Assembly (NCBI RefSeq): GCF_913063105.1
Contig: NZ_CAJXYQ010000009.1
Span: 1 to 64,000, forward strand
DNA length: 64,000 nucleotides
Source: an uncultured Draconibacterium sp.
GTDB lineage: Bacteria > Bacteroidota > Bacteroidia > Bacteroidales > Prolixibacteraceae
Direction of reading: 5' to 3'
Shown: one piece after another, positions 1-64,000 of the stretch
How positions within the stretch are numbered: the first letter of the stretch is position 1
Layout of the letters: every line of letters starts with the position of its first letter
Position numbers and translations under genes: made by a program
Notes under the pieces: generated by a model
Database searches by the model: none
What the model was told of the DNA's origin: nothing
The model's input: only the letters and a program-made list of their open reading frames with translations

Positions 1-332
1 ATTCTTTTTTCCTGTCTGTCATAAGTTGCAATATTAAATGTTTTAAACTTATAGACAGAGTTTATTTTACAGTCTCCTATAATTTGAAAAAACTCCTAAA
101 ATTTGAGCAAAAACAAAGAAAATCGATGGCAATGGTTGCCATTTTGTTTTTACCATCGAATAACCACAAAACAGACCTCAAAAGAAGCCTTTTCCCGGCA
201 CCAATTTTCCTGAACTAAAATGGATCGCCTATAAAAATGATGGCCTTAAAATGCTTTTTTGCACCTCGTTAATCAATAAAATTCTCTAAAAAAGGAGTTG
301 TGCATCAGCTACCTGTGTTACCAAACGTTTTT
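1..332. other. AT-rich non-coding stretch at window edge
   Basis: No open frame with plausible coding character is seen on either strand. The last ~35 bases look like the right half of an attC-like site (separate entry). The rest could be the degraded body of that site or the end of a cassette outside the window. Confidence 0.4.
288..322 (-). repeat. right half of a degenerate attC-like site
   Basis: The stretch ends in GTTACC followed by AAACG. It pairs with GGTAAC preceded by the complementary CGTTTG-like bases at 949-959, on the other side of the 200-aa gene, as expected if both boxes belong to one cassette. No matching left stem arm is found in bases 1-288, so the site is incomplete or decayed. 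Confidence 0.4.
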
Positions 333-935
333 TCATTTTATCCAAAAATCTTCCAGTGGAAATTCAAAAATTTTGTACTTACCATCATATTTCTCAATTA
401 TTGAGATATTATAACTCCAAGCACTATCAAAAGCATTCTCAGATTGTAAACTGAAAATCTCAGATGTATCTTTTTTCTCTATTAATTTAATTAATGGGTC
501 AAAGTCTTGGAGTATAGAAAACTCAGTATTGGAAAGATATTTTGGAGTGACTTTTAATACTGATAATGTATCATTTTTAACTTTAAAATTTTTCAGTTCA
601 AACTTTCTTTCATATCTGAACTCGTTTCCATTTTTATCCCAAATTCTACCATTTGAAAATCCAGTCTCTAAGTCATATCCACTTATTATGAATAAACTGT
701 CAATTACCGTAAAGTCAGTTTTATATTTCTTTTTTATTATTGAAAGAACTTTCTCCAACTCCGAGATTCCAGAATTAATTGTCTCTTTTGCCTCGGAGTC
801 AAGGGATTTTGGATTTTCTTTTTTTATTCTTTCAACCCGATATTTTCGGATGGTATCAAAGATTTCCTGTCCATTAGTACATTGAGCACCAATTGTCAAA
901 ATAATGGTAAGTAATATTAAAATCTTCGTTTTCAT
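333..935 (-). CDS. hypothetical secreted protein, cassette gene A
   Basis: A 200-residue protein of unknown function. Residues 1-22 are a signal peptide (Lys-containing start, Leu/Ile-rich core, cleavage likely after CTNG), so it is exported to the periplasm or outer surface. The Cys at residue 19 is not in a standard lipobox, so a lipoprotein is less likely. The mature part is Lys/Glu/Asp-rich with predicted alternating helix and strand, and no motif I recognise. It sits alone between two attC-like boxes (GTTACC at 317 and GGTAAC at 954) and has the array orientation, which is typical of integron cassette cargo. No paralogue lies in the window. Confidence 0.7.
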   Translation of the reverse strand: MKTKILILLTIILTIGAQCTNGQEIFDTIRKYRVERIKKENPKSLDSEAKETINSGISELEKVLSIIKKKYKTDFTVIDSLFIISGYDLETGFSNGRIWDKNGNEFRYERKFELKNFKVKNDTLSVLKVTPKYLSNTEFSILQDFDPLIKLIEKKDTSEIFSLQSENAFDSAWSYNISIIEKYDGKYKIFEFPLEDFWIK

Positions 936-953
936 TCTTCTTTCAAAATGTTT

Positions 954-1129
954 GGTAACGTTAATAATATGAGCAGTAGTGGACTTTTAAGCGGTTTCGT
1001 GTCAAGTTGCTAAGTAGCCAAAGCTGCACCTTAGCTAAATAGTCAAATCGACAGATTTGGCGGGGCTGATTAGAACTACTACCGCCCAAATAATCACAGA
1101 AACCGCTATTGCTTATATTTATTGTTAGC
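954..1129 (-). repeat. attC-like recombination site 1
   Basis: An imperfect palindrome of 176 bp. The left end is GGTAAC and the right end GTTAGC. The left stem arm (969-985, AATATGAGCAGTAGTGG) matches the reverse complement of the right arm (AATATAAGCAATAGCGG) at 14 of 17 positions. Two of the three differences are G/A, five bases apart. A second pairing inside (AGCGGTTTC against GAAACCGCT) extends the hairpin. It lies just outside the 3' end box of cassette B and the 5' end box of cassette A. Confidence 0.7.
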
Positions 1130-1141
1130 ATTTCGTATTTT

Positions 1142-1588
1142 TTATTCCTCCAGCTTCATATGTAAAGTTGGATAAGGTTTTCCTGATGAATCTAATTCTG
1201 AACGTTCAAATGTTCTAAATCCAAATCTCTCATAAAATCCAACTGCCTGTTTATTGTCTTCATTCACGTCAACTTTTGTAACTTTTTGTTCTTTGATTGA
1301 ATATTCTAAAAGTACTTTCCCGATACCATTTCCTCTTACAGCAGGATGTATGAATAACATTTCAAGATTACCATCAGCAACTCCACTAAAACCTATTATT
1401 TCTTCTTTTTCGTTTCTGACGCATCTTAAGTCAACTGCATCAAGGTATGTGTTTAAAATCAAAGGTTTGAAATATAAAATATCCTCTTCTTTCAAAAAAT
1501 CATGAGTTGCTCTAACGGAAGCTTCCCAAACATCTACAACTTCCTGATATTCTTCTTTCTTTATTTTGTCAATTTTTATTTTCGTCAT
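1142..1588 (-). CDS. GNAT family N-acetyltransferase
   Basis: A 148-residue single-domain GNAT protein that would transfer an acetyl group from acetyl-CoA to an amine; the substrate cannot be read from sequence. The acetyl-CoA pyrophosphate loop is visible as RGNGIG at about residue 85, preceded by the strand LEMLFIHP. The C-terminal signature VNEDNKQAVGFYERFGF (about 109-125) is typical of the YjaB/ElaA-like subgroup. Length is normal for the family. It is the only gene of cassette B, flanked by GTTAGCATT at 1124 and its inverse at 1699-1707. GNAT enzymes are among the commonest integron cassette products (established knowledge). Confidence 0.88.
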   Translation of the reverse strand: MTKIKIDKIKKEEYQEVVDVWEASVRATHDFLKEEDILYFKPLILNTYLDAVDLRCVRNEKEEIIGFSGVADGNLEMLFIHPAVRGNGIGKVLLEYSIKEQKVTKVDVNEDNKQAVGFYERFGFRTFERSELDSSGKPYPTLHMKLEE

Positions 1589-1701
1589 TATTTCTTCTCT
1601 TTATTTTCAACTTATTATTGGTACAATATGCTTTCTCAAACACATGTCGTTTCCGTCTGTAATTATTTATCTATGCTTACTTAATTCTACTTAATATGAA
1701 T

Positions 1702-1892
1702 GCTAACGGTTGGTGCAAGTGGAGTGCGGAGCTTTGAAACGGCAACTTGTCATGTTTGCACGGAGCCAAGCCGGCGTAGCACTAAATTTTGTTTTTTATT
1801 ACCAATCCGTCAACGACGGATTGGCGGTGGTTGAACAGGGCGAAAACGCAGGAATACCCAGCCAGTCCGCATTACATTTGCACTTTGTTACC
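1702..1892 (-). repeat. attC-like recombination site 2
   Basis: A 191-bp imperfect palindrome with the clearest architecture of the series. Left box GCTAAC, spacer GGTTG, stem GTGCAAGTGGAGTGCGGA; the reverse complement of the right side reads GGTAAC, spacer AAA, stem GTGCAAATGTAATGCGGA. On the minus strand (array direction) it opens TAACAAA, like Vibrio VCR sites, and ends at GTTAGC of the next cassette. The loop of about 130 bp holds a secondary hairpin (AATCCGTCaacGACGGATT). An open frame that runs through it is not a gene. Confidence 0.75.
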
Positions 1893-2032
1893 GCCTGGTT
1901 TTTATTCTTTTCCAATATCTGTGTATTAAATATTTGATTTTTATATTTCGTGACTTTTCAAATCTTTTCTTGACTAAATTCTTCGCTGTATTTTCGATAG
2001 TAAATTTTGCAACTCACCCAAATTTGTTCTAC

Positions 2033-2137
2033 TCAGATTTTAAAATTTGTTTTTTCTATTAATTCTTTTTTTATGGACTCCAAATAATTATCCATTTCTA
2101 AGGTTTTGAAAATTCCGCCTCGAATTTCAATTACGTT
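2033..2137 (-). pseudogene. out-of-frame C-terminal extension of cassette gene C
   Basis: Directly after the stop of the 156-aa gene, the +2 frame stays open for 34 codons (begins NVIEIRGGIFKTLEMDNY, ends EKTNFKI, stop at 2033-2035). It has no start codon at its beginning but a protein-like composition. One extra A in the AAAA run at 2136-2139 would join it seamlessly to the upstream gene (IKWDK-NVIEIRGG). I read this as a frameshifted 3' end, from real decay or a homopolymer sequencing error. Confidence 0.5.
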
Positions 2138-2601
2138 TTATCCCATTTAATTTTTGTTTCAATTAGATTTAGCAAGATTTTTTGTCCAACAATTTGTATG
2201 CTATTTTCTCTATAATCTATAATTAATTTTCCTCCATGCAGATTAGTAACTTTTTTTAGTTTTGATTTCTTTTCAAATGTTGAAGAATTATTATCTCTAT
2301 TAATTTCTTGGTAGCCTTTCTCAACCAGAATACTTTCAACTTTTTCTGATAAATTTTCAAAATTGGTACTGTTTTTAATCGTCATTATTCCTTTTCTGTC
2401 AACAAGAGGTTGAATTAAACCTTGAGTTAATGGAACAAAAACAAGTATTATCCAATTTCTACTAAATACTTCTTCAAAAGGAGTTTTTAATAAAATGGTA
2501 AATATTAAATATGCTAATCCATTTAACAGAGCGAAAGAAATCAATGTAATTTTAAACATTACAGGAATTGATGCTTTATAATATTTTATTTCAATTGTCA
2601 T
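2131..2601 (-). CDS. hypothetical two-TM membrane protein, cassette gene C (probably frameshifted)
   Basis: 156 residues, function unknown. Two hydrophobic segments lie near the N-terminus (about residues 14-37 and 48-65, split by a short loop with LLKTPFEEVFSRNW). A soluble C-terminal half follows, with helix (ENLSEKVESILVEKGYQEI) and strands, possibly cytoplasmic. The frame ends IKWDKT-stop, but the protein-like sequence continues in another frame for 34 codons, so the intact product was probably about 189 residues. It is the sole gene of cassette C, flanked by GTTACCGCC (1887) and its inverse (2627-2635). No family recognised. Confidence 0.65.
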   Translation of the reverse strand: MTIEIKYYKASIPVMFKITLISFALLNGLAYLIFTILLKTPFEEVFSRNWIILVFVPLTQGLIQPLVDRKGIMTIKNSTNFENLSEKVESILVEKGYQEINRDNNSSTFEKKSKLKKVTNLHGGKLIIDYRENSIQIVGQKILLNLIETKIKWDKT

Positions 2602-2629
2602 CTTTCATTTTTTTTCATTCAAACTTGGC

Positions 2630-2660
2630 GGTAACGGTTACCTGTATGTTTTTGTGGCGT
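2630..2660 (-). repeat. left half of split attC-like site 3
   Basis: GGTAAC, spacer GGTTAC, then stem CTGTATGTTTTTGTGGCG. The complementary arm is not nearby but 1.6 kb away at 4270-4293, whose reverse complement reads GCCAAC, AAA, CTGTATATTTTATGGC. The spacer lengths (6 and 3) and the G/A difference at stem position 7 are the same as in the intact sites, so the two halves belong together. Confidence 0.6.
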
Positions 2661-2874
2661 CGAGCACCCATCCTCGGTGCCACGAAGAACTGTCGTTTCC
2701 GGTTTTATTTTTTAGGGAGGATTTTAATCATCTTTTAGGAAATTGCTTAATATGCATTAATCGATAGTTCTAATATAAAGAAAATATTGAACAATAAGAA
2801 TAGCTTGAATATGTATTATTCAGGCTATTGTTCATATTACAAGACTTAGAAATTCCTAAAGTATATTGCAAAAA

Positions 2875-2901
2875 AAATGCTCTGCATTTTGCAGAGCATT
2901 T
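2875..2901 (-). terminator. rho-independent terminator
   Basis: A perfect 11-bp stem AAATGCTCTGC / GCAGAGCATTT with loop ATTTT. On the minus strand it is followed by a run of T. It lies 149 bp past the stop of the 357-aa gene and is the obvious end of its transcript. Confidence 0.8.
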
Positions 2902-2942
2902 ATATCTACCAAAGATAAACTTTGATTTTAAATCTTTAATTC

Positions 2943-3002
2943 TTAGTCGTGTACAATTTTCATAGCATCTCTTTTTTTCATTACTTCTTCTACAAAATAG
3001 AA
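2943..3002 (-). pseudogene. possible 3' remnant of a minus-strand gene
   Basis: Nineteen open codons (FYFVEEVMKKRDAMKIVHD) end 42 bases before the terminator at 2875-2901. The composition is protein-like, but there is no room for a start beyond an internal ATG giving 12 residues. It could be the tail of a deleted gene or chance. Confidence 0.2.
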
Positions 3003-3049
3003 CTATTTAAGTGATAAATGCAAATGTTTTATATATTTTTTGCAAATAT

Positions 3050-4123
3050 TTAATCTTTAAGACCAATAATAGCACTTAATCCAAAACCTGGTTCAACCCA
3101 ACCGGCACAAATAACATCTACTTTATTATTAGGAGTTTCGTTAATCTTGATAGAAGCATTTGCCGAGAATGAATCTATTTTCTTTACGATTATGCCTTGG
3201 TCACATCTAATTCTCATTGTTAACGTATTTATTGGAGATAAGTTTTTGTAAATTAAATTATGCCAATGGTCATTTCCATATTCTATTGCAGACCTTTCGA
3301 TAATAAAGCTATCCAATTTATTAAATTCTTCAGGAACTTCACATATCCCCATTTTATTTACAGAACTATCTTCACTTATATTTTTATTACAACGGGGGTC
3401 ATCCTTATTAAGTATTTTGTATTCTCCTTCAATAACTTCTCCATCTGCAGAGTAAAACTTAACTTGTTCAAAAGAATCATCTTCATTTTCAAGACCAGTT
3501 TGGAATGGCTCATGCTTACCATGAAATTTATAGGTTCTATATCTAACTTTAGATCGACAAGTGACTACTTTCTTTTCTTCATCAAAAAAACAGAAAATAT
3601 CTATGTTTAAATCGCTTCGAAAAGGGCGTTTGAACATTTTCAAACCTTTTTCAATAAAGTTCTCAAAATATTTTTCAGTTGGTTTATAAATATTTGCCAT
3701 TTCAATAGAAGGTCTGAATACTTCTTTTGCTAATTTCTTCTTTTCACTTTCAGCTAATCTTTCTACATATTCAGACGATGACATTTTGTTAATTATTTTT
3801 TCATTTATGAACTCAAGAAAATTTTGAGTACCAATCACAATTGAAAAAACACCTGAAATAATTATTGCAGTACCCGATGTAATAAATAACTGGACAAGTA
3901 AATTAAAGAAGGTTGTACATTTTATAAAGTTTAGAACAAGAGTATCTTCTTCTATTGGTTGAATATCAATTATTAGCCCAATAATAACTAATAAGATTCC
4001 AATAATGAACATGAATACAACTGAAAATTGTTGAACAAGTGAAAGATTTTTTTTCTTTTTTTTATTTTCTATTTTTTCCTCTTTAACTTCTTCTTTTTTA
4101 TTTCCTTTTTTAAGTCCAAACAT
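3050..4123 (-). CDS. hypothetical membrane-anchored protein with two N-terminal TM helices
   Basis: 357 residues, family not recognised. Residues 1-27 are an extremely Lys/Glu-rich cytoplasmic tail. TM helices lie at about 33-54 (VVFMFIIGILLVIIGLII) and 75-97. A charged helical linker (100-150, EKIINKMSSSEYVERLAES) leads to a soluble, strand-rich C-terminal domain (about 165-357) containing CFFDEEKKVVTCRSK. Both termini should be cytoplasmic. It is the only gene in a 1.6 kb insert that splits attC-like site 3, and has its own strong terminator. Base composition is as AT-rich as its neighbours. Two-TM sensor/effector proteins of this shape occur in defence islands, but no catalytic motif supports that here. 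Confidence 0.7.
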   Translation of the reverse strand: MFGLKKGNKKEEVKEEKIENKKKKKNLSLVQQFSVVFMFIIGILLVIIGLIIDIQPIEEDTLVLNFIKCTTFFNLLVQLFITSGTAIIISGVFSIVIGTQNFLEFINEKIINKMSSSEYVERLAESEKKKLAKEVFRPSIEMANIYKPTEKYFENFIEKGLKMFKRPFRSDLNIDIFCFFDEEKKVVTCRSKVRYRTYKFHGKHEPFQTGLENEDDSFEQVKFYSADGEVIEGEYKILNKDDPRCNKNISEDSSVNKMGICEVPEEFNKLDSFIIERSAIEYGNDHWHNLIYKNLSPINTLTMRIRCDQGIIVKKIDSFSANASIKINETPNNKVDVICAGWVEPGFGLSAIIGLKD

Positions 4124-4257
4124 GATTAGTTTATTTTGTTGATAAGGTAAAAATAATAAAATTTATTGTTTGTTTATTTCGCCAAAATTTCAATCGGTTT
4201 TGCAAAAACCGAAGCGCGTCGGCAAAAAAATAGAACCTACCACTACCTTGTCATTGA
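4124..4257. other. upstream region of the 357-aa gene inside the insert
   Basis: AT-rich leader of the minus-strand gene, followed by GGTTTTGCAAAAACC (a 6-bp arm hairpin at about 4194-4210) and GC-richer bases that resemble the loop of an attC body. No gene seen. Confidence 0.3.
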
Positions 4258-4293
4258 AATACCCAATAGCCATAAAATATACAGTTTGTTGGC
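4258..4293 (-). repeat. right half of split attC-like site 3
   Basis: Reverse complement reads GCCAAC, spacer AAA, CTGTATATTTTATGGC. It pairs with the left half at 2630-2647 and not with any sequence in the 130 bases just before it. It is followed by GGTTTTTATTCTT, the same flank seen right of sites 2 and 5. Confidence 0.6.
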
Positions 4294-4381
4294 AACTGGT
4301 TTTTATTCTTTAAAGCGCAATAGTGAAAGTTTCTTATTAATTTATATTTCACGATTTGCGCTTTTTAAACTTGTTGCCAAC
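4288..4381. other. geneless attC-bounded cassette
   Basis: Bounded by GTTGGCAAC (4288-4296) and its inverse GTTGCCAAC (4373-4381), so by its boxes it is a separate cassette, but it is only ~90 bp. In place of a gene it holds a long hairpin: AAAGCGCAA and GTGAAA on the left pair with TTTCAC and TTGCGCTTT on the right, around an AT-rich loop. Confidence 0.5.
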
Positions 4382-4504
4382 GGTCTCGGCTATGCGTAGT
4401 GCGGGATTTTAAGGCACTTTCCTTTCCGTTTAGCAATTAGTTTATTTAATGTAAATACTTTCATATCAGCACTATTGCCCACATTACGTATAGCCATTGT
4501 TAGC
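4376..4504 (-). repeat. attC-like recombination site 4
   Basis: A 129-bp imperfect palindrome. Left: GCCAAC, GGTCTC, GGCTATGCGTAGTGCGGG. Reverse complement of right: GCTAAC, AAT, GGCTATACGTAATGTGGG. It differs at G/A positions 7 and 12 and at one C/T. The right GTTAGC box overlaps the stop codon of the SRPBCC gene. Confidence 0.75.
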
Positions 4505-4919
4505 GGCTGGCTTTCTTTATTTCTTTAGTTATTTTATCCATCTTTTCATTCCAATACTCTTTCATTTCGGCTCTCTGATTGAAATCGGTAAGTTTTTCTT
4601 GGTGAAAACTGATTAGCGTTCTGTTTTTACCCTTTCCGATTACCCGAACTTGTACGGTGGACATATTTTCCCATTCTTTCTTTTTCCAATTCATTCGAAT
4701 GTGCGAATTTGGCTTAAAGACACGTACAAGTCCGTTAATTCCATCTTTGGTTCGGTATTCTTTTTTTAATTCAAGAGATTTTACAAGTTCGCCAAGCCAA
4801 ATTTTCAGACCAGCATCCGAAAACATAAAGTCCCAAGCTTTTGGTTCTGAAATGGGAAATGTTTTTTGAAGACCAAATTGAAATCCCACATCTTTTGTTT
4901 TGCCTACTGGTTTTGCCAT
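4500..4919 (-). CDS. SRPBCC/AHSA1-like domain protein
   Basis: 139 residues forming one START/Bet v1-type (SRPBCC, AHSA1 subgroup) hydrophobic-pocket domain: N-terminal strand with helix AWDFMFSDAGLKIWLG, central strands (GLVRVFKPNSHIRMNWKKK), TVQVRVIGKGKNRTLISFHQEKL, and C-terminal helix MKEYWNEKMDKITKEIKKA. The family binds lipophilic ligands or acts as a stress co-chaperone domain; the ligand here is unknown. First gene, in array sense, of nothing: it lies 10 bp downstream of the RidA-like gene, and both share cassette F. Its stop codon lies inside the R-box of attC-like site 4, so the last codons are contributed by the cassette boundary. Confidence 0.8.
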   Translation of the reverse strand: MAKPVGKTKDVGFQFGLQKTFPISEPKAWDFMFSDAGLKIWLGELVKSLELKKEYRTKDGINGLVRVFKPNSHIRMNWKKKEWENMSTVQVRVIGKGKNRTLISFHQEKLTDFNQRAEMKEYWNEKMDKITKEIKKASR

Positions 4920-4929
4920 TCTGTATCAT

Positions 4930-5340
4930 TTACTGTTCGGGTAAGAAAGCAATTGCATCTATTTCTATTAAAAAATCAGGATTTACAAGTCCTGCGACAA
5001 AAAGTACAGTGACTATCGGTTGATTTGAGTTTTGTCCTAAATATTTTTGAGAAACTTTAAATCCCATTCGAGCATCTTGACCCTGCACGATATTAATGTT
5101 GAGTTTGACAAGATTGTCAAAAGTAGCTCCGCAAGCCTTTAATGCTATTTCCAAATTTTTCATTACTTGTTCAGTCTGTGTAGCGATATCGTTTTTACCA
5201 ACAATTTCGTGATTTTGGTCAACTGAGTTTTGTCCACCAATATAAATTGTCTTTCCGTTTCCCTGGGTCATAACGATTTGAGAAAAGGCTGGGCTTTTAA
5301 AAAGTCCATCTGGATTTATATGTTGATTTCTACTTTCCAT
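4930..5340 (-). CDS. RidA/YjgF-family protein lacking the catalytic Arg
   Basis: 136 residues of the RidA (YjgF/YER057c/UK114) fold, a trimeric family whose archetype hydrolyses reactive enamine/imine intermediates from PLP enzymes. Family marks: IYIGGQNSVDQ (about 30-40), TQTEQVMKNLEIALKACGA (54-72), VKLNINIV, and the C-terminal IEIDAIAFL. At the position of the essential Arg (usually ARS in the PARSxVxV segment) this protein reads QPIVTVLFV, so imine deaminase activity is unlikely; it belongs to one of the Arg-less subfamilies. It is co-transcribed with the SRPBCC gene in cassette F. Confidence 0.85.
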   Translation of the reverse strand: MESRNQHINPDGLFKSPAFSQIVMTQGNGKTIYIGGQNSVDQNHEIVGKNDIATQTEQVMKNLEIALKACGATFDNLVKLNINIVQGQDARMGFKVSQKYLGQNSNQPIVTVLFVAGLVNPDFLIEIDAIAFLPEQ

Positions 5341-5372
5341 AATTTTATCGCAGTTGTTTTTTTCAGCTTGCT

Positions 5373-5492
5373 GCTAACGGTTAATTGAATGTATAGTTAG
5401 ACAATGGATTATTAAAATAAAAGTTAAACCAAATCGAATTTTAGCAGACCGTTCATTTGTTTAAGGTCTAATTATATATTCAAGTTGTTATC
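5373..5492 (-). repeat. attC-like recombination site 5
   Basis: A 120-bp imperfect palindrome. Left: GCTAAC, GGTTAA, TTGAATGTATAGTTAGAC. Reverse complement of right: GATAAC, AAC, TTGAATATATAATTAGAC. The 18-bp arms differ only at positions 7 and 12, both G/A. Confidence 0.78.
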
Positions 5493-5595
5493 ATTCGGTT
5501 TTTATTCTTCACCATTATGAGAAAATTTATAAAGAATATTAAGTACCTTTTTAAAAATGACTTGGAGAGTAAATTTGACTCATGTGATAACAATT

Positions 5596-5820
5596 CTATT
5601 TCGTTGTCAAGTTTGAATTCTTCCAAAGCGAGATTTCGTCTATACGGTGCCCCTTTGATAGGTCGCGAACAATGATTTTTCTTTGACGTTGTATTTCGTC
5701 GTTAAACAACTCTATATCTTCTTTGTCTATGCTGAAATTTATCAATGCATTTATTCTTGCTTCAATAGATAAAAGCATTTCAAGTATTAGGCTTAGATTC
5801 TCGGTTTCTTTTTCGTTCAT
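5596..5820 (-). CDS. hypothetical small helical protein
   Basis: 74 residues, no family recognised. Residues 5-33 form an amphipathic Leu/Ile-rich helix (LSLILEMLLSIEARINALI). A charged stretch with QRQRKIIVRDL follows, so a small dimeric coiled-coil protein is possible. Start ATG at 5820. It lies in the array direction just inside cassette G (GTTATCATTC at 5487) and is divergent from the tiny plus-strand ORFs that begin 19 bases upstream. Confidence 0.55.
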   Translation of the reverse strand: MNEKETENLSLILEMLLSIEARINALINFSIDKEDIELFNDEIQRQRKIIVRDLSKGHRIDEISLWKNSNLTTK

Positions 5821-5823
5821 AAT

Positions 5824-5862
5824 TTTAAATTTTAGTCTATGGAATCTAATCGTAAAGAATCA
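5824..5862 (+). repeat. 39-bp direct repeat, copy 1
   Basis: It matches 6006-6044 with one mismatch. It contains an AT-rich leader (TTTAAATTTTAG), the start codon, and the first eight codons (MESNRKES) of a tiny ORF. Confidence 0.85.
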
Positions 5863-5955
5863 GATAGATTTGATGGTGATTTTGGTGTGTTTTTATTTAT
5901 AAGGGTTTTGTTTTTGATATCATTGTGTTCTACATTGTTTTTTTTGCTAACATAG
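5839..5955 (+). CDS. tiny single-TM ORF 1
   Basis: 38 codons: a charged start MESNRKESDRFDGD followed by one hydrophobic segment of ~22 residues (VFLFIRVLFLISLC...). It begins in the repeated 39-bp block. Plus strand, against the array direction. It could be a membrane micropeptide (small toxin-like or regulatory) or the reading of a non-coding repeat; the shared leader and the N-terminus conserved in copy 2 favour translation. Confidence 0.35.
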   Translation: MESNRKESDRFDGDFGVFLFIRVLFLISLCSTLFFLLT

Positions 5956-6005
5956 TACGAAATACAAAATCCAAGTATTGGTAATATAATAGCAGTTATA
6001 ATACA

Positions 6006-6044
6006 TTTAAATTTTAGTTTATGGAATCTAATCGTAAAGAATCA
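6006..6044 (+). repeat. 39-bp direct repeat, copy 2
   Basis: Second copy of the block at 5824-5862; it again supplies leader, start codon and MESNRKES. Confidence 0.85.
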
Positions 6045-6143
6045 ATATCAGATAAAGAATCATTTACTGGCACAGAGCTTTTTATAATGTGGTTAATTGC
6101 ATTTTCTTCTGGTGCATTATCTATGTGGCTTGTTGTTGGATGA
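6021..6143 (+). CDS. tiny single-TM ORF 2
   Basis: 40 codons: the same N-terminus MESNRKES as ORF 1, then ISDKESFTGTE, then a hydrophobic segment (LFIMWLIAFSSGALSMWLVV) up to the stop. The downstream halves of ORFs 1 and 2 differ in sequence but keep the same topology: charged N-terminus, one TM at the C-terminus. Confidence 0.38.
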   Translation: MESNRKESISDKESFTGTELFIMWLIAFSSGALSMWLVVG

Positions 6144-6180
6144 CTATTGAACAATTATTGCTAATAAAGGGATTACTACT

Positions 6181-6264
6181 ATGCTGATAATTTGGATTAT
6201 AGGATTTTTTGCAAGCTTATATATGATATTGCTTGGAGCAGGTGTTTTTGACATTGACGAATAA
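6181..6264 (+). CDS. tiny single-TM ORF 3
   Basis: 27 codons, almost all hydrophobic (MLIIWIIGFFASLYMILLGA), ending in an acidic tail VFDIDE. It is third in a head-to-tail series of four, 37 bp after ORF 2. Confidence 0.3.
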   Translation: MLIIWIIGFFASLYMILLGAGVFDIDE

Positions 6265-6279
6265 TAAATAAATTTAATT

Positions 6280-6378
6280 ATGCTTTCAGAAAAAAAAATA
6301 AAAGACATAGTTGAGACAATTATATGCTCAATTGTTGGAATTTTTATAGTGTTTTTGTTCTTATGGCTTACAAAATAG
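6280..6378 (+). CDS. tiny single-TM ORF 4
   Basis: 32 codons: MLSEKKIKDIVE, then a hydrophobic segment (TIICSIVGIFIVFLFLW) and LTK. It starts 15 bp after ORF 3, preceded by AATTTAATT. Its 3' end overlaps the convergent 100-aa gene by 18 bp. Confidence 0.33.
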   Translation: MLSEKKIKDIVETIICSIVGIFIVFLFLWLTK

Positions 6379-6663
6379 GCTGTTTACACAAGCGCCTATT
6401 CCTGCTATAATTACTGCATATATTAATTTTAATATCCAAGACGGAATATTCATCTTATATATTATCTTTTCCATAAAATTACAATCACCAAGTTCATCCC
6501 AACCCAATAGTTCAAAATCACAATAATACTTGGGGCTTGGATGGGATGATATAAAATCTTCTTTTTCATCTTTTCTTATTATTTGATATTGCTTTTGATT
6601 TTCCATTAAGTTACCTCGCCACACAGGAATAAAATAAGCTCTTATTAGTTTATTATATTTCAT
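6361..6663 (-). CDS. hypothetical tail-anchored membrane protein
   Basis: 100 residues; a start at the internal Met20 (MENQKQYQI) would give 81 and removes an odd basic leader. The soluble part carries CDFELLGWDELGDCNF with two Cys. One TM helix near the C-terminus (about 76-96, LKLIYAVIIAGIGACVNSLF) makes it tail-anchored. Family not recognised. It is the last gene, at the array 5' end, of cassette G and converges on tiny ORF 4. Confidence 0.55.
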   Translation of the reverse strand: MKYNKLIRAYFIPVWRGNLMENQKQYQIIRKDEKEDFISSHPSPKYYCDFELLGWDELGDCNFMEKIIYKMNIPSWILKLIYAVIIAGIGACVNSLFCKP

Positions 6664-6966
6664 TTTGTCTTTATTATTATTTTAACTGAATGATAATTGT
6701 GTTTTTTACAACTCTATTCCAATCCTTATTTCTCATTGCCATCCTTTTTAGTTTTGAACTGAATGATAACTACTGTGTATCATCATTGTTGTTATATCGC
6801 TTATAGCGTTATTTCTTATTGTTGTTATACACCCAAATAGGTGTGGAAAGAACACATATTATGTTATTAATGCTTTTTCGCTTTATTTTAGGGCCGGTAT
6901 ACAATGCTTGTTTGTTTTTGGTGCCTTAAATGTAAACATCTTATGTTTAAAAAGCAAGGCAAAACA
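6664..6966. other. outer boundary region of the cassette array
   Basis: It contains two related boxes, AACTGAATGATAAT (6680-6693) and AACTGAATGATAAC (6757-6770). The second matches the inverse of GTTATCATTC at 5487 and closes cassette G. No complementary right stem is found after it. A frame open from about 6771 has a hydrophobic start but no start codon and is not called. Confidence 0.4.
6757..6790 (-). repeat. left end of a sixth, incomplete attC-like site
   Basis: Reverse complement begins GTTATCATTCAGTTC, matching GTTATCATTCGGTTT right of site 5, as expected for the two ends of one cassette. The bases after GATAAC do not follow the GGTTNN spacer rule and no partner arm is seen, so the site is decayed or the array ends here. 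Confidence 0.35.
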
Positions 6967-6995
6967 AAAAGGCTGCCCTCCGGATACAGCCTTTT
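6967..6995 (-). terminator. rho-independent terminator
   Basis: Stem AAAAGGCTG / CAGCCTTTT, loop of 11 bases, T-runs on both strands (bidirectional). It lies 26 bp past the stop of the minus-strand remnant at 7021. Confidence 0.75.
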
Positions 6996-7020
6996 GTTTT
7001 TATTGTTTTAAGCAGCAGAA

Positions 7021-7116
7021 TCAATCTTCTTCCACCACTTCGTTGTCGGGTTCTTCGCCCGGCCGCGATACAAGGAACTGAAAGCTATTAGGTGGGGTAA
7101 ATAAAATACATTTTGG
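7021..7116 (-). pseudogene. 3' remnant of a truncated gene
   Basis: 31 open codons ending in the acidic tail RPGEEPDNEVVEED-stop, followed by a good terminator. The frame has no ATG and is closed upstream by two adjacent stops (7117-7122). Residues such as PNSFQFLVSRPGEEP look like a real C-terminus. I infer that the 5' part was lost, perhaps when the cassette array joined the conserved uxaB side. The parent family is not recognised. Confidence 0.4.
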
Positions 7117-7349
7117 CTACTAGGGAAAAAACAAAAATACCAAAAAACCGTGTAGGCACACGGAGAATCAGGCTTTTAGTTAAAATTGCGGTGTAAGTGG
7201 TTGCATATCAGTTAACATTGGCTTAACTCAGCAGCGAATCACAAGTCATTTTTATTCATTTTAAATAAGCCCTGTAATTGGCTGAAAACAGGCACTTTTC
7301 GTTATTGGCAAGCCAACTTTTAACCTGTTTTTTGCTAAAAAAGGCATTC

Positions 7350-7365
7350 CCGTTAACGTTAACGG
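7350..7365. promoter_or_regulatory. palindromic operator candidate upstream of uxaB
   Basis: Perfect 16-bp palindrome CCGTTAACGTTAACGG, 16 bp before a -7 box. The CG-centred GTTAACGTTAAC type resembles LacI-family operators, which often control hexuronate genes (inference). Confidence 0.55.
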
Positions 7366-7380
7366 AGAACTTTTTAAATG

Positions 7381-7388
7381 TATATTTG
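7381..7388 (+). promoter_or_regulatory. -7 promoter box for uxaBA
   Basis: TATATTTG fits the Bacteroidota TAnnTTTG box. It overlaps an upstream in-frame ATG at 7378, which argues that translation starts at 7456, not 7378. No clear -33 TTG was found. Confidence 0.45.
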
Positions 7389-7410
7389 CCCACGCAAAAA
7401 AAATAAAACG

Positions 7411-7431
7411 CAATACAACGTAAACGTATTG
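7411..7431. promoter_or_regulatory. inverted repeat in the uxaB leader
   Basis: CAATAC-9 bp-GTATTG around AACGTAAAC. It could be a second regulator half-site or a leader hairpin. Confidence 0.3.
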
Positions 7432-7455
7432 AAGAAAATAGAAAAGGAAGAAAAG

Positions 7456-8955
7456 ATGAAGAAATTAAATCGAACGAATGCAACTGAAACCGTAAAATAT
7501 CCAACAAGGATACTTCAGTTTGGAGAAGGAAACTTTTTACGCGCCTTTACCGATTGGATCGTAAATAAAATGAACAAAGAAACCGGGTTTAACTCGGGAA
7601 TAGATGTGGTACAGCCGCTGGCAAATGGGATGATTGAACTGCTGAACGACCAGGACGGACTTTTTCATGTGTACCTGAAAGGAATTAAAAACGGGAAGCC
7701 TGTAACGGAGTTTACGCTGGTTGACTGTATTAACAAAGGCATAAACCCTTACAGCGATTTCGAATCGTATAAAGCGAGTATTTTAAACCCCGATTTGCGT
7801 TTTGTGTTTTCGAATACTACTGAAGCCGGTATTAGTTGGGAAGAAAACGATACCCTGGATATGGCTCCGCAGAACTCGTTTCCGGCAAAAGTAGCAGCAA
7901 TGTTGCACATGCGTTACAAGGCATTTAACGGCGATACCTCAAAAGGATTAATCTTTTTTGCCTGCGAGCTGATTGACCGTAACGGAGAAATGCTGAAAAA
8001 ACTTGTGCTTCAGCATGCCGAAAAATGGCAGTTGGGCAACGATTTTATCACCTGGGTTAACACAGCCTGCTGTTTCTGCAGTACTTTGGTTGACCGTATT
8101 GTGCCGGGCTTCCCGCGCGACGAGATAAAAGAAATTCAAGAGGAACTGGGCTACGAAGATAACCTGGTTGTTGTGGGCGAATATTTCCACCTGTGGGTAA
8201 TTGAGGCTCCCGAATGGGTACAGGATGAATTTCCTGCAGCACAAGCGGGCCTCGACGTGAAATTTGTAAAAGACATGACCCGTTTTCGTGAACAAAAGGT
8301 GCAGGTGCTTAACGGGTGCCACACCGGAAGTTATGCCGTTTCGTACCTGAGCGGTATTGAAACCGTGCGCGACGCCTACGAAAACCTCGAGGTGGGTAAT
8401 TTTATGAAAGAACTGGTTTACGACGAAGTTTTGCCCGTTTTAGATGGTACCGAAAAAGAACTCAAGAAATTTGCCAATAAAATTCTGGAACGTTTTGCCA
8501 ACCCCTTTATTCGTCACCAGTGGCAAAGTATTGCGCTCAACGCCATGTCGAAATGGGAAACACGTAACTTACCATCGTTAATCAACTTTAACGAAAAGCA
8601 TGGTATGTTGCCACAAAAACTGGTATTCTCGCTGGCTGCAATGATTGCGTATTTTAAAGGAGAAGCAAACGGCGAAATATATAATGTGCAAGACGACCAG
8701 TGGATTGTTGATTTCTACAAACAAGCTTGGGCCGAATGCGATGGCCGCCCAATTTCAATTTATAACTTGTGTGAAAAAGTACTGGGCCTCGATAAGGTGT
8801 GGAAACAAAACCTGAATGAAATTCCGAACCTTACCATTACCGTTAGTCATTACCTGTTTTTAATTACCCAGGTTGGTATGAAAAGAGCAGTAAAAGCTGT
8901 ACTTAGCGAAGATAACCCGCTGATGCAGATTACCATTGATAAGATGAGCAATTAA
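7456..8955 (+). CDS. uxaB: tagaturonate reductase (altronate oxidoreductase)
   Basis: 499 residues from the ATG at 7456; the frame runs 26 codons further up, but that part is Lys-rich and overlaps the -7 box. The enzyme interconverts D-tagaturonate and D-altronate with NADH in galacturonate (pectin) breakdown, in the cytoplasm. It is a long-chain mannitol-dehydrogenase-family protein: N-terminal Rossmann segment ILQFGEGNFLRAFTDWIV, FSNTTEAGISW, the central VVGEYFHLWVIEAP and VLNGCHTGSYAVSYLSG with the catalytic Lys/His region, then an all-helical C-terminal domain. Length is normal for UxaB. uxaA follows 98 bp later. uxaC and the KDG kinase/aldolase genes are not in the window. Confidence 0.93.
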   Translation: MKKLNRTNATETVKYPTRILQFGEGNFLRAFTDWIVNKMNKETGFNSGIDVVQPLANGMIELLNDQDGLFHVYLKGIKNGKPVTEFTLVDCINKGINPYSDFESYKASILNPDLRFVFSNTTEAGISWEENDTLDMAPQNSFPAKVAAMLHMRYKAFNGDTSKGLIFFACELIDRNGEMLKKLVLQHAEKWQLGNDFITWVNTACCFCSTLVDRIVPGFPRDEIKEIQEELGYEDNLVVVGEYFHLWVIEAPEWVQDEFPAAQAGLDVKFVKDMTRFREQKVQVLNGCHTGSYAVSYLSGIETVRDAYENLEVGNFMKELVYDEVLPVLDGTEKELKKFANKILERFANPFIRHQWQSIALNAMSKWETRNLPSLINFNEKHGMLPQKLVFSLAAMIAYFKGEANGEIYNVQDDQWIVDFYKQAWAECDGRPISIYNLCEKVLGLDKVWKQNLNEIPNLTITVSHYLFLITQVGMKRAVKAVLSEDNPLMQITIDKMSN

Positions 8956-8963
8956 ACGAATAC

Positions 8964-9037
8964 TTTCTCGCAGATTACGCGGATTTCGCCAGGATTAATT
9001 GTTTAAAATCTGTGTAATCTGCGCCATATGCGAGAAA
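8964..9037. repeat. inverted repeat between uxaB and uxaA
   Basis: Left arm TTTCTCGCAGATTACGCGGA (8964-8983) and the reverse complement of the right arm (9006-9037, TTTCTCGCATATGGCGCAGA then TTACACAGATTT) share TTTCTCGCA and CGCAGATTACxCxGATTT, with a 9-base interruption in the right arm. CGCAGATTACGC-type words occur as dispersed intergenic repeats in Bacteroidota (from memory). Confidence 0.6.
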
Positions 9038-9053
9038 TTTATAAAGAACAGAA

Positions 9054-10541
9054 ATGGCAGACTACATAAAAATAAATCCGAACGACAATGTGATAATCGC
9101 GCTGAAAGATTTTCGGGCCGGTGAGACGCTGACCGTCGACGGAACGCAGTTAACAATTGCCGGCGATGTGCCAAAAGGACATAAAATAGCACTATCCGCT
9201 ATTGCTCCCGATGCGGACATAATAAAGTATGGCGCACCCATAGGACATGCCACTACCGCGATTGAAGCCGGCGAACACATACATGTTCAAAACCTGAAAA
9301 CCAATCTTTCAGGAACTATCAACTATTCGTTCAACCAAAAATTGAACGAGCTGAAAATTGCGCAACGCGAGCTCACGTTTCAGGGGTATAAGCGGGCGAA
9401 TGGCAAAGTGGGTATTCGTAACGAGTTGTGGATTGTTCCAACAGTGGGATGTGTGAATGGCCAGGCACAACAAATAATTGATTTGTTTAAACAGGAAGTA
9501 AACCCCAACGATATTGATGGGGTAGAGGTGTTTAAACACAGCTACGGTTGTTCGCAATTGGGCGACGACCATACCAATACCCAGAAGGCGCTGGCCGACG
9601 TAATTAATCATCCGAATTCCGGAGGTGTTTTTGTGCTGGGCTTAGGTTGCGAAAACAACCAGATTGACCAACTTAAAACCTTTATTGGCGATTTCGATGA
9701 AAGCCGTGTGCGCTTTTTAGCTGCCCAGGATGTGGAGGATGAAGTGGAAACCGGTCTTGAGATTGTAAAAGAAATTTACGAGGTAATGCACACCGATAAG
9801 CGCGAGCCAGTTCCACTCTCGGAACTAAATATAGGCTTAAAATGTGGTGGCTCCGATGGGTTTTCCGGAATAACTGCAAATCCCCTGGTGGGGGCCTTTT
9901 CCGATTTTCTGGTGGCGCAGGGCGGAACAACCATACTTACCGAAGTGCCTGAAATGTTTGGTGCCGAAACCCTGTTGATGGAGCGCGCGCAAAATAAAGC
10001 GGTATTTGATAAAACGGTAAGCTTAATTAACGATTTTAAAGATTATTACCTGCAACACAAGCTTCCGGTATACGAAAATCCTTCGCCTGGCAATAAAAAA
10101 GGAGGTATCTCAACACTCGAGGATAAGTCGCTGGGATGCACTCAAAAAGGAGGCATGGCCACCGTAGTTGATGTGTTAAAATATGCTGAACCCATAAAAA
10201 CAAAGGGCTTAAACCTGCTTTCGGCTCCCGGCAACGATTTGGTGGCTGCATCGGCCCTGGGATTTAGTGGCTGTCAGATGGTACTGTTTACCACTGGCCG
10301 CGGAACACCTTTTGGCAGTTTTGTTCCTACCATGAAAATTTCTACCAATTCGGATTTGTACCACAAAAAGAAAAACTGGATTGACTTTAATGCCGGTACC
10401 CTGTTGGAAGGAAAAAGCATGGAGCAACTTCTTGAAGATTTCGTACAGTTTGTAATTGAAATAGCAAGCGGCAAACAACTTAATCACGAAAAAACTGGTT
10501 TTAAGGAAATCGCCATTTTTAAAACCGGCGTAACACTATAG
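9054..10541 (+). CDS. uxaA: altronate dehydratase
   Basis: 495 residues, normal length for UxaA. It dehydrates D-altronate to 2-keto-3-deoxygluconate, the step after UxaB. An N-terminal SAF domain (about 1-75, VPKGHKIALSAI and YGAPIGHAT) is joined to the catalytic D-galactarate/altronate hydrolase domain (about 100-495), with GYKRANGKVGIRNELWIVPT, CSQLGDDH, LKCGGSDGFSGITANPLVG and LGCTQKGGMATVVDVL. The family uses Fe2+/Mn2+. It is followed by a strong terminator, so uxaBA form a two-gene unit, presumably under the palindrome at 7350. Confidence 0.95.
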   Translation: MADYIKINPNDNVIIALKDFRAGETLTVDGTQLTIAGDVPKGHKIALSAIAPDADIIKYGAPIGHATTAIEAGEHIHVQNLKTNLSGTINYSFNQKLNELKIAQRELTFQGYKRANGKVGIRNELWIVPTVGCVNGQAQQIIDLFKQEVNPNDIDGVEVFKHSYGCSQLGDDHTNTQKALADVINHPNSGGVFVLGLGCENNQIDQLKTFIGDFDESRVRFLAAQDVEDEVETGLEIVKEIYEVMHTDKREPVPLSELNIGLKCGGSDGFSGITANPLVGAFSDFLVAQGGTTILTEVPEMFGAETLLMERAQNKAVFDKTVSLINDFKDYYLQHKLPVYENPSPGNKKGGISTLEDKSLGCTQKGGMATVVDVLKYAEPIKTKGLNLLSAPGNDLVAASALGFSGCQMVLFTTGRGTPFGSFVPTMKISTNSDLYHKKKNWIDFNAGTLLEGKSMEQLLEDFVQFVIEIASGKQLNHEKTGFKEIAIFKTGVTL

Positions 10542-10572
10542 TTTTCAAATAGAATGTATTTTTTTAGTAGTT

Positions 10573-10604
10573 CCCTGCAGCCTTTGGTTGCGGGGATTTT
10601 TTTT
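10573..10604 (+). terminator. rho-independent terminator after uxaA
   Basis: 10-bp stem CCCTGCAGCC / GGTTGCGGGG with two G·T pairs, loop TTT, then a T8 run. Confidence 0.8.
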
Positions 10605-10670
10605 GGATAGCCCCAAAATCTGTGTTGTTTTGTCCCCTTGTTCTTCAATGCTTAATTGAACCGCCAAAAA

Positions 10671-10711
10671 ACTTTTTTCGCTGAAATGAATGTTGCAAAT
10701 GCGAAAAAAGT
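10671..10711. promoter_or_regulatory. perfect 11-bp inverted repeat upstream of hppA
   Basis: ACTTTTTTCGC, 19 bp, GCGAAAAAAGT. It lies between the uxaA terminator and the hppA promoter candidate, ~255 bp before the start. The arms end in A/T runs, so it could be a weak terminator-like hairpin or a protein site. Confidence 0.4.
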
Positions 10712-10850
10712 CAACGTTTCCGAAAAAGCAATCTAAAACTCTGAATATCTTAATCTGTAAGGCTTCGGACAGATGTTTCTTTCAGTGTTAAAAAATTTTC
10801 AACCTGTTATCAAATACCCATACTAAAATTTCTCATTTCGCATATAAATT

Positions 10851-10858
10851 TATCTTTG
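10851..10858 (+). promoter_or_regulatory. -7 promoter box candidate for hppA
   Basis: TATCTTTG fits TAnnTTTG, ~115 bp before the start. No convincing -33 element. Confidence 0.35.
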
Positions 10859-10965
10859 TCTACTGCAAAATATTTTTTTGTAAAACCAAGCTGGGAAACC
10901 AAAGAAGAAACAATTTCAATTTAATACTAAACCGTAGCCAGAAGCTACAATAAAATTTTCATCTT

Positions 10966-13293
10966 ATGAGCAACATTTTTTTAATTGTGCCTATAGCCTC
11001 GCTGTTGGCTTTGGCATTTGCCTGGATTTTCTTCAAATCGCTGATGAAGAATTCAGAAGGTACTGACCGCATGAAAGAAATTGCACAATACGTTCGCGAC
11101 GGTGCAATGGCTTATTTAAAGCGTCAGTATAAAGTAGTGGGAATTGTATTTATAGTACTTTTCATCCTGCTTACCATTATGGCGTATTTTGGTGTTCAAA
11201 ATCCATTTGTTCCTATTGCATTCTTAACCGGTGGTTTCTTCTCCGGACTTTGCGGTTTCCTTGGAATGAAAACTGCAACTTTTGCATCAGCAAGAACTGC
11301 ACACGGAGCTTCACAATCTTTAAATAAAGGTTTGCAAGTGGCTTTCCGTAGTGGCGCTGTTATGGGATTAATTGTTGTGGGTTTTGCATTGTTAGATATT
11401 GCAGCCTGGTATTTGTTTTTAAGCGAAGTAGTATTTACTCCTGCACACCTGGCCAATGGCCTTGAGTTTTTAGGTTTGCATTTTGTACACGGAAGTGCTG
11501 ATTACGTCGCCAACGGTGTAATTACCGAAGCCGGACAAAAAGTTAAACTGGTAGAGATTACAGTAACGATGTTAACTTTCGGAATGGGTGCGTCAACACA
11601 AGCCTTGTTTGCACGTGTTGGTGGTGGTATTTACACCAAAGCAGCCGATGTTGGTGCCGACCTTGTTGGTAAAGTTGAAGCCGGTATTCCTGAAGACGAT
11701 CCGCGTAACCCTGCTACAATTGCCGACAATGTTGGCGATAACGTAGGTGATGTTGCCGGTATGGGCGCCGACCTTTACGAATCGTATGCCGGTTCTATTT
11801 TGGCAACCGCTGCGCTTGGTGCAGCGCTTCCCGCAATTGTGCTGAAAGATACGGGTATCGACCCAATTAAAGCAGTAACTGCTCCAATGATTGTGGCGGC
11901 AATAGGTATTTTGCTTTCAATTATTGGTATTTATATGGTTCGTACAAAAGAATCGGCTACTCAGAAAAACTTATTAAATGCCTTGCTTATCGGAACGGGT
12001 GGTAGCTCGGTTCTTATTCTTTTGGCACTGGTAGGTTTAGCATTTTTAGGTTGGATTACCTGGGGTGTTTTCTGGGCTGTTGTTATTGGTTTGGCTGCTG
12101 GTGTAATTATTGGTCAGGCAACCGAATATTATACTTCTGACGAATACAAGCCAACAAAAGGTATTGCCGAGCAGGCACAACAAGGTCCTGCAACCACCAT
12201 AATCGATGGTATTGCTGTTGGTATGAATTCAACATGGATTCCGGTTGTAACCATCGTGCTCGGAATTATGGGTTCGTTTTGGGCCGCGGGTGGTGCCGAA
12301 CACTTTGCCATGGGGGTTTACGGAATTGGTTTTGCTGCTGTAGGTATGCTTTCAACTCTTGGAATTACCCTGGCAACTGATGCTTTTGGTCCGATTGCCG
12401 ATAACGCAGGTGGTAACGCCGAAATGGCAGAATTAGATCCTGAGGTTCGTGAACGTACTGATGCATTGGATATGTTGGGTAATACAACTGCTGCAACCGG
12501 TAAAGGTTTTGCAATTGGTTCGGCCGCACTTACTGCCATGGCACTTATTTCGGCTTATATGGAAGAAGTTCGTTTGTGGTTTGGTAAAATTGCCAAAGCT
12601 GGCGAAGGTTTTGTTACCAAAGGAGAATATGTGTTCTATAACGATGTTGCACCTGCAGTGGAAGAAGGAGTAAAAGTAATTAAGATTTCTGCTGCTTCTG
12701 TAAAAGATTTCTCTGCAGCTTACGATATTACGCTTTTTAATCCATTGTTCCTGGGTGGTTTATTCCTGGGCTCGATGATGGCCTTCTTGTTTAGTGCAAT
12801 GACAATGAAAGCTGTTGGCCGTGCTGCCGGTGCAATGGTTGAAGAAGTACGTCGTCAGTTCCGCGAAATAAAAGGAATTTTGGAAGGTACTGCTACTCCT
12901 GAATATGCTAAATGTGTGGAGATTTCAACACGTGGCGCGCAGAAAGAAATGTTGGTTCCGTCGTTGGTGGCTATAATTGTGCCAATTATTGTTGGAGCAA
13001 GCATGGGAGTTGCCGGTGTAATTGGTTTGTTGGCCGGTGGTTTAACAGCAGGTTTTACATTGGCAGTATTTATGAATAACGCAGGTGGTGCCTGGGATAA
13101 CGCCAAAAAATTCATCGAAAAAGGAAACTTCGGTGGAAAAGGTAGCGAAGCACACCACGCTGGTGTTGTTGGCGATACTGTTGGCGATCCTTTTAAAGAT
13201 ACTTCAGGTCCTTCGTTAAATATTCTGATTAAATTAATGACAATGGTATCGGTTGTAATGGCCGGTTTAACAGTAACACTGAGTTTGCTGTAA
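10966..13293 (+). CDS. hppA: K+-dependent membrane-bound ion-pumping pyrophosphatase
   Basis: 775 residues with about 16 TM helices. It hydrolyses cytoplasmic PPi and pumps H+ and/or Na+ out. The active-site signature [20 protein letters not shown] (starting near residue 228) and [21 protein letters not shown] are intact, as are the second Asp cluster ([21 protein letters not shown]) and C-terminal [37 protein letters not shown] carries Ala where K+-independent enzymes have Lys, which marks the K+-dependent class. Characterised Bacteroides members of this class pump Na+ and H+ (established knowledge); the ion here is inferred. An insert of ~60 residues ([15 protein letters not shown]... to YDIT) between TM helices is usual in Bacteroidota. 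Confidence 0.95.
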
Positions 13294-13343
13294 ATCCACC
13301 CCTCTGTCCCTTATGGGGGATGCAGATAAAATATTCTGAAAAG

Positions 13344-13373
13344 ACCATCTGTCGGAAGGCAGGTGGTTTTTTT
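13344..13373 (+). terminator. rho-independent terminator after hppA
   Basis: 8-bp stem ACCATCTG / CAGGTGGT, loop TCGGAAGG, then T7. Confidence 0.75.
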
Positions 13374-13547
13374 ATGCCTTGCTTTAAGCTGCGCCCGCTA
13401 AATGGCAAAAGGGGTAAGCACTTACTATAATTCCTGTTAATTCTCTATGGCTGATAAACAAAATTTAACTTGCAGGATGAACAAATCGTTTGTAATTTGA
13501 GTTACTCTTTTTAAAACGTAGAATACTAATCAAAAAAAAATAACACC

Positions 13548-14561
13548 ATGGCAAATCTTTCAACAACCTACATGGGTATCGAGTTAAAAAATCCACTCAT
13601 CCTTGGAGCAAGCAACTTAGTAACAAAACCCGATGTAATAAAACAAATTGAGGAGGCAGGAATTGGCGCAATTGTTTATCGTTCGCTTTTTGAAGAGCAA
13701 ATACAGCTCGAGAACCTGCAAATGGATGAAGAATTAAGTGAGTATGAAAACCGTAATGCGGAAATGACCAACTTGTTTCCCGGTTTGGAACACGCAGGAC
13801 CTAAAGAACATTTGTACAATGTAGCGAAAATGGTTAAAAGTGTTGATGTACCGGTGTTTGCGAGCTTAAATGCCATTTACGAACCAACCTGGATAGAATA
13901 TGCCCAGGAGCTGGAAAAAACCGGTGTGGCAGGACTGGAAATCAACCTTTACGCTGTACCCGGTTATTTCGAGGTTACCGGCGAGTCGATAGAACAGAAA
14001 CAGGTTGAAATTGTAAAAGCAATAAAACAGGTCGTTAAGATTCCGGTAAGTGTAAAAATTAGTTTGTTTTACACCAATCCCTTAAACTTTATTAAAAAAG
14101 TTGATGAAGCCGGTGCCGATGGTTATGTGCTGTTTAACCGATTCTTTCAGCCCGAAATTGACATCGAAAAAGAAGAATACTTTTATCCGTGGGAATTAAG
14201 CAACCCGAAAGACCACATGGTTGGCCTGCGTTACGCCGGTTTGTTACACGGAAATGTTGACGGTAGCGTTTGTGTTAGCCGTGGTATTTACGATGCCAAT
14301 GATGTTATAAAAATGATTTTGGCCGGAGCAGATGTGGTGCAAATGGTAAGTACTGTTTACCGTAATTCACCATCGGTAATTTCTGATATCTTGATGGATA
14401 TTAACCGTTGGATGGATGATAAAGGCTACAAGTCGTTGGATGATTTCAGAGGAAAGCTTTCACGCAAAAACATGAAAGATCCTTTTGCTTATCAACGTGC
14501 ACAATATGTTGATATTTTAATGAAATCAGAAGATATCTTTAAAAAGTACCCGATGGTATAA
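13548..14561 (+). CDS. dihydroorotate dehydrogenase-like FMN protein
   Basis: 337 residues with the class 1 dihydroorotate dehydrogenase TIM-barrel fold: LSTTYMGIELKNPLILGAS at the N-terminus, VPVFASLNAIY, VAGLEINLYAVPG, IPVSVKISLFYTNP with the FMN-contacting Lys, and VCVSRGIYDANDVIKMILAGADVVQMVST for phosphate binding. The Asn-rich active loop of true PyrD (NxSCPN) is replaced by NLYAVPG, so orotate synthesis is doubtful. Such DHOD-like proteins are common in Bacteroidota and of unclear substrate. Single transcription unit between two terminators. Confidence 0.85.
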   Translation: MANLSTTYMGIELKNPLILGASNLVTKPDVIKQIEEAGIGAIVYRSLFEEQIQLENLQMDEELSEYENRNAEMTNLFPGLEHAGPKEHLYNVAKMVKSVDVPVFASLNAIYEPTWIEYAQELEKTGVAGLEINLYAVPGYFEVTGESIEQKQVEIVKAIKQVVKIPVSVKISLFYTNPLNFIKKVDEAGADGYVLFNRFFQPEIDIEKEEYFYPWELSNPKDHMVGLRYAGLLHGNVDGSVCVSRGIYDANDVIKMILAGADVVQMVSTVYRNSPSVISDILMDINRWMDDKGYKSLDDFRGKLSRKNMKDPFAYQRAQYVDILMKSEDIFKKYPMV

Positions 14562-14586
14562 GGAGGAGAATTTCTTAAAACATATA

Positions 14587-14618
14587 AAAAACAGGAACCA
14601 GTCGGTTCCTGTTTTTTT
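14587..14618 (+). terminator. rho-independent terminator (shared sequence type)
   Basis: AAAAAACAGGAACC / GGTTCCTGTTTTTTT, loop AGTC. The same hairpin recurs after both giant T9SS genes (22005, 29806). Confidence 0.9.
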
Positions 14619-14995
14619 ATGGTCAAAATTGAAAGAGAATGGCAATCCTGCACCTTTTTATCTTATTATTTATGCATCACCGTGTCTGTTTTTGTGAAAA
14701 TTTCATGTTCTCTTTTTTATTATTCTTTGCGCAATTAAATTTTTTCAGATAATTGTTAATGGGCTTGATGTCAGCTTGTTGTGTGGTGTTTTTAGTCTGG
14801 GGGTGAGTTTTTTGGCTGCCAAAAACAGGTTGTAATAAAAATTTAATTGAAATAAAATTGATTAAAAGACAATAATGTCTTAAATTGTATCGGATTGGAT
14901 GCACGATCAAACATTTTACAGGTAAAAATTAATAGGTTATACCCTGATGTTTGGATTGTATTGTTTGTAATTAAAACGCTAACAAAATTAAAAAT
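14619..14995. other. AT-rich intergenic leader
   Basis: No gene seen on either strand; a minus-strand frame of 77 codons here is Lys/Asn-rich and lacks coding character. It presumably contains the promoter of the 15-22 kb cluster, but no exact TAnnTTTG box was found. Confidence 0.4.
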
Positions 14996-15523
14996 ATGAA
15001 TAGTATTAAGTCCCGAAGATTATTTTTACGTAATGCAGGATTAGTTTCCCTTGGTATTGCAGCGATACCAAATCCCCTGTCTGCTGCGAAAGCCATTGAT
15101 ACGAAAACAGATGAAAATGCAGAGCTACAGGATCTCGGTAATATTCGCCGGCAGCTTCTGGTAAAAGGCAGGGTTTATGATAAAAAAGCGAAACGACCTC
15201 TTTCGAATGCTGAAATTGAAGTGTGGCATGACGCAGATAAGTGGAGTGTCCGGCCATTTCACAAAAAAGTAATTACTGATGAGAATGGTTATTACCAATT
15301 TGTATCAAAGCGGCCCGATAAACTAAACGGCCAGTCGCCGAGAATCAATTTTAAACTTTCCAATTCGGTTGATAATTATAATACCGAGTTGCTTGTTAAT
15401 GATTTTGGCGCTTTTATTACCGACAAACACTGGGTGATGAACCGTGCTATTGGCGATGAGTTGTTTCCACAGTTTAAAAACCTCCCAACACACACAGAAC
15501 TTACTTTTAACTTATCGATATAA
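14996..15523 (+). CDS. Tat-leader protein with intradiol-dioxygenase-like beta-sandwich
   Basis: 175 residues. A twin-Arg leader SRRLFLRNAG with a hydrophobic core up to about residue 32 predicts Tat export. The mature part follows the intradiol ring-cleavage dioxygenase/transthyretin-like pattern: LLVKGRVYDKKAKRPLSNAEIEVWHDADKW, then VITDENGYYQFVSKRP. In active dioxygenases the next strand holds the iron-binding His-x-His (HIHF); here it reads SPRINFKL, so both His are absent, and the C-terminus is short. It is probably a non-catalytic binding or structural protein. First gene of a same-strand run into the tail-collar and T9SS genes, 26 bp before the next start. Confidence 0.7.
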   Translation: MNSIKSRRLFLRNAGLVSLGIAAIPNPLSAAKAIDTKTDENAELQDLGNIRRQLLVKGRVYDKKAKRPLSNAEIEVWHDADKWSVRPFHKKVITDENGYYQFVSKRPDKLNGQSPRINFKLSNSVDNYNTELLVNDFGAFITDKHWVMNRAIGDELFPQFKNLPTHTELTFNLSI

Positions 15524-15549
15524 TATTTATACACTAAAAGATTAAAGTT

Positions 15550-16089
15550 ATGGAACCCTTTATTGGACAAATTATGATGTTTGGTGGCAATTTTGCGCCC
15601 CGTGGATGGGCTTTATGTGATGGACAGTTATTATCAATTGCGCAGAATACAGCCCTGTTCTCGATACTTGGAACTATGTATGGCGGCGATGGTCGTACCA
15701 CTTTTGGCTTACCCGACCTTCGTGGAAGAGTTGCTATACATCCGGGAACAGGACCGGGATTATCTACTTATCGTCAGGGACAAAAAGGAGGAGTAGAGAA
15801 TGTTACCCTCTCAGTTAATCAAATTCCTTCACACAGTCATGGTGGTACCGGTACCATTCAGGCAGCATCAGGGCAGCCCGATGAAACAAGCCCGATTGGA
15901 ACAGTGCCGGCACCATTAACCAATGGAACAGAAGGTTATGCTGAAACGGCCAGCGGTGCGATGAAAGCCGACGGCGTTACATTGAATATACAAAATACAG
16001 GAGGTAGTCAGTCGCATACCAATGTGCAGCCTTATAACTGTGTGAATTTTATTATTGCATTGCAGGGGATATTTCCTTCACGAAGCTAA
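15550..16089 (+). CDS. phage tail-collar domain protein (microcystin-dependent type), copy 1
   Basis: 179 residues, no signal peptide. An N-terminal tail-collar domain (about 1-60, GQIMMFGGNFAPRGWALCDG and GDGRTTFGLPDLRGRVAIHPG) is followed by VTLSVNQIPSHSHG and a Gly/Ala/Thr-rich tip ending in NCVNFIIALQGIFPSRS. This is the MdpB-type family related to phage short tail-fibre collars. In bacteria it is found near surface or contractile-like structures; its role is unsettled. Tandem copy follows 11 bp later with ~83% identity. No other phage genes nearby. Confidence 0.9.
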   Translation: MEPFIGQIMMFGGNFAPRGWALCDGQLLSIAQNTALFSILGTMYGGDGRTTFGLPDLRGRVAIHPGTGPGLSTYRQGQKGGVENVTLSVNQIPSHSHGGTGTIQAASGQPDETSPIGTVPAPLTNGTEGYAETASGAMKADGVTLNIQNTGGSQSHTNVQPYNCVNFIIALQGIFPSRS

Positions 16090-16100
16090 AACAAAAAATT

Positions 16101-16640
16101 ATGGAACCATTTTTAGGACAAATTATAATGTTTGCCGGCAATTTTGCCCCAAGAGGGTGGGCAATGTGCGAAGGTCAGTTATTACCCATTAATAGTAATC
16201 AGGCTTTGTTTTCTATTTTAGGAACAACCTATGGCGGCGATGGGCGTACCACCTTTGCTTTACCCGATCTCAGAGGAAGAGTAGCAATGCATCCCGGTTC
16301 CGGACCGGGATTATCGACGTATCGCTTGGGGCAAAAAGGAGGTGTTGAAGATGTTACACTTAATATAAATCAAATTCCGTCGCACACCCACAGTGGCACC
16401 GGAACGGTTCAGGCAGCTTCAGGCCAGCCTGATGAAACAAGTCCGATTGGCACGGTTCCGGCTCCCTTAACAAACGGAACCGAAGGTTATGCAGAAACGG
16501 CAAGTGGTTCAATGAAAACTGATGGCGTTACATTGAATATTCAAAATACCGGAGGAAACCTGGCGCATAACAATATTCAGCCCTTTAATTGTGTAAACTT
16601 TATCATCGCATTACAGGGTATATTCCCTTCTCGTAGCTAA
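16101..16640 (+). CDS. phage tail-collar domain protein (microcystin-dependent type), copy 2
   Basis: 179 residues, same length and layout as the upstream copy, without gaps. Differences cluster in the first 60 residues (AMCEGQLLPINSNQ against ALCDGQLLSIAQNT), while the segment around SGQPDETSPIGTVPAPLTNG (about 110-130) is invariant. A tandem duplication that has diverged moderately, so both copies are probably in use, perhaps as a heteromer. 55 bp before the giant T9SS gene. Confidence 0.9.
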   Translation: MEPFLGQIIMFAGNFAPRGWAMCEGQLLPINSNQALFSILGTTYGGDGRTTFALPDLRGRVAMHPGSGPGLSTYRLGQKGGVEDVTLNINQIPSHTHSGTGTVQAASGQPDETSPIGTVPAPLTNGTEGYAETASGSMKTDGVTLNIQNTGGNLAHNNIQPFNCVNFIIALQGIFPSRS

Positions 16641-16695
16641 TGATTTCTTTTACTTTTTCTTGAATGTCCACAATTTATAATTTAAAACGCTTTAC

Positions 16696-19600
16696 ATGAA
16701 TATACGTTTACTTTTCATGGTGGTCGGGATGTTTGCGTTGTTGTCATCGTCGGCTCAAACTATTCTGTTAACCGAAGATTTTGAGACTGATGGAGAAGGC
16801 AGCAGATACACTTCTTCCACGTTCTCAAATTGCACAAATAACGACTACTTTTTACGCACAAATTTAAATCCATATGTTTGTTTAACTGCCGGATTCGGAA
16901 ATGCACTTACAAATGTGCAAGGCAGTTATTTTTGGGTTTCAGAAGATATTGAATCTGTTGATAACCCCAATGGCTCCTTTGCCACTTTAACCTTAAATCC
17001 GGTTAACGTATCGGGGTACACCAATATAAGTGTTTCTGCATTTTTAGCCGAAGGAAGAGCAGATGGTATGCGTTGGGAAATCGATGATAAAGTTGAAATT
17101 CAGGTCAGCTGGGATGGCGGAAGCTACCAAACCATAGGTCGTTTTGTTGGCGACAATGCATTTGGTGGTTATTTAAGAGAGGATACTAATTTAGACGGTT
17201 TGGCTAATGGAGGTGCTTCTACGGTAGGGTTGGCCTTTACCAACTTTTCGTACAGTGTGCCCGGTGGTGGAACAAATCTTTCGGTTCGGATATACCTCAA
17301 TGCTCACGATGGTACTGAGGAGTTGGCCTTCGATCAGATTGTTGTTCGTGGCGATGTTGGAACACCGGCAAATTATGCTCCGGTGCTTGCCAGTATCGAA
17401 TCTTCTGCAATTGTCTTCACTGAAGGCGATTCTCCAGTTACGGTAAGCAGTGCCATAACGGTGTCAGACCTTGATGATACCAGTCTTGATAGTGCCTTTG
17501 TTGAAATATGTACTGGTTTTAACCCGGCAGAAGATGTTCTGACTTTCAGTGCTGTTGGTGGAATCGGTGGCTCATTCGATCCGCTTTCGGGTGTGTTAAA
17601 ACTTAGCGGAAATTCTTCATTGGCAAATTACCAAACAGTATTACGTAGTGTTCAGTATCAAAATATCAATACTACCAACCCCTCAAATTCTTACCGCGAA
17701 ATATGTTTTTCCGTTCATGATGGAACTGATGAAAGTAATGTTCAAAAACGCGGAATTACGATAATGGATGTAATTACAGAACTTGTTTGTCTGCCATTTG
17801 AAGAGAGTTTTGAACAGGATGGGGAAGGAATTACTTATGTATCAAATACCTTTGATGATTCTCCAAATCCAGATTTCTTCTTGAGAACGAATACTCAGCC
17901 AGGCGATCATGCCGAAAGCGTATCTGGTATTGATGGCAGCTATTTTTGGGCCAGCGAAGATGTAATCGGTACAGCTACGGGCAATAACCCGGGAGTTATT
18001 GAATTTGCGCCTTTAAATATTGCTGGAAATTCAAACTATACCTTTAATATTTTAATGGGTACCAGTAATCATAACGGATTGCGCTGGGAACAAACCGATA
18101 ACATAATTTTGCAATATAATATTGATGGTGCCGGGTGGAATACTTTTGGATTATTTCAGGGCGATGATCCTTTTGGAGGTGACTTAAGGCTTGACCTCGA
18201 CAACGATACCGATACAGTTGGTGGTGGCGGCCCTTATGGAGATATTGTTCCCAATGGTTCTGTTGATGATTTTGAATTTACCTTCTCGGGTACCGGAAGT
18301 GAAATGAAGATTCGAATTGTTGTTGAACAGGACGGAGGATCAGAAGAGTTGGTTTTAGATAACATTAGAATTAGTGGCGATGTTTCGTCAGCGTTAAGTT
18401 GCAGCGATACCACTGTTTTTCTTGATAATGCCGGTGATGTTTCAATTACTCCGGAATACCTGACTGATGTAAGCACTGCAAATTGTGGTGTTGATTCTGT
18501 TCTACTCGATATTTATGATTTTACATGTGGGGAATTAGGAGACAACACGGTTACAGTTACTGTATATCATTCCGATACAACAACCTCAACCTGTAGTTCA
18601 GTAGTTACCGTTGTCGATACTGTTGCCCCGCAGGCCATTTGCCAGGATGTCGCAGTTTTCCTCGATAGTTTTGGTCTGGCAACAATTGATTCGCTTACAC
18701 TTAACGGAGGATCATCTGATAATTGTTCAATCGCTATGTTTAGTGTTGATAGCACTACTTTTGATTGCAGCGAAATAGGAACTAACACGGTTGTACTAAC
18801 GGTTGAGGATGGAAGCGGAAATTTGGCACTTTGTTCTGCCACAGTTACTGTTTATGATACTATTGCTCCGGTTGCCATAACAGCGGATACCACTGTTTAT
18901 CTTGATGTATCAGGATTGGCTTCTGTTGATTCCTCGTTCATAAATAATGGCTCATCAGATGTGTGCGGAGTAGCTACCATTGCGATTGATAAAAGTAGTT
19001 TCGATTGTAATGAGGTTGGACCGAATTCGATTACCATGACCGTTACTGATGTTAATGGAAATTCATCAGTGGCAATGGCTGTTGTTACCGTCAAAGACAC
19101 AATCGCTCCGAATGTAATTGCACATGATACTACCCTTTATCTCGATTTGAATGGATTGGCAGTATTTGCCGCCGCAGAAGTTGATGCCGGCTCAACAGAT
19201 AATTGTAGCATTGATTCGATGTATCTTTCACAAGACACTTTTGATTGTAGCGATATTGGGATGATTGCTCCACCGGTAGCTCTTATGGAAAAAAGTGCTA
19301 CTCTGGCTCCGCCAATGGGAGTGACTGTGGAATTAACCGTGGTTGATAAAAACGGGAATAGCAATAGCGATTGGTTTAATGTGAGTGTTGTAGATACCGT
19401 TTCTCCAAAAGCAATGTGTCACGATACGCTAATTTATCTCGATGAATGGGGAGTGGCAAGTCTCTCGTCAGCAATGATTGATGATGGCTCGTACGATAAC
19501 TGTAGTGCTGTGATGTTAGGCGTTGACAGTAGTAATTTTGATTGTAGCGAAATTGGTGCCAATGCCGTAACCTTAACAGTTCTCGACATATATGGAAATA

Positions 19601-21984
19601 CAGCGATGTGTAGTGCGACAGTAACAGTAGTTGATACTTTTGCACCAGTTGCCTCGTGTGCTGATACAACTGTTTATCTTGATGGCGACGGTATGGTTTC
19701 AATTGAACCGGGTTTTATTGATGATGGCTCGAGCGATGCCTGTGGAATTGATTCCCTTGCACTCGATATTACTTCATTTACCTGCGATAATATAGGGGTG
19801 AATCTGGTGGAGCTGTCAGTTTTCGATCCAAGTGGAAACAGAAGTACCTGTTCGGCTAATGTTACCGTGGTAGATACCATACCGCCAACAGTAATTTGTA
19901 AAAATTTAGCAATTAACCTGGGAGAATCATCGAGTATTGAAATCCAACCGGAAGATTTGGATAATGGCTCAAGCGATGCCTGTGGCATAGCGTCATACGC
20001 GCTAAGTAAAACTGTTTTTACGGGTGTTGATGTTGGAGTAAACCTGGTAGAACTCACCGTAACCGATATTCATGGAAACTCAGCAGTTTGCACCTCAACA
20101 GTTACGGTTCAGGATACTATTGCCCCGGAGCTGTGGTGCCAGAATGTAGGGGTAACACTTGATGAACAAGGCGAAACCCGCATTTATGCTGCATTTGTTC
20201 TCGACAGTGTTTACGATGCCGGAGGTATTGCCTCGTATACTGTTGATATAGATAAAATGGATTGTAGCCATGTAGGCAAAAACATTGTTACCCTAAGCGT
20301 AAAAGACTATGGAGGCAATGTAACCACCTGTACAGCCCAGGTAACCATAAACGATTTATTTGCGCCATTTGTAGCTTGCCGCGATTTTGCAGTTGCCTTA
20401 AATGCCGAAGGTTTTGCCGAGGTACCGGCCGACAGTATTGATGCCGGATCAAGCGATGCCTGTGGTATTGCCGGCATGGAGTTGTCGCAAACAGTATTTA
20501 CCGCTTCCGATTTAGGCGAAAACACCGTAACCCTTTATGTAAGCGATGTAAATGGCAATACCGATAGCTGCCAGGCGGTAGTAAGGGTAACAGATAACAT
20601 CGCACCTGTTGTTAATTGTAACCCGCTGGAAGTGTGGGTAAGCGATGAAAACGACTACGAACTAAGCCCGGCAGACCTTGCCGAACTGGCTGCCGGCAGC
20701 CTCGATAATGCCACGGAATTCGATAGCCTGACTATCGGGGTAAGTCCATCGGTATTTAGCTGCAGCCAGGCCGGCGATTCAGTAACAGTTGAAGTAATGG
20801 TTACCGATGAATCGGGCAATGAAAGCAGCTGTGAAACCAAAGTATATGTGAGTTATTTACTTGCTGCGGAACTGGAAGATATTGAGGTAACTCTTGATTC
20901 GGGGCAGTGCGAAACAAGGGTTGATTACCCTGAGTTTTTCGCAAACGGCTGTGCCACATTTACACTTGTTGACGGCTTGGGGGCCGATGGCCTTTTCCCT
21001 GTAGGAAGTACCGTTGAAAGCTGGGAAGTAGTTGCTGGCACCCAGGTAGATACTGTAACATTTGCCGTAATTGTAGAAGCTCCGAACCAGGTTCCAACAC
21101 TTGATGCCACAGCTGATACCACCGTTGCCGAAGACCAGGTACCGGAGCTATTGCTGACAGGAATAAGTGCGGGCAACGATTGCCAGGCACAGGCGCTGAC
21201 AGTAACAGCAAGCAGCATTGCCGATGGCTTACTGGAAACCATAGCTGTAGACTATGAAGCCGGAAGTACAACTGCGGTACTTACCCTCTCGTTTATTGCC
21301 AACCAGAGTGGCGAGGCCGAGGTAGTGGTAACAGTGGAGGATGAAATGGGAGCAAGCATTACCGATACATTTGTGGTAACTGTAAGCCCTGAAAATGATG
21401 CCCCGGAGCTGGTGAAAATGATTGAAGACCAGCAGCTCCAGGCCGAAGATGAGCTAATAGTTACATTGAGCAAAGTATTAGGCGAAGTATTTGCCGATGC
21501 CGATGGCGATGAGCTTAGCTGGACATTTATGCTTGCGGGCGACAGTATTCCTGCGTGGATGACGACAGAAGAAACAGCCACCGAATATGTTCTTGATTTT
21601 ACACCGATGCGTTCAGATACCGGTTGTTATACAATAGTAGTGCAGGTGAGCGACCCAGCCGGAGCAACAGCGCAGGATAGTTTTGAGCTTTGTGTAACAA
21701 GCATTCCGGTTGCAGTTGTTGATTTCGGCGAAAGTGTATTTGATGTAGTCATGTATCCGAACCCATCCAAAGGGATGATACGTGTTGAGCTGGAGACAAG
21801 CTCGGGATCAGCAACAGAGGTATCGGTTAGTAATGTTGCCGGAGCAGAAGTTTTCCGCAGGTCATACCTTTCGGGCGATGCAATTCAGCTTGATTTATCA
21901 GGCCATGTGAGCGGCATGTACCTGGTACGTGTAGCACAGGATGGAAATCAGGTTATCCGAAAACTGATACTCGACAAACAGTAA
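16696..21984 (+). CDS. giant modular T9SS-exported protein A
   Basis: 1762 residues. Signal peptide 1-20 (cut after SSA). Two related lectin-like beta-sandwich domains lie at about 24-218 and 365-562 (both with FExDGEG...GSYFW.SED and EEL.(F/L)D.I...GDV), separated by a cadherin-like domain (224-360). Ten ~80-residue HYR/Ig-like modules follow (about 565-1400), each with CxDTTVYLD...DNGSSDxCGI...DxxSFDCSEIG.N.VTLTV.D.NGN...C.A.VTV.DT. Two tandem-95/cadherin-like domains (1465-1680) and a type A sorting domain (about 1690-1762, YPNPSKGMIRVEL to GMYLVRV and RKLILDK) end it. The role is surface adhesion or matrix (inference). Residues ~1087-1762 are identical, bar one, to protein B. Confidence 0.9.
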   Translation: MNIRLLFMVVGMFALLSSSAQTILLTEDFETDGEGSRYTSSTFSNCTNNDYFLRTNLNPYVCLTAGFGNALTNVQGSYFWVSEDIESVDNPNGSFATLTLNPVNVSGYTNISVSAFLAEGRADGMRWEIDDKVEIQVSWDGGSYQTIGRFVGDNAFGGYLREDTNLDGLANGGASTVGLAFTNFSYSVPGGGTNLSVRIYLNAHDGTEELAFDQIVVRGDVGTPANYAPVLASIESSAIVFTEGDSPVTVSSAITVSDLDDTSLDSAFVEICTGFNPAEDVLTFSAVGGIGGSFDPLSGVLKLSGNSSLANYQTVLRSVQYQNINTTNPSNSYREICFSVHDGTDESNVQKRGITIMDVITELVCLPFEESFEQDGEGITYVSNTFDDSPNPDFFLRTNTQPGDHAESVSGIDGSYFWASEDVIGTATGNNPGVIEFAPLNIAGNSNYTFNILMGTSNHNGLRWEQTDNIILQYNIDGAGWNTFGLFQGDDPFGGDLRLDLDNDTDTVGGGGPYGDIVPNGSVDDFEFTFSGTGSEMKIRIVVEQDGGSEELVLDNIRISGDVSSALSCSDTTVFLDNAGDVSITPEYLTDVSTANCGVDSVLLDIYDFTCGELGDNTVTVTVYHSDTTTSTCSSVVTVVDTVAPQAICQDVAVFLDSFGLATIDSLTLNGGSSDNCSIAMFSVDSTTFDCSEIGTNTVVLTVEDGSGNLALCSATVTVYDTIAPVAITADTTVYLDVSGLASVDSSFINNGSSDVCGVATIAIDKSSFDCNEVGPNSITMTVTDVNGNSSVAMAVVTVKDTIAPNVIAHDTTLYLDLNGLAVFAAAEVDAGSTDNCSIDSMYLSQDTFDCSDIGMIAPPVALMEKSATLAPPMGVTVELTVVDKNGNSNSDWFNVSVVDTVSPKAMCHDTLIYLDEWGVASLSSAMIDDGSYDNCSAVMLGVDSSNFDCSEIGANAVTLTVLDIYGNTAMCSATVTVVDTFAPVASCADTTVYLDGDGMVSIEPGFIDDGSSDACGIDSLALDITSFTCDNIGVNLVELSVFDPSGNRSTCSANVTVVDTIPPTVICKNLAINLGESSSIEIQPEDLDNGSSDACGIASYALSKTVFTGVDVGVNLVELTVTDIHGNSAVCTSTVTVQDTIAPELWCQNVGVTLDEQGETRIYAAFVLDSVYDAGGIASYTVDIDKMDCSHVGKNIVTLSVKDYGGNVTTCTAQVTINDLFAPFVACRDFAVALNAEGFAEVPADSIDAGSSDACGIAGMELSQTVFTASDLGENTVTLYVSDVNGNTDSCQAVVRVTDNIAPVVNCNPLEVWVSDENDYELSPADLAELAAGSLDNATEFDSLTIGVSPSVFSCSQAGDSVTVEVMVTDESGNESSCETKVYVSYLLAAELEDIEVTLDSGQCETRVDYPEFFANGCATFTLVDGLGADGLFPVGSTVESWEVVAGTQVDTVTFAVIVEAPNQVPTLDATADTTVAEDQVPELLLTGISAGNDCQAQALTVTASSIADGLLETIAVDYEAGSTTAVLTLSFIANQSGEAEVVVTVEDEMGASITDTFVVTVSPENDAPELVKMIEDQQLQAEDELIVTLSKVLGEVFADADGDELSWTFMLAGDSIPAWMTTEETATEYVLDFTPMRSDTGCYTIVVQVSDPAGATAQDSFELCVTSIPVAVVDFGESVFDVVMYPNPSKGMIRVELETSSGSATEVSVSNVAGAEVFRRSYLSGDAIQLDLSGHVSGMYLVRVAQDGNQVIRKLILDKQ

Positions 21985-22036
21985 AGGTTCGAACTAACAC
22001 CTATAAAAAAAACAGGAACCAGTCGGTTCCTGTTTT
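19953..22036 (+). repeat. 2.08-kb near-identical repeat, copy 1
   Basis: It matches 27754-29836 at a constant offset of 7801 up to the stop codon, with one substitution noted (AAAACTG/AAAAGTG near 20009). After the stop there is one indel in an A-run and one change in the terminator loop. It covers the C-terminal 676 codons, sorting domain, stop and terminator. Confidence 0.93.
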
Positions 22037-22038
22037 TT
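22005..22038 (+). terminator. rho-independent terminator after T9SS gene A
   Basis: AAAACAGGAACC / GGTTCCTGTTTT, loop AGTC, with an A8 tract before and T6 after. Same hairpin as at 14587. Confidence 0.9.
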
Positions 22039-22054
22039 GTTTTATAAAGATTGT

Positions 22055-22062
22055 TAATTTTG
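22055..22062 (+). promoter_or_regulatory. -7 promoter box candidate for the VanZ-like/TPR pair
   Basis: TAATTTTG fits TAnnTTTG, 49 bp before the ATG. The upstream TTTG (22036-22039) is spaced rather short. Confidence 0.35.
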
Positions 22063-22110
22063 AGAACTATTCTTCGAATAGAAACCTTGAGATTTCTAAT
22101 CCGGTAAAAT

Positions 22111-23310
22111 ATGTTAAAGTCAAAACTCAATCTCCATTTATATAGTTTGTTGTTGGTAATTACTCCGTTTCTGTTGCTTCAAAACTACTTACAGGATGCA
22201 ATAGGGGAATTGTCACGACTAACCATAAGTATTTTCAACTTTGAAATTAAAATAATGCTGGTACTGGTAGCAGTGGTTAGTATTGTGCTCATTTATTTGG
22301 TAATAAAAAATTTATCGCCAGGCAGAGTATTTGGTGTATTGTTTGTCGGACTTCTGTTATTTGTTGGCTACAATACAAGCGATTTCTACTTTAATCATCA
22401 CTTTTACGATATTCAACACAACTGGCATTATTTTGCTTATGCCATTTTCTCGTTGTTGGCATGGAAATACTATTTTCAACAAACACATAGTGCCGAAAAA
22501 ACTATTTTGCGAACTTTCTTGTTAGCCCTGATTTTGTCGCTATGCGATGAAGTTATACAGGTTTTTATCTCAAGCAGGGTATTTGATTTGTCTGATGTTG
22601 CTAAAGATTTATGGGGATGTATGATTGGTCAATTTGTCATTCATTTTATTCTTTTTGATATGAAATACCTTACATTTAAAAAATTCTGGCAAAGAGGGAT
22701 TAAAAACTGGATCAGGAATGGTTTGTTTTTACTAACTCTTGAATTATTTTTTGCCTGGATTTTCTTAAATGTATCTTCCATATTATCAAATGCTATATAT
22801 GTGTTACCTGTAATTCTGATTACTTTTGTTGTATTCTTTGCAGTTGCGTTTGTATTTCAATTAGTGGGTAATTTAAGGTATCGCAAACTTACTTTAGGCG
22901 TAATTGGTTGCGGGTTTTTAATCGTATTTTTTACTTTTTTGTTTTCAGAACCAGATTTAGCAAGTAAGCATAAAAACCTTGTTGTTTATAAAAATATTCC
23001 CATTTTATATTTTGATGTAATGATTTTTCCAGATGGAATGGTAAGACCTGTTGACAAAAAGGTAGCTTTTAATAGCCGAGACAAACAAAAGATTAATTCA
23101 ATAGGAGCAGATATTGTTATTTTAGGTACCGGTTCAAAAGGTAAGGGCGGAAAAGGTTATCAAGACCAGGTTCCTGTTGAAATGTGTTATAACCACGAGA
23201 AAAACAAAGTTTATCAATTGATTAAGTTGCCAAATGAAGAAGCCTGTGTTTTATTTAATCGTTTAAAGCAGGAAAATAAAGAGGTATTAATGATAATGCA
23301 TAACTCATGA
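22111..23310 (+). CDS. VanZ-like multi-pass membrane protein
   Basis: 399 residues with about 8 TM helices in residues 10-280 and a soluble C-terminal domain (about 295-399). The VanZ-like core is visible: HNWHYFAYAIFSLLAW, then CDEVIQVFISSRVFDLSDVAKDLWGC, matching the D/E-x-x-Q...R-x-x-D-x-x-D signature of the family. VanZ homologues give low-level teicoplanin resistance in Gram-positives; in Bacteroidota their role is unknown. The C-terminal domain (VYKNIPILYFDVMIFPDG) has no match I recognise. Its stop overlaps the start of the next gene (ATGA), so they are co-translated. Confidence 0.75.
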   Translation: MLKSKLNLHLYSLLLVITPFLLLQNYLQDAIGELSRLTISIFNFEIKIMLVLVAVVSIVLIYLVIKNLSPGRVFGVLFVGLLLFVGYNTSDFYFNHHFYDIQHNWHYFAYAIFSLLAWKYYFQQTHSAEKTILRTFLLALILSLCDEVIQVFISSRVFDLSDVAKDLWGCMIGQFVIHFILFDMKYLTFKKFWQRGIKNWIRNGLFLLTLELFFAWIFLNVSSILSNAIYVLPVILITFVVFFAVAFVFQLVGNLRYRKLTLGVIGCGFLIVFFTFLFSEPDLASKHKNLVVYKNIPILYFDVMIFPDGMVRPVDKKVAFNSRDKQKINSIGADIVILGTGSKGKGGKGYQDQVPVEMCYNHEKNKVYQLIKLPNEEACVLFNRLKQENKEVLMIMHNS

Positions 23311-24188
23311 AAGAGGATAGAGTAATATCAGCAATTATTATTGGCTTGTACATAATTTTAGCTCTTTTTGCTGTAGCCAGTACTTTTAATCCGGGATGGT
23401 TGCAAAAAATATCGGAACTCGGCAAAAATACTGAGGCATTGACCTTTATTGATAATGCAAACCGGGAAATGTACAGTGGCAACTGGAAGGGGGCCGCAAT
23501 GCAATACCAGCAAGCCTTAGTAATTGATGTCGATAATCGGGAAGCCTACGGGAATTTGGGTATTGCATTAACTCGTTTGGGGCAGTTTTCGAAAGCAAAA
23601 CAATGTTTTGAAAATGTAAAAAGGTTAAATCAGGGACTTGATTCGATGGCACATTTCAATTACTTTGAAAGTATTGGGAACCTCGAAAAATCGATAGGCG
23701 ATTACAATTTGCGGCAAAACAAAGAATATCATAAAAATTACCGGAAAGCACTTTCAGCTTACAAAAAAGCAATTGTATTGATGCCGCATGAACCCATTTT
23801 GTATTACAAGTATGCATACCTGTTAATGAAAGAGCAAAATGATAGTTTGGCTATTAAGTATTTTAATGAAGGAATCTCAATAAATCTAAATAAAGATACT
23901 TATTACTACAGTGCTTTACTGACGGAATATTTACCTGCAATTGTTTCTGGAGACACTGAAATTATTGAAAATATTGAACAGCTCTACCAGGAAAGAATAG
24001 CATGGGAACGGTTTGATACGGAATCCTTAAAAACTTTTCAAAAGGCTGATATTCGCTTAGGGAACGCATACTTTAATCTGGGAGTACTCTACAAAAGAAA
24101 TGGTTTGAAACAACTGGCAGCTAAACATTTCGAATATGCTGTTAAGATAAATCCACAATTGTCGAATAATATAAACCGGATGAAATAG
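23307..24188 (+). CDS. TPR-repeat protein with N-terminal membrane anchor
   Basis: 293 residues. One TM or signal-anchor segment (about 6-25, VISAIIIGLYIILALFAVAS), then TPR motifs: about 50-83 (AMQYQQALVIDVDNREAYGNLGI), 84-115 (LGQFSKAKQCFENVKRLN), 145-180 (KALSAYKKAIVLMPHEPILY) and a last one at 255-290 (ARLGNAYFNLGVLYKRNG region). It should be anchored in the inner membrane with the TPR domain outside. The ATGA overlap with the VanZ-like gene suggests a complex of the two products. Why the pair lies between two related T9SS genes is unknown. Confidence 0.8.
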   Translation: MKEDRVISAIIIGLYIILALFAVASTFNPGWLQKISELGKNTEALTFIDNANREMYSGNWKGAAMQYQQALVIDVDNREAYGNLGIALTRLGQFSKAKQCFENVKRLNQGLDSMAHFNYFESIGNLEKSIGDYNLRQNKEYHKNYRKALSAYKKAIVLMPHEPILYYKYAYLLMKEQNDSLAIKYFNEGISINLNKDTYYYSALLTEYLPAIVSGDTEIIENIEQLYQERIAWERFDTESLKTFQKADIRLGNAYFNLGVLYKRNGLKQLAAKHFEYAVKINPQLSNNINRMK

Positions 24189-24526
24189 GAATTTATCTGA
24201 AATTATAACTACCCTTTTAATGATTGGTTGGTGCTATTATTTGTTTTATTGTGGAGTAATGGTAACGGGCGTTTAGTCGAAATCATTTTACCAAATGATT
24301 ATAAAAAATTATTGCTAATACTATTTTGTTAATTATTATGAAGTAGTTATTGTGCATCTGTTCATTATGGATTAGAGAATTATAAGCAATTTTAACCTCT
24401 CTTATCAGTATATCAAATGATTTTGGCCTTATTATATTTTGTATAATAGAGGCGAAATTCGGGGATGCTTCTATGTCCTTATCTTTCTATTATGTTAGTA
24501 TATGTACAAACCACAAAATTCAAAAA
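24189..24526. other. intergenic region upstream of T9SS gene B
   Basis: It contains an 8-bp AT-rich hairpin (24281-24300, AATCATTT/AAATGATT, loop TACC) followed by A-rich sequence, perhaps a weak terminator. An in-frame ATG at 24473 lies 18 codons before the real start and is not used in my reading. No other feature seen. Confidence 0.4.
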
Positions 24527-27500
24527 ATGAAAAAAAATTTACTTTTTTTTATGCTGCTAATTTGTAGCATAAGTGTGCTGAGGGCACAAGAAAACTTTAC
24601 AAATCCTATTGATATTGGAGTGTTGACAGGAAATTATGATTGTGGACAGGTTCCTTTTTCAGATACACGCTACACTCCGTCTTATGCTGATGATATCAAT
24701 AATCCTAATCCTGATGTATTTTATAAATTTCAAGTATCGAGCAGGGCTACTGTAGAAATGGATATGTGTGATGCCAACTTTGATACTTATATATATTTGT
24801 ATAATTCTTCTCAAACAAGAATTGCAGCTAATGACGATAGTGGTATCTGCGGGTCAACGGCAAGCTATTTAAGTCAAACCGTTGATGCAGGTACCTATTA
24901 TATTATTTGCGAAGGATATAGTTCAAGGTCTGGCACTTATACGCTTGACGTTTATATTTCAAACGCAGCGCCTGTGCCTGATGTTGATCCACTTCCTACA
25001 ATAAGCGGAGAATGCTCGGCAACTGTTACAGGTCCACCACCCACTGCAACCGATGAATGTGATGGTACTATTACTGGTACAACCACAAGTCCGTTAACCT
25101 ATAATTCACCCGGAACTTATACCGTAGTCTGGCAATATTCAGATGGTGTTGATGTAACCACCCAAAACCAAACAGTTATTGTAACTGATAATACTGACCC
25201 GGTTCCGGATTTGGAAACATTGCCTGATGTGTTGGGAGAGTGTTCTGCTACAGTGTCAACAGTGCCAACCGCCACCGATAATTGTTCCGGAACCCTTAAT
25301 GGTACAACTTCAGATCCTCTTACCTATAATACCCAGGGAACACATGTTGTAACGTGGAACTTTAATGATGGGAATGGTAACGTAGTAAATCAAAACCAGA
25401 ACGTGATTATTGATGATATAACTGACCCCCTGGCCGTGGCAAAAGATATAACTGTTTATCTTGATGCTACAGGAAGCGTATCCATTGATTCGTCAGATAT
25501 CAATAATGGGTCTTCCGATAACTGCGCCATTGCTGCCATTTCTCTTGATAAAGAAAATTTTAGTTGTAGCGATGTGGGCGATAACACTGTTGCGGTTACC
25601 GTTACAGATATTGGAGGAAACTCTGCAGAAGACACGGCAACAGTAACAGTGGAAGATAATATTTTGCCTACCGTACTTGCCAATAATAAACTTGTATTTC
25701 TTGATACTAATGGGTTGGCAACTTTGAGTGCAGCCGCAGTTGATGCTGGCTCGTATGATAATTGTGGTATAGACACCATGTATCTTTCGCAAGATACATT
25801 TTATTGCGATGATGTTGGTGGAATGCCGCCGGTGGCTGTAGGCGAAAAAAGTGGGCAGATTGATGTGCCTCCCGCGGGAGTACCTGTACAATTAACAGTT
25901 GTTGATGAACATGGGAATAGTAACAGCGATTGGTTCTATGTTAGTGTGCTGGATACCGTATCGCCGACAGCGTTGTGCCATGATACAACAATTTATCTTG
26001 ATGAAATGGGAGTGGCAAGCCTTACGCCTGAGATGATTGATGGTGGTTCTTTTGACAATTGCGATATTGCGCTACTTGGTATTGACAGTAGTAGCTTTGA
26101 TTGTAGTGATATAGGAGCTAATCTGGTAACATTAACCGTTGAGGACGTGAATGGAAACAGGTCATCATGTGTTGCCAGTATAACTGTTGCAGATACTATT
26201 TCTCCCAACTTAGAATGTTCAGATATAGTTGTTGAATCAGATGCAGATGCTTGTGGCACAATTGTTTATTACAATAAAATTATTTTTTCGGCAGATTTTA
26301 CGAATGGGCAGGTTGCTACAAGCTGTGAAGATTGGCAGGCTTTTAGGGCAAGTTTATTGGCCGATTATACCTACGAAAAATTAACAATCATGGGATCTTT
26401 TGATGCCGAAGGAGTTTCTGTAACGGATAGTGAAAAGGTACAGCAAATTGCTAATGCACTCCGCGCTGGAACTGATGTTACTGTTAACGACGCAGAACGA
26501 GTGTGGAGAGTTGGATCCTGTGGTTCAGGGATTGAACTCAGTGCTGCGGGAAGTATTTGCTCATGTCCTTCTGATGAATATATTGTTCGGCCATGCATTG
26601 GAAATAGTAACTGGGGAGGAGCAGGAACAGCAACTTGTAACGGCCCAACGCAGACTATTAGTGTAGAGTTTGAAATTACCCAAAGTATATCAGATGAAGA
26701 TAACTGTGATGTTGAAAGTGTAGTTTATTTGCCGGAAGACGGTTCTTTTTTGCCGGTGGGAGAAACCACAGTAATAAAAACAATAACTGATCAATCGGGA
26801 AATTCCTCACAATGCGAATTTACCGTTACCGTAGAAGACCGCACAGCCCCAACTGTTTTGGCTAATGATACACTGTTGTTTCTCGATGCGGATGGATTGG
26901 TAGCTTTAAGTGCAGCCGGAGCTGATGACGGTTCGTTTGATAACTGCAATATCGATACGATGTACCTCTCTCGGGATACATTTGACTGTGATGATGTTGG
27001 TGAAATGCCACCGGCAGTGGTGGAAGAAAAGAGTGGGCAGATAGATGCACCTCTTATGGGAGTTCCCGTGGAATTAACCGTTGTTGATGAACATGGAAAT
27101 AGCAGCAGCGACTGGTTTTATGTAAGTGTGTTGGATACTGTATCTCCAAACGCCCTTTGTCATGATACTACAATTTATCTTGACGATGAGGGTATGGCAA
27201 GTCTTACTCCGGTCATGATTGATAATGGTTCTAACGACAATTGTGGCATTGCCATGCTTAGTATCGACAGTAGTAGCTTTGATTGCAGTGAAATAGGAAC
27301 AAACCTGGTCACGCTAACTGTGGAAGATGTTAACGGAAATTATTCTTCATGTATGGCAACCGTGACTGTTGCCGATAGTTTAAAACCAATTGCTGTAGTT
27401 AATAATCCAACAATTTATTTAGATGCAAATGGAGAGGCGACACTAACCGCATCTGAAGTTGATGCCGGATCTGCGGATAATTGTGGCATTGACACGATGT

Positions 27501-29785
27501 ATTTATCACGTGATACTTTTTACTGTGATGATATCGGAAGTGGAGTTCAACAGGAGGTAAGTTTAAAAAGTGCAGAATTTTTTCCTCCTACTACAGGTAG
27601 CGTTCCGGTAACTTTTACTGTAGTTGATGTCAACGGCAACAGTTCTTCCAATATCTCATGGGTAAATGTTCAGGACACAATTACTCCTTTTGCTATTTGT
27701 AAAGACACTGTATTGTTTCTGGGAGAAGATGGAGTTGCTTCTTTAGACTCTTCAGATTTGGATAATGGCTCAAGCGATGCCTGTGGCATAGCGTCATACG
27801 CGCTAAGTAAAAGTGTTTTTACGGGTGTTGATGTTGGAGTAAACCTGGTAGAACTCACCGTAACCGATATTCATGGAAACTCAGCAGTTTGCACCTCAAC
27901 AGTTACGGTTCAGGATACTATTGCCCCGGAGCTGTGGTGCCAGAATGTAGGGGTAACACTTGATGAACAAGGCGAAACCCGCATTTATGCTGCATTTGTT
28001 CTCGACAGTGTTTACGATGCCGGAGGTATTGCCTCGTATACTGTTGATATAGATAAAATGGATTGTAGCCATGTAGGCAAAAACATTGTTACCCTAAGCG
28101 TAAAAGACTATGGAGGCAATGTAACCACCTGTACAGCCCAGGTAACCATAAACGATTTATTTGCGCCATTTGTAGCTTGCCGCGATTTTGCAGTTGCCTT
28201 AAATGCCGAAGGTTTTGCCGAGGTACCGGCCGACAGTATTGATGCCGGATCAAGCGATGCCTGTGGTATTGCCGGCATGGAGTTGTCGCAAACAGTATTT
28301 ACCGCTTCCGATTTAGGCGAAAACACCGTAACCCTTTATGTAAGCGATGTAAATGGCAATACCGATAGCTGCCAGGCGGTAGTAAGGGTAACAGATAACA
28401 TCGCACCTGTTGTTAATTGTAACCCGCTGGAAGTGTGGGTAAGCGATGAAAACGACTACGAACTAAGCCCGGCAGACCTTGCCGAACTGGCTGCCGGCAG
28501 CCTCGATAATGCCACGGAATTCGATAGCCTGACTATCGGGGTAAGTCCATCGGTATTTAGCTGCAGCCAGGCCGGCGATTCAGTAACAGTTGAAGTAATG
28601 GTTACCGATGAATCGGGCAATGAAAGCAGCTGTGAAACCAAAGTATATGTGAGTTATTTACTTGCTGCGGAACTGGAAGATATTGAGGTAACTCTTGATT
28701 CGGGGCAGTGCGAAACAAGGGTTGATTACCCTGAGTTTTTCGCAAACGGCTGTGCCACATTTACACTTGTTGACGGCTTGGGGGCCGATGGCCTTTTCCC
28801 TGTAGGAAGTACCGTTGAAAGCTGGGAAGTAGTTGCTGGCACCCAGGTAGATACTGTAACATTTGCCGTAATTGTAGAAGCTCCGAACCAGGTTCCAACA
28901 CTTGATGCCACAGCTGATACCACCGTTGCCGAAGACCAGGTACCGGAGCTATTGCTGACAGGAATAAGTGCGGGCAACGATTGCCAGGCACAGGCGCTGA
29001 CAGTAACAGCAAGCAGCATTGCCGATGGCTTACTGGAAACCATAGCTGTAGACTATGAAGCCGGAAGTACAACTGCGGTACTTACCCTCTCGTTTATTGC
29101 CAACCAGAGTGGCGAGGCCGAGGTAGTGGTAACAGTGGAGGATGAAATGGGAGCAAGCATTACCGATACATTTGTGGTAACTGTAAGCCCTGAAAATGAT
29201 GCCCCGGAGCTGGTGAAAATGATTGAAGACCAGCAGCTCCAGGCCGAAGATGAGCTAATAGTTACATTGAGCAAAGTATTAGGCGAAGTATTTGCCGATG
29301 CCGATGGCGATGAGCTTAGCTGGACATTTATGCTTGCGGGCGACAGTATTCCTGCGTGGATGACGACAGAAGAAACAGCCACCGAATATGTTCTTGATTT
29401 TACACCGATGCGTTCAGATACCGGTTGTTATACAATAGTAGTGCAGGTGAGCGACCCAGCCGGAGCAACAGCGCAGGATAGTTTTGAGCTTTGTGTAACA
29501 AGCATTCCGGTTGCAGTTGTTGATTTCGGCGAAAGTGTATTTGATGTAGTCATGTATCCGAACCCATCCAAAGGGATGATACGTGTTGAGCTGGAGACAA
29601 GCTCGGGATCAGCAACAGAGGTATCGGTTAGTAATGTTGCCGGAGCAGAAGTTTTCCGCAGGTCATACCTTTCGGGCGATGCAATTCAGCTTGATTTATC
29701 AGGCCATGTGAGCGGCATGTACCTGGTACGTGTAGCACAGGATGGAAATCAGGTTATCCGAAAACTGATACTCGACAAACAGTAA
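24527..29785 (+). CDS. giant modular T9SS-exported protein B
   Basis: 1752 residues from ATG 24527 (MKKNLLFFMLLICSI, cut after RAQ). An upstream ATG at 24473 would put 18 polar residues before the signal peptide. A PPC-like domain (about 22-145, VPFSDTRYTPSY, DPDVFYKF-type strand, AGTYYIICEGYSSRSGTYTLDV) is followed by two HYR domains (150-310), a series of ~80-residue modules like those of protein A, an inserted Cys-containing domain (about 585-720) that interrupts one HYR module, then the segment shared with A (from residue ~1077), tandem-95-like domains and a type A sorting domain. Surface protein; adhesive role inferred. Confidence 0.9.
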   Translation: MKKNLLFFMLLICSISVLRAQENFTNPIDIGVLTGNYDCGQVPFSDTRYTPSYADDINNPNPDVFYKFQVSSRATVEMDMCDANFDTYIYLYNSSQTRIAANDDSGICGSTASYLSQTVDAGTYYIICEGYSSRSGTYTLDVYISNAAPVPDVDPLPTISGECSATVTGPPPTATDECDGTITGTTTSPLTYNSPGTYTVVWQYSDGVDVTTQNQTVIVTDNTDPVPDLETLPDVLGECSATVSTVPTATDNCSGTLNGTTSDPLTYNTQGTHVVTWNFNDGNGNVVNQNQNVIIDDITDPLAVAKDITVYLDATGSVSIDSSDINNGSSDNCAIAAISLDKENFSCSDVGDNTVAVTVTDIGGNSAEDTATVTVEDNILPTVLANNKLVFLDTNGLATLSAAAVDAGSYDNCGIDTMYLSQDTFYCDDVGGMPPVAVGEKSGQIDVPPAGVPVQLTVVDEHGNSNSDWFYVSVLDTVSPTALCHDTTIYLDEMGVASLTPEMIDGGSFDNCDIALLGIDSSSFDCSDIGANLVTLTVEDVNGNRSSCVASITVADTISPNLECSDIVVESDADACGTIVYYNKIIFSADFTNGQVATSCEDWQAFRASLLADYTYEKLTIMGSFDAEGVSVTDSEKVQQIANALRAGTDVTVNDAERVWRVGSCGSGIELSAAGSICSCPSDEYIVRPCIGNSNWGGAGTATCNGPTQTISVEFEITQSISDEDNCDVESVVYLPEDGSFLPVGETTVIKTITDQSGNSSQCEFTVTVEDRTAPTVLANDTLLFLDADGLVALSAAGADDGSFDNCNIDTMYLSRDTFDCDDVGEMPPAVVEEKSGQIDAPLMGVPVELTVVDEHGNSSSDWFYVSVLDTVSPNALCHDTTIYLDDEGMASLTPVMIDNGSNDNCGIAMLSIDSSSFDCSEIGTNLVTLTVEDVNGNYSSCMATVTVADSLKPIAVVNNPTIYLDANGEATLTASEVDAGSADNCGIDTMYLSRDTFYCDDIGSGVQQEVSLKSAEFFPPTTGSVPVTFTVVDVNGNSSSNISWVNVQDTITPFAICKDTVLFLGEDGVASLDSSDLDNGSSDACGIASYALSKSVFTGVDVGVNLVELTVTDIHGNSAVCTSTVTVQDTIAPELWCQNVGVTLDEQGETRIYAAFVLDSVYDAGGIASYTVDIDKMDCSHVGKNIVTLSVKDYGGNVTTCTAQVTINDLFAPFVACRDFAVALNAEGFAEVPADSIDAGSSDACGIAGMELSQTVFTASDLGENTVTLYVSDVNGNTDSCQAVVRVTDNIAPVVNCNPLEVWVSDENDYELSPADLAELAAGSLDNATEFDSLTIGVSPSVFSCSQAGDSVTVEVMVTDESGNESSCETKVYVSYLLAAELEDIEVTLDSGQCETRVDYPEFFANGCATFTLVDGLGADGLFPVGSTVESWEVVAGTQVDTVTFAVIVEAPNQVPTLDATADTTVAEDQVPELLLTGISAGNDCQAQALTVTASSIADGLLETIAVDYEAGSTTAVLTLSFIANQSGEAEVVVTVEDEMGASITDTFVVTVSPENDAPELVKMIEDQQLQAEDELIVTLSKVLGEVFADADGDELSWTFMLAGDSIPAWMTTEETATEYVLDFTPMRSDTGCYTIVVQVSDPAGATAQDSFELCVTSIPVAVVDFGESVFDVVMYPNPSKGMIRVELETSSGSATEVSVSNVAGAEVFRRSYLSGDAIQLDLSGHVSGMYLVRVAQDGNQVIRKLILDKQ

Positions 29786-29836
29786 AGGTTCGAACTAACA
29801 CCTATAAAAAAACAGGAACCAATCGGTTCCTGTTTT
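27754..29836 (+). repeat. 2.08-kb near-identical repeat, copy 2
   Basis: Second copy of 19953-22036. It starts abruptly inside an 80-residue module at the same codon position (SDLDNGSSDACGIA against EDLDNGSSDACGIA). Upstream of it the two genes are only module-level similar. Confidence 0.93.
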
Positions 29837-29840
29837 TTTT
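29806..29840 (+). terminator. rho-independent terminator after T9SS gene B
   Basis: Third copy of the CAGGAACC/GGTTCCTG hairpin, loop AATC in place of AGTC, followed by T8. Confidence 0.9.
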
Positions 29841-29872
29841 ATAATCATTTTTTGTTACTCCCTTTTTAAGGT

Positions 29873-31189
29873 TTAGCTTCCGCTAAAATCAACGGCATCA
29901 AACAATATTGATGGGGTGCGAACTGAAGAGTCTGTTTTTACATCTGAACCCAATTCTTTTATATTCATTAGCAGCGTTTTCATATTACCAGTAATGTTCA
30001 TTTCTGATACAGGCTTAACAACTTGGCCTTTTTCAATTAAAAATCCATCAATACCGTATGAGAAATCGCCGGTTGATCCATTGCAGTTTCCACCGTTAAA
30101 ACCGGTCACAAATATTCCTTTGTCGATTGAGGCAATAAGGCCCTCAAGGTCTTTTGTGCCAGGTTCAAAAACAATATTCGTAGTACTTCCGCCTGTTGGT
30201 TCAGTTTCCAACTTTTTAGCGTAATAGGTGTCAATGTAATAGGTTTTCAGCACTCCTTTATCGAAAATGCTGCGTTTTTTTGTCGCCAGGCCCTCACCAT
30301 CAAATAAACGCGAACCACGGCCTCCAACAATAAACGGGTCATCGGTTATGCTAAGCTTGTCCGAAGCAACTTTTTCATTTAACTTGTCGATTAAAAATGA
30401 ATTTTTTTGCTGAATAGAAGCACCGTTAATTGCTTCTAATACCGGACCTAAAAGGCGGCCTACAACACGATTTTCCACCAGCATTGGCATGGTGCCCGAT
30501 TTTATTTTTTCGGCTCCAATTTTTTCAATAGCTCTTTTTAGGGCAGTAGTTCCGGTTCCGTCCTTTTTCAAATCATTAAACTTAATGGCACTTTCGCCCC
30601 AGCTAAATTCGGGGCGGGCATCACCACCTTTTACCGAAACTTCTGTACGTATGGCGAAATACGAATTTGCAGTGTCGCCCTCAAAACCATTGCTGGTAAC
30701 CATAACACGCTCGCTTAAACCATCGTAGTAGCTCGATGAGACAGAGATTAAGCGCTCATCTTTTCCTAAAACTTCTTGCTCTGCGGCAAAAGCCAAATCT
30801 ATTTTCGTTTTCGGATCGATGTTGTTAAAGTTGGCATCCAATGCGCCCAAATCTTTACCGCCACCTTTGTAATACAATTCCGGTTCAGGCAAAGTACGGA
30901 AAGGGTCTTCTGATAAATAGCGCGTACCATCAATTGCTTCCTCGATAAAACGGGCTAAATCTTCTTTTTTCATTCGGCTGGTAGAGTGGGCCGAGTATTT
31001 TCCGTCTACAAATAAACGAATGGAGAGACCACTCTGGATGGCTTGTTCCAATTTATCGATTTTTTCTTCGCGAACCTCAACGCTGCTGCCCGTGCTGTTT
31101 GATATACTTACGCTTACTTGCTGAGCACCATTTTCTAATGCATGGTTCATAGCCCATTTGGCCAATGTATATTTTTCTTCTTTTGTCAT
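29873..31189 (-). CDS. TldD/PmbA family protein, TldE-like subunit
   Basis: 438 residues of the PmbA/TldE branch: no HExxxH motif, no leader; N-terminal domain with SGLSIRLFVDGKYSAHSTSR (about 50-69), C-terminal domain with DPFIVGGRGSRLFDGEGLATKKR and TTNIVFEPGTKDLEGLI. In the known E. coli system TldD and TldE form a heterodimeric metalloprotease that degrades unfolded peptides and trims microcin B17 leader. It follows the TldD gene by 33 bp on the same strand, which fits a heterodimer. Confidence 0.9.
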   Translation of the reverse strand: MTKEEKYTLAKWAMNHALENGAQQVSVSISNSTGSSVEVREEKIDKLEQAIQSGLSIRLFVDGKYSAHSTSRMKKEDLARFIEEAIDGTRYLSEDPFRTLPEPELYYKGGGKDLGALDANFNNIDPKTKIDLAFAAEQEVLGKDERLISVSSSYYDGLSERVMVTSNGFEGDTANSYFAIRTEVSVKGGDARPEFSWGESAIKFNDLKKDGTGTTALKRAIEKIGAEKIKSGTMPMLVENRVVGRLLGPVLEAINGASIQQKNSFLIDKLNEKVASDKLSITDDPFIVGGRGSRLFDGEGLATKKRSIFDKGVLKTYYIDTYYAKKLETEPTGGSTTNIVFEPGTKDLEGLIASIDKGIFVTGFNGGNCNGSTGDFSYGIDGFLIEKGQVVKPVSEMNITGNMKTLLMNIKELGSDVKTDSSVRTPSILFDAVDFSGS

Positions 31190-31222
31190 TGTTTTAAAAT
31201 TTAAACATTAAACTTTTGGGTT

Positions 31223-32749
31223 TTAGGCATTGGTTCCACCAACAGTCATTTTCTTAACTAAAACGGTTGGAAGCCCAAGAGTTACCGGAACAGATTGTCC
31301 GTCTTTTCCACAGGTCCAGGTACCGCTGTCGTTTTTGTAATCGTTGGCAGCCATGGTAATATCGGCCAGTGCCTGCGGTCCGTTTCCTACAATGTTAATG
31401 TCTTTTATCGGGGTGGTGAGTTTTCCGTTTTCGATAATGTAGCCCGATTTTACAAAGAAGGTAAAGTCTCCGGCTCCAATTTTCACTTCTCCATTGCTAA
31501 AATTGTCTACATAAACACCATAGTCAACGGCTGCAAAAATCTCTTCAGTGGTATGCGGACCGTTTTCCATGTAGGTTGAACGCATGCGTGGCAATGGCAT
31601 GTGGCGGAACGATTCGCGACGTCCGTTACCGGTTGGCTCAACACCGTAATGTTTGGCGCTAATACGGTCGTGAATGTATGAATTTAGCATTCCGTCTTTT
31701 ACGAGGTAAGTTTTTTGAACATCGTTTCCTTCGTCGTCGATATTTATGGCACCGCGGTCGTTTGGCAATGTTCCATCGTCGATGATATTAATAAATGGTT
31801 CGGCTACTTTTTTGTTTAGCTTGTCGCTAAATATCGAAGTCCCTTTTCGGTTAAAGTCGGCCTCAAAAGTATGCCCAATTGCTTCGTGTAGCAGAATTCC
31901 TGAACCTCCGGCACCCAAAACCACCGGCATTTCGCCAGCTTTTGGTTTGCCTGCTTTAAAAAGTAGGTTGGTTCTGTCAACGGCTTCGTTGGCTAATTCA
32001 TCAACCAGTTCTTCGCTCAACCATTCAAAACCTCGTCGTACCGATCGGGCGGCATAGGCATTCTCAATCTGCTGGCCGTCTTGCATAATACAAACGGCGT
32101 AAAAACTCACCATTGGCCTGTAGTCGTATGTTAACCGGCCTTCCGAGTTGTAGAACAAAACATAGCTGGTTTCGTCGCGCATGCCTGCGTTAACCTTTAT
32201 AACTTTATCATCTAGTGCAAAAATTTTGTCGTTAATTTTTTGTACAAAAGGTACTTTGTCTTTTACCGAAACATCTTCCCATTTTTGTGAGATTTTGTAA
32301 AAGTTAGCAGGAATTTTTTCGTTAAAGCTTTTTGCATCGAAGCTGGCACTGCTATTGGCAATGTTTGCCGCAAGTTTTGCTGCGTTAATCATTTCGTCGA
32401 GTGCTAAATTCTCTGAATAGGCAAATCCCGTTTGGTCGCCGTTGAGCACGCGAATACCTACCCCAAAATCGATGTTCGAATAGGCACTGTTAACTTTTCC
32501 GTCCTGTAAACCCAGGCTGTTGAATTTTTTATGTTCAAAAAATAAATCGGCATAGTCGCCACCTTTGCTCATGGCAGTTGCAATAACTTTTTGCAACATT
32601 TCGGTAGTTACTTCAAAATGGTCTAAATAACTTTTCACGTCTGCTGAAATTTGTACGTTTTGGCATGATTGCGCTAAAGGGGGTAAAATCATACTCCCCG
32701 CTGCAAACATACCACTTGTTTTAATAAAATTACGTCTGTCAACTTTCAT
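31223..32749 (-). CDS. tldD: TldD-like metalloprotease with Tat-type leader
   Basis: 508 residues. The catalytic zinc motif HEAIGHTFEAD (about residue 288) is intact, so this is the active subunit of the pair; ILLHEAIGH is preceded by VVLGAGGSG. Unlike cytoplasmic TldD it starts MKVDRRNFIKTSGMFAAGSM, a twin-Arg leader ending ...LAQSC, and could be Tat-exported, perhaps lipid-attached at Cys29. Bacteroidota often carry such a leader-bearing copy (from memory). The partner downstream lacks a leader, so whether the two meet in one compartment is an open question. Confidence 0.9.
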   Translation of the reverse strand: MKVDRRNFIKTSGMFAAGSMILPPLAQSCQNVQISADVKSYLDHFEVTTEMLQKVIATAMSKGGDYADLFFEHKKFNSLGLQDGKVNSAYSNIDFGVGIRVLNGDQTGFAYSENLALDEMINAAKLAANIANSSASFDAKSFNEKIPANFYKISQKWEDVSVKDKVPFVQKINDKIFALDDKVIKVNAGMRDETSYVLFYNSEGRLTYDYRPMVSFYAVCIMQDGQQIENAYAARSVRRGFEWLSEELVDELANEAVDRTNLLFKAGKPKAGEMPVVLGAGGSGILLHEAIGHTFEADFNRKGTSIFSDKLNKKVAEPFINIIDDGTLPNDRGAINIDDEGNDVQKTYLVKDGMLNSYIHDRISAKHYGVEPTGNGRRESFRHMPLPRMRSTYMENGPHTTEEIFAAVDYGVYVDNFSNGEVKIGAGDFTFFVKSGYIIENGKLTTPIKDINIVGNGPQALADITMAANDYKNDSGTWTCGKDGQSVPVTLGLPTVLVKKMTVGGTNA

Positions 32750-33185
32750 AGTGCATGTATTTGTTTTTAATTTTCATTTGTTTCTAAGCATACATTTGAA
32801 ACCAATTAGTAAACAGTGTAAATATAGAATTACACCAATCTCAAACAATCTTTATAAGCAGCAGGTTTTGTTATGGTGTAATCATAAATTACGCACTTTT
32901 GTTTTTGTGGTGCAGGGTGTGGTATTTTTGGGGGTGTTTGTGTTAAAAACACCTATTGGGCAGTAATTTGTGGGTGTTTTGTTGGGTCTGCCGGAATAAA
33001 TGTATGGCTTAATTTTTAGGGGGTGCCATCCTGGTTGGGGTGTCTGACAAAAATCTATATTCAATGTAAATTTTGTATTAATTTATTACAATTTGTTAGA
33101 AAAAAGCTTTTTCAAGTTTCATTTAAACATATTTTTGTAGTCGACAGTTAGAAAAAATCTACATTTAAATAAAATTTATTACATC
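32750..33185. other. divergent intergenic region tldD/glutamine synthetase II
   Basis: It carries the promoters of both flanking genes. A small inverted repeat GTGTAA-8 bp-TTACAC (32816-32835) lies ~70 bp before tldD. The -7 box for the glutamine synthetase is given separately. Two overlapping open frames here (GT-rich) are not genes. Confidence 0.4.
33130..33137 (+). promoter_or_regulatory. -7 promoter box candidate for GSII
   Basis: TATTTTTG fits TAnnTTTG, 48 bp before the ATG, with an A-rich leader after it. No clear -33 TTG. Confidence 0.4.
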
Positions 33186-34199
33186 ATGAAATCAAAATTG
33201 GAATACATTTGGTTAGATGGTTCTGTACCAACTCAACAACTAAGAGCAAAAACTCGTATAGCTGAAAACTTCAGCGGGAAATTGGAAGACTGTCCAGTTT
33301 GGTCATTCGATGGTTCTTCAACGAATCAGGCTGGTGGCGAATCTTCAGACCTTCTTTTAAATCCTGTTTTTATTTGTCCAGACCCAGACCGCAAAAATGC
33401 GTACCTGGTAATGACAGAAGTGTTGAATCCGGATGGAACTCCACACGATACAAACGGCCGTGCCCATATCGAGGAAGAAGATGAAGACTTCTGGTTTGGT
33501 TACGAGCAAGAGTATTTCTTGTACGATCCAAAAACTCGTTTGCCATTAGGTTTCCCTGCAGGTGGTTTTCCTGAGCCTCAAGGACCTTACTATTGTGGTG
33601 TAGGTGGTTCTAAAGTATTTGGTCGCGAATTGGTTGAAGAGCATTTCGACCTTTGTTTAGAAGCTGGTTTGAATGTTGAAGGTATCAATGCAGAGGTAGC
33701 TGCCGGACAGTGGGAGTACCAGATTTTTGCCAAAGGTGTTCACAATGCCGGAGACCAAATTTGGGTATCACGTTATTTATTGGAGCGTACTGCTGAGAAA
33801 TATGGTATCGATATCGAATGGCATCCAAAACCACTTGGAAAAGACCTTGACTGGAACGGTTCGGGTATGCACGCTAATTTCTCAAACGGAATTATGCGTT
33901 CTTGTGGCGACGAAAAAGTATTTACTGCAATTTGCGAAGAGTTTGGTAAATTCATTCCTGAGCACATTGAAGTATACGGTGCCGGTAACGACCAACGTTT
34001 AACAGGTCTTCACGAAACGCAATCAATCGACGAATATAGCTATGGTGTTTCTGACCGTGGTGCTTCTATCCGTATTCCTGTAGGAACTGTTGAAGATGGT
34101 TGGAAAGGTCGTTTGGAAGACCGTCGTCCTGCTTCAAATGCCGACCCATACAAAGTTGGTGCACGTATTGTTAAAACTGTTCGTGGCGTTAAGCTATAA
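33186..34199 (+). CDS. glutamine synthetase type II
   Basis: 337 residues, the eukaryote-like GSII class (beta-grasp plus catalytic barrel, decamer), which makes glutamine from glutamate, ammonia and ATP. Class marks: LEYIWLDG at the N-terminus, CPVWSFDGSSTNQA (about 37-50), WFGYEQEYFL with the metal-binding Glu, GVGGSKVFGRELVEEH, NAEVAAGQWEYQI, GSGMHANFS with the catalytic His, and DRGASIRIPVGT. No adenylylation site, as expected for GSII. Monocistronic, with a strong terminator. GSII is patchy in bacteria but regular in some Bacteroidota. Confidence 0.95.
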   Translation: MKSKLEYIWLDGSVPTQQLRAKTRIAENFSGKLEDCPVWSFDGSSTNQAGGESSDLLLNPVFICPDPDRKNAYLVMTEVLNPDGTPHDTNGRAHIEEEDEDFWFGYEQEYFLYDPKTRLPLGFPAGGFPEPQGPYYCGVGGSKVFGRELVEEHFDLCLEAGLNVEGINAEVAAGQWEYQIFAKGVHNAGDQIWVSRYLLERTAEKYGIDIEWHPKPLGKDLDWNGSGMHANFSNGIMRSCGDEKVFTAICEEFGKFIPEHIEVYGAGNDQRLTGLHETQSIDEYSYGVSDRGASIRIPVGTVEDGWKGRLEDRRPASNADPYKVGARIVKTVRGVKL

Positions 34200-34227
34200 A
34201 CAACGATTATAAATTTATTATCTAAAT

Positions 34228-34266
34228 AAAAAGCTGTTGGTCTGTATTGACTGACAGCTTTTTTTT
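34228..34266 (+). terminator. rho-independent terminator after GSII
   Basis: 10-bp stem AAAAAGCTGT / ACAGCTTTTT with 16-base loop, then a T run. Confidence 0.8.
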
Positions 34267-34274
34267 GTTCAAAT

Positions 34275-35417
34275 TTGCCAAAAATTTACCTGGCCGTGTT
34301 CAAAAAGAAAATAGAAATAAATCATCACTTGTTCTACGAAACTTCGCATTCGCCGTCGCTGGTTGATATTGTTGGCCCCGAGCAACTTGGCGATGTAGTT
34401 GACTTTTGTTTTATTGAAAATCCTTACTATCCGGATGAGGACTTATTGAAAAAATTGCAAGAGAAACTTCCGGTTGTTATAAAATCGTATCCATCAAGCA
34501 ACCCCATTCTTGCGCAAAAAGACTTGTCGGCGGTGGTACATGTAAAGCCCGAGTTTTTGATACTTGGCAATGGCGCAACCGAACTGATTACAATTATTCA
34601 AGGCCTGCTGGTTGAAGATATGGGCATACCAGTTCCCACCTTTAGCGAGTACATTGAAAAGTTGCAGAATATGGAAAAGGTAAAGCTTTTTCAATTGCCT
34701 GCAGATAAGCAGTATCGGCTTGATTTGGCAGCTTATGCCGATTGGCTGGAGGCCGAAAAATTATCATCGGCTTTAATTATAAATCCGGGAAATCCAACCG
34801 GGCAGTTCATTTCGCGCGAGGATCTTATCGCCTTTCTCGAGCGAATGAAAAAGTTAAAACTGGTGTTGCTTGACGAATCGTTTATTGATTTTGCCGGTGA
34901 GGAAATTCCAAGTCTGATGCCTTTTGTGGAGGAATTTAAGAACCTGGTAATCGTGCGAAGCATGAGCAAGCATTGTGGTGTTCCCGGTTTGCGATTGGGG
35001 TATTGCTGTACGGCTAATAGTCATTATTTGAGTAAAATACGGGCGGCGCTGCCGGTTTGGAATATTAATACGCTTGCCGAATATTTTCTAACCCAGTTAA
35101 AAGAAACTGATACCGTTTACCACCAGGCGCGAAAAAGAGTGATAGCTGATGTTCGGGAATTGTATGACAATTTGAGTAAGCTTGAGGGCTACGAGGTTTA
35201 TCCGTCGCAAAGTAATTTTATACTCATAAAAATAAAGCATAACCTTACGGCCTACGAGTTGCAAATGAGGTTGCTGCAGGAGTTTGGAGTGTACGTGCGC
35301 GACTGTTCAAATAAAGTTGGCTTAGACAACAAACACATTCGTGTGGCTTCAAAAGGTCGCGATAAAGATCAGTTGTTGGTTTACGCTCTAAGAGAGTTAG
35401 CCAACGCTATTCCCTAA
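34275..35417 (+). CDS. PLP-dependent class I/II aminotransferase (HisC-like)
   Basis: 380 residues as a TTG start at 34275; no ATG exists between the terminator and codon ~50, and GTG at 34296 (373 residues) is the alternative. Fold type I aminotransferase of the histidinol-phosphate/threonine-phosphate decarboxylase branch: FIENPYYPD, LGNGATELI, LIINPGNPTGQFI, VLLDESFIDF, the PLP Lys in SMSKHCGVPGLRLGYC, and the C-terminal Arg in HIRVASKGR. Substrate unknown. It converges, 18 bp apart, on the HAD-kinase-glutamine synthetase-like operon, with which it may form a pathway. The closeness of the GSII terminator suggests read-through or a leaderless promoter inside it. Confidence 0.85.
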   Translation: MPKIYLAVFKKKIEINHHLFYETSHSPSLVDIVGPEQLGDVVDFCFIENPYYPDEDLLKKLQEKLPVVIKSYPSSNPILAQKDLSAVVHVKPEFLILGNGATELITIIQGLLVEDMGIPVPTFSEYIEKLQNMEKVKLFQLPADKQYRLDLAAYADWLEAEKLSSALIINPGNPTGQFISREDLIAFLERMKKLKLVLLDESFIDFAGEEIPSLMPFVEEFKNLVIVRSMSKHCGVPGLRLGYCCTANSHYLSKIRAALPVWNINTLAEYFLTQLKETDTVYHQARKRVIADVRELYDNLSKLEGYEVYPSQSNFILIKIKHNLTAYELQMRLLQEFGVYVRDCSNKVGLDNKHIRVASKGRDKDQLLVYALRELANAIP

Positions 35418-35435
35418 TTCGAAATTCCCTGATTT

Positions 35436-36293
35436 TTAAAGATCAATAACTGCGGAATCGCAAACATAGGTTGGGATAATTCCGGAGCTTCCTATTTTTA
35501 TTTTGGCATTATCGGCTAAAGTGTTTCCCGAAAGTACAAGAGCCGTGTCGAGTCCAAATTTATTTCCGCCAATAATGTCGGTAAAAAGCGTGTCGCCAAC
35601 CATCAAAATCTCCTTGCGTTGTATATCCGGAATGTCTTTTAAAGCCCGCTCGTAGGCCAGTAAAAACATTTGAGCATCTGGTTTGCCAAATCGAATAAAT
35701 TTCTTTCCTAAAATTTTTTCAACCAAATCGGCTAACCCTCCAACAGCTACCGCAATGTCGTTTTTGTTTACCGGGTAATTTTTGTCGGTATTGGCCACAA
35801 TAACGGTCATGTTTTTTTTTCGCAACAGGTTAATGGTTTTATTAATGTCGGTATTCCAGTCGAAACCCTCGTCATCAAGAAAAGCAAACGATTCTACATG
35901 TTCCAGGTTGTCAAGGTCGATTTCGCCAATAGGAACTGTTTTTAAACCGGCCGTTTCAATGTAGTGGGCAGAGTCTTTTGTTCCCAGGTAGGCAACAGCA
36001 TTGCCGTTAATGAGTTTGGTTTTAAAAAACTCCATGGCCAGCATGCCCGACGACAAAATTTTATCAGTAGTAATTGATGGTAAGCCATGTTTGATGTACC
36101 ATCCTGATAGTTCTTCCGGACTGCGCGATGAATCGTTGGTTAAAACATAATAAGGGATTTGTTTTTTTTCGAGGTAAACAAAGGTATTGGCAATGTCAGG
36201 AATAAGTCCTTTATGGTTTTTAAGTACGCCAAAGGCATCAAAAAAAACTGCTCGGTAGTTTTTTACTACACTTCTAAAACTTCTTGTTCTCAT
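35436..36293 (-). CDS. HAD-IIA family hydrolase with D-x-F motif I
   Basis: 285 residues, HAD superfamily subclass IIA (NagD/phosphoglycolate phosphatase-like, cytoplasmic phosphatases). Motif I is VFFDAFGVL: the nucleophile Asp is present but the usual second Asp (DxDG) is Phe. Motif II is in YYVLTNDSSRSP, and motif III/IV is VGDTLFTDIIGGNKFGLDTALVLSG, all intact. The D-x-(W/F)-G form is known in the IIA-hyp4 subgroup, where activity is less certain. It lies 9 bp after the kinase-like gene and should be translated with it. Confidence 0.85.
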   Translation of the reverse strand: MRTRSFRSVVKNYRAVFFDAFGVLKNHKGLIPDIANTFVYLEKKQIPYYVLTNDSSRSPEELSGWYIKHGLPSITTDKILSSGMLAMEFFKTKLINGNAVAYLGTKDSAHYIETAGLKTVPIGEIDLDNLEHVESFAFLDDEGFDWNTDINKTINLLRKKNMTVIVANTDKNYPVNKNDIAVAVGGLADLVEKILGKKFIRFGKPDAQMFLLAYERALKDIPDIQRKEILMVGDTLFTDIIGGNKFGLDTALVLSGNTLADNAKIKIGSSGIIPTYVCDSAVIDL

Positions 36294-36302
36294 TTTTCAG
36301 TA

Positions 36303-37352
36303 TCAGAGTTTTAATGTTTTTAAAATTTTCTCTACCCTGTAGTTGGCGTCCAGGGCGGGGAAATAAACGTCGTAGGCTTCCTTAATTAGTTTATTCGAAT
36401 AGTATCTTCGGAAAAAATAAGGGCCGTCTTTTATTACATAATTCAAAATAAAAAAGCGGTAAACTTCTTTAATCAAATGCACTTCGGGTAGTGTTAACGG
36501 AAAAATTCTGTGGTACTCCTTCAGGAAGAGCATAAAGCGGTCTTCCATTAAAGTATCAACCAGGTAGCTAAATACGGTTCGGTCGCCAACATCAGAAACA
36601 ACACGACTAAAAAAATAAAAATCCATCACCCGCGACGACATGCGAAACCAGTCGTAATCCCAGCGCGAGTAAAATTTTCCGTCGCCTGTAATTGAAAAGT
36701 TACCGATGTTCCAGTCAACCAGCACCGGAATGGTTTCAATTTCGGTGTTGTAATTTACCCGGTCGGCATTTTCTAAAAAATTATCGGCATGGCGCAAAAT
36801 CATATCTTTATGATCCAGTTGCATTTTTATTTCGCTTTTGTGGATCGAGCGTTTGAGTTTCTGAATATCGGTAATTACATTTTTTGAGGACGGTGGTAGC
36901 TGGTTAGAAACATTGGTGCAGGCTTTATGAAAACGAGCGAGTTCGCGACCCAGCTTTTTTATGTGTTTTTCATCCAGCCGGCGCGGCAGTTTATTTCGGA
37001 TTTGAATAGGATTGTAAAAAACCACCCATGCACTGCGTTGGCGTTCGTGGTAGCGATAAATAAAAAGTTCGTTACGTTTTACCAGCGATTGGGCCAAAAA
37101 CATTTGATAAGGATATTCGAGGTTGTTGGCCAGGTTGTTAATGATAATGTGATCTTCGCGAAAATCCTCGAAATTTCCGTATTCCGAGAGTTTTGCAAAT
37201 ACGGGCTCTCGTTTGTAAAACGAAATTTTATAAACGTGGTTTGTTGAAACTTTTGCACTCACGTCAAAAACGCCTTTAATTTCGTGTCTTTCGCCATCAA
37301 ATTCTTTCCAGGCCAGTTTAATTATTTGTGCGTAGTCTAATTTTTGCATCAT
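36303..37352 (-). CDS. aminoglycoside/choline kinase-like phosphotransferase
   Basis: 349 residues with the protein-kinase-like APH/choline kinase fold. The catalytic loop is VLVDWNIGNFSI (Asp and Asn in place; HxD replaced by VDW) near residue 213, and the Mg-binding Asp in SRWDYDWFRMSSRVMDFYFF about 20 residues later. The N-terminal lobe contains HVYKISFYKREPVFAKL, where the Lys of the ATP site would sit. A small alcohol or amino-alcohol substrate is likely but not readable. Middle gene of the GS-like/kinase/HAD operon. Confidence 0.75.
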   Translation of the reverse strand: MMQKLDYAQIIKLAWKEFDGERHEIKGVFDVSAKVSTNHVYKISFYKREPVFAKLSEYGNFEDFREDHIIINNLANNLEYPYQMFLAQSLVKRNELFIYRYHERQRSAWVVFYNPIQIRNKLPRRLDEKHIKKLGRELARFHKACTNVSNQLPPSSKNVITDIQKLKRSIHKSEIKMQLDHKDMILRHADNFLENADRVNYNTEIETIPVLVDWNIGNFSITGDGKFYSRWDYDWFRMSSRVMDFYFFSRVVSDVGDRTVFSYLVDTLMEDRFMLFLKEYHRIFPLTLPEVHLIKEVYRFFILNYVIKDGPYFFRRYYSNKLIKEAYDVYFPALDANYRVEKILKTLKL

Positions 37353-37402
37353 CTTCAGTTCGTATTCAAAAGGTTTTACTACCGTCTTTCAAGGTTCGGT
37401 AA

Positions 37403-38761
37403 TTATATAATTTCAAAGTATCTGTTTAGTTCCCACTGCAGGTCTTTGTTGGCTGCCTGCTTATATTCCCATTGGCGCGTTTTGGTAAAATGTTTTACAA
37501 AAGCTTCGCCAAAAAGCTCTTTGGCAATAGCCGAATTGGCCATTTTTGTTGTGGCCTCTTCAAGGGTTTCGGGTATGGTACCATTGCTTAGGTGGAGGTA
37601 GCCATTGCCCCTTACCGGGTGGCTGGTTAACGGCAATTGGTGTTTTATTCCGTACAGCCCGGCAGCCAGCGAGCCTCCCAAAGCCAAATAGGCATTGGTG
37701 TCGGCGCCAGGCACTCTGAACTCCAGTCGTGTTGATTTTTCATCTCCGGTAATAGCCCGCACCGCACAGGTGCGGTTGTCTACTCCCCAGGTTAGTGTGC
37801 GCGGAGCCCAGTCGCCTCCGCATAAGCGTTTGTAACTGTTGGGGTTAGGGGCAAACAGGGGCAGTATTTCAGGTAAACATTTTAATAGCCCGGCAATGTA
37901 TTGTTGTGCGGTTGTGCTCAGATATTCAGGAGTGTCGGCATCAAAAAATAAATTTGTGTTTTGCTCTAAATCCCATAGGCTTTGGTGAATGTGGCCTCCG
38001 CATCCCGGAAGTTTCGGGTTCCATTTTGCCATAAAACTGGCCATAAAATTGTGTTGATAGGCAATTTCTTTAACAGCCGATTTAAAAAGTAAAGCCTTGT
38101 CGGCGGCAGCCAAAACCTCGTCATAAATAACTGTTGCTTCCATTACACCTGGTCCTGTTTCGGTGTGCATACCTTCAAGCTGAATGTTAAACCGGTGGAG
38201 CAATTCAAATAAATCGTTAAAATAGGACTGGTTAAGCGAGGTGCGTAAAATCGAATAACCAAACATTCCGGGGGTTATCGGTTTTAGATCGCTGAAATTG
38301 GTTGCGGCAATTTCGCTGGGTGTTCCCATAAAATTAAACCATTCAAATTCTTGCGAGAAAATAGGTTTAAAACCCATTTCCCGGCTCTGTGCTGCAACAC
38401 GTTTTAATAAACTGCGCGAACAGGCTGATTCTGCATATTTTCGGTCATTACTAAAATCACCCAGAACAAAAGGCGTGTTGTTCTCCCATGGAATTTCCCG
38501 ATAAGTTTCGTTGGCAACAGTTGCTTTGGCATCGGGGTAACCAGTATGCCAGCCGGTAATCTCGCTGTTTTCGTAACAGGCATCGGCACAATCCCAGCCA
38601 AATATTACATCGCAAAAACCCAGACCATTCTCTAGGGCATTGCAAAATTTATCTTTATGAATGTATTTGCCTCGCAGAATTCCATCAATATCTGCAACGG
38701 CGAACTTTATTTTTGTCGAATCCTGGTTCTTTATTTTAATCAGTAGCTCTTCTGTATTCAT
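37403..38761 (-). CDS. class I glutamine synthetase-like ligase (gamma-glutamyl-amine type)
   Basis: 452 residues, GSI superfamily but of the GlnT/PuuA kind, which joins glutamate to amines other than ammonia. Seen: N-terminal beta-grasp VADIDGILRGKYIHKDKF, metal/active-site EFEWFNF, HTETGPGVMEATV, KWNPKLPGCGGHIHQSLWD, NSYKRLCGG, STRLEFRVPGADTNAYLAL. The adenylylation loop of true GlnA is absent. First gene of an operon with a kinase-like and a HAD gene, which suggests activation or salvage of an amino alcohol via gamma-glutamyl intermediates (inference). Confidence 0.85.
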   Translation of the reverse strand: MNTEELLIKIKNQDSTKIKFAVADIDGILRGKYIHKDKFCNALENGLGFCDVIFGWDCADACYENSEITGWHTGYPDAKATVANETYREIPWENNTPFVLGDFSNDRKYAESACSRSLLKRVAAQSREMGFKPIFSQEFEWFNFMGTPSEIAATNFSDLKPITPGMFGYSILRTSLNQSYFNDLFELLHRFNIQLEGMHTETGPGVMEATVIYDEVLAAADKALLFKSAVKEIAYQHNFMASFMAKWNPKLPGCGGHIHQSLWDLEQNTNLFFDADTPEYLSTTAQQYIAGLLKCLPEILPLFAPNPNSYKRLCGGDWAPRTLTWGVDNRTCAVRAITGDEKSTRLEFRVPGADTNAYLALGGSLAAGLYGIKHQLPLTSHPVRGNGYLHLSNGTIPETLEEATTKMANSAIAKELFGEAFVKHFTKTRQWEYKQAANKDLQWELNRYFEII

Positions 38762-38980
38762 TATTAGCGCTAAATTTTATTTAAAATAAACGATGTTTCA
38801 GAAAATAACAAATACATCCACAGCAACTTTCTTTTAAATCGGTTGAAAAAAACGATGTTTGTTTGGCAGAAAAGTAAAATTTTGGCAATACCACCCTGGT
38901 GTTGCCCAGGTTGAAGGAAATAATTTATTAAAAAATGCAGTTTGGGTATGATAAATATCAGGATTGACTTGATAAATTGT

Positions 38981-38988
38981 TAATTTTG
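38981..38988 (+). promoter_or_regulatory. -7 promoter box candidate for glnN
   Basis: TAATTTTG fits TAnnTTTG, 35 bp before the start codon. Confidence 0.4.
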
Positions 38989-39023
38989 AGGTCAGACAAA
39001 AAACAGACTTAAATAAATTAATC

Positions 39024-41213
39024 ATGGCACAATTTAGATTTAAAGCACTTGAGGAAGTGCTTAACCGCCGGCCGGATGAAGTAGTAAGAGAAGAGAATCT
39101 GGTTTCGGATTATTTTGGTATGCTGGTTTTCGATCAGTCCAAAATGAAAAAATATTTATCGAGAGAAGCATATAAGGCAGTAACCGATGCGGTAGAGCGC
39201 GGCACAACTGTTGATCGGAAAATGGCTGATCAGGTGGCACAGGGAATGAAAGCCTGGGCTATTGAAAACGGCGCAACACACTACACGCACTGGTTTCATC
39301 CATTAACCGATGGTACCGCAGAAAAACATGATGCGTTTATTGTGCACGGTGCCGATGGTGGCGTTATCGAATCGTTTTCGGGCACGCTTCTGGCACAACA
39401 AGAACCCGATGCTTCATCGTTCCCCAGTGGCGGAATTCGCCAAACTTTTGAAGCACGGGGGTACACCGCCTGGGATCCCACATCGCCTGCTTTTATTAGC
39501 GAAACAACCTTAACTATCCCAACTATTTTTATTTCGTACACCGGCGAAGCGCTTGATTACAAAACCCCATTGTTGCGTGCTATAAATGCTATTGATAAAG
39601 CCGCAACCGATGTATGCCAGTATTTTGATAAAAATGTTACCCGTGTTCAAGCCAATTTGGGTTGGGAACAAGAATATTTTTTAATTGACGAAGCCCTGTT
39701 TATGGCTCGACCTGACCTGGTGTTAACCGGAAGAACTCTGATGGGGCATTCTTCATCAAAAGACCAACAGTTGGATGATCATTATTTTTCATCAATACCA
39801 ACCCGTGTAAATAAGTTTATGCAGGATGTTGAGAATGAAGCTTACAAACTTGGAATCCCGGTAAAAACACGTCATAACGAGGTGGCTCCCAATCAGTTTG
39901 AGCTGGCCCCAATTTACGAAGAGGCCAACCTGGCTAACGATCATAACCAGCTGTGCATGGATATTATGCAAAAAATTGCACGCCGGCATAAATTCCGTAT
40001 TCTGTTCCACGAAAAACCTTTTGCCGGAATTAATGGCTCCGGAAAACATAACAACTGGTCGCTGTCAACCGATACCGGAGTTAACTTGTACTCTCCCGGT
40101 AAAAATCCAAAATCAAATTTACAGTTTTTAACCTACGTAATTAATACCTTAAAAGCTGTTTACGATAACCAGGATTTATTGCGTGCAAGCATTTTAACGG
40201 CCTCTAACCAGCATCGCCTGGGAGCCAACGAAGCACCGCCATCCATTATCTCAGTATTTTTAGGATCAGAAGTTTCTGCAATGCTCGACCTGATGGAAGA
40301 AGCAGTGGTTGACCGAAAAATGACACCGGATGAAAAAACTGCATTGAAACTGAATATTGGCCGTATTCCAGAAATTATTCTGGACAATACCGACCGTAAC
40401 CGTACATCGCCGTTTGCCTTTACCGGAAACCGCTTCGAGTTTCGTGCAGTAGGGTCAATGGCTAACAATGCCTCTGCATTAATTGTGTTAAACACTGCCA
40501 TGGCCGACCAGTTGAAAAAATTTAAAGCCAATGTTGATGCTTTAATTGACAAAGGAATTAAAAAGGATGAAGCCATATTCCAGGTGCTGAAAACACTTAT
40601 TATTGCCACCAAATCAATCCGCTTTAACGGAGATGGGTATAGCGACGACTGGGTGAAGGAAGCCGAAAAACGCGGTTTAACCAACATCAACAATGTTCCC
40701 GATAGTTTGGCTGCGTACCTGCGTCCAGAGAATAAAACGTTGTTTGAACGAAACGGAATTTTTAACGAAGCAGAAATAGACGGACGCGTTGAGGTTGAGT
40801 ACGAAAAGTTCATCATGAAAGTACAGATTGAATCACGCGTTTTGGCCGATATTGCCATAAATCATATCGTGCCAACGGCGGTTCAGTATCAAACCATGCT
40901 GCTCGAAAATGTGAAGAACCTGAAAGAGGTATTTCCGGCTGAAGAGTTTAATTCGCTGGCAGGTGGCCGTTTAGAGCTGATTAAAGAAGTTGGCGGGCAT
41001 ATTTCGGCAATTAAAACATTGCGTAAAGAGATGATTGCTGCGCGTGCCAAAGCCAATAAGGTAGAAGATGTTATTGAACGTTCGAAAGAATACGACAAGG
41101 AGGTGCGCCCATTCCTCGATGAGATAAGAGGCCACATTGACAGGCTCGAACTTATTGTGGACAACGAAAAATGGCCCTTGCCAAAATATCGCGAACTTTT
41201 ATTTGTTCGCTAA
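39024..41213 (+). CDS. glnN: glutamine synthetase type III
   Basis: 729 residues, the long GSIII class typical of Bacteroidota and cyanobacteria (dodecamer of ~80 kDa subunits). Seen: class-specific N-terminus LVSDYFGMLVFDQSKMKKYL, THYTHWFHPLTDGTAEKHD (about 90-108), catalytic NLGWEQEYFLIDEAL, RHNEVAPNQFELAPIYEEAN, HEKPFAGINGSGKHNNWSL, RTSPFAFTGNRFEFRAVGS, and the extended C-terminal helical region. Likely the main ammonia-assimilating enzyme; GSIII is nitrogen-regulated in Bacteroides (established knowledge). Single gene with its own promoter and terminator. Confidence 0.96.
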   Translation: MAQFRFKALEEVLNRRPDEVVREENLVSDYFGMLVFDQSKMKKYLSREAYKAVTDAVERGTTVDRKMADQVAQGMKAWAIENGATHYTHWFHPLTDGTAEKHDAFIVHGADGGVIESFSGTLLAQQEPDASSFPSGGIRQTFEARGYTAWDPTSPAFISETTLTIPTIFISYTGEALDYKTPLLRAINAIDKAATDVCQYFDKNVTRVQANLGWEQEYFLIDEALFMARPDLVLTGRTLMGHSSSKDQQLDDHYFSSIPTRVNKFMQDVENEAYKLGIPVKTRHNEVAPNQFELAPIYEEANLANDHNQLCMDIMQKIARRHKFRILFHEKPFAGINGSGKHNNWSLSTDTGVNLYSPGKNPKSNLQFLTYVINTLKAVYDNQDLLRASILTASNQHRLGANEAPPSIISVFLGSEVSAMLDLMEEAVVDRKMTPDEKTALKLNIGRIPEIILDNTDRNRTSPFAFTGNRFEFRAVGSMANNASALIVLNTAMADQLKKFKANVDALIDKGIKKDEAIFQVLKTLIIATKSIRFNGDGYSDDWVKEAEKRGLTNINNVPDSLAAYLRPENKTLFERNGIFNEAEIDGRVEVEYEKFIMKVQIESRVLADIAINHIVPTAVQYQTMLLENVKNLKEVFPAEEFNSLAGGRLELIKEVGGHISAIKTLRKEMIAARAKANKVEDVIERSKEYDKEVRPFLDEIRGHIDRLELIVDNEKWPLPKYRELLFVR

Positions 41214-41232
41214 GCAAAATATGCAGTTATTT

Positions 41233-41267
41233 AAAAAAGACTTTTCGTTGCGGAAAGTCTTTTTTTA
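41233..41267 (+). terminator. rho-independent terminator after glnN
   Basis: AAAAAAGACTTT / AAAGTCTTTTTT around TCGTTGCGG. Confidence 0.85.
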
Positions 41268-41366
41268 TTTGCATACTTAAGCAACTTATATTACGTTAGT
41301 TAAAAGACGTATTAATTAATTAAGCATAGTAGGTAAAAAAATTTTACTTTTACTCCCCGAAATTGA

Positions 41367-43364
41367 ATGGGTATGAAGCAGGTTAAACTAGCTGTTTTTT
41401 TTATTGTAATTATTATTTTAAGCGGATGCGGATCGGCTAAACACGGTCGCGATGCTCTGTTATCGCAAGATATTGGCGAATACTATAAAGCCATTGAAAA
41501 ATACCGTAAAGCACGGAAGAAAGAAAAGAGCCGGCAAAAACGAATTGAGTACGCGTATAATTTGGCCGAGTGCTACCGAACAATTGGAATGTACGATTAT
41601 GCAGCACAGAATTATAAATTCGCTTTACGTTTGGGGTATGACGATAATGAAGCTTTGCTGCACTACGCTGAAATGTTGCGTATTACCCAAAAGTACGAAG
41701 AAGCCTACGAAACTTATCGTACTTATCTCGATTCTGTTCCGGGCGACCAACGGGCTCTTGATGGTGTTGAAGCCATGCGTAAAACACAGGAGTGGGTAGC
41801 TAATCCAACACGTCATATTATTAATCCGATAAAAGAAATTAACTCGCGCGAAAGCGATTTTGCCCCGGTATTTGTTGGAGGCCGCGATAACGAAATATTT
41901 TTTACTTCGTCGCGAAAAGCTGCAACCGGAAAAAAAGAAAGCATGATAACCGGGCAAAAATATACGGATATTTTTAGGGCAACCTTTGGTGTGCAGCGGC
42001 AAAAGTGGGAACAGCCCAAATTGCTCGATGAAAATTTGATTATAAATACCGGCGATGAGGAAGGTGCCGTTAGCCTTAACTCAACCGGAGAAGAAATGAT
42101 ATTTACCCGTTGCCGTTACGATAAATCGCAGGCTATGGGTACCGAGCTGTACTCTACCTCTCAGTCGAGAGGATCGTGGTCGGGGCCCATAAAACTCGAA
42201 ATTGTTGGCGATAGTACTGTTGCTGCTCACCCCGCACTAAGCCCCGATGGAAGCGAAATTTATTTCGTATCGGATATGCCCGGCGGGCAGGGAGGAAAAG
42301 ACATTTGGAAAGCTACTGTTGAAGGTGGTAACTACGGAAAACCGGTAAATTTAGGTCCGGTTATAAATACATCGCGCGACGAAATGTTTCCTTTTGTTCG
42401 CGATAATGGTGAATTGTATTTTGCCTCAAACGGACATATTGGCCAGGGAGGACTCGATCTTTTTCATGCCCATAAAAATGAAGACGGTATTTGGGTAGTT
42501 GAAAACATGGGATCGCCAATGAACTCGCCGGCTGATGATTTTGGGATTGCTTTTGTAAGTGGCGAAAATAAAGGAATGTTTACTTCAAACAGAAAAGGAT
42601 CGCGTGGTGATGATATTTATTCGTTTGTAGTTCCTCCGAAAGTTTATGAGATTGAAATAGAGGTGTTTGATAAAGAAACAGCCTCGCGGTTGGATGGTGC
42701 AACCATGCGGGTTATTGGTACCGACGGAACAAACTTAAAAGTGCGGGCAAAAGGCGGAAGGTTTAAAATGAAACTAAAACCTGAAACTGAGTATGTTTTT
42801 GCGGCATTTAAAGATAGCTACTTGCGGGATAAAGCTGCCGTTAATACCATTGGCCTTGATGATAGTAAAGATTTTCGTTTTAGCATGTATCTTACACCAA
42901 CCGATGCGCCAATTAAAGTTGACAATATTAACTACGAGTTTGGAAGCTGGGAACTTCTGGAGAGCTCGAAAACGGCTTTGGATACCCTGGTGGAAATACT
43001 GGTTTTTAACCCAACAATTACCATTGAGTTAATGGCGCATACCGACCATGTTGGAAGCGACCAGTTTAACTTCGATTTGTCGCAAAAACGTGCGCAAAGT
43101 GTTGTTGATTATCTTATTGAAAAAGGCATAAATCCTGACCGTTTAGTAGCAAAAGGTTATGGCGAAACATGGCCCAAAGCAGTAACCCGAAAGCTGGCCC
43201 GACAGTACGATTTCTTAAAGCGGGGCGATGAGCTGACTGAAGAATTTATTTTGCAGTTGCCGGAAGCCCAGCAGGAAATTGCCCGGGGCATAAACCGCCG
43301 AACTGAATTCAGAGTATTGTCGACCGATTTTATTGAAAAATTTGATGCTGAACCCGAAGGCTAA
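41367..43364 (+). CDS. porE: PorE-like lipoprotein: TPR, PD40 propeller, CRD, OmpA domain
   Basis: 665 residues (663 if the ATG at 41373 is used). Lipobox ILSGC at about residues 17-21 makes it a lipoprotein. Domain order: TPRs (about 30-130, NLAECYRTIGMYDYAAQNYKF), a PD40/WD40-like propeller (150-420, HPALSPDGSEIYFVSDMPGG repeated), a carboxypeptidase-regulatory-like domain (430-515), and an OmpA-type peptidoglycan-binding domain (525-645, AHTDHVGSDQFNFDLSQKRA). This is exactly the layout of Porphyromonas PorE, which ties the type IX machine to peptidoglycan; relatives of other function share it, so the symbol is tentative. It ends 1 bp from the convergent histidine kinase gene. Confidence 0.8.
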   Translation: MGMKQVKLAVFFIVIIILSGCGSAKHGRDALLSQDIGEYYKAIEKYRKARKKEKSRQKRIEYAYNLAECYRTIGMYDYAAQNYKFALRLGYDDNEALLHYAEMLRITQKYEEAYETYRTYLDSVPGDQRALDGVEAMRKTQEWVANPTRHIINPIKEINSRESDFAPVFVGGRDNEIFFTSSRKAATGKKESMITGQKYTDIFRATFGVQRQKWEQPKLLDENLIINTGDEEGAVSLNSTGEEMIFTRCRYDKSQAMGTELYSTSQSRGSWSGPIKLEIVGDSTVAAHPALSPDGSEIYFVSDMPGGQGGKDIWKATVEGGNYGKPVNLGPVINTSRDEMFPFVRDNGELYFASNGHIGQGGLDLFHAHKNEDGIWVVENMGSPMNSPADDFGIAFVSGENKGMFTSNRKGSRGDDIYSFVVPPKVYEIEIEVFDKETASRLDGATMRVIGTDGTNLKVRAKGGRFKMKLKPETEYVFAAFKDSYLRDKAAVNTIGLDDSKDFRFSMYLTPTDAPIKVDNINYEFGSWELLESSKTALDTLVEILVFNPTITIELMAHTDHVGSDQFNFDLSQKRAQSVVDYLIEKGINPDRLVAKGYGETWPKAVTRKLARQYDFLKRGDELTEEFILQLPEAQQEIARGINRRTEFRVLSTDFIEKFDAEPEG

Positions 43365-43365
43365 A

Positions 43366-44307
43366 TTAGTTGCCTGCAGGGGTGTACGGAATGTGGAAAT
43401 AAAAAACAGACCCTTCGCCAGGAGTGGAAGAAAAACCAATATCTCCCTGCATTAAATCAATATTTCCTTTGCAAATAGCAAGCCCGAGGCCTACACCGTC
43501 GGAAACATGAAGATTGTGGTGGTTTGCATTGTTAAAGCGGGTAAATATAAATTCCCGTGCTTTTTCAGAAATACCAATTCCGGTGTCTTCAACAAAAAAC
43601 TTCAGTAAATTTTTCTCTTGTTTATAACTTAAACGAATGGTGCCCGAAGTTGTAAATTTATTGGCATTATTCAATAGGTTCATTAAAACTTGCCTAAGTT
43701 TTCCTTCGTCGCAAACAATAGAGTCGTTTTTGTCGGTAAGTCCCTTGTTTATAATTAGTTTGATGTCTTTTTTTAGAAGCGGACTTAAGGCAGAGCCAAT
43801 TTCGTCGATTAATTCATTAAGGTGTACATTGGTGTTGTACACACTCATATTTCCGGTTTCCAACATTGATATATCGAGCAATTCGTTTACGATATATAGT
43901 AATTGGTTGGAGCTGTTGCGTATAATTGCCAAAAAGTGCCGGGTTTGTTTTTCGTCAAGTGTGTTGGTATTTAAAATGTCGGAGAAGCCAACAATGCTGT
44001 TCATTGGCGTTCTTATTTCATGCGAAATATTTTGAAGAAAGGCCGTCTTGAGTTCATTGCTTTTTTTTGCCTCTGCCTCTGCTTTTCGTAAACGTTTCAG
44101 GTGTCTTTTTAAAAGAAGAAAAAGCAGTAGGGAAGTGGTTGCAACGTAAAACCAACCTTTATAAGTTTGAAATTTTGTTAGTAGTTCGTTGTCGCTGGTT
44201 ATTGTTAAAAGGAATTTGTCGGAGAATAAAATCCAAGCCCCTCCAATAAGCAGGTACAGAAGAGTGATACGATATTCAAACTTTATTTTTTGCATTGTTG
44301 CCCACAA
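43366..44307 (-). CDS. membrane sensor histidine kinase
   Basis: 313 residues; translation may start at Met5 (44295). Two TM helices (about 11-30 and 48-66) enclose a very short periplasmic loop, so the signal is probably sensed in the membrane or by partners. HisKA box ISHEIRTPMNSIVGFSDIL carries the phospho-acceptor His; HATPase_c has N-box LMNLLNNANKFT, G1 VEDTGIGIS and G2 GVGLGLAICKG. No PAS or receiver domain and no response regulator gene nearby, so it is an orphan kinase. Last gene of a four-gene minus-strand run. Confidence 0.92.
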   Translation of the reverse strand: MWATMQKIKFEYRITLLYLLIGGAWILFSDKFLLTITSDNELLTKFQTYKGWFYVATTSLLLFLLLKRHLKRLRKAEAEAKKSNELKTAFLQNISHEIRTPMNSIVGFSDILNTNTLDEKQTRHFLAIIRNSSNQLLYIVNELLDISMLETGNMSVYNTNVHLNELIDEIGSALSPLLKKDIKLIINKGLTDKNDSIVCDEGKLRQVLMNLLNNANKFTTSGTIRLSYKQEKNLLKFFVEDTGIGISEKAREFIFTRFNNANHHNLHVSDGVGLGLAICKGNIDLMQGDIGFSSTPGEGSVFYFHIPYTPAGN

Positions 44308-44358
44308 ACATAAATAAATTCCTAAAATTATAAGAAGTTTTACTGCCTTACCCGGCGG

Positions 44359-45621
44359 TCATGATTTCTTTTTGATGTTGTAGGCCACCAGCACCTCTCC
44401 ATGGCGAACAAGCAGCATTCCGTTGTAAATGGCAGGCCTCGACCAGAATGGGCCATTGCCGTGGTTGATTTTAAACGAGCTCACGAGCTTAAACGATTTC
44501 GGATTTGCTTCTACCAGGGCCATGTTTCCGCGTTTTTCGTCGCAAAGGTATAACATCCCGTCGGCAGCTATTATCGGGCCTTTGTTGTAAAAGTCGGCAA
44601 TCCATGTAATTTCCCCGGTAGCCCAATTCATACAAAGCCATTTGCCACTTTGCCGGCCCGTAAAATTCGAACCATATAAATAGCCATCTAAAAGCACTAC
44701 GCCATGATTTTGGTTGTCAAAAGTCTGGTCTTCGTATTTTACGGAGACTGATTTTCCGTCAGGTGCAATTTTAAGCATGGTTGATTTTACATCCCAGCCG
44801 CTGGTAATCCACAAACAGCTGTCGCTGTAGGTGGGAACATTGGTTAATATAGTTGTGTTATCGCCATTTTTACTCAAATAATTGTGTTGAAAGCTCCACA
44901 TTATTTCGCCGGTTTCAGCTTTTAGGCTCAACAGGTGTGTTTGGCTGGAGGCAATAATGTACTTGTTGCCACAATGGTTTATAAGTGTGGGCGACATATT
45001 TGAGCGTTTTGAATCCATCGATTCCGATTTCCAGATTAGTTTTCCGTTATTCTTATCAAGGGCAATCACCATGGTTGTTTTACCTCCAATAGAGGCTATT
45101 ACCTTATCGTCAACTAATAGTGGCGATTCTGAAACGCCAAACATATCCCATTCGCTTTGGTATTGCTGGTGCAGGTCAACCTTCCAAATAATTTCACCAT
45201 TTTCAGCATTCATGCATACCATCTCATCTAAACCCGAAATCAGGTATAATCGATTTGCTTCTAAAGTTGGTGTGCAACGAGCTTCGGGAAAAGAGTTGAT
45301 CCAGGCTCTTCCGTAGGGTTTTTGCCACAAAACATTCCCGCTGGTATCAAGGCAGGTAATATTTTCCAGTGTGTCGATATTCCCCGTAGTGTAAATTCTG
45401 TTCTCAGTAGCAATGGTTGATGCATAGCTTTTACCCAAATTGCCGGCCACCCATAATACTTCAGGGCCATCTTCAGGCCAAACTTTCAGCAATTCCTGTT
45501 CGGGAAATAGTCCATCGCGATTGGGGCCCCGAAATTGAATAACCTGGGCATTAACCACAATAAATTGTGAAAACAGAAAAAACAGGATAAGGAGGGAAGT
45601 TGTTTTTGCAAGTTGGTTCAT
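44359..45621 (-). CDS. exported PQQ-like beta-propeller protein
   Basis: 420 residues. Signal peptide 1-25 (cut after VNA). Mature part is an eight-bladed PQQ/quinoprotein-like propeller: RGPNRDGLFPEQELLKVWP start, and repeated blades such as CLDTSGNVLWQKPYG, MNAENGEIIWKV, ALDKNNGKLIWKS, LKAETGEIMWSF. No PQQ-binding catalytic residues or cytochrome domain are evident, so it is more likely a structural/binding propeller of the BamB-like kind than a dehydrogenase. 11 bp downstream of the K+ channel gene. Confidence 0.85.
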   Translation of the reverse strand: MNQLAKTTSLLILFFLFSQFIVVNAQVIQFRGPNRDGLFPEQELLKVWPEDGPEVLWVAGNLGKSYASTIATENRIYTTGNIDTLENITCLDTSGNVLWQKPYGRAWINSFPEARCTPTLEANRLYLISGLDEMVCMNAENGEIIWKVDLHQQYQSEWDMFGVSESPLLVDDKVIASIGGKTTMVIALDKNNGKLIWKSESMDSKRSNMSPTLINHCGNKYIIASSQTHLLSLKAETGEIMWSFQHNYLSKNGDNTTILTNVPTYSDSCLWITSGWDVKSTMLKIAPDGKSVSVKYEDQTFDNQNHGVVLLDGYLYGSNFTGRQSGKWLCMNWATGEITWIADFYNKGPIIAADGMLYLCDEKRGNMALVEANPKSFKLVSSFKINHGNGPFWSRPAIYNGMLLVRHGEVLVAYNIKKKS

Positions 45622-45632
45622 CGGAATTTCAA

Positions 45633-46682
45633 TTATGTTTCACTTTCCATAACTTCTTGTAAGCGTTTTATTTGTGCCGGATTTCCGAGTACAAAAAGCT
45701 GGTCGTTTCTGGATAAAATCATTTGAGGATCGGGGTTGAAAACATAGCGTGCTCCGCTAATTTTTATTCCTATAATATTGGCCCCGGTATATTCCCGTAC
45801 TTTAAGGTCGGCTATTGATTTGCCAACAAAGCGTTGTGCCAGTTTTTTACAAGATACCTCCTCAAGCGAAACATCGCGTGATTTCTGAAGCAGAATGTAT
45901 TCGATAAACTCAACAACATCGGGTTGATGTACCAGTTTGGCCATGCGTTGTCCGCCAATACGTTCGGGCATAATCACATTTGTAGCGCCGGCACGTTTCA
46001 GTTTCATCTGGCTTTCGAGTTCCGAGGCCCTGCTTATTACCGTAAGGCCCGGATTCATGCTACGCGCTGTTAATACAACAAAAACGTTATCGGCATCGTT
46101 GGGAGTGGTTGCAATTAATGCTTTTGCCCGATGTATTCCGGCTTGTTCCAGAGTTTCTTCGTGGGTAGCATCGCCCTTTATATATAATAATTCCGGGTTG
46201 GAACGAACCCGCGAAATTACATTGTCGCGTTTGTCAAGAATTACAAATTCCACTTCGTTTTCAGCCAGTTCCATGGCTGCCTGCTCGCCATTTCGGCCAT
46301 AGCCCACAATTATTACGTGGTCTTTTAGTTTTGCAATTTTTTTATCCACCCTGTACGTTTTTATATAGTTAGCCAATTCGCCGTCGAAAATAAAGCGGGC
46401 CATGTTTGAACCAACATAAGCCAAACTTCCCAAACTCATAATTATTAAAATAATCGTAAAAATCATCCCGTTTTCAGAGGGATCGTGACCAACGTGCTTA
46501 AAGCCAACGGTTGAGATGGTAATAACCGTCATGTAAAGGCTTTCAAGCAGTGTAAGGTCTTCAATGTAATAGTAACCGGCGGTTCCGAAGGTAAGTATTG
46601 AAATTAACAAGCCTACTCCAACTTTAATGGTGCGGCTCGAAACTTCCTGAAACTTATTAAACTGCTGGCTGCTTGTACTCAT
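45633..46682 (-). CDS. two-TM potassium channel with RCK (TrkA-N/TrkA-C) domains
   Basis: 349 residues: TM1 about 18-40, pore helix and filter LESLYMTVITISTVGFKHV (about 48-66), TM2 about 71-96, then a Rossmann TrkA-N domain starting DHVIIVGYGRNGEQAAMEL (118) and a TrkA-C domain (about 265-345). A ligand-gated (nucleotide or Ca2+) MthK/GsuK-like K+ channel of the inner membrane. The filter is TVGFK in place of the usual TVGYG/TVGFG: the second Gly is Lys, which should affect selectivity. 1 bp after the DUF2851 gene. Confidence 0.88.
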   Translation of the reverse strand: MSTSSQQFNKFQEVSSRTIKVGVGLLISILTFGTAGYYYIEDLTLLESLYMTVITISTVGFKHVGHDPSENGMIFTIILIIMSLGSLAYVGSNMARFIFDGELANYIKTYRVDKKIAKLKDHVIIVGYGRNGEQAAMELAENEVEFVILDKRDNVISRVRSNPELLYIKGDATHEETLEQAGIHRAKALIATTPNDADNVFVVLTARSMNPGLTVISRASELESQMKLKRAGATNVIMPERIGGQRMAKLVHQPDVVEFIEYILLQKSRDVSLEEVSCKKLAQRFVGKSIADLKVREYTGANIIGIKISGARYVFNPDPQMILSRNDQLFVLGNPAQIKRLQEVMESET

Positions 46683-46683
46683 G

Positions 46684-47991
46684 TTAGTTGTCCTGATTTT
46701 TTATTGATGAAACTAATTTCACCCCTATGTGGCAATTTAAACATTTTTTTGGTTCGCAGTAACAGTTTTTTAATTGAAGTAGCGCCTGCGATTCAAAAGC
46801 CGAACGTGCCTGTATACCCAGCTTTGTCCATTTTGAAATAATTGAATTATGTTCGGACGGAAGCTGTTCTAAAAAGTTAAGCGCACGGTTTTTTAGTTCG
46901 TTTTTGTTTTGCTTCTCGCCATAAACAAAAAGAATAGGAATTACTACGTTTATTATTAGGATGTTGGCTGCTGTTTCGCCAAGTTCTTTCGGAGAATTGC
47001 TTTTGGCTGCCTTGTTAAAATTGTAATGCGAATTCCAGTATTCGGCAGCTTTAACCTGAAATAGTTTTTTCAGCTCCTCAATGGTTTGTGTTTCCAGTAT
47101 ACGCGAAAAAAGGCCTTGCCACTGGTAGATGAGCGAAGCCAATTGCGAAATTCTGATGGTTGGAAAATTAGCCGGACGCAGACGCAGAAACTTCCACAAA
47201 TGACTTTCAATACCTTTTAATTGGTATTTTTTGTACAAAAACGAATACTCGTCGCGCAACTGTATAAAGTAATCGTCGCCTAAAAGTTGTTGGTTTAATA
47301 GTCCGGAGTTTCCAAAAAGCAGGGCTTCAAGCTGAAACCGGCTGTTTTTATGTTTTAACAGCAGTTGAATAGGCAGTGACTTTGCCAGGAGTTCAAATGG
47401 CGCGGCATTAACTTTAAAACCAAGCGTTCGGGCCAATACCTCAAAAAATGTGGTTTCCCAGTTGTTTTTGTTTTGCTGTAATTTGCTTTCTATGGCAAGT
47501 GTTTTATCCTCAAGTCGTTCAATCATTAAACGGTTAAACCCCAGTTGTAGAATAATCGGATCGATTCGATGAAAGTGATGTTCGCAAGCTATCCACGTGT
47601 CGGATTGAAGAAGTTGCTGGTAGTTGTGTTTAAGCAGTTCTGGGTATTGGATAATAAATGTGGGAATGGGGTTGCCGTTGCTTCGTGTGGTTGCGGTGTC
47701 GGCTGTTTCAACAACATGTAAAATTACGTTGTCGTACGCTTTGTTGGTGTGGTGTGCATGCTTATGCCAATCGGAAGCTTTTTTATGAATTTCAATATTT
47801 CCGGCCCAGATGGTTTTGTTTAGCTTAATTTTCGCATTAAAAAAATCGGGGCCTGCATTGGTGTTTGTTCTTCCCGGATCGATTATTTCAAGATGTTGTC
47901 CATCAGTAGTTTGAAGTTGCTTATTCAAATAAAGCTTGTTTTTCCAAATGTATTGAAGGAATTCTTCAGGCATACTTTGTGGGGTATTCAT
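46684..47991 (-). CDS. DUF2851 family protein
   Basis: 435 residues matching the DUF2851 family, found almost only in Bacteroidota and of unknown function. Recognised by the start EEFLQYIWKNKLY, IIDPGRTNTNAGPDFFNAKI, GNIEIHKKASDWHKHAH, and the C-terminal Cys cluster CYCEPKKCLNCHIG (about 408-421) that could bind a metal. The N-terminal part with DFFNA.I and EIH looks nuclease-like (PD-(D/E)xK-type pattern; inference). First gene of the run into the K+ channel, PQQ-like and kinase genes. Confidence 0.85.
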   Translation of the reverse strand: MNTPQSMPEEFLQYIWKNKLYLNKQLQTTDGQHLEIIDPGRTNTNAGPDFFNAKIKLNKTIWAGNIEIHKKASDWHKHAHHTNKAYDNVILHVVETADTATTRSNGNPIPTFIIQYPELLKHNYQQLLQSDTWIACEHHFHRIDPIILQLGFNRLMIERLEDKTLAIESKLQQNKNNWETTFFEVLARTLGFKVNAAPFELLAKSLPIQLLLKHKNSRFQLEALLFGNSGLLNQQLLGDDYFIQLRDEYSFLYKKYQLKGIESHLWKFLRLRPANFPTIRISQLASLIYQWQGLFSRILETQTIEELKKLFQVKAAEYWNSHYNFNKAAKSNSPKELGETAANILIINVVIPILFVYGEKQNKNELKNRALNFLEQLPSEHNSIISKWTKLGIQARSAFESQALLQLKNCYCEPKKCLNCHIGVKLVSSIKNQDN

Positions 47992-48084
47992 AAAAAACAG
48001 ATTTGAATTTTTTTAAAGATAACTAAAATCCGTAATATAAAGTTTGCCTCTTTATTCGAAAGAAAAAATCTTTCAGCCCAACAG

Positions 48085-48612
48085 TTACTGCATTTTCTGA
48101 AAAATATCCCAAAGCACAATTCCGGCACTTACCGAAATATTAAAAGAATGTTTGGTGCCATACTGCGGAATTTCAATGGTTCCGTTGCACAGGTTTACAA
48201 CACTTTGTTTTACTCCTTTCACCTCGTTCCCAAAAACGAGTGCAATTTTTTCTGCTTTACAAGGCTTAAAATCGGGTAACATTATACTGTTTTCTACCTG
48301 CTCAATGGCGAACACTTTAAAACCATCAGCCTGAAGTTTTTTTACCACATCTTCGGTGTGTTCAGTATATTCCCAATCAACCGATTTTTCGGCATCAAGT
48401 GCTGTTTTTCGAATTTCGTTATTCGGGGGTGTTGCTGTTATTCCACACAGGTAAATTTTTTGAATCAGCAAAGCATCAGAAGTACGAAAAACAGAGCCAA
48501 TATTGTTGCAGCTTCTGATATTGTCGAGCACTACAACAAGAGGAGTTTTTTCTTTTTGTTTATATTCGTCAACTGTTAAGCGGCCAAGTTCAATGTTTCT
48601 GAGTTTTCTCAT
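48085..48612 (-). CDS. TrmH/SpoU-family RNA 2'-O-methyltransferase
   Basis: 175 residues from the ATG at 48612 (MRKLRNIELGRLTVDEYK); the frame is open 33 codons further, but that part lies inside the arginine deiminase gene. SPOUT methyltransferase with the three family motifs: VVLDNIRSCNNIGSVFRTSDA (motif 1), IALVFGNEVKGV (motif 2) and IEIPQYGTKHSFNISVSAGIVLWDI (motif 3), forming the trefoil-knot SAM site. Short form without N-terminal RNA-binding domain, as in TrmL-like tRNA methylases. 16 bp downstream of the arginine deiminase gene. Confidence 0.9.
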   Translation of the reverse strand: MRKLRNIELGRLTVDEYKQKEKTPLVVVLDNIRSCNNIGSVFRTSDALLIQKIYLCGITATPPNNEIRKTALDAEKSVDWEYTEHTEDVVKKLQADGFKVFAIEQVENSIMLPDFKPCKAEKIALVFGNEVKGVKQSVVNLCNGTIEIPQYGTKHSFNISVSAGIVLWDIFQKMQ

Positions 48613-48628
48613 AAATCCAGTATTTTTT

Positions 48629-49894
48629 TTACCAGTTAACTTTAGCTCGTTTGAAAGGTTGCGACATACAGCGAGCTCCGCCACCACCGCGGGCAAGCTC
48701 AGATCCGGCAATGGTTACTACACATTTTTTATAATCGTTAACTTCCACTTTGCCATCAATTACATCGGTGGCAGTTAATACGTTGTAGCCGTTTTTCTCC
48801 AGCTCCTCAATGGTGTGGATATTCCGTTGGTAGCCCATAATTTTTCCCGGTGCAAAGGCAAAAAAGTTAGCCCCGCTATGCCACTGCTCACGTTCCTGAA
48901 TCCAGGCGTCGCTACTGCCGCCGCAATAAATGGGTTTTAAATCCATTCCCAATTTTTTTAGTGCTTTTGGCAGGTTGGGCATTTCTTCAATTTTACTTAC
49001 CTCTCCGTTTTCTATTTCAATATGTATGGTTTTAAAACGGCTCATCCCAAAAATAACGGGCGGGTATACCATGCATTCATCGGTGTTCAGAAAAGTAAAA
49101 ACCATATCAAGGTGTATAAAAGATTCTGGAGTTTCAGGAAGTTCCTGAACAATAATATGGTGTTTCTCTTTTTTTTGTTTTTTAATATTTTCGATAATAA
49201 AATCAATTCCCTGAGTGCTGGTGCGAACACCGGTGCCAATCACAAAAATATCGTCGCGGGCAATTTGTACATCTCCTCCTTCAACCATCGATTTTCGGTT
49301 CACCATTATTCCGTCCTTTGGTTTTCCTGGATTCAGAATGGTGGTTTCAATTAAAGGGTGGTATTTATAAATGGCTTCCATGATAATTGATTCGCGCTCG
49401 CGCACCGGATTTGCCATTTTTCCAACCAAAATATTGTCATTCATTGCCATGGCCGAGTCGCGGGTAAAAAACAAGTTGTGCAAGGGCCGCAATAAAAAAC
49501 GTTCGTTGCTCAGGTAGTTGGTAAGGTTGTTTTTTTCAAGAATAACACCTTCAATTAATAAACTTGCCAACTCTTTTGCGGGGGCATCAAACATTTGCTG
49601 GCAGCTATCAATGTGCTCAGTCATGCAAATCTCTTTCAGTAATTTGTTTTTTATTTCGCCAATGGCCAAAATATCCGTCAGTAAATCTTTTACCTGGTAT
49701 ACCTCCGATACTTTTTTTAATACCCCTTGAAACTGCGCATACTCCTTTGCTGCTATGGATAGGTTTAATATGTCGCTGTACAGTGCCCGCTCGGCATTTG
49801 CCGGTGTCATATTTTCAACTTCCGAGCCGGGGGTATGTATAATAACGCCCTCTAACTGCCCGATTTCAGAATGAACCGATGTCTTCATAACCAC
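48629..49894 (-). CDS. arcA: arginine deiminase
   Basis: 421 residues (419 from Met3). It hydrolyses arginine to citrulline and ammonia; guanidino-group-modifying fold. Family motifs: HTPGSEVENMTP, LFFTRDSAMAMND (metal/substrate Asp region), GGDVQI, IHLDMVFTFLNTDECMVYPP with catalytic His, and the C-terminal catalytic Cys in ARGGGGARCMSQPF. No ornithine carbamoyltransferase, carbamate kinase or antiporter gene adjoins, so the classic ADI operon is not present here. Confidence 0.94.
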   Translation of the reverse strand: MVMKTSVHSEIGQLEGVIIHTPGSEVENMTPANAERALYSDILNLSIAAKEYAQFQGVLKKVSEVYQVKDLLTDILAIGEIKNKLLKEICMTEHIDSCQQMFDAPAKELASLLIEGVILEKNNLTNYLSNERFLLRPLHNLFFTRDSAMAMNDNILVGKMANPVRERESIIMEAIYKYHPLIETTILNPGKPKDGIMVNRKSMVEGGDVQIARDDIFVIGTGVRTSTQGIDFIIENIKKQKKEKHHIIVQELPETPESFIHLDMVFTFLNTDECMVYPPVIFGMSRFKTIHIEIENGEVSKIEEMPNLPKALKKLGMDLKPIYCGGSSDAWIQEREQWHSGANFFAFAPGKIMGYQRNIHTIEELEKNGYNVLTATDVIDGKVEVNDYKKCVVTIAGSELARGGGGARCMSQPFKRAKVNW

Positions 49895-49997
49895 GTATAA
49901 TAGATGATTTTTTCGGGGTCAAAGATATAAACTTTGACTGGTCTGTAATTGATTAACGAATAATTCGTTCTACTTTTATGTTGTTAAAAATATTTTA

Positions 49998-50582
49998 GTG
50001 AAAAGGCTATACTTTATATTGATATTATTACTTGTTGCAAAGGTTGCCAGCGCTCAGGAACCCGACACCCCTTCTGTTAATATGGGCTATGTGCAGAATG
50101 GCGATACTTTAATTTTTAAGAACATTAAGGAAGTAGTTGTATTTCCGAACCGGGAGTTTAAAAGCAAGCGGGATTATCGACGGTATACGCGCTATGTACG
50201 AAAGGTGAAAAAAGTGTATCCGCTGGCATTAAAAGCCCGGGTGTTGTTGGAAGAGTACGAGCCGCAATATTATGCACTGGAAACCAAAAAGGAGCAACGC
50301 CAGCTAATGAAACAACTGGAAAAAGAATTGCTGGACGAACATAAACAAGAACTCAAAAAATGGTCGATATCTGATGGCCGTATTTTGTTAAAACTCATTA
50401 ACCGCGAAACGGAACGAACTCCATACAGCCTGATAAAAGATTTTAGAGGAGGCTTTAGTGCCACTTTTTGGCAAGGTATTGCCCGTTTATTCAGAAACAA
50501 CCTAAAGGCCGGATACGACCCCGACGAAGAGGATAAAGTACTGGAAGAAATTGTTACATTAATAGAACTTGGCTATTTGTAA
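49998..50582 (+). CDS. DUF4294 family exported protein
   Basis: 194 residues from a GTG start. Signal peptide 1-19 (cut after ASA). The mature protein is strongly basic and helical, with VVVFPNREFKSKRDYRRYTRYVRKVKKVYPLA (key residues about 50-80, Arg/Tyr-rich) and LLKLINRETERTPYSLIKDFRGGFSATFWQ (135-165). It matches DUF4294, a Bacteroidota-specific family of unknown role. Its stop is 1 bp before the ThpR start; three-gene operon. Confidence 0.88.
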   Translation: MKRLYFILILLLVAKVASAQEPDTPSVNMGYVQNGDTLIFKNIKEVVVFPNREFKSKRDYRRYTRYVRKVKKVYPLALKARVLLEEYEPQYYALETKKEQRQLMKQLEKELLDEHKQELKKWSISDGRILLKLINRETERTPYSLIKDFRGGFSATFWQGIARLFRNNLKAGYDPDEEDKVLEEIVTLIELGYL

Positions 50583-50583
50583 A

Positions 50584-51150
50584 ATGCGCAATTATATACG
50601 GACTTTTGTAGCCATTAAGATAGAACCCAATGCCCATGTGCTTGATTTGATGCAAGGATTAAAGCAAGTGTTTGTAAAAGACCGGATAAACTGGGTTAAT
50701 CCGGCTGGTTTACATTTAACTTTACGTTTTATCGGAAATACAAATCGGGAACAACTTTACAAACTGGTGGATCGTTTAGGGACGGCAGTTCCGTTACACA
50801 ATGCTTTTAACATGAAGGTAGTTGGTACGGAGTGCTTTAAGCGAAAAAATAAACCCGGTGTTGTATTTGCAAAAATTGAGGCATCCCATACTTTGCAGCT
50901 ATTACAACAAGCCATAGAAAAGGAGATTGTAGCCTGTGGATTTTATGAAGAGCAAAAACTGTTCCGTCCGCATATAACGCTGGGGCGCGTAAAATCTGTA
51001 CGTAATAACACGCAGTTTTGTTCAATTATAGAAAAAATGCCTGATAAAATTTACCAGGAAATTGAGGTAAAAGAACTTGTTCTTTTTCAAAGTATTTTAA
51101 AACCAACAGGGCCTGAATACCGACCTGTGCAAATGTTTTCATTGTTATGA
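50584..51150 (+). CDS. thpR: RNA 2',3'-cyclic phosphodiesterase (2'-5' RNA ligase family)
   Basis: 188 residues from ATG 50584, preferred over a TTG at 50569 that lies inside the previous gene. 2H phosphoesterase with both catalytic tetrapeptides: HLTLRF (about 44-49) and HITLGR (about 132-137). It opens 2',3'-cyclic phosphates on RNA ends. Normal length for ThpR/LigT. Coupled by a 4-base ATGA overlap to the next gene. Confidence 0.93.
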   Translation: MRNYIRTFVAIKIEPNAHVLDLMQGLKQVFVKDRINWVNPAGLHLTLRFIGNTNREQLYKLVDRLGTAVPLHNAFNMKVVGTECFKRKNKPGVVFAKIEASHTLQLLQQAIEKEIVACGFYEEQKLFRPHITLGRVKSVRNNTQFCSIIEKMPDKIYQEIEVKELVLFQSILKPTGPEYRPVQMFSLL

Positions 51151-51461
51151 TAGCAACAACACCAAAGCCACCTTATTACGCTGTAATTTTTACCACAATT
51201 CGTAAGCTTGCCGATGATGAGTACAAGCAAATGGCCAAACAGATGCTGGAGCTGGCGCAAAAACAAACGGGGTATTTGGGCGAAGAATCGGTTGCCGGTG
51301 AAATGGGTATCACCGTATCGTACTGGGGTAGTTTAACGGCTATTGAAAATTGGAAAAATAATGTGCTGCATAAAAATGCACAAAACCTCGGGAAAGAAAA
51401 ATGGTATGAGAAATATGCGCTCAGGGTTGCCCGCGTGGAACGCGATGCCTTTTGGGCTTAG
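51147..51461 (+). CDS. antibiotic biosynthesis monooxygenase (ABM)-domain protein
   Basis: 104 residues, one ferredoxin-like ABM domain: YYAVIFTTIRK, KQMLELAQKQTGYLGEES, ITVSYWGSLTAIENWKN, HKNAQNLGKEKWYEKYALRVARVER. Relatives act as small monooxygenases, haem degraders or quinol oxidases; substrate not readable. Start overlaps the thpR stop. It ends 3 bp from the convergent sugar transferase gene. Confidence 0.85.
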   Translation: MIATTPKPPYYAVIFTTIRKLADDEYKQMAKQMLELAQKQTGYLGEESVAGEMGITVSYWGSLTAIENWKNNVLHKNAQNLGKEKWYEKYALRVARVERDAFWA

Positions 51462-51464
51462 CTC

Positions 51465-52889
51465 TTATTTACCGTTGCCTTTTACACTTACCATAATGGT
51501 GTAAATTAAAATCTTAAAATCAATGTATAACGATATGTTTTTCAGGTACATCATGTCGTAAGTTAAGCGTTCCAGCATTTCGTCAACGTTTGATGCGTAT
51601 CCGTATTTTACCTGCCCCCACGAGGTAATTCCCGGACGAAGTTTATGCAAATGGGTGTAATGCGGTGCCCTTTTTATAATTTGATTAATGTAGAATTCTC
51701 TTTCGGGGCGTGGCCCTACCAACGACATGGAGCCCATTATTACATTAAAAAACTGGGGGATTTCGTCGAGATGTGTTTTTCTGAGAAAACGGCCAATGGG
51801 AGTTATTCTTGCATCGTTTTCCGATGAAAGTGCCGGCGAATCTTTTTCGGCATCCACTACCATGCTTCGTAGTTTGTAAATATTAAACGGTTTTCCGTAG
51901 CGCCCAATACGTTCCTGTTTATAAAGAACTGGGCCTTTCGAGCTGGTTTTAATAATAACGGCCAGAATAATAAAAACCGGAAAAAACAAAATCAGGGCAA
52001 GAAGCGAAAACACAACATCAATGAGACGTTTCATATTTTCTTGCCAGCCGGGCATTAATCCGTTGCTTATTTTTATTAACGGACTGCCAAAAATGGTATT
52101 GGTTTTGGTCATACTACTTAGCAAATCATACAAATCGGGTATACCCCAAATGGTAATTTGCCTGTTTTCAATAATGGTAAGTATCTGGCTCAGTTTGTCG
52201 TGTTCTTTGGTTTCAAGAGCCAATATTACTTCCTCAATATTTTCTTTGTCAAGTATGTCGATAATGTCGTTTACCTGCCCCAGCATAGGAAGCTGATTGC
52301 TTAATACCGAATCGCTTTGTTTATCAAGCTCAATAAAGCCAACAAATTTGTTGCCGGCAGGCCTTACCTGGTTCGACATTTCATTGTATACTTTCAGGGC
52401 TTTTTCGTTGCTCCCTATTATTAGTGTATTAAACCCAATTTTTCGTTTATGTATTTTATGAATGGTTTGTGTGGTTAATATTAAGCGAAAAAAGTAGGTT
52501 AACGAAAAGTGCAGGGCAAAAAGTGTAGCAACCGAGTGGTAATAATTTTTGTACGATCCAATCCAGTCGTCGAGCAAAAAGGCGAAAAATATGATTATTA
52601 CTCCAACAACCGAGGTAGAAAAAGTTTGACCAAGCTCGAGTAGGCGCGAACGCCGGTAAATATTATTATAAAAGCCAACAATATAATAAAAGGTAATCCA
52701 GAAAAGCGGAATAATAATAAGGCCTAAAAAAAACTGGGTAGTAAATTCAAACGGAACATCCCATCCGTTAAAGTGTTGAGGCTCAATAATTTCTTTCCGA
52801 TAAATAAAAAAAGCTGCCCAGGCCAAAGCTGCAGCAAAAAAATCGAAAAATAAATATTTGGCTGTTTGCCACGATTTATTCATGAACAA
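51465..52889 (-). CDS. polyprenyl-phosphate sugar-1-phosphate transferase (exopolysaccharide/LPS initiator)
   Basis: 474 residues (472 from Met3). Four to five TM helices in residues 10-130, a Rossmann-like middle domain (about 150-270, TLIIGSNEKALKVYNEM), one more membrane helix (about 283-303), then the catalytic C-terminal domain: KRLIDVVFSLLALI, GPVLYKQERIGRYGKPFNIYKLRSM, LRKTHLDEIPQFFNVIMGSMSLVGPRPE, LRPGITSWGQVKYGYA. It loads the first sugar phosphate onto undecaprenyl phosphate. In T9SS bacteria such an enzyme starts A-LPS, the anchor for CTD proteins (inference). No other glycan genes adjoin. Confidence 0.92.
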   Translation of the reverse strand: MFMNKSWQTAKYLFFDFFAAALAWAAFFIYRKEIIEPQHFNGWDVPFEFTTQFFLGLIIIPLFWITFYYIVGFYNNIYRRSRLLELGQTFSTSVVGVIIIFFAFLLDDWIGSYKNYYHSVATLFALHFSLTYFFRLILTTQTIHKIHKRKIGFNTLIIGSNEKALKVYNEMSNQVRPAGNKFVGFIELDKQSDSVLSNQLPMLGQVNDIIDILDKENIEEVILALETKEHDKLSQILTIIENRQITIWGIPDLYDLLSSMTKTNTIFGSPLIKISNGLMPGWQENMKRLIDVVFSLLALILFFPVFIILAVIIKTSSKGPVLYKQERIGRYGKPFNIYKLRSMVVDAEKDSPALSSENDARITPIGRFLRKTHLDEIPQFFNVIMGSMSLVGPRPEREFYINQIIKRAPHYTHLHKLRPGITSWGQVKYGYASNVDEMLERLTYDMMYLKNISLYIDFKILIYTIMVSVKGNGK

Positions 52890-52974
52890 GCGATTAAGTC
52901 AGGTCGTTTACGCAATCATTATTCAAACGGCCTTGTGTGCAAATTATTGCGGCAAAAGTAACTTTTTATCACTA

Positions 52975-53838
52975 TTAATGAACGGAAAACTGCGCGATCT
53001 TTTTACTGATTTTTTGGGCAACATGCATGGCAATCAGGTAATCTTCCAGCGTCGACATTTTTTTTGTTTTCCCTTCAATGGTCTGGATAAAAACATCCAG
53101 TTCATTTATCGTGCAATCATCTTTAAAATCGATGGGTTGATTGTCTGACAAAAATTTCTGTTTGGAAAAATTAAATGTTGCAAATTGGTTGTCGGAGTAA
53201 ATGCGAAGTTTAAAGTTTTTCAACGATTCCAGTTTCCCAAAGTTGAGGTTCACTACCGATGCATCGCCAAACTCAAGACGAACGTTAGTAAACTTAGAGT
53301 TATTAAACCCCGGGAAAGTAACTGCACCTATTTTTTTTGGCGACACTCCGGTAATACCCAAAAGCATTAAAAGCATGGGGTACAACGAATTTTTTTCGGT
53401 AACAGCTGATTCGAAATTTGAATAGTCGATAAAAGCCGGTGTTTTAATATTTTTATTTACCCATTGAATGGCAGCCGTAAAGAAATATGGATTGGTAACT
53501 TGTACAACCGATCTCGATTCGTTAATCAGTTTGTTCAATTCTACACATTCATCAATACTCAGGTCGGGGTATTCGGCGCAAAAAATATGTTTTGATTTTT
53601 TTACAATGTCGCGCATAAACTTGAATGGCATTGGTGTTGAGTTATCCATAACAATCACATCAGCACGTTCAATTAGCTCAACCCGGTTGAATTCCGGTAT
53701 CGAATAATGGAAGCCCGTGAGCTCAGCACTTGAGCCTACGGATGCTTTCCCAATAATATTTATTAAGGCATTCTTTTTTATCTCAACGGCAAACGGTTCA
53801 AGAATTTCGGTATTTCCTATTAACCCAACATTTAACAT
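52975..53838 (-). CDS. Gfo/Idh/MocA-like oxidoreductase, atypical
   Basis: 287 residues. N-terminal dinucleotide-binding Rossmann domain (MLNVGLIGNTEILEPFA; GxxG lacks the full GxGxxG) with ADVIVMDNSTPMPFKFMRD and HIFCAEYPDLSIDECVEL, as in Gfo/Idh/MocA enzymes. The C-terminal part (about 150-287) is shorter than usual, and the EKP-type catalytic Lys is replaced by AEYP. So it may bind NAD(P) without typical sugar oxidoreductase activity. It lies 85 bp upstream of the sugar transferase on the same strand, which suggests a role in surface sugars. Confidence 0.65.
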   Translation of the reverse strand: MLNVGLIGNTEILEPFAVEIKKNALINIIGKASVGSSAELTGFHYSIPEFNRVELIERADVIVMDNSTPMPFKFMRDIVKKSKHIFCAEYPDLSIDECVELNKLINESRSVVQVTNPYFFTAAIQWVNKNIKTPAFIDYSNFESAVTEKNSLYPMLLMLLGITGVSPKKIGAVTFPGFNNSKFTNVRLEFGDASVVNLNFGKLESLKNFKLRIYSDNQFATFNFSKQKFLSDNQPIDFKDDCTINELDVFIQTIEGKTKKMSTLEDYLIAMHVAQKISKKIAQFSVH

Positions 53839-53974
53839 TTTGCGCTATTTAAATGGTTTCTATGCAAATATAAAATTCAGCAGAACAACTTTTCGGGCGG
53901 GAGGTGTTAATTTATCAACGTTAAATGTTAATATTCATTAGGTGTGGCTACTGCTATTGGTAAGCGAATTCGAT

Positions 53975-53982
53975 TAATTTTG
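53975..53982 (+). promoter_or_regulatory. -7 promoter box candidate for pcm
   Basis: TAATTTTG fits TAnnTTTG, 19 bp before the ATG. No well-spaced -33 element. Confidence 0.35.
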
Positions 53983-54001
53983 TGCATATAGTTAAGTAAA
54001 A

Positions 54002-54652
54002 ATGATAAACGACTCATCAAGGCATAAAGGCTTGCGCAAACGTTTGGTTGACGGACTGAAAGTTAAAGGAATAAGAAACGAAGCTGTTTTGGCAGCTATC
54101 GGGAATGTTCCGCGTCATTTATTTATGGATAGTGGATTTATCAATTTTGCCTATAAAGACCAGGCATTTCCTATTGGTGCAGGACAAACAATTTCGCAAC
54201 CTTACACGGTTGGTTTTCAAACCCAGTTACTGGATGTTAAACCCGGTGAAAAAGTTTTAGAGGTAGGAACAGGATCGGGCTACCAGGCAGCGGTTTTGGT
54301 TGAAATGGGCGCTAAAGTTTTTACGATTGAACGACAAAAAGAACTCTATAATAAAACACATAAATTTTTGCCATCAATAGGGTACAAGGCCGCATGCTTT
54401 TTTGGAGATGGCTATAAAGGACTTCCTAACTTTGCACCGTTTGATAAAATTCTTGTCACTGCAGGAGCTCCGCTTGTTCCCGCAGACTTAAAAATGCAGC
54501 TAAGAATTGGAGGGAGACTGGTAGTGCCGGTAGGCAACGATAAGCACCAGGAAATGTGCGAAATTATTCGTATTGACGAAAATGATTTTACAATGAAAAA
54601 ACATGGAGGCTTTGTTTTTGTTCCTTTATTAAAAGGTACCGTAAATTATTAG
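54002..54652 (+). CDS. pcm: protein-L-isoaspartate O-methyltransferase
   Basis: 216 residues, normal length. Repairs isoaspartyl damage with SAM. Motifs: VPRHLFMDSG, AFPIGAGQTISQPYTVGFQTQLL, motif I KVLEVGTGSGYQAAVL, TIERQKELY, DKILVTAGAPLVPADLKMQL and GGRLVVPVG. 3 bp before the MBL hydrolase gene, so they form an operon. Confidence 0.95.
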   Translation: MINDSSRHKGLRKRLVDGLKVKGIRNEAVLAAIGNVPRHLFMDSGFINFAYKDQAFPIGAGQTISQPYTVGFQTQLLDVKPGEKVLEVGTGSGYQAAVLVEMGAKVFTIERQKELYNKTHKFLPSIGYKAACFFGDGYKGLPNFAPFDKILVTAGAPLVPADLKMQLRIGGRLVVPVGNDKHQEMCEIIRIDENDFTMKKHGGFVFVPLLKGTVNY

Positions 54653-54655
54653 TAA

Positions 54656-55294
54656 ATGATAAAAGTTGAGAAATTTGTTGTTAATCCACTGGGCGAAAAC
54701 ACCTTTGTATTAAGCGATGCGAGCGGCGAGTGTGTAATTATCGATCCCGGATTTTTTTATGGAGAAGAGCAGGAAGAGCTGAAACACTACTTGGAAAGTA
54801 ATGGATTGAATCCGCTTAAAATAATGAATACCCACTGCCATTTCGATCATATTATGGGAGTGGAGTTTGTTCGCAAGTACTACCAAATTCCGTTTTGCGC
54901 ACACCCCGATGACAGTTTTTGGGTGGACCGGGCAGTTGACCAGGGCAAAATGTTTGGTTTTGAAATGAAAAGCGTAAGCCCGATTGATGAATTTATACAA
55001 GAGGGCGAAACAATTAAATTTGGACAATCGGAACTTGAAGTAATTCATGTGCCGGGGCATGCGCCGGGGCACGTCGTATTTTACAGTAAGGAAGATAAGC
55101 TGCTAATTGCAGGCGATGTGCTTTTCTACGGAAGTATTGGCCGAACCGATTTACCTGGCGGAAATCACGAGGTGCTGATAAGCAACATTAAGCAGAAACT
55201 GTTTAAATTGCCGGATGAAACAACGGTTTATTGTGGACATGGCCGCGAAACAACGCTGGGCTTCGAACAAACAAACAATCCGTTTTTAACCTGA
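54656..55294 (+). CDS. metallo-beta-lactamase-fold hydrolase (glyoxalase II-like)
   Basis: 212 residues. The zinc-site motif THCHFDHIMG (about 60-69) and further ligands in HVPGHAPGHVVFYS, AGDVLFYGSIGRTDLPGG and VYCGHGRETT are all present. This is the YcbL-type group of small MBL hydrolases, which hydrolyse thioesters such as hydroxyacyl-glutathione-like substrates. Cytoplasmic, no leader. Second gene after pcm. Confidence 0.88.
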   Translation: MIKVEKFVVNPLGENTFVLSDASGECVIIDPGFFYGEEQEELKHYLESNGLNPLKIMNTHCHFDHIMGVEFVRKYYQIPFCAHPDDSFWVDRAVDQGKMFGFEMKSVSPIDEFIQEGETIKFGQSELEVIHVPGHAPGHVVFYSKEDKLLIAGDVLFYGSIGRTDLPGGNHEVLISNIKQKLFKLPDETTVYCGHGRETTLGFEQTNNPFLT

Positions 55295-55387
55295 ATGTAA
55301 ACATTTTAAAATGGTTTAAAATCATTTTTTTAAAAGCTTTCAGTTTTTATACTTGCACAAAAATTCACTATAAAATAATTTCAATAA

Positions 55388-58267
55388 ATGTCTCAGGATA
55401 GATTTGTTTCTCGTCATATCGGACCACGAAGTTCTGAAATTGCAGAAATGCTTGAATCAGTAGGTGTTGCATCTGTGGATGAACTGCTTGAACAAACGGT
55501 GCCTTCAAACATCAGGTTAAAACAACCCTTGAAGTTAAACGAAGGCTTATCGGAACGAAAATATTTTCGCCGGATTCTCGACCTGGCCTCCAAAAACAAG
55601 GTATTTAATACTTACATCGGAATGGGGTATTACGACACCATTACTCCGGCTGTAATTTTGCGTAATGTTTTGGAGAATCCCGTGTGGTACACTTCATACA
55701 CACCCTACCAGGCCGAAATCTCGCAGGGACGCCTTGAAGCTTTGTTGAATTTTCAGACCATGGTATGCGGTTTAACAGGTATGGATATTGCCAACGCTTC
55801 CTTACTTGATGAGGCTACAGCAGCGGCAGAAGCAATGGTAATGATGGCCAACCTGCGCTCGCGAAAAATGGTAAAAGCAGGGGTGAACACCGTTTTGGTT
55901 GACGACAAAATGTGGCCACAAACACATGATGTGTTAAAGACACGTGCTTTGCCGCTCGGGTTCGAACTTAAAATTCTGCCGAAAGATGAATTTGTTTTCG
56001 ACGACAATGTTTTTGGCCTACTGGTTCAATACCCAAATTCCGATGGCGAAGTTGTAGATTATGCAGCCCTGGTGGAGCAGGCACACGAAAAAGATATAAA
56101 AGTGGCGGTAGCTGCAGATTTGCTTTCACTGGCCATTCTAACACCTCCAGGAGAATGGGGTGCTGATATTGTTTTTGGCAGTTCACAGCGTTTTGGTGTG
56201 CCAATGGGTTATGGTGGCCCGCACGCCGCATTTTTTACTGCTAAAGAAGCCTACAAACGTAATATGCCCGGACGTATAATTGGTATTACCAAAGACTTAC
56301 ACGGCAATCGTGCTTTACGTATGGCACTTCAAACACGCGAGCAACACATTAAACGCGAAAAAGCAACATCAAATATTTGTACTGCCCAGGCCTTGCTTGC
56401 TATTATGGCAGGCTTTTTTGGCGTGTATCACGGGCCGGAAGGATTAGTAGCCATTGCTGAACGAATTCATAATATTGCTGCCTTTCTTGCAATTGAGATT
56501 GAAAAGCTGGGGTACACTCAAATCAATAAAAATTACTTCGATACCATTCGTTTTGCCTTGCCAAAGCATGTTATGCGCGAGGATATTGAATGGTTGTCGC
56601 ATGAATTGGAAATGAATTTCCGGTATTTCGAAAACGGCGATGTTGGCATTAGTATTGACGAAACAACCAACCCCCAGGATATCGGCTGGATTATTGAAGT
56701 GTTTGCCAAAGCTGCCAACAAAAAATGGCAGGTGGCTGAAGAATATCCCGAAGGTTTTTCTGTAGATACTGAATTTAAGCGGACAAGCGAATTTATGACC
56801 GAGGAGGTATTCAATAAATACCGCTCCGAAACAGAGATGTTACGCTACATTAAACGCCTGGCAAAAAAAGATATTTCGCTTACTCAGTCGATGATTTCGT
56901 TGGGGTCGTGCACCATGAAATTGAATGCTGCAACAGAAATGTTACCGTTGAGTTGGATTGAATTTAATGGTCTGCATCCTTTTATTCCCAAAAACCAGGC
57001 TCGCGGTTACCATGAAATGATGGAAGAGTTACGACGCGATTTGTCCGAAATAACCGGTATGGAAGATGTGAGTTTGCAACCCAACAGTGGTGCTGCAGGC
57101 GAATATGCAGGCTTAATGGTTATTCAGGAATTCCACAAAAGCCGGGGCGACGATCAGCGAAATGTGGTATTAATTCCTGCATCGGCACACGGAACAAACC
57201 CGGCAAGTGCGGTAATGGCGGGCATGCAGGTAGTGGTTGTTAAATGCGATGACATGGGTAATGTGGATATGGAGGACTTGCGTGCCAAGGCTGTTGAGCA
57301 TAAAGAAAACCTGTCGTCGTTTATGGTTACTTATCCATCAACACACGGTGTTTTTGAAGCTTCAATTATTGAAATGTGCGAAGTAATTCATGAAAACGGC
57401 GGACAGGTATACATGGACGGTGCAAATATGAATGCACAGGTTGGGCTTACCAATCCACGCATGATTGGTGCCGATGTGTGTCACTTAAACTTGCATAAAA
57501 CATTTGCGATACCACACGGAGGGGGAGGCCCGGGCGTAGGGCCAATTGGCGTTGCCAGTCACCTGGTTGAGTTTTTGCCTTCGCACCCGATTATGAATAA
57601 TGGACACGTGGGAATCACTGCAGTGTCGGCTGCTCCGTGGGGAAGCGCATCGGTATTGCCAATTACCTATGGTTACATAAAAATGATGGGGGCAGAGGGA
57701 TTAACCGATGCAACCAAAATTGCCATTCTGAATGCTAACTATATTGCCACTGCTTTAAAAGAAAACTATGGTATTTTATATACCGGCGAAAACGACAGGG
57801 TGGCACACGAGCTGATTTTAGAATGCAGGCACCTGAAAGCTTCGGCTGGTATTACTGAAGAAGATATAGCTAAACGATTGATGGATTATGGGTTCCATGC
57901 GCCAACACTTTCGTTTCCTGTGCACGGAACCTTAATGATTGAACCAACTGAAAGTGAATCGAAAGATGAACTGGATCGATTTATCAGTGCTTTAAATTCA
58001 ATATTTGATGAGGTTAAGGAAGTGGAATCAGGCGAGGCAGATCAGCTTGACAATGTATTAAAAAATGCACCTCACACAGCCGAAAGCGTTTGCTCCGACG
58101 ATTGGAATCATGCCTATGGTAGAGAAAAAGCAGCTTATCCATTAAGCTGGGTGCGCGAAAATAAATACTGGGTGCCGGTTGGCAGGGTTGATAATGCCTG
58201 GGGCGACCGAAACCTTATTTGTACCTGTGGGTCGCCTGAAGAGTATGAAGCTTTTACTGAAAAATAG
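55388..58267 (+). CDS. gcvP: glycine dehydrogenase (decarboxylating), fused P-protein
   Basis: 959 residues: the full-length P protein in which the two halves (P1 about 1-450, P2 about 460-959) are fused. PLP enzyme that decarboxylates glycine and loads the H-protein lipoyl arm. N-terminus FVSRHIGPRSSEIAEML; P1 YTPYQAEISQGRLEALLNFQ; P2 SMISLGSCTMKLNAATEM; the PLP Lys in HLNLHKTFAIPHGGGGPGVGPIGV (about 700-723). The other cleavage-system genes are not adjacent. Upstream TATACTTG (55357-55364) is a near-match to the -7 box. Followed by a terminator. Confidence 0.96.
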   Translation: MSQDRFVSRHIGPRSSEIAEMLESVGVASVDELLEQTVPSNIRLKQPLKLNEGLSERKYFRRILDLASKNKVFNTYIGMGYYDTITPAVILRNVLENPVWYTSYTPYQAEISQGRLEALLNFQTMVCGLTGMDIANASLLDEATAAAEAMVMMANLRSRKMVKAGVNTVLVDDKMWPQTHDVLKTRALPLGFELKILPKDEFVFDDNVFGLLVQYPNSDGEVVDYAALVEQAHEKDIKVAVAADLLSLAILTPPGEWGADIVFGSSQRFGVPMGYGGPHAAFFTAKEAYKRNMPGRIIGITKDLHGNRALRMALQTREQHIKREKATSNICTAQALLAIMAGFFGVYHGPEGLVAIAERIHNIAAFLAIEIEKLGYTQINKNYFDTIRFALPKHVMREDIEWLSHELEMNFRYFENGDVGISIDETTNPQDIGWIIEVFAKAANKKWQVAEEYPEGFSVDTEFKRTSEFMTEEVFNKYRSETEMLRYIKRLAKKDISLTQSMISLGSCTMKLNAATEMLPLSWIEFNGLHPFIPKNQARGYHEMMEELRRDLSEITGMEDVSLQPNSGAAGEYAGLMVIQEFHKSRGDDQRNVVLIPASAHGTNPASAVMAGMQVVVVKCDDMGNVDMEDLRAKAVEHKENLSSFMVTYPSTHGVFEASIIEMCEVIHENGGQVYMDGANMNAQVGLTNPRMIGADVCHLNLHKTFAIPHGGGGPGVGPIGVASHLVEFLPSHPIMNNGHVGITAVSAAPWGSASVLPITYGYIKMMGAEGLTDATKIAILNANYIATALKENYGILYTGENDRVAHELILECRHLKASAGITEEDIAKRLMDYGFHAPTLSFPVHGTLMIEPTESESKDELDRFISALNSIFDEVKEVESGEADQLDNVLKNAPHTAESVCSDDWNHAYGREKAAYPLSWVRENKYWVPVGRVDNAWGDRNLICTCGSPEEYEAFTEK

Positions 58268-58287
58268 AAAGTAACGAATATTATAGT

Positions 58288-58318
58288 AAAGCCGTCTGTA
58301 TTTTCAGGCGGCTTTTTT
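58288..58318 (+). terminator. rho-independent terminator after gcvP
   Basis: 11-bp stem AAAGCCGTCTG / CAGGCGGCTTT (one G·T), loop TATTTT, then a T run; 12 bp before ispE. Confidence 0.82.
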
Positions 58319-58329
58319 ATTTTTGCAAC

Positions 58330-59133
58330 ATGATTTCATTTCCCAATGCTAAAATAAATATTGGTTTAAATGTGGTTGAAAAACGTGCTGATGGCTACCA
58401 CAATATTGAAACCCTGTTTTATCCGGTTGGCTTGTGCGATGTATTGGAACTGGCCGAAGCAACAGAACCTGCATTTTCATCATCGGGGATTGAAATTGAT
58501 GCGGCACCCGAAAATAACTTGGTGTTTAAGGCCTACAAACTCTTAAAAACGGCCTATAACTTACCTCCAATTAAATTTCATTTACATAAGCTTATTCCTT
58601 TTGGTGCCGGTTTGGGAGGCGGGTCGGCTGATGCTGCTTTTGCCCTAAAAATGCTAAACGAGTTTTTTCAGCTTCAACTTACTGCTGAAGAACTCAGGCA
58701 GTTTGCTTCTAAAATTGGTGCCGATTGCCCTTTCTTTATCGAAAATCAACCGACATTTGCCTATGGCATTGGCAACCGGTTTAAACCAATAGAACTGGAT
58801 CTTTCGGACTATAAAATTGTAATTGTTAAACCCAATGTTTCGGTTAGCACCCCACAAGCTTACAAAAATATTGTTCCCCAAAAAGCTCAGTTTAATCTGT
58901 TAAATATTGCTACTTTACCGGTTGACGACTGGAAAGATGTAATAAAAAACGATTTCGAAAGAAGTGTTTTGCCACAATTTCCGGAAATAGCAGAATTAAA
59001 GGAAAAACTCTATCAACTGGGGGCAGTGTACGCATCTATGTCGGGAAGTGGTTCTGCTGTTTTTGGCTTATTTCGCCATTTGCCGACTGATTTAGCTAAT
59101 AGCCTACCTAAAGGTATTTTTATTTACCGATAA
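58330..59133 (+). CDS. ispE: 4-diphosphocytidyl-2-C-methyl-D-erythritol kinase
   Basis: 267 residues, GHMP kinase of the MEP isoprenoid pathway. N-terminal AKINIGLNVVEKRADGYHNIETLFYP with the catalytic Lys/Asp region, ATP loop IPFGAGLGGGSADAAFAL (about 89-106), and C-terminal GAVYASMSGSGSAVFGLF. Slightly short but complete. It starts almost directly after the gcvP terminator, so its promoter must overlap that region. Confidence 0.93.
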   Translation: MISFPNAKINIGLNVVEKRADGYHNIETLFYPVGLCDVLELAEATEPAFSSSGIEIDAAPENNLVFKAYKLLKTAYNLPPIKFHLHKLIPFGAGLGGGSADAAFALKMLNEFFQLQLTAEELRQFASKIGADCPFFIENQPTFAYGIGNRFKPIELDLSDYKIVIVKPNVSVSTPQAYKNIVPQKAQFNLLNIATLPVDDWKDVIKNDFERSVLPQFPEIAELKEKLYQLGAVYASMSGSGSAVFGLFRHLPTDLANSLPKGIFIYR

Positions 59134-59316
59134 GCCCGGACGTTTACCGACCTTAAGAACTCATTAACATTTTTTTTATTCTTTTTAACAAAAGGTAATG
59201 TAACCTTTGTACACGTTAATAGTCTATTTAACTGAAAACAAGAAAACAGAAAAAGTCCTTAACGAAGGCAGATTTTGAAAACAAACAATTAGTTAGAAAC
59301 AGTAAAAAACGAAAAC

Positions 59317-59736
59317 ATGAAAACTAGAATTAATTTAAAAGCAGTTGCATTAATGATAGGAGTGGCACTAGCAATAGGAAACGTAAACGCAACTGAAAAA
59401 GTAACAAAAGCCTCAAGTCATGAAAACATTATTGAAACATCGCTACTTCTTGAAGATTGGATGACCAGCGAAGCTATCTGGAATACTTCTGATGCCATAC
59501 AATTTGTTGATGCACAGGAAGAAATGCTGGAGCTTGAAAACTGGATGACAAACAGCGAGATTTGGGATGTAGCCAATGTTTGGAGTAACCTGGAAACAGA
59601 AGCAGGTCTTGAGTTGGAAGAATGGATGACAAATGACGTAGCCTGGGAAGTAAACAACGGCCCTGCCTATGAAACAGAGTATGAAGACAACTTAAGCCTG
59701 GAGAACTGGATGGTTAATGATACAATTTGGAATTAA
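59317..59736 (+). CDS. small secreted protein with four LE-x-WM repeats
   Basis: 139 residues. Signal peptide 1-25 (LMIGVALAIGNVNA, cut before TEK). The mature acidic part consists of four repeats of ~27-33 residues: LLEDWMTSEAIWNT, LENWMTNSEIWDV, LEEWMTNDVAWEV, LENWMVNDTIWN; the pattern is LExWMxNxxxW with invariant Trp and Met and acidic spacers. The function is unknown. Single-gene unit with long A-rich leader (GTAACCTTTG upstream resembles a -7 box with one extra base) and its own terminator. Net charge strongly negative, no Cys. Confidence 0.75.
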   Translation: MKTRINLKAVALMIGVALAIGNVNATEKVTKASSHENIIETSLLLEDWMTSEAIWNTSDAIQFVDAQEEMLELENWMTNSEIWDVANVWSNLETEAGLELEEWMTNDVAWEVNNGPAYETEYEDNLSLENWMVNDTIWN

Positions 59737-59796
59737 TATTTTCTTTGGAAAAGTTTGATAAAAAGAAAACGCGATTAGTTTTATTTGGATTTTTGA

Positions 59797-59822
59797 GGGT
59801 TGCCGGAAGGCAGCCCTTTTTT
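59797..59822 (+). terminator. rho-independent terminator after the repeat protein
   Basis: 8-bp stem GGGTTGCC / GGCAGCCC, loop GGAA, then T6. Confidence 0.85.
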
Positions 59823-59952
59823 GTGCAATGAAGGAAGTGCTTGTAATATTTATTGTGGAGTTTATTTAAGCAAATAAACTTATTTCTTTGAGGCCCATTC
59901 ATCTTTTGTGTGAATAAATGGTTCTGCATGAGTGTTCAATACCATAATCACT

Positions 59953-59960
59953 TATATTTG
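59953..59960 (+). promoter_or_regulatory. -7 promoter box candidate for porP/sprF-like gene
   Basis: TATATTTG fits TAnnTTTG, 25 bp before the TTG start. Confidence 0.4.
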
Positions 59961-59985
59961 CTCTGCTTTGTAAATTAAACTAATC

Positions 59986-60996
59986 TTGACTAACGTAAAA
60001 AACATAATTTTCACCATTGTCTTAGCCAGTTTTTGGTTAAGTACGTTTTCACAAGATGTTACATTTTCTCAGTTCTACGCTAACCCTGTGTATATGAATC
60101 CTGCATTCTCCGGTACAAGCGGTGTGCCTCGGGTGGCAATCCAGTATCGAAATCAATGGCATGGCTTTAGTAATGCTTACAATTCATACAGTTTTGCTGT
60201 TGATATTCCGGTAAAAAAACTACGCGGAGGTATTGGATTAAACTTTCTGAATGATGTTCAGGCTAGTGGTGCTTTAAGTGTTCTTTCCATAAATGCTGCC
60301 TATTCAGTTGGTGTTCAGTTGAATGAGAATATGTGGATGAATGGAGGATTGCAGGTGGGGTACGTAAGAAATTCATTAAATGTAAACGACCTGATATTTG
60401 CCGACAATCTGGATTCGAATTTTGGCAATCATGGCACCTCGGGAGAGCTGAATTATTTAAGCTCGCCCAATAACTCTTACCTGGATTATGGAATTGGTTC
60501 ATTAGTTTTCAGTAAACGAATTTTTATGGGTGTTGCGGTTCATCACCTAACAGAGCCAACCCAGTCTTTTTCTGATGATGATAATTATGGAGAACCAGTA
60601 AAGCGGAAGTTTTCTGCTCATATGGGAGCTCGATTACCGGTATATCTGCACGGACATCAACGAAAAAAAATGGACATTTCGCCTCAATTAATTCTGCAAA
60701 GCCAGGGGGCTTTTCAGCAGGTTAATTACGGACTTTATGCGGCCCGAAAAGGAATTGCACTGGGCACCTGGTTCAGACAAAATTTTGGCTTGCGTTACGA
60801 TGCCGTAATTTTTGTGATTGGCTTTGTCCGTAACCGAATTCAGCTCACTTATAGCTACGATTTAACAGTGTCGGGTTTGTCAGGCGCAAGTGGCGGAACA
60901 AGCGAGGTTTCGTGTACTTTCTTGTTAAAACAGCATAAAAATATCAGAACCTTACCTTTCTTCGACCGCTATGACGAGGAGTTTGGCGAAATGTGA
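59986..60996 (+). CDS. type IX secretion system outer-membrane protein, PorP/SprF family
   Basis: 336 residues from a TTG start; an in-frame stop at 59971 and no ATG between leave TTG as the only start that keeps the signal peptide (about 1-22, cut after FSQ). PorP/SprF family beta-barrel-like protein: VTFSQFYANPVYMNPAFSGT, VAIQYRNQWHGFSNAYNSYSFA, GGIGLNFLNDVQASGAL, YLDYGIGSLVFSKR, and the C-terminal LTYSYDLTVSGLSG. Such proteins are paired with type B CTD proteins; here the partner is directly convergent, the two stop codons touching (60994-60999). Confidence 0.93.
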   Translation: MTNVKNIIFTIVLASFWLSTFSQDVTFSQFYANPVYMNPAFSGTSGVPRVAIQYRNQWHGFSNAYNSYSFAVDIPVKKLRGGIGLNFLNDVQASGALSVLSINAAYSVGVQLNENMWMNGGLQVGYVRNSLNVNDLIFADNLDSNFGNHGTSGELNYLSSPNNSYLDYGIGSLVFSKRIFMGVAVHHLTEPTQSFSDDDNYGEPVKRKFSAHMGARLPVYLHGHQRKKMDISPQLILQSQGAFQQVNYGLYAARKGIALGTWFRQNFGLRYDAVIFVIGFVRNRIQLTYSYDLTVSGLSGASGGTSEVSCTFLLKQHKNIRTLPFFDRYDEEFGEM

Positions 60997-63900
60997 TTAC
61001 CTTACCAAAAGAACCTGCCCTTTTTGGTTATGCTCAAAGCCTTGAATATCAAAATAATTCGACATCCATATGTAGTTGCCCATTGGTGCCGGGTCTCCGT
61101 TTTTATTGGTTCCGTCCCACGGATGATCGGGTGAGTCCGATTCAAAAATTAACTGCCCCCATCTGTCGAAAATTTGCAGGTTAAAGCGCGATTCATCTGC
61201 TCCCACACCAAGTGGCATAAATGTTCTGTTTTCCGCAATTTCGCTATCAGGTCTGAAGGCATTGGGGGTGAAAACCGAAAACGGAAGTATTTTTATAAGT
61301 AGTTCTGCGGTATCTTTGCACCCATAAATCGATTCGGCTATCATTTGAGCATTGTATTCGCCCAGTTCGGTATAGGTGTGAACCGGATTTTCTTCACTCG
61401 AAAGTGACATATCTCCAAAATCCCAGTTATAATAAGCGGCCAGTTCCGATTGGTTAAAAAATGAAATATCAGCGTGCTCCAACAAGGCCACCGGAAAATC
61501 AACTTCAAACGCGGCTATGGGTTTGGGATGTATCCATAACCACTTGGTTTTGGTTAATGTATCGGTACAGCCGGTTTCTGTAGAAGTCGCAATTAGGCTT
61601 ACATCCATTCGTCCCGAATCGGGGAAGAAATAGACAGTACTGTTGCCTTGTGGATATGGGAATGAATCGGTAAGCCAATAAAATTTAAGCATCTCATCTT
61701 TTGGCTCGGCATAAATTTCGGTAGCCAAGGGCTGGCATCCTTCTTCATTGTCAACAAAAAAATCAAAATGTGGCTTTCTTTTTAACAGCACTTCTGCCGG
61801 TTCGCTTATACATCCGAACTCTTCAACAAGCAATTGAGCCCTGGCGATAGGCAGATCTATTGCCACCGTTATGGAGTCGTTTCCAGTTCCTGACTGGTGT
61901 GCCCCATCAAAACTCCAATGGCAAATTGACGAATCAATATTATTGATGTATACCAGTTTGGCCGAATCAGAATGACAAGATAACTCGTCTGCTTCAATTA
62001 CTGCTTCCGGGGTTGGAAAAACTTTAATCATACTGTCGATTTTAAATCCAATCTGGCATCCTGACAAGGTGTTTGTAATTAGTAAACTGACGTCGAAAAA
62101 TCCGGTAGAGTTATAAAAGTGCTCCACTTCCTGCTGGTTGCTTGCAGGAGAGCCATCGCCAAAATTCCACTCAAACTGCAGGGCATCTTCTACTTTCAAT
62201 TCTCCTGTAAAAACTACGGTCAACGAGTCGCATCCGTTGGCTTTTTCTGTATCTAAGGTAAAATCGGGGTTTGCCCCCAATAGCGAAGCTGTGGTGTCGC
62301 TCCAACAGCCATTTTCTTCAACAAACAACAAAATGTACGGATTGGTATTGTAGGCGCCAATTGAAACAATAAAGTTATCCCAACTTAATGAATCGATCAG
62401 GCTTGCGCCGCCATAATCCCAAAAGTAGTTGGCATTGCTGGTGGCATTTCCTGTATATTTCACTTCGCGCGAGTAGCCTTTGCATTTATCGTCGGGATTT
62501 TCAACAAACTCAAATGCAGACGTAGGTGTAGGGTGAAAGGCAATAGTAATAGTATCGCCTGTCAGGCAGCCATCTGTGGTCGTTAACTCATACCAAATGG
62601 TGTAGACACCCCAGTTCCGCACTTCAACAGATGTACTGGTTTGTTGCGCATTGATAAAAGATAAATCGGTGTTGTTGCATTTCCAGCTAAAACTGCCGTC
62701 GTATTTCCAGACTTCTTCCGGAGCATCGGTAATAGAAAGAGTAAGTTCTGCTTGTTTTGCTCCACACAGGTGTTCTTTCCCACTAATTTCAACTTTTGGA
62801 ACCGGAAAAACAACCAGGTTCATGGTGTCGCGGGCCGGGCAATTGTATTTGTCGAATACAGTAAGCCGGTATTCGTCTGTTTCTCTTGCTGTGTAAAGCT
62901 GATTCGTGGAAAGCGTATCATCGTTTTGGTTTTGCCAAAGGTATTTTTCAAATCCAGCTTTCCCATTCAAATCGATGCTGTAAGGAAAACATCCTTCATC
63001 GTGTTCAACGCCAAGCTCAATTTCCGGAGAGCTCACAAAAACATAAATCGAATCTTCCAGTTCGCAGCCGTCAATTGTTGTTGTGCGAACTTTGTACTTG
63101 CCACTGGTGGTTACTTCAAGTGTTTGAGTAGTGTCGCCACTATCCCAGGCATAAGTATCAAAATAAGGTCCGGCGTCCAACACCCGGGTTTCTCCATCAC
63201 ATAATAAAAGGGTATCGCCATTGAAGTTTATACTTTCTCCAAGGTCGAGCACGAGGTCTAAATTAAAACCAACACCGTAGCCATACGATTCAACGCCTCC
63301 GTAACCATAAACGTAAGCCAGAAAACCTCGATCCTGATTAATGTTATGAATGCGATAGGTTCCTCCCGAAATTGCTTTTTGGGCATAAGAATATTCGCTG
63401 TTGGGGAAAGGGGTAAAATCTGCAGGAATTGGTGTATCATCAAAACGAATATTATCGACCTCTGAAGTAAGCGAGATGATGTTTACATAATAACCTGAGA
63501 TATTATCGGATTTATAAGTAACAAAGGTAACGTCGTTTTTCGATTGAGATGTTGAACTCAACACAATCATAAATGGATCTCCATTACCACCGGTATAGGT
63601 AAAATCGACATCACGCGATTGACTGAATTGAGCAACTAAAATTGGCTGTTCAGAATAAATTCGAGAGGGTTCATCGTGGTAAAGAATTATTTCTTTGAAC
63701 TCACTTTTATTTAACGTGAAAGAACTTTCTCCTGAGATATGAACGGTGGTATTATCTTTTGCCGCCATAATTCGATATCGATCCGACTCGCGTGTGCGTA
63801 AGGGAACAGCATAGTATTCGCGTCCCCACGACTGAATTGGCGGTATCTGTTCGTAAAGATGGTCCCAGCAACAATCGCCGGTAGGTACGGCAGTGGCTAA

Positions 63901-64000
63901 TGAGCCTGAGTAAAGAGCAATGGGCTTATCGCTTTGAATAAAGCTTTGGGTTAAGTCGCCCTGATTGGGGAGGTTGTAATCATTTTCCGATTGCACCTGA
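60997..64000 (-). CDS. gliding-motility-associated C-terminal (type B CTD) protein, 5' end outside window
   Basis: At least 1000 residues; the frame continues past the window edge, so the N-terminus and signal peptide are not seen, and the GTG at 63994-63996 is internal. An N-terminal region (about 1-260) resembling the IgGFc-binding/adhesin-like domain of such proteins (TVHISGESSF, LYHDEPSRIYSEQPILVAQFSQ) is followed by PKD/Ig-like repeats (FEWNFGDGSPASNQQEVEHFY, YNWDFGDMSLSSEENPVHTY) and a type B sorting domain (about 910-1000, VFTPNAFRPDSE, LQIFDRWGQLIFESD, WDGTNKNGDPAPMGNYIW). Secreted by T9SS with the PorP/SprF partner next door. Confidence 0.92.
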   Translation of the reverse strand, partial: QVQSENDYNLPNQGDLTQSFIQSDKPIALYSGSLATAVPTGDCCWDHLYEQIPPIQSWGREYYAVPLRTRESDRYRIMAAKDNTTVHISGESSFTLNKSEFKEIILYHDEPSRIYSEQPILVAQFSQSRDVDFTYTGGNGDPFMIVLSSTSQSKNDVTFVTYKSDNISGYYVNIISLTSEVDNIRFDDTPIPADFTPFPNSEYSYAQKAISGGTYRIHNINQDRGFLAYVYGYGGVESYGYGVGFNLDLVLDLGESINFNGDTLLLCDGETRVLDAGPYFDTYAWDSGDTTQTLEVTTSGKYKVRTTTIDGCELEDSIYVFVSSPEIELGVEHDEGCFPYSIDLNGKAGFEKYLWQNQNDDTLSTNQLYTARETDEYRLTVFDKYNCPARDTMNLVVFPVPKVEISGKEHLCGAKQAELTLSITDAPEEVWKYDGSFSWKCNNTDLSFINAQQTSTSVEVRNWGVYTIWYELTTTDGCLTGDTITIAFHPTPTSAFEFVENPDDKCKGYSREVKYTGNATSNANYFWDYGGASLIDSLSWDNFIVSIGAYNTNPYILLFVEENGCWSDTTASLLGANPDFTLDTEKANGCDSLTVVFTGELKVEDALQFEWNFGDGSPASNQQEVEHFYNSTGFFDVSLLITNTLSGCQIGFKIDSMIKVFPTPEAVIEADELSCHSDSAKLVYINNIDSSICHWSFDGAHQSGTGNDSITVAIDLPIARAQLLVEEFGCISEPAEVLLKRKPHFDFFVDNEEGCQPLATEIYAEPKDEMLKFYWLTDSFPYPQGNSTVYFFPDSGRMDVSLIATSTETGCTDTLTKTKWLWIHPKPIAAFEVDFPVALLEHADISFFNQSELAAYYNWDFGDMSLSSEENPVHTYTELGEYNAQMIAESIYGCKDTAELLIKILPFSVFTPNAFRPDSEIAENRTFMPLGVGADESRFNLQIFDRWGQLIFESDSPDHPWDGTNKNGDPAPMGNYIWMSNYFDIQGFEHNQKGQVLLVR

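Follow-up and report, generated by a model that had tools for sequence, protein, structure and literature searches.

The cassettes of IntI integrons have ends that are complementary to each other. Bacteroidota stand in a list of integron-bearing phyla given in a published paper (PMC8618304). Passages of the IntegronFinder 2.0 paper mention a single complete integron in Bacteroidetes, that of Salinibacter, and only In0 from earlier work; detection of IntI by this tool needs the IntI-specific domain (PMC9668308). In the gut Bacteroidales, rAID clusters have been described, and passages of the rAID paper report intergenic motifs and a recombinase, and refer to the mechanism of biogenesis as an area of active research.

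Here, we analyse a window of 64,000 nt from an uncultured Draconibacterium sp. (assembly GCF_913063105.1, contig NZ_CAJXYQ010000009.1, in the following C9, positions 1 to 64,000). Judged by its sequence, the window holds an integron-like cassette array, i.e., swappable gene cassettes together with their own insertion site. The original prediction had taken this array for a CALIN. The integron-type cassette array and the lack of a neighbouring integrase on C9 hold, but the array has its own attI and is thus more than a CALIN, where the attC sites compared are matches of our own model R1 and not those of IntegronFinder.

All parts of the array lie on the minus strand. Its head is an attI-like site (about 6767-6868, within 6755..6880), which contains two TATAACAACAAT direct repeats and in which the crossover would fall inside GTT, with the G at 6770. 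Cassette 5 (5378..6769, ends GTTATCATTC / GAATGATAAC) comprises, as read from the sequence, ORFs of 100 aa and 74 aa and the attC S5. It is followed by cassette 4 (4381..5377, ends GTTAGCAGC / GCCGCTAAC with one mismatch), in which Pfam recognises RidA (4930-5340) and AHSA1/SRPBCC (4500-4919) ahead of attC S4. Cassette 3 (2635..4380, ends GTTGGCAAC / GTTGCCAAC), again read from the sequence, consists of a body of approximately 85 bases and attC S3, and a 357-aa ORF (3050-4123) sits within the 1.67-kb loop of this site. A 156-aa ORF (2131-2601) and attC S2 make up cassette 2 (1707..2634, ends GTTACCGCC / GGCGGTAAC), and cassette 1 (959..1706, ends GTTAGCATT / AATGCTAAC) carries a GNAT acetyltransferase (1142-1588, Pfam) and attC S1. 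The last cassette (317..958, ends GTTACCAAA / TTTGGTAAC) holds a 200-aa ORF (333-935) and has its R'' box, but its attC is missing. Contig C9 starts at window base 1, and the place of the last attC is taken by other sequence (1..316), in which no pairing arm for it was seen. The Pfam domains confirm the GNAT, SRPBCC and RidA-like members of the cargo that had been predicted alongside unknowns. No immunity gene was matched among the eight window proteins scanned with Pfam, five of which are without any Pfam match.

The five imperfect palindromes described in the original prediction all exist on the minus strand, each with the expected GTTRNC right-hand box. Four of them were found by the covariance model R1, which was trained on 39 sites from other organisms with the window and its own genome excluded: S1 (949-1135, 46.6 bits, E 1.1e-7), S2 (1697-1898, 31.5 bits, E 1.7e-4), S4 (4371-4510, 102 bits, E 3e-19, the best of the window) and S5 (5368-5498, 46.1 bits, E 1.5e-7). 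A weak match occurs elsewhere in the window at 22942 (13.7 bits). S3, with its long loop, has no R1 match and was recognised by eye only; its arms at about 4296 and 2635 pair and carry the correct boxes at their ends. The attC covariance search that had been proposed as a check therefore matches the window sites, with R1 in place of IntegronFinder's model, and R1 matches elsewhere in the own genome provide the further copies that had been called for. Rfam at gathering thresholds matched nothing in the window. When a simple hairpin finder was applied to the two strands of the 64-kb window, it gave three hits (S2, S4 and S5, all inside the array); three random sequences that matched the window in first-order composition, each scanned on a single strand, gave 1, 0 and 0.

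The stem of the top strand shows A-C mismatches at two places, in 37 and 27 of the 39 training sites, respectively, and by folding energy the bottom strand is the more stable one in 45 of 49 sites. Since the finder that picked the training sites requires a stem and has a slight bias towards A-C mismatches, the covariation of these sites is partly built in.

The first bases of a cassette, after GTT, complement the last bases of the same cassette. At least 6 of 7 positions are complementary in 43 of 51 pairs of neighbouring sites versus 15 of 233 other pairs from the same array, and in 1 of 71 within-site comparisons; none of 10,000 permutations attains the observed mean. Of the 51 neighbouring pairs, 8 stay below this level, and some of these span a site that was not reported, e.g., the pair S4 and S2 of the window. 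In this count, the register was set by the AAC closest to the model position, four L201 sites were included, and the weak window match at 22942 as well as two L202 matches were left out. Of 50 cassettes, 42 have their longest ORF in the orientation of the array and 3 in the opposite one, while 5 have no 60-aa ORF.

Five attI copies exist in the own genome, including the one of the window on C9. The copy on C13 (98% identity) is located directly 3' of a tyrosine recombinase gene, and it is the only one of the five that adjoins a PF00589 match; the others are found on C14 (93%) and C3 (82% and 81%). A same-species genome served for comparison at three of the five attI loci. The flanks of these loci are 97-99% identical and their first cassettes differ; two breaks fall precisely on GTTA, and homology at the window attI stops at 6767. 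Conserved gene order had been named beforehand as evidence against a cassette array, and the opposite was found: the same-species genome has a different array directly behind attI. Cassette gain or exchange at attI occurs, as judged from these alignments. The last window cassette recurs at 87-89% identity in G694 and G690, which belong to two other genera. In both it is GTT-bounded and followed by an attC; it lies behind an attC in G694 and directly at an attI in G690. Shared cassettes surfaced in closer relatives, unlike in an all-against-all blastn of 51 loci and the window, where hits of at least 250 bases revealed no shared cassette.

These observations bear on the idea that the palindromes are dispersed REP- or MITE-like repeats, or terminators that separate ordinary genes, and that homologous recombination has moved them. 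Stretches matching S2 at 71-91% identity do occur in many genomes of the family and could recombine. However, neither complementary cassette ends nor breaks at GTT behind attI are predicted by such repeats, and contradicted on both counts, this explanation was rejected as having next to no probability.

The predicted lack of a recombinase near the array is borne out, as none of the 11 PF00589 places of the genome is on C9. The attI-linked recombinase of C13 is a tyrosine recombinase of 378-385 aa. The IntI-specific region is absent from all 18 rows of A1 and from 6 family rows set beside 4 IntIs, and the HMM match of the recombinase skips profile positions 182-238. In the tree, a branch supported at 100/100 sets the 29 IntIs apart, and 0 of 67 family rows fall inside their group. 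By these alignments, the attI-linked recombinase is not an IntI, since it falls outside the IntI clade and is without the IntI-specific region. Hence, the array is an integron in its cassette arrangement, as had been proposed, but not a canonical one; its R boxes, too, are mostly non-classical.

An ordinary CALIN, i.e., the array of a canonical IntI integron bereft of its integrase, would share the integron-type layout, the hairpin sites, the GTT ends and the cargo, and genuine IntI exists in the same phylum (over the cut-off in 105 of 395 genomes). We nevertheless regard this as extremely unlikely and have rejected it: no IntI above the TIGR02249 cut-off is present in the own genome, and the attI-linked recombinase lacks the region and the tree position of an IntI. 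Classical boxes are scarce as well, with GTTRRRY in 4 and RYYYAAC in 2 of the 39 training sites, and GTTRRRY in 1 of 10 sites of the own genome. R1 found nothing below E 0.09 on 30 IntI loci, which are short and may hold no attC. A strict hairpin scan of these 30 loci gave one candidate hairpin, reported on both strands, and a model of genuine attC sites was dropped for this reason.

In the class Bacteroidia, 188 of 247 genomes have sites and 134 have the recombinase (both 127, sites only 61, recombinase only 7, neither 52), with recombinase presence taken at E 1e-60 and the genomes counted being related to one another. At 80 recombinase loci, R1 has 67 matches, and 62 of these are located 3' of the recombinase gene, on the same strand as it. 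The 67 include 39 training sites, which had been selected for that strand; among the other 28, this placement is seen in 23. In G649, 13 R1 matches lie within 40 kb behind the recombinase. It might be argued that the cassette system is real and that XerC/XerD or another recombinase of the genome acts, with the attI-linked gene as a passenger. The 11 PF00589 places leave room for this, as do the 61 of 188 site-bearing genomes without a recombinase match. We consider it very unlikely, in view of the placement of sites behind the recombinase gene and their co-occurrence with it. Furthermore, when the DNA downstream of 30 homologues of the order, other genera included, was inspected by eye, about 20 showed a GTT boundary resembling attI, and the recombinase is present in 10 of 10 genomes hand-picked among those matching the S2 stretch of the window.

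In all probability, then, the window array is one of several that belong to an integron-like system and are served by a chromosomal tyrosine recombinase encoded on another contig. Sequence comparison demonstrates GTT-bounded cassettes with complementary ends, a change of the first cassette behind attI and one cassette in three genera. The acting recombinase would be the protein encoded beside attI on C13. It would excise a cassette as a circle, which would then be inserted at attI or an attC by a cut between G and TT. The folded bottom strand of attC is the presumed substrate, because it folds better, with T-G wobbles in the positions of the top-strand A-C mismatches. This reaction would run without the IntI-specific region, and a promoter that lies at attI or upstream of it may drive the reading of the cassettes. 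A single recombinase apparently serves several arrays, each with its own attI copy.

It appears that a gene-capture system is widespread in Bacteroidota which is integron-like and seemingly overlooked because its recombinase is apparently of a different kind. From a broader point of view, we lean slightly towards a second integron system of the Bacteroidota apart from IntI, in which a recombinase without the specific region would act on folded attC-like hairpins, serve several arrays via dispersed attI, move entire defence operons as single cassettes, form the basis of rAID and have formerly carried tet(X). The DNA before tet(X3) was searched for a box that would pair with the attI box, and none was found; the site finder gave nothing there either. 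If the reading is correct, gene exchange in a phylum that is dominant in gut, soil and sea has had one of its main routes overlooked; whether hairpin recombination needs the IntI-specific region becomes a testable question, and the formation of rAID immunity arrays gains a concrete mechanism.

The closest known systems are IntI integrons (class 1, Vibrio superintegrons) and CALINs, and the likenesses to this group are the attI, the cassette array, attC sites as imperfect palindromes, recombination inside GTT, short co-oriented genes, cassette change at attI and large chromosomal arrays. In contrast to IntI integrons, its recombinase groups outside IntI without the IntI-specific region, the recombinase gene reads towards attI, and several arrays with attI copies of their own apparently depend on one recombinase. 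Compared with IntI attC, the R boxes read CGTTR and in most cases do not conform to GTTRRRY, and the top-strand stem has A-C mismatches at two places. The recombinase also scores above the cut-off of the XerA family NF040815, "site-specific tyrosine recombinase/integron integrase" (228.2 vs 220), but differs from it in an N-terminal extension of about 100 residues and in the linked attI and cassette array. In rAID and rAID-1 clusters of gut Bacteroidales, the sites are about 45 nt long, with a C-ATTA instead of a CGTTA core, and the cargo consists of immunity genes, of which Pfam matched none among the eight window proteins scanned. The likenesses comprise co-oriented genes, intergenic motifs, complementary cassette ends and a related recombinase (52% identity over 86% of the length, on a Parabacteroides plasmid), and a gut rAID immunity-gene array obeys the same cassette-end rule.

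Here, we observe that the two ends of each window cassette match one another: the bases after its start GTT are complementary to the bases before its end AAC. This property was absent from the original prediction, whose five palindromes (S1-S5) on the minus strand were confirmed in position in the window sequence. The complementary end-box variant differs from cassette to cassette. Counted from the attI-like site (6755..6880, minus strand, G at 6770) towards the contig start, the end pairs read GTTATCATTC/GAATGATAAC in cassette 5, GTTAGCAGC/GCCGCTAAC with one mismatch in cassette 4, GTTGGCAAC/GTTGCCAAC in cassette 3, GTTACCGCC/GGCGGTAAC in cassette 2, GTTAGCATT/AATGCTAAC in cassette 1 and GTTACCAAA/TTTGGTAAC in the last cassette. 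If a cassette left as a circle, cut between G and TT, both end boxes would be joined in one hairpin. The split site S3 (window 2635-4300) has an attC loop of 1.67 kb that contains a 357-aa ORF, for which no match was found in Pfam or PADLOC; the loop represents either an insertion or an unusual cassette form. Cassette 5 carries a 44-nt direct repeat (window 5819-5862 and 6001-6044, 93% identical).

The rule was counted on 83 sites with model-defined ends. The boundary boxes R'' and R' were readable in 80 and 75 of them, respectively, which gives 51 neighbouring pairs. End boxes of neighbouring sites agree in six or more of the seven bases in 43 of the 51 pairs, non-neighbours within the same array in 15 of 233, and the two boxes belonging to one site in 1 of 71. 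The mean match of neighbouring pairs is 5.92, a value reached by none of 10,000 permutations (top permutation 3.24). Over 50 cassettes, one site follows the next at a median distance of 870 bases.

The own genome holds eleven PF00589 places, none of them on the window's contig. The best scorer among them with the integron integrase model is located on contig C13; a stretch of about 100 bases lying 3' of its gene reappears, 98% identical, where the window array begins. Further copies of this attI-like stretch occur on contigs C14 (93%) and C3 (twice, 82% and 81%); the recombinase adjoins one of the five copies and the other four are without it. The downstream DNA of 30 same-order homologues was inspected visually: about 20 of them reach a similar GTT boundary, and the remaining ones have no such boundary, are cut short or are ambiguous. 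The two copies on C3 (L045 4308-6920) stand in tandem, 2.5 kb apart, and by eye the second appears to break up the attC preceding it.

For a site model from other organisms, contigs of genomes were scanned with an 18-member alignment of the recombinase family, and the best 80 of at least 588 relatives were kept. Named relatives among the matches listed belong to Bacteroidales, Flavobacteriaceae, Cyclobacteriaceae, Saprospiraceae and others, which points to Bacteroidota as the phylum and Bacteroidia as the class considered here. A stem finder applied to both strands of these 80 loci and four own-genome pieces yielded 68 candidate sites. The covariance model R1 was trained on 39 plus-strand candidates with a length of 111-125, which come from 13 loci outside the own genome; L080, L112, L118 and L157, being unlike the rest, and L096, cut by a contig end, were removed by hand. 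In the alignment, all 39 training sites have a C before GTT and an A ten bases after its G. Within the stem, 37 of 39 show an A opposite C and 27 of 39 a second A-C, with a finder score that slightly favours such mismatches. All 16 tested stem pairs show a two-sided change somewhere, in sites preselected for having a stem.

R1 matches four of the five window sites as well as sites of C13, C14 and C3 (13 rows, the weakest two with E 0.27 and 0.88). Further sites elsewhere in the genome, whose absence would have counted against the original prediction, were found: with 150 of 2283 candidates scored genome-wide, R1 has at least 11 matches at E <= 10, all in the arrays of the window, C13, C14 and C3 or at C34:3342. 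The latter (G000:C34:3342-3482) scores 61 bits, and no attI copy was seen on C34. On the 80 recombinase loci, 62 of 67 matches at E <= 0.01 lie 3' of the recombinase on the same strand and 5 on the opposite strand; since 39 of the 67 are training sites, the fair same-strand 3' figure is 23 of the 28 others.

A comparison of the window's first 9 kb with 140 family genomes, two places being scored per genome, gave matches in 81. For G649, a genome classed as the same species, the attI loci of the window, C13 and C14 were compared and the two C3 copies left out. At the window locus, flank and attI match over 2234 bases at 98.97%, and the match ends on the A of GTTA (window 6767). For the C13 recombinase locus, a match of 2023 bases (98.07%) likewise ends at the A of GTTA (L043:7946). 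At C14, both flanks (98% and 97%) and attI (96%) match, and the first cassettes differ: one genome has methyltransferase, CAAX protease and DUF6544 genes, the other a 412-aa protein. Here the attI match extends to L044:2850, 19 bases beyond the G, because both boxes start alike. C14 and G649 also have in common a 985-base stretch at 99.9% that starts at a cassette GTT (L224 7696-8680). Its 120-aa protein, preceded by a small gene, presumably resembles a PemK/MazF-type toxin. Toxin-antitoxin cassettes with such a gene arrangement occur in chromosomal integrons. The last window cassette is found in G694 after an attC (89.3% over 645 bases) and in G690 directly at an attI (87.4% over 650 bases), where the window flank at the gene end has 74% identity. 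Both copies continue into an attC; the window copy stops at its own R'' box, and an attC is missing behind it (window 1-317).

The recombinase scores 228.2 with NF040815, above the cut-off of 220, and 215.3 with TIGR02249, below the cut-off of 265. Its PDB relatives include XerC-like proteins, XerA proteins and IntI4, the latter match splitting into two pieces. About 40 residues before the second conserved box, present in IntIs, are missing in the family (four IntIs vs six family rows, and also the 18-row alignment); excerpts of PMC8138268 describe the IntI insertion as not fully conserved within an integron-like subgroup. A tree was built from 121 rows, those without a clear ORF being dropped: 29 IntIs (30 loci), 67 of 70 family members, 22 of 40 other relatives and three own Xer-like proteins. 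One branch (100/100) separates all IntIs from the rest. The family does not form a single clean group: 64 of its 67 rows cluster (89/96), L095 and L109 stand apart at the base, and L106 lies among relatives from other phyla.

In a sample of the order, the recombinase occurs at E <= 1e-60 in 68 of 198 genomes. In a class sample of 247 genomes it is found in 134, and sites at E <= 0.001 in 188, scoring being limited to 13 candidates in each genome; 127 genomes have both, 61 sites only, 7 the recombinase only and 52 neither (Fisher P 2e-14, kinship of the genomes ignored). Of 395 genomes from the phylum, 105 have a genuine IntI above the cut-off, and among 108 genomes with an IntI match at E <= 1e-50 one, G234, belongs to the same class. 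No description of this system appeared in the titles or abstract openings listed by literature searches, subscription papers and most preprints being outside the search scope.

As cargo, the first C13 cassette, beside the recombinase, of about 6.9 kb, bounded by GTTACCAGC and GCTGGTAAC, contains a multi-gene defence operon (L043 8083-14866; DndC-like, PbeC/DndD-like, DndH-like, part-pAgo-like). On plasmid pHH1107 (FJ012881; L199 4052-6110), tet(X3) is immediately preceded by tpnF, a shortened relative of the recombinase (52% identity over 237 residues). Visual inspection suggests an attI-like GTT boundary between the two genes and a sequence resembling an attC left arm after the tet(X3) stop; the site finder reported no site in this region, where the boxes fit poorly. 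As a lead only, tet(X3) might be a former cassette.

The original 2019 paper on rAID, the immunity-gene arrays of gut Bacteroidales, may mention a likeness to integrons. In excerpts of PMC12247911, a recombinase, co-oriented genes and intergenic motifs are described for rAID, its biogenesis is called an area of active research, and the word integron is absent. A Parabacteroides plasmid carries a recombinase copy with 52% identity and, behind it, T6SS-immunity (Tdi1) and SMI1/KNR4 genes, with short hairpins between the genes (L200 10410-15970), eight of which were extracted. R1 gives no match on these short sites, which are about 45 nt long with the core C-ATTA. The seven neighbouring hairpin pairs match at 6, 6, 7, 5, 5, 6 and 4 of 7 positions, and the 49 other pairs at 3.06 on average (maximum 5): this rAID-type immunity array shares the cassette-end rule with the window system.
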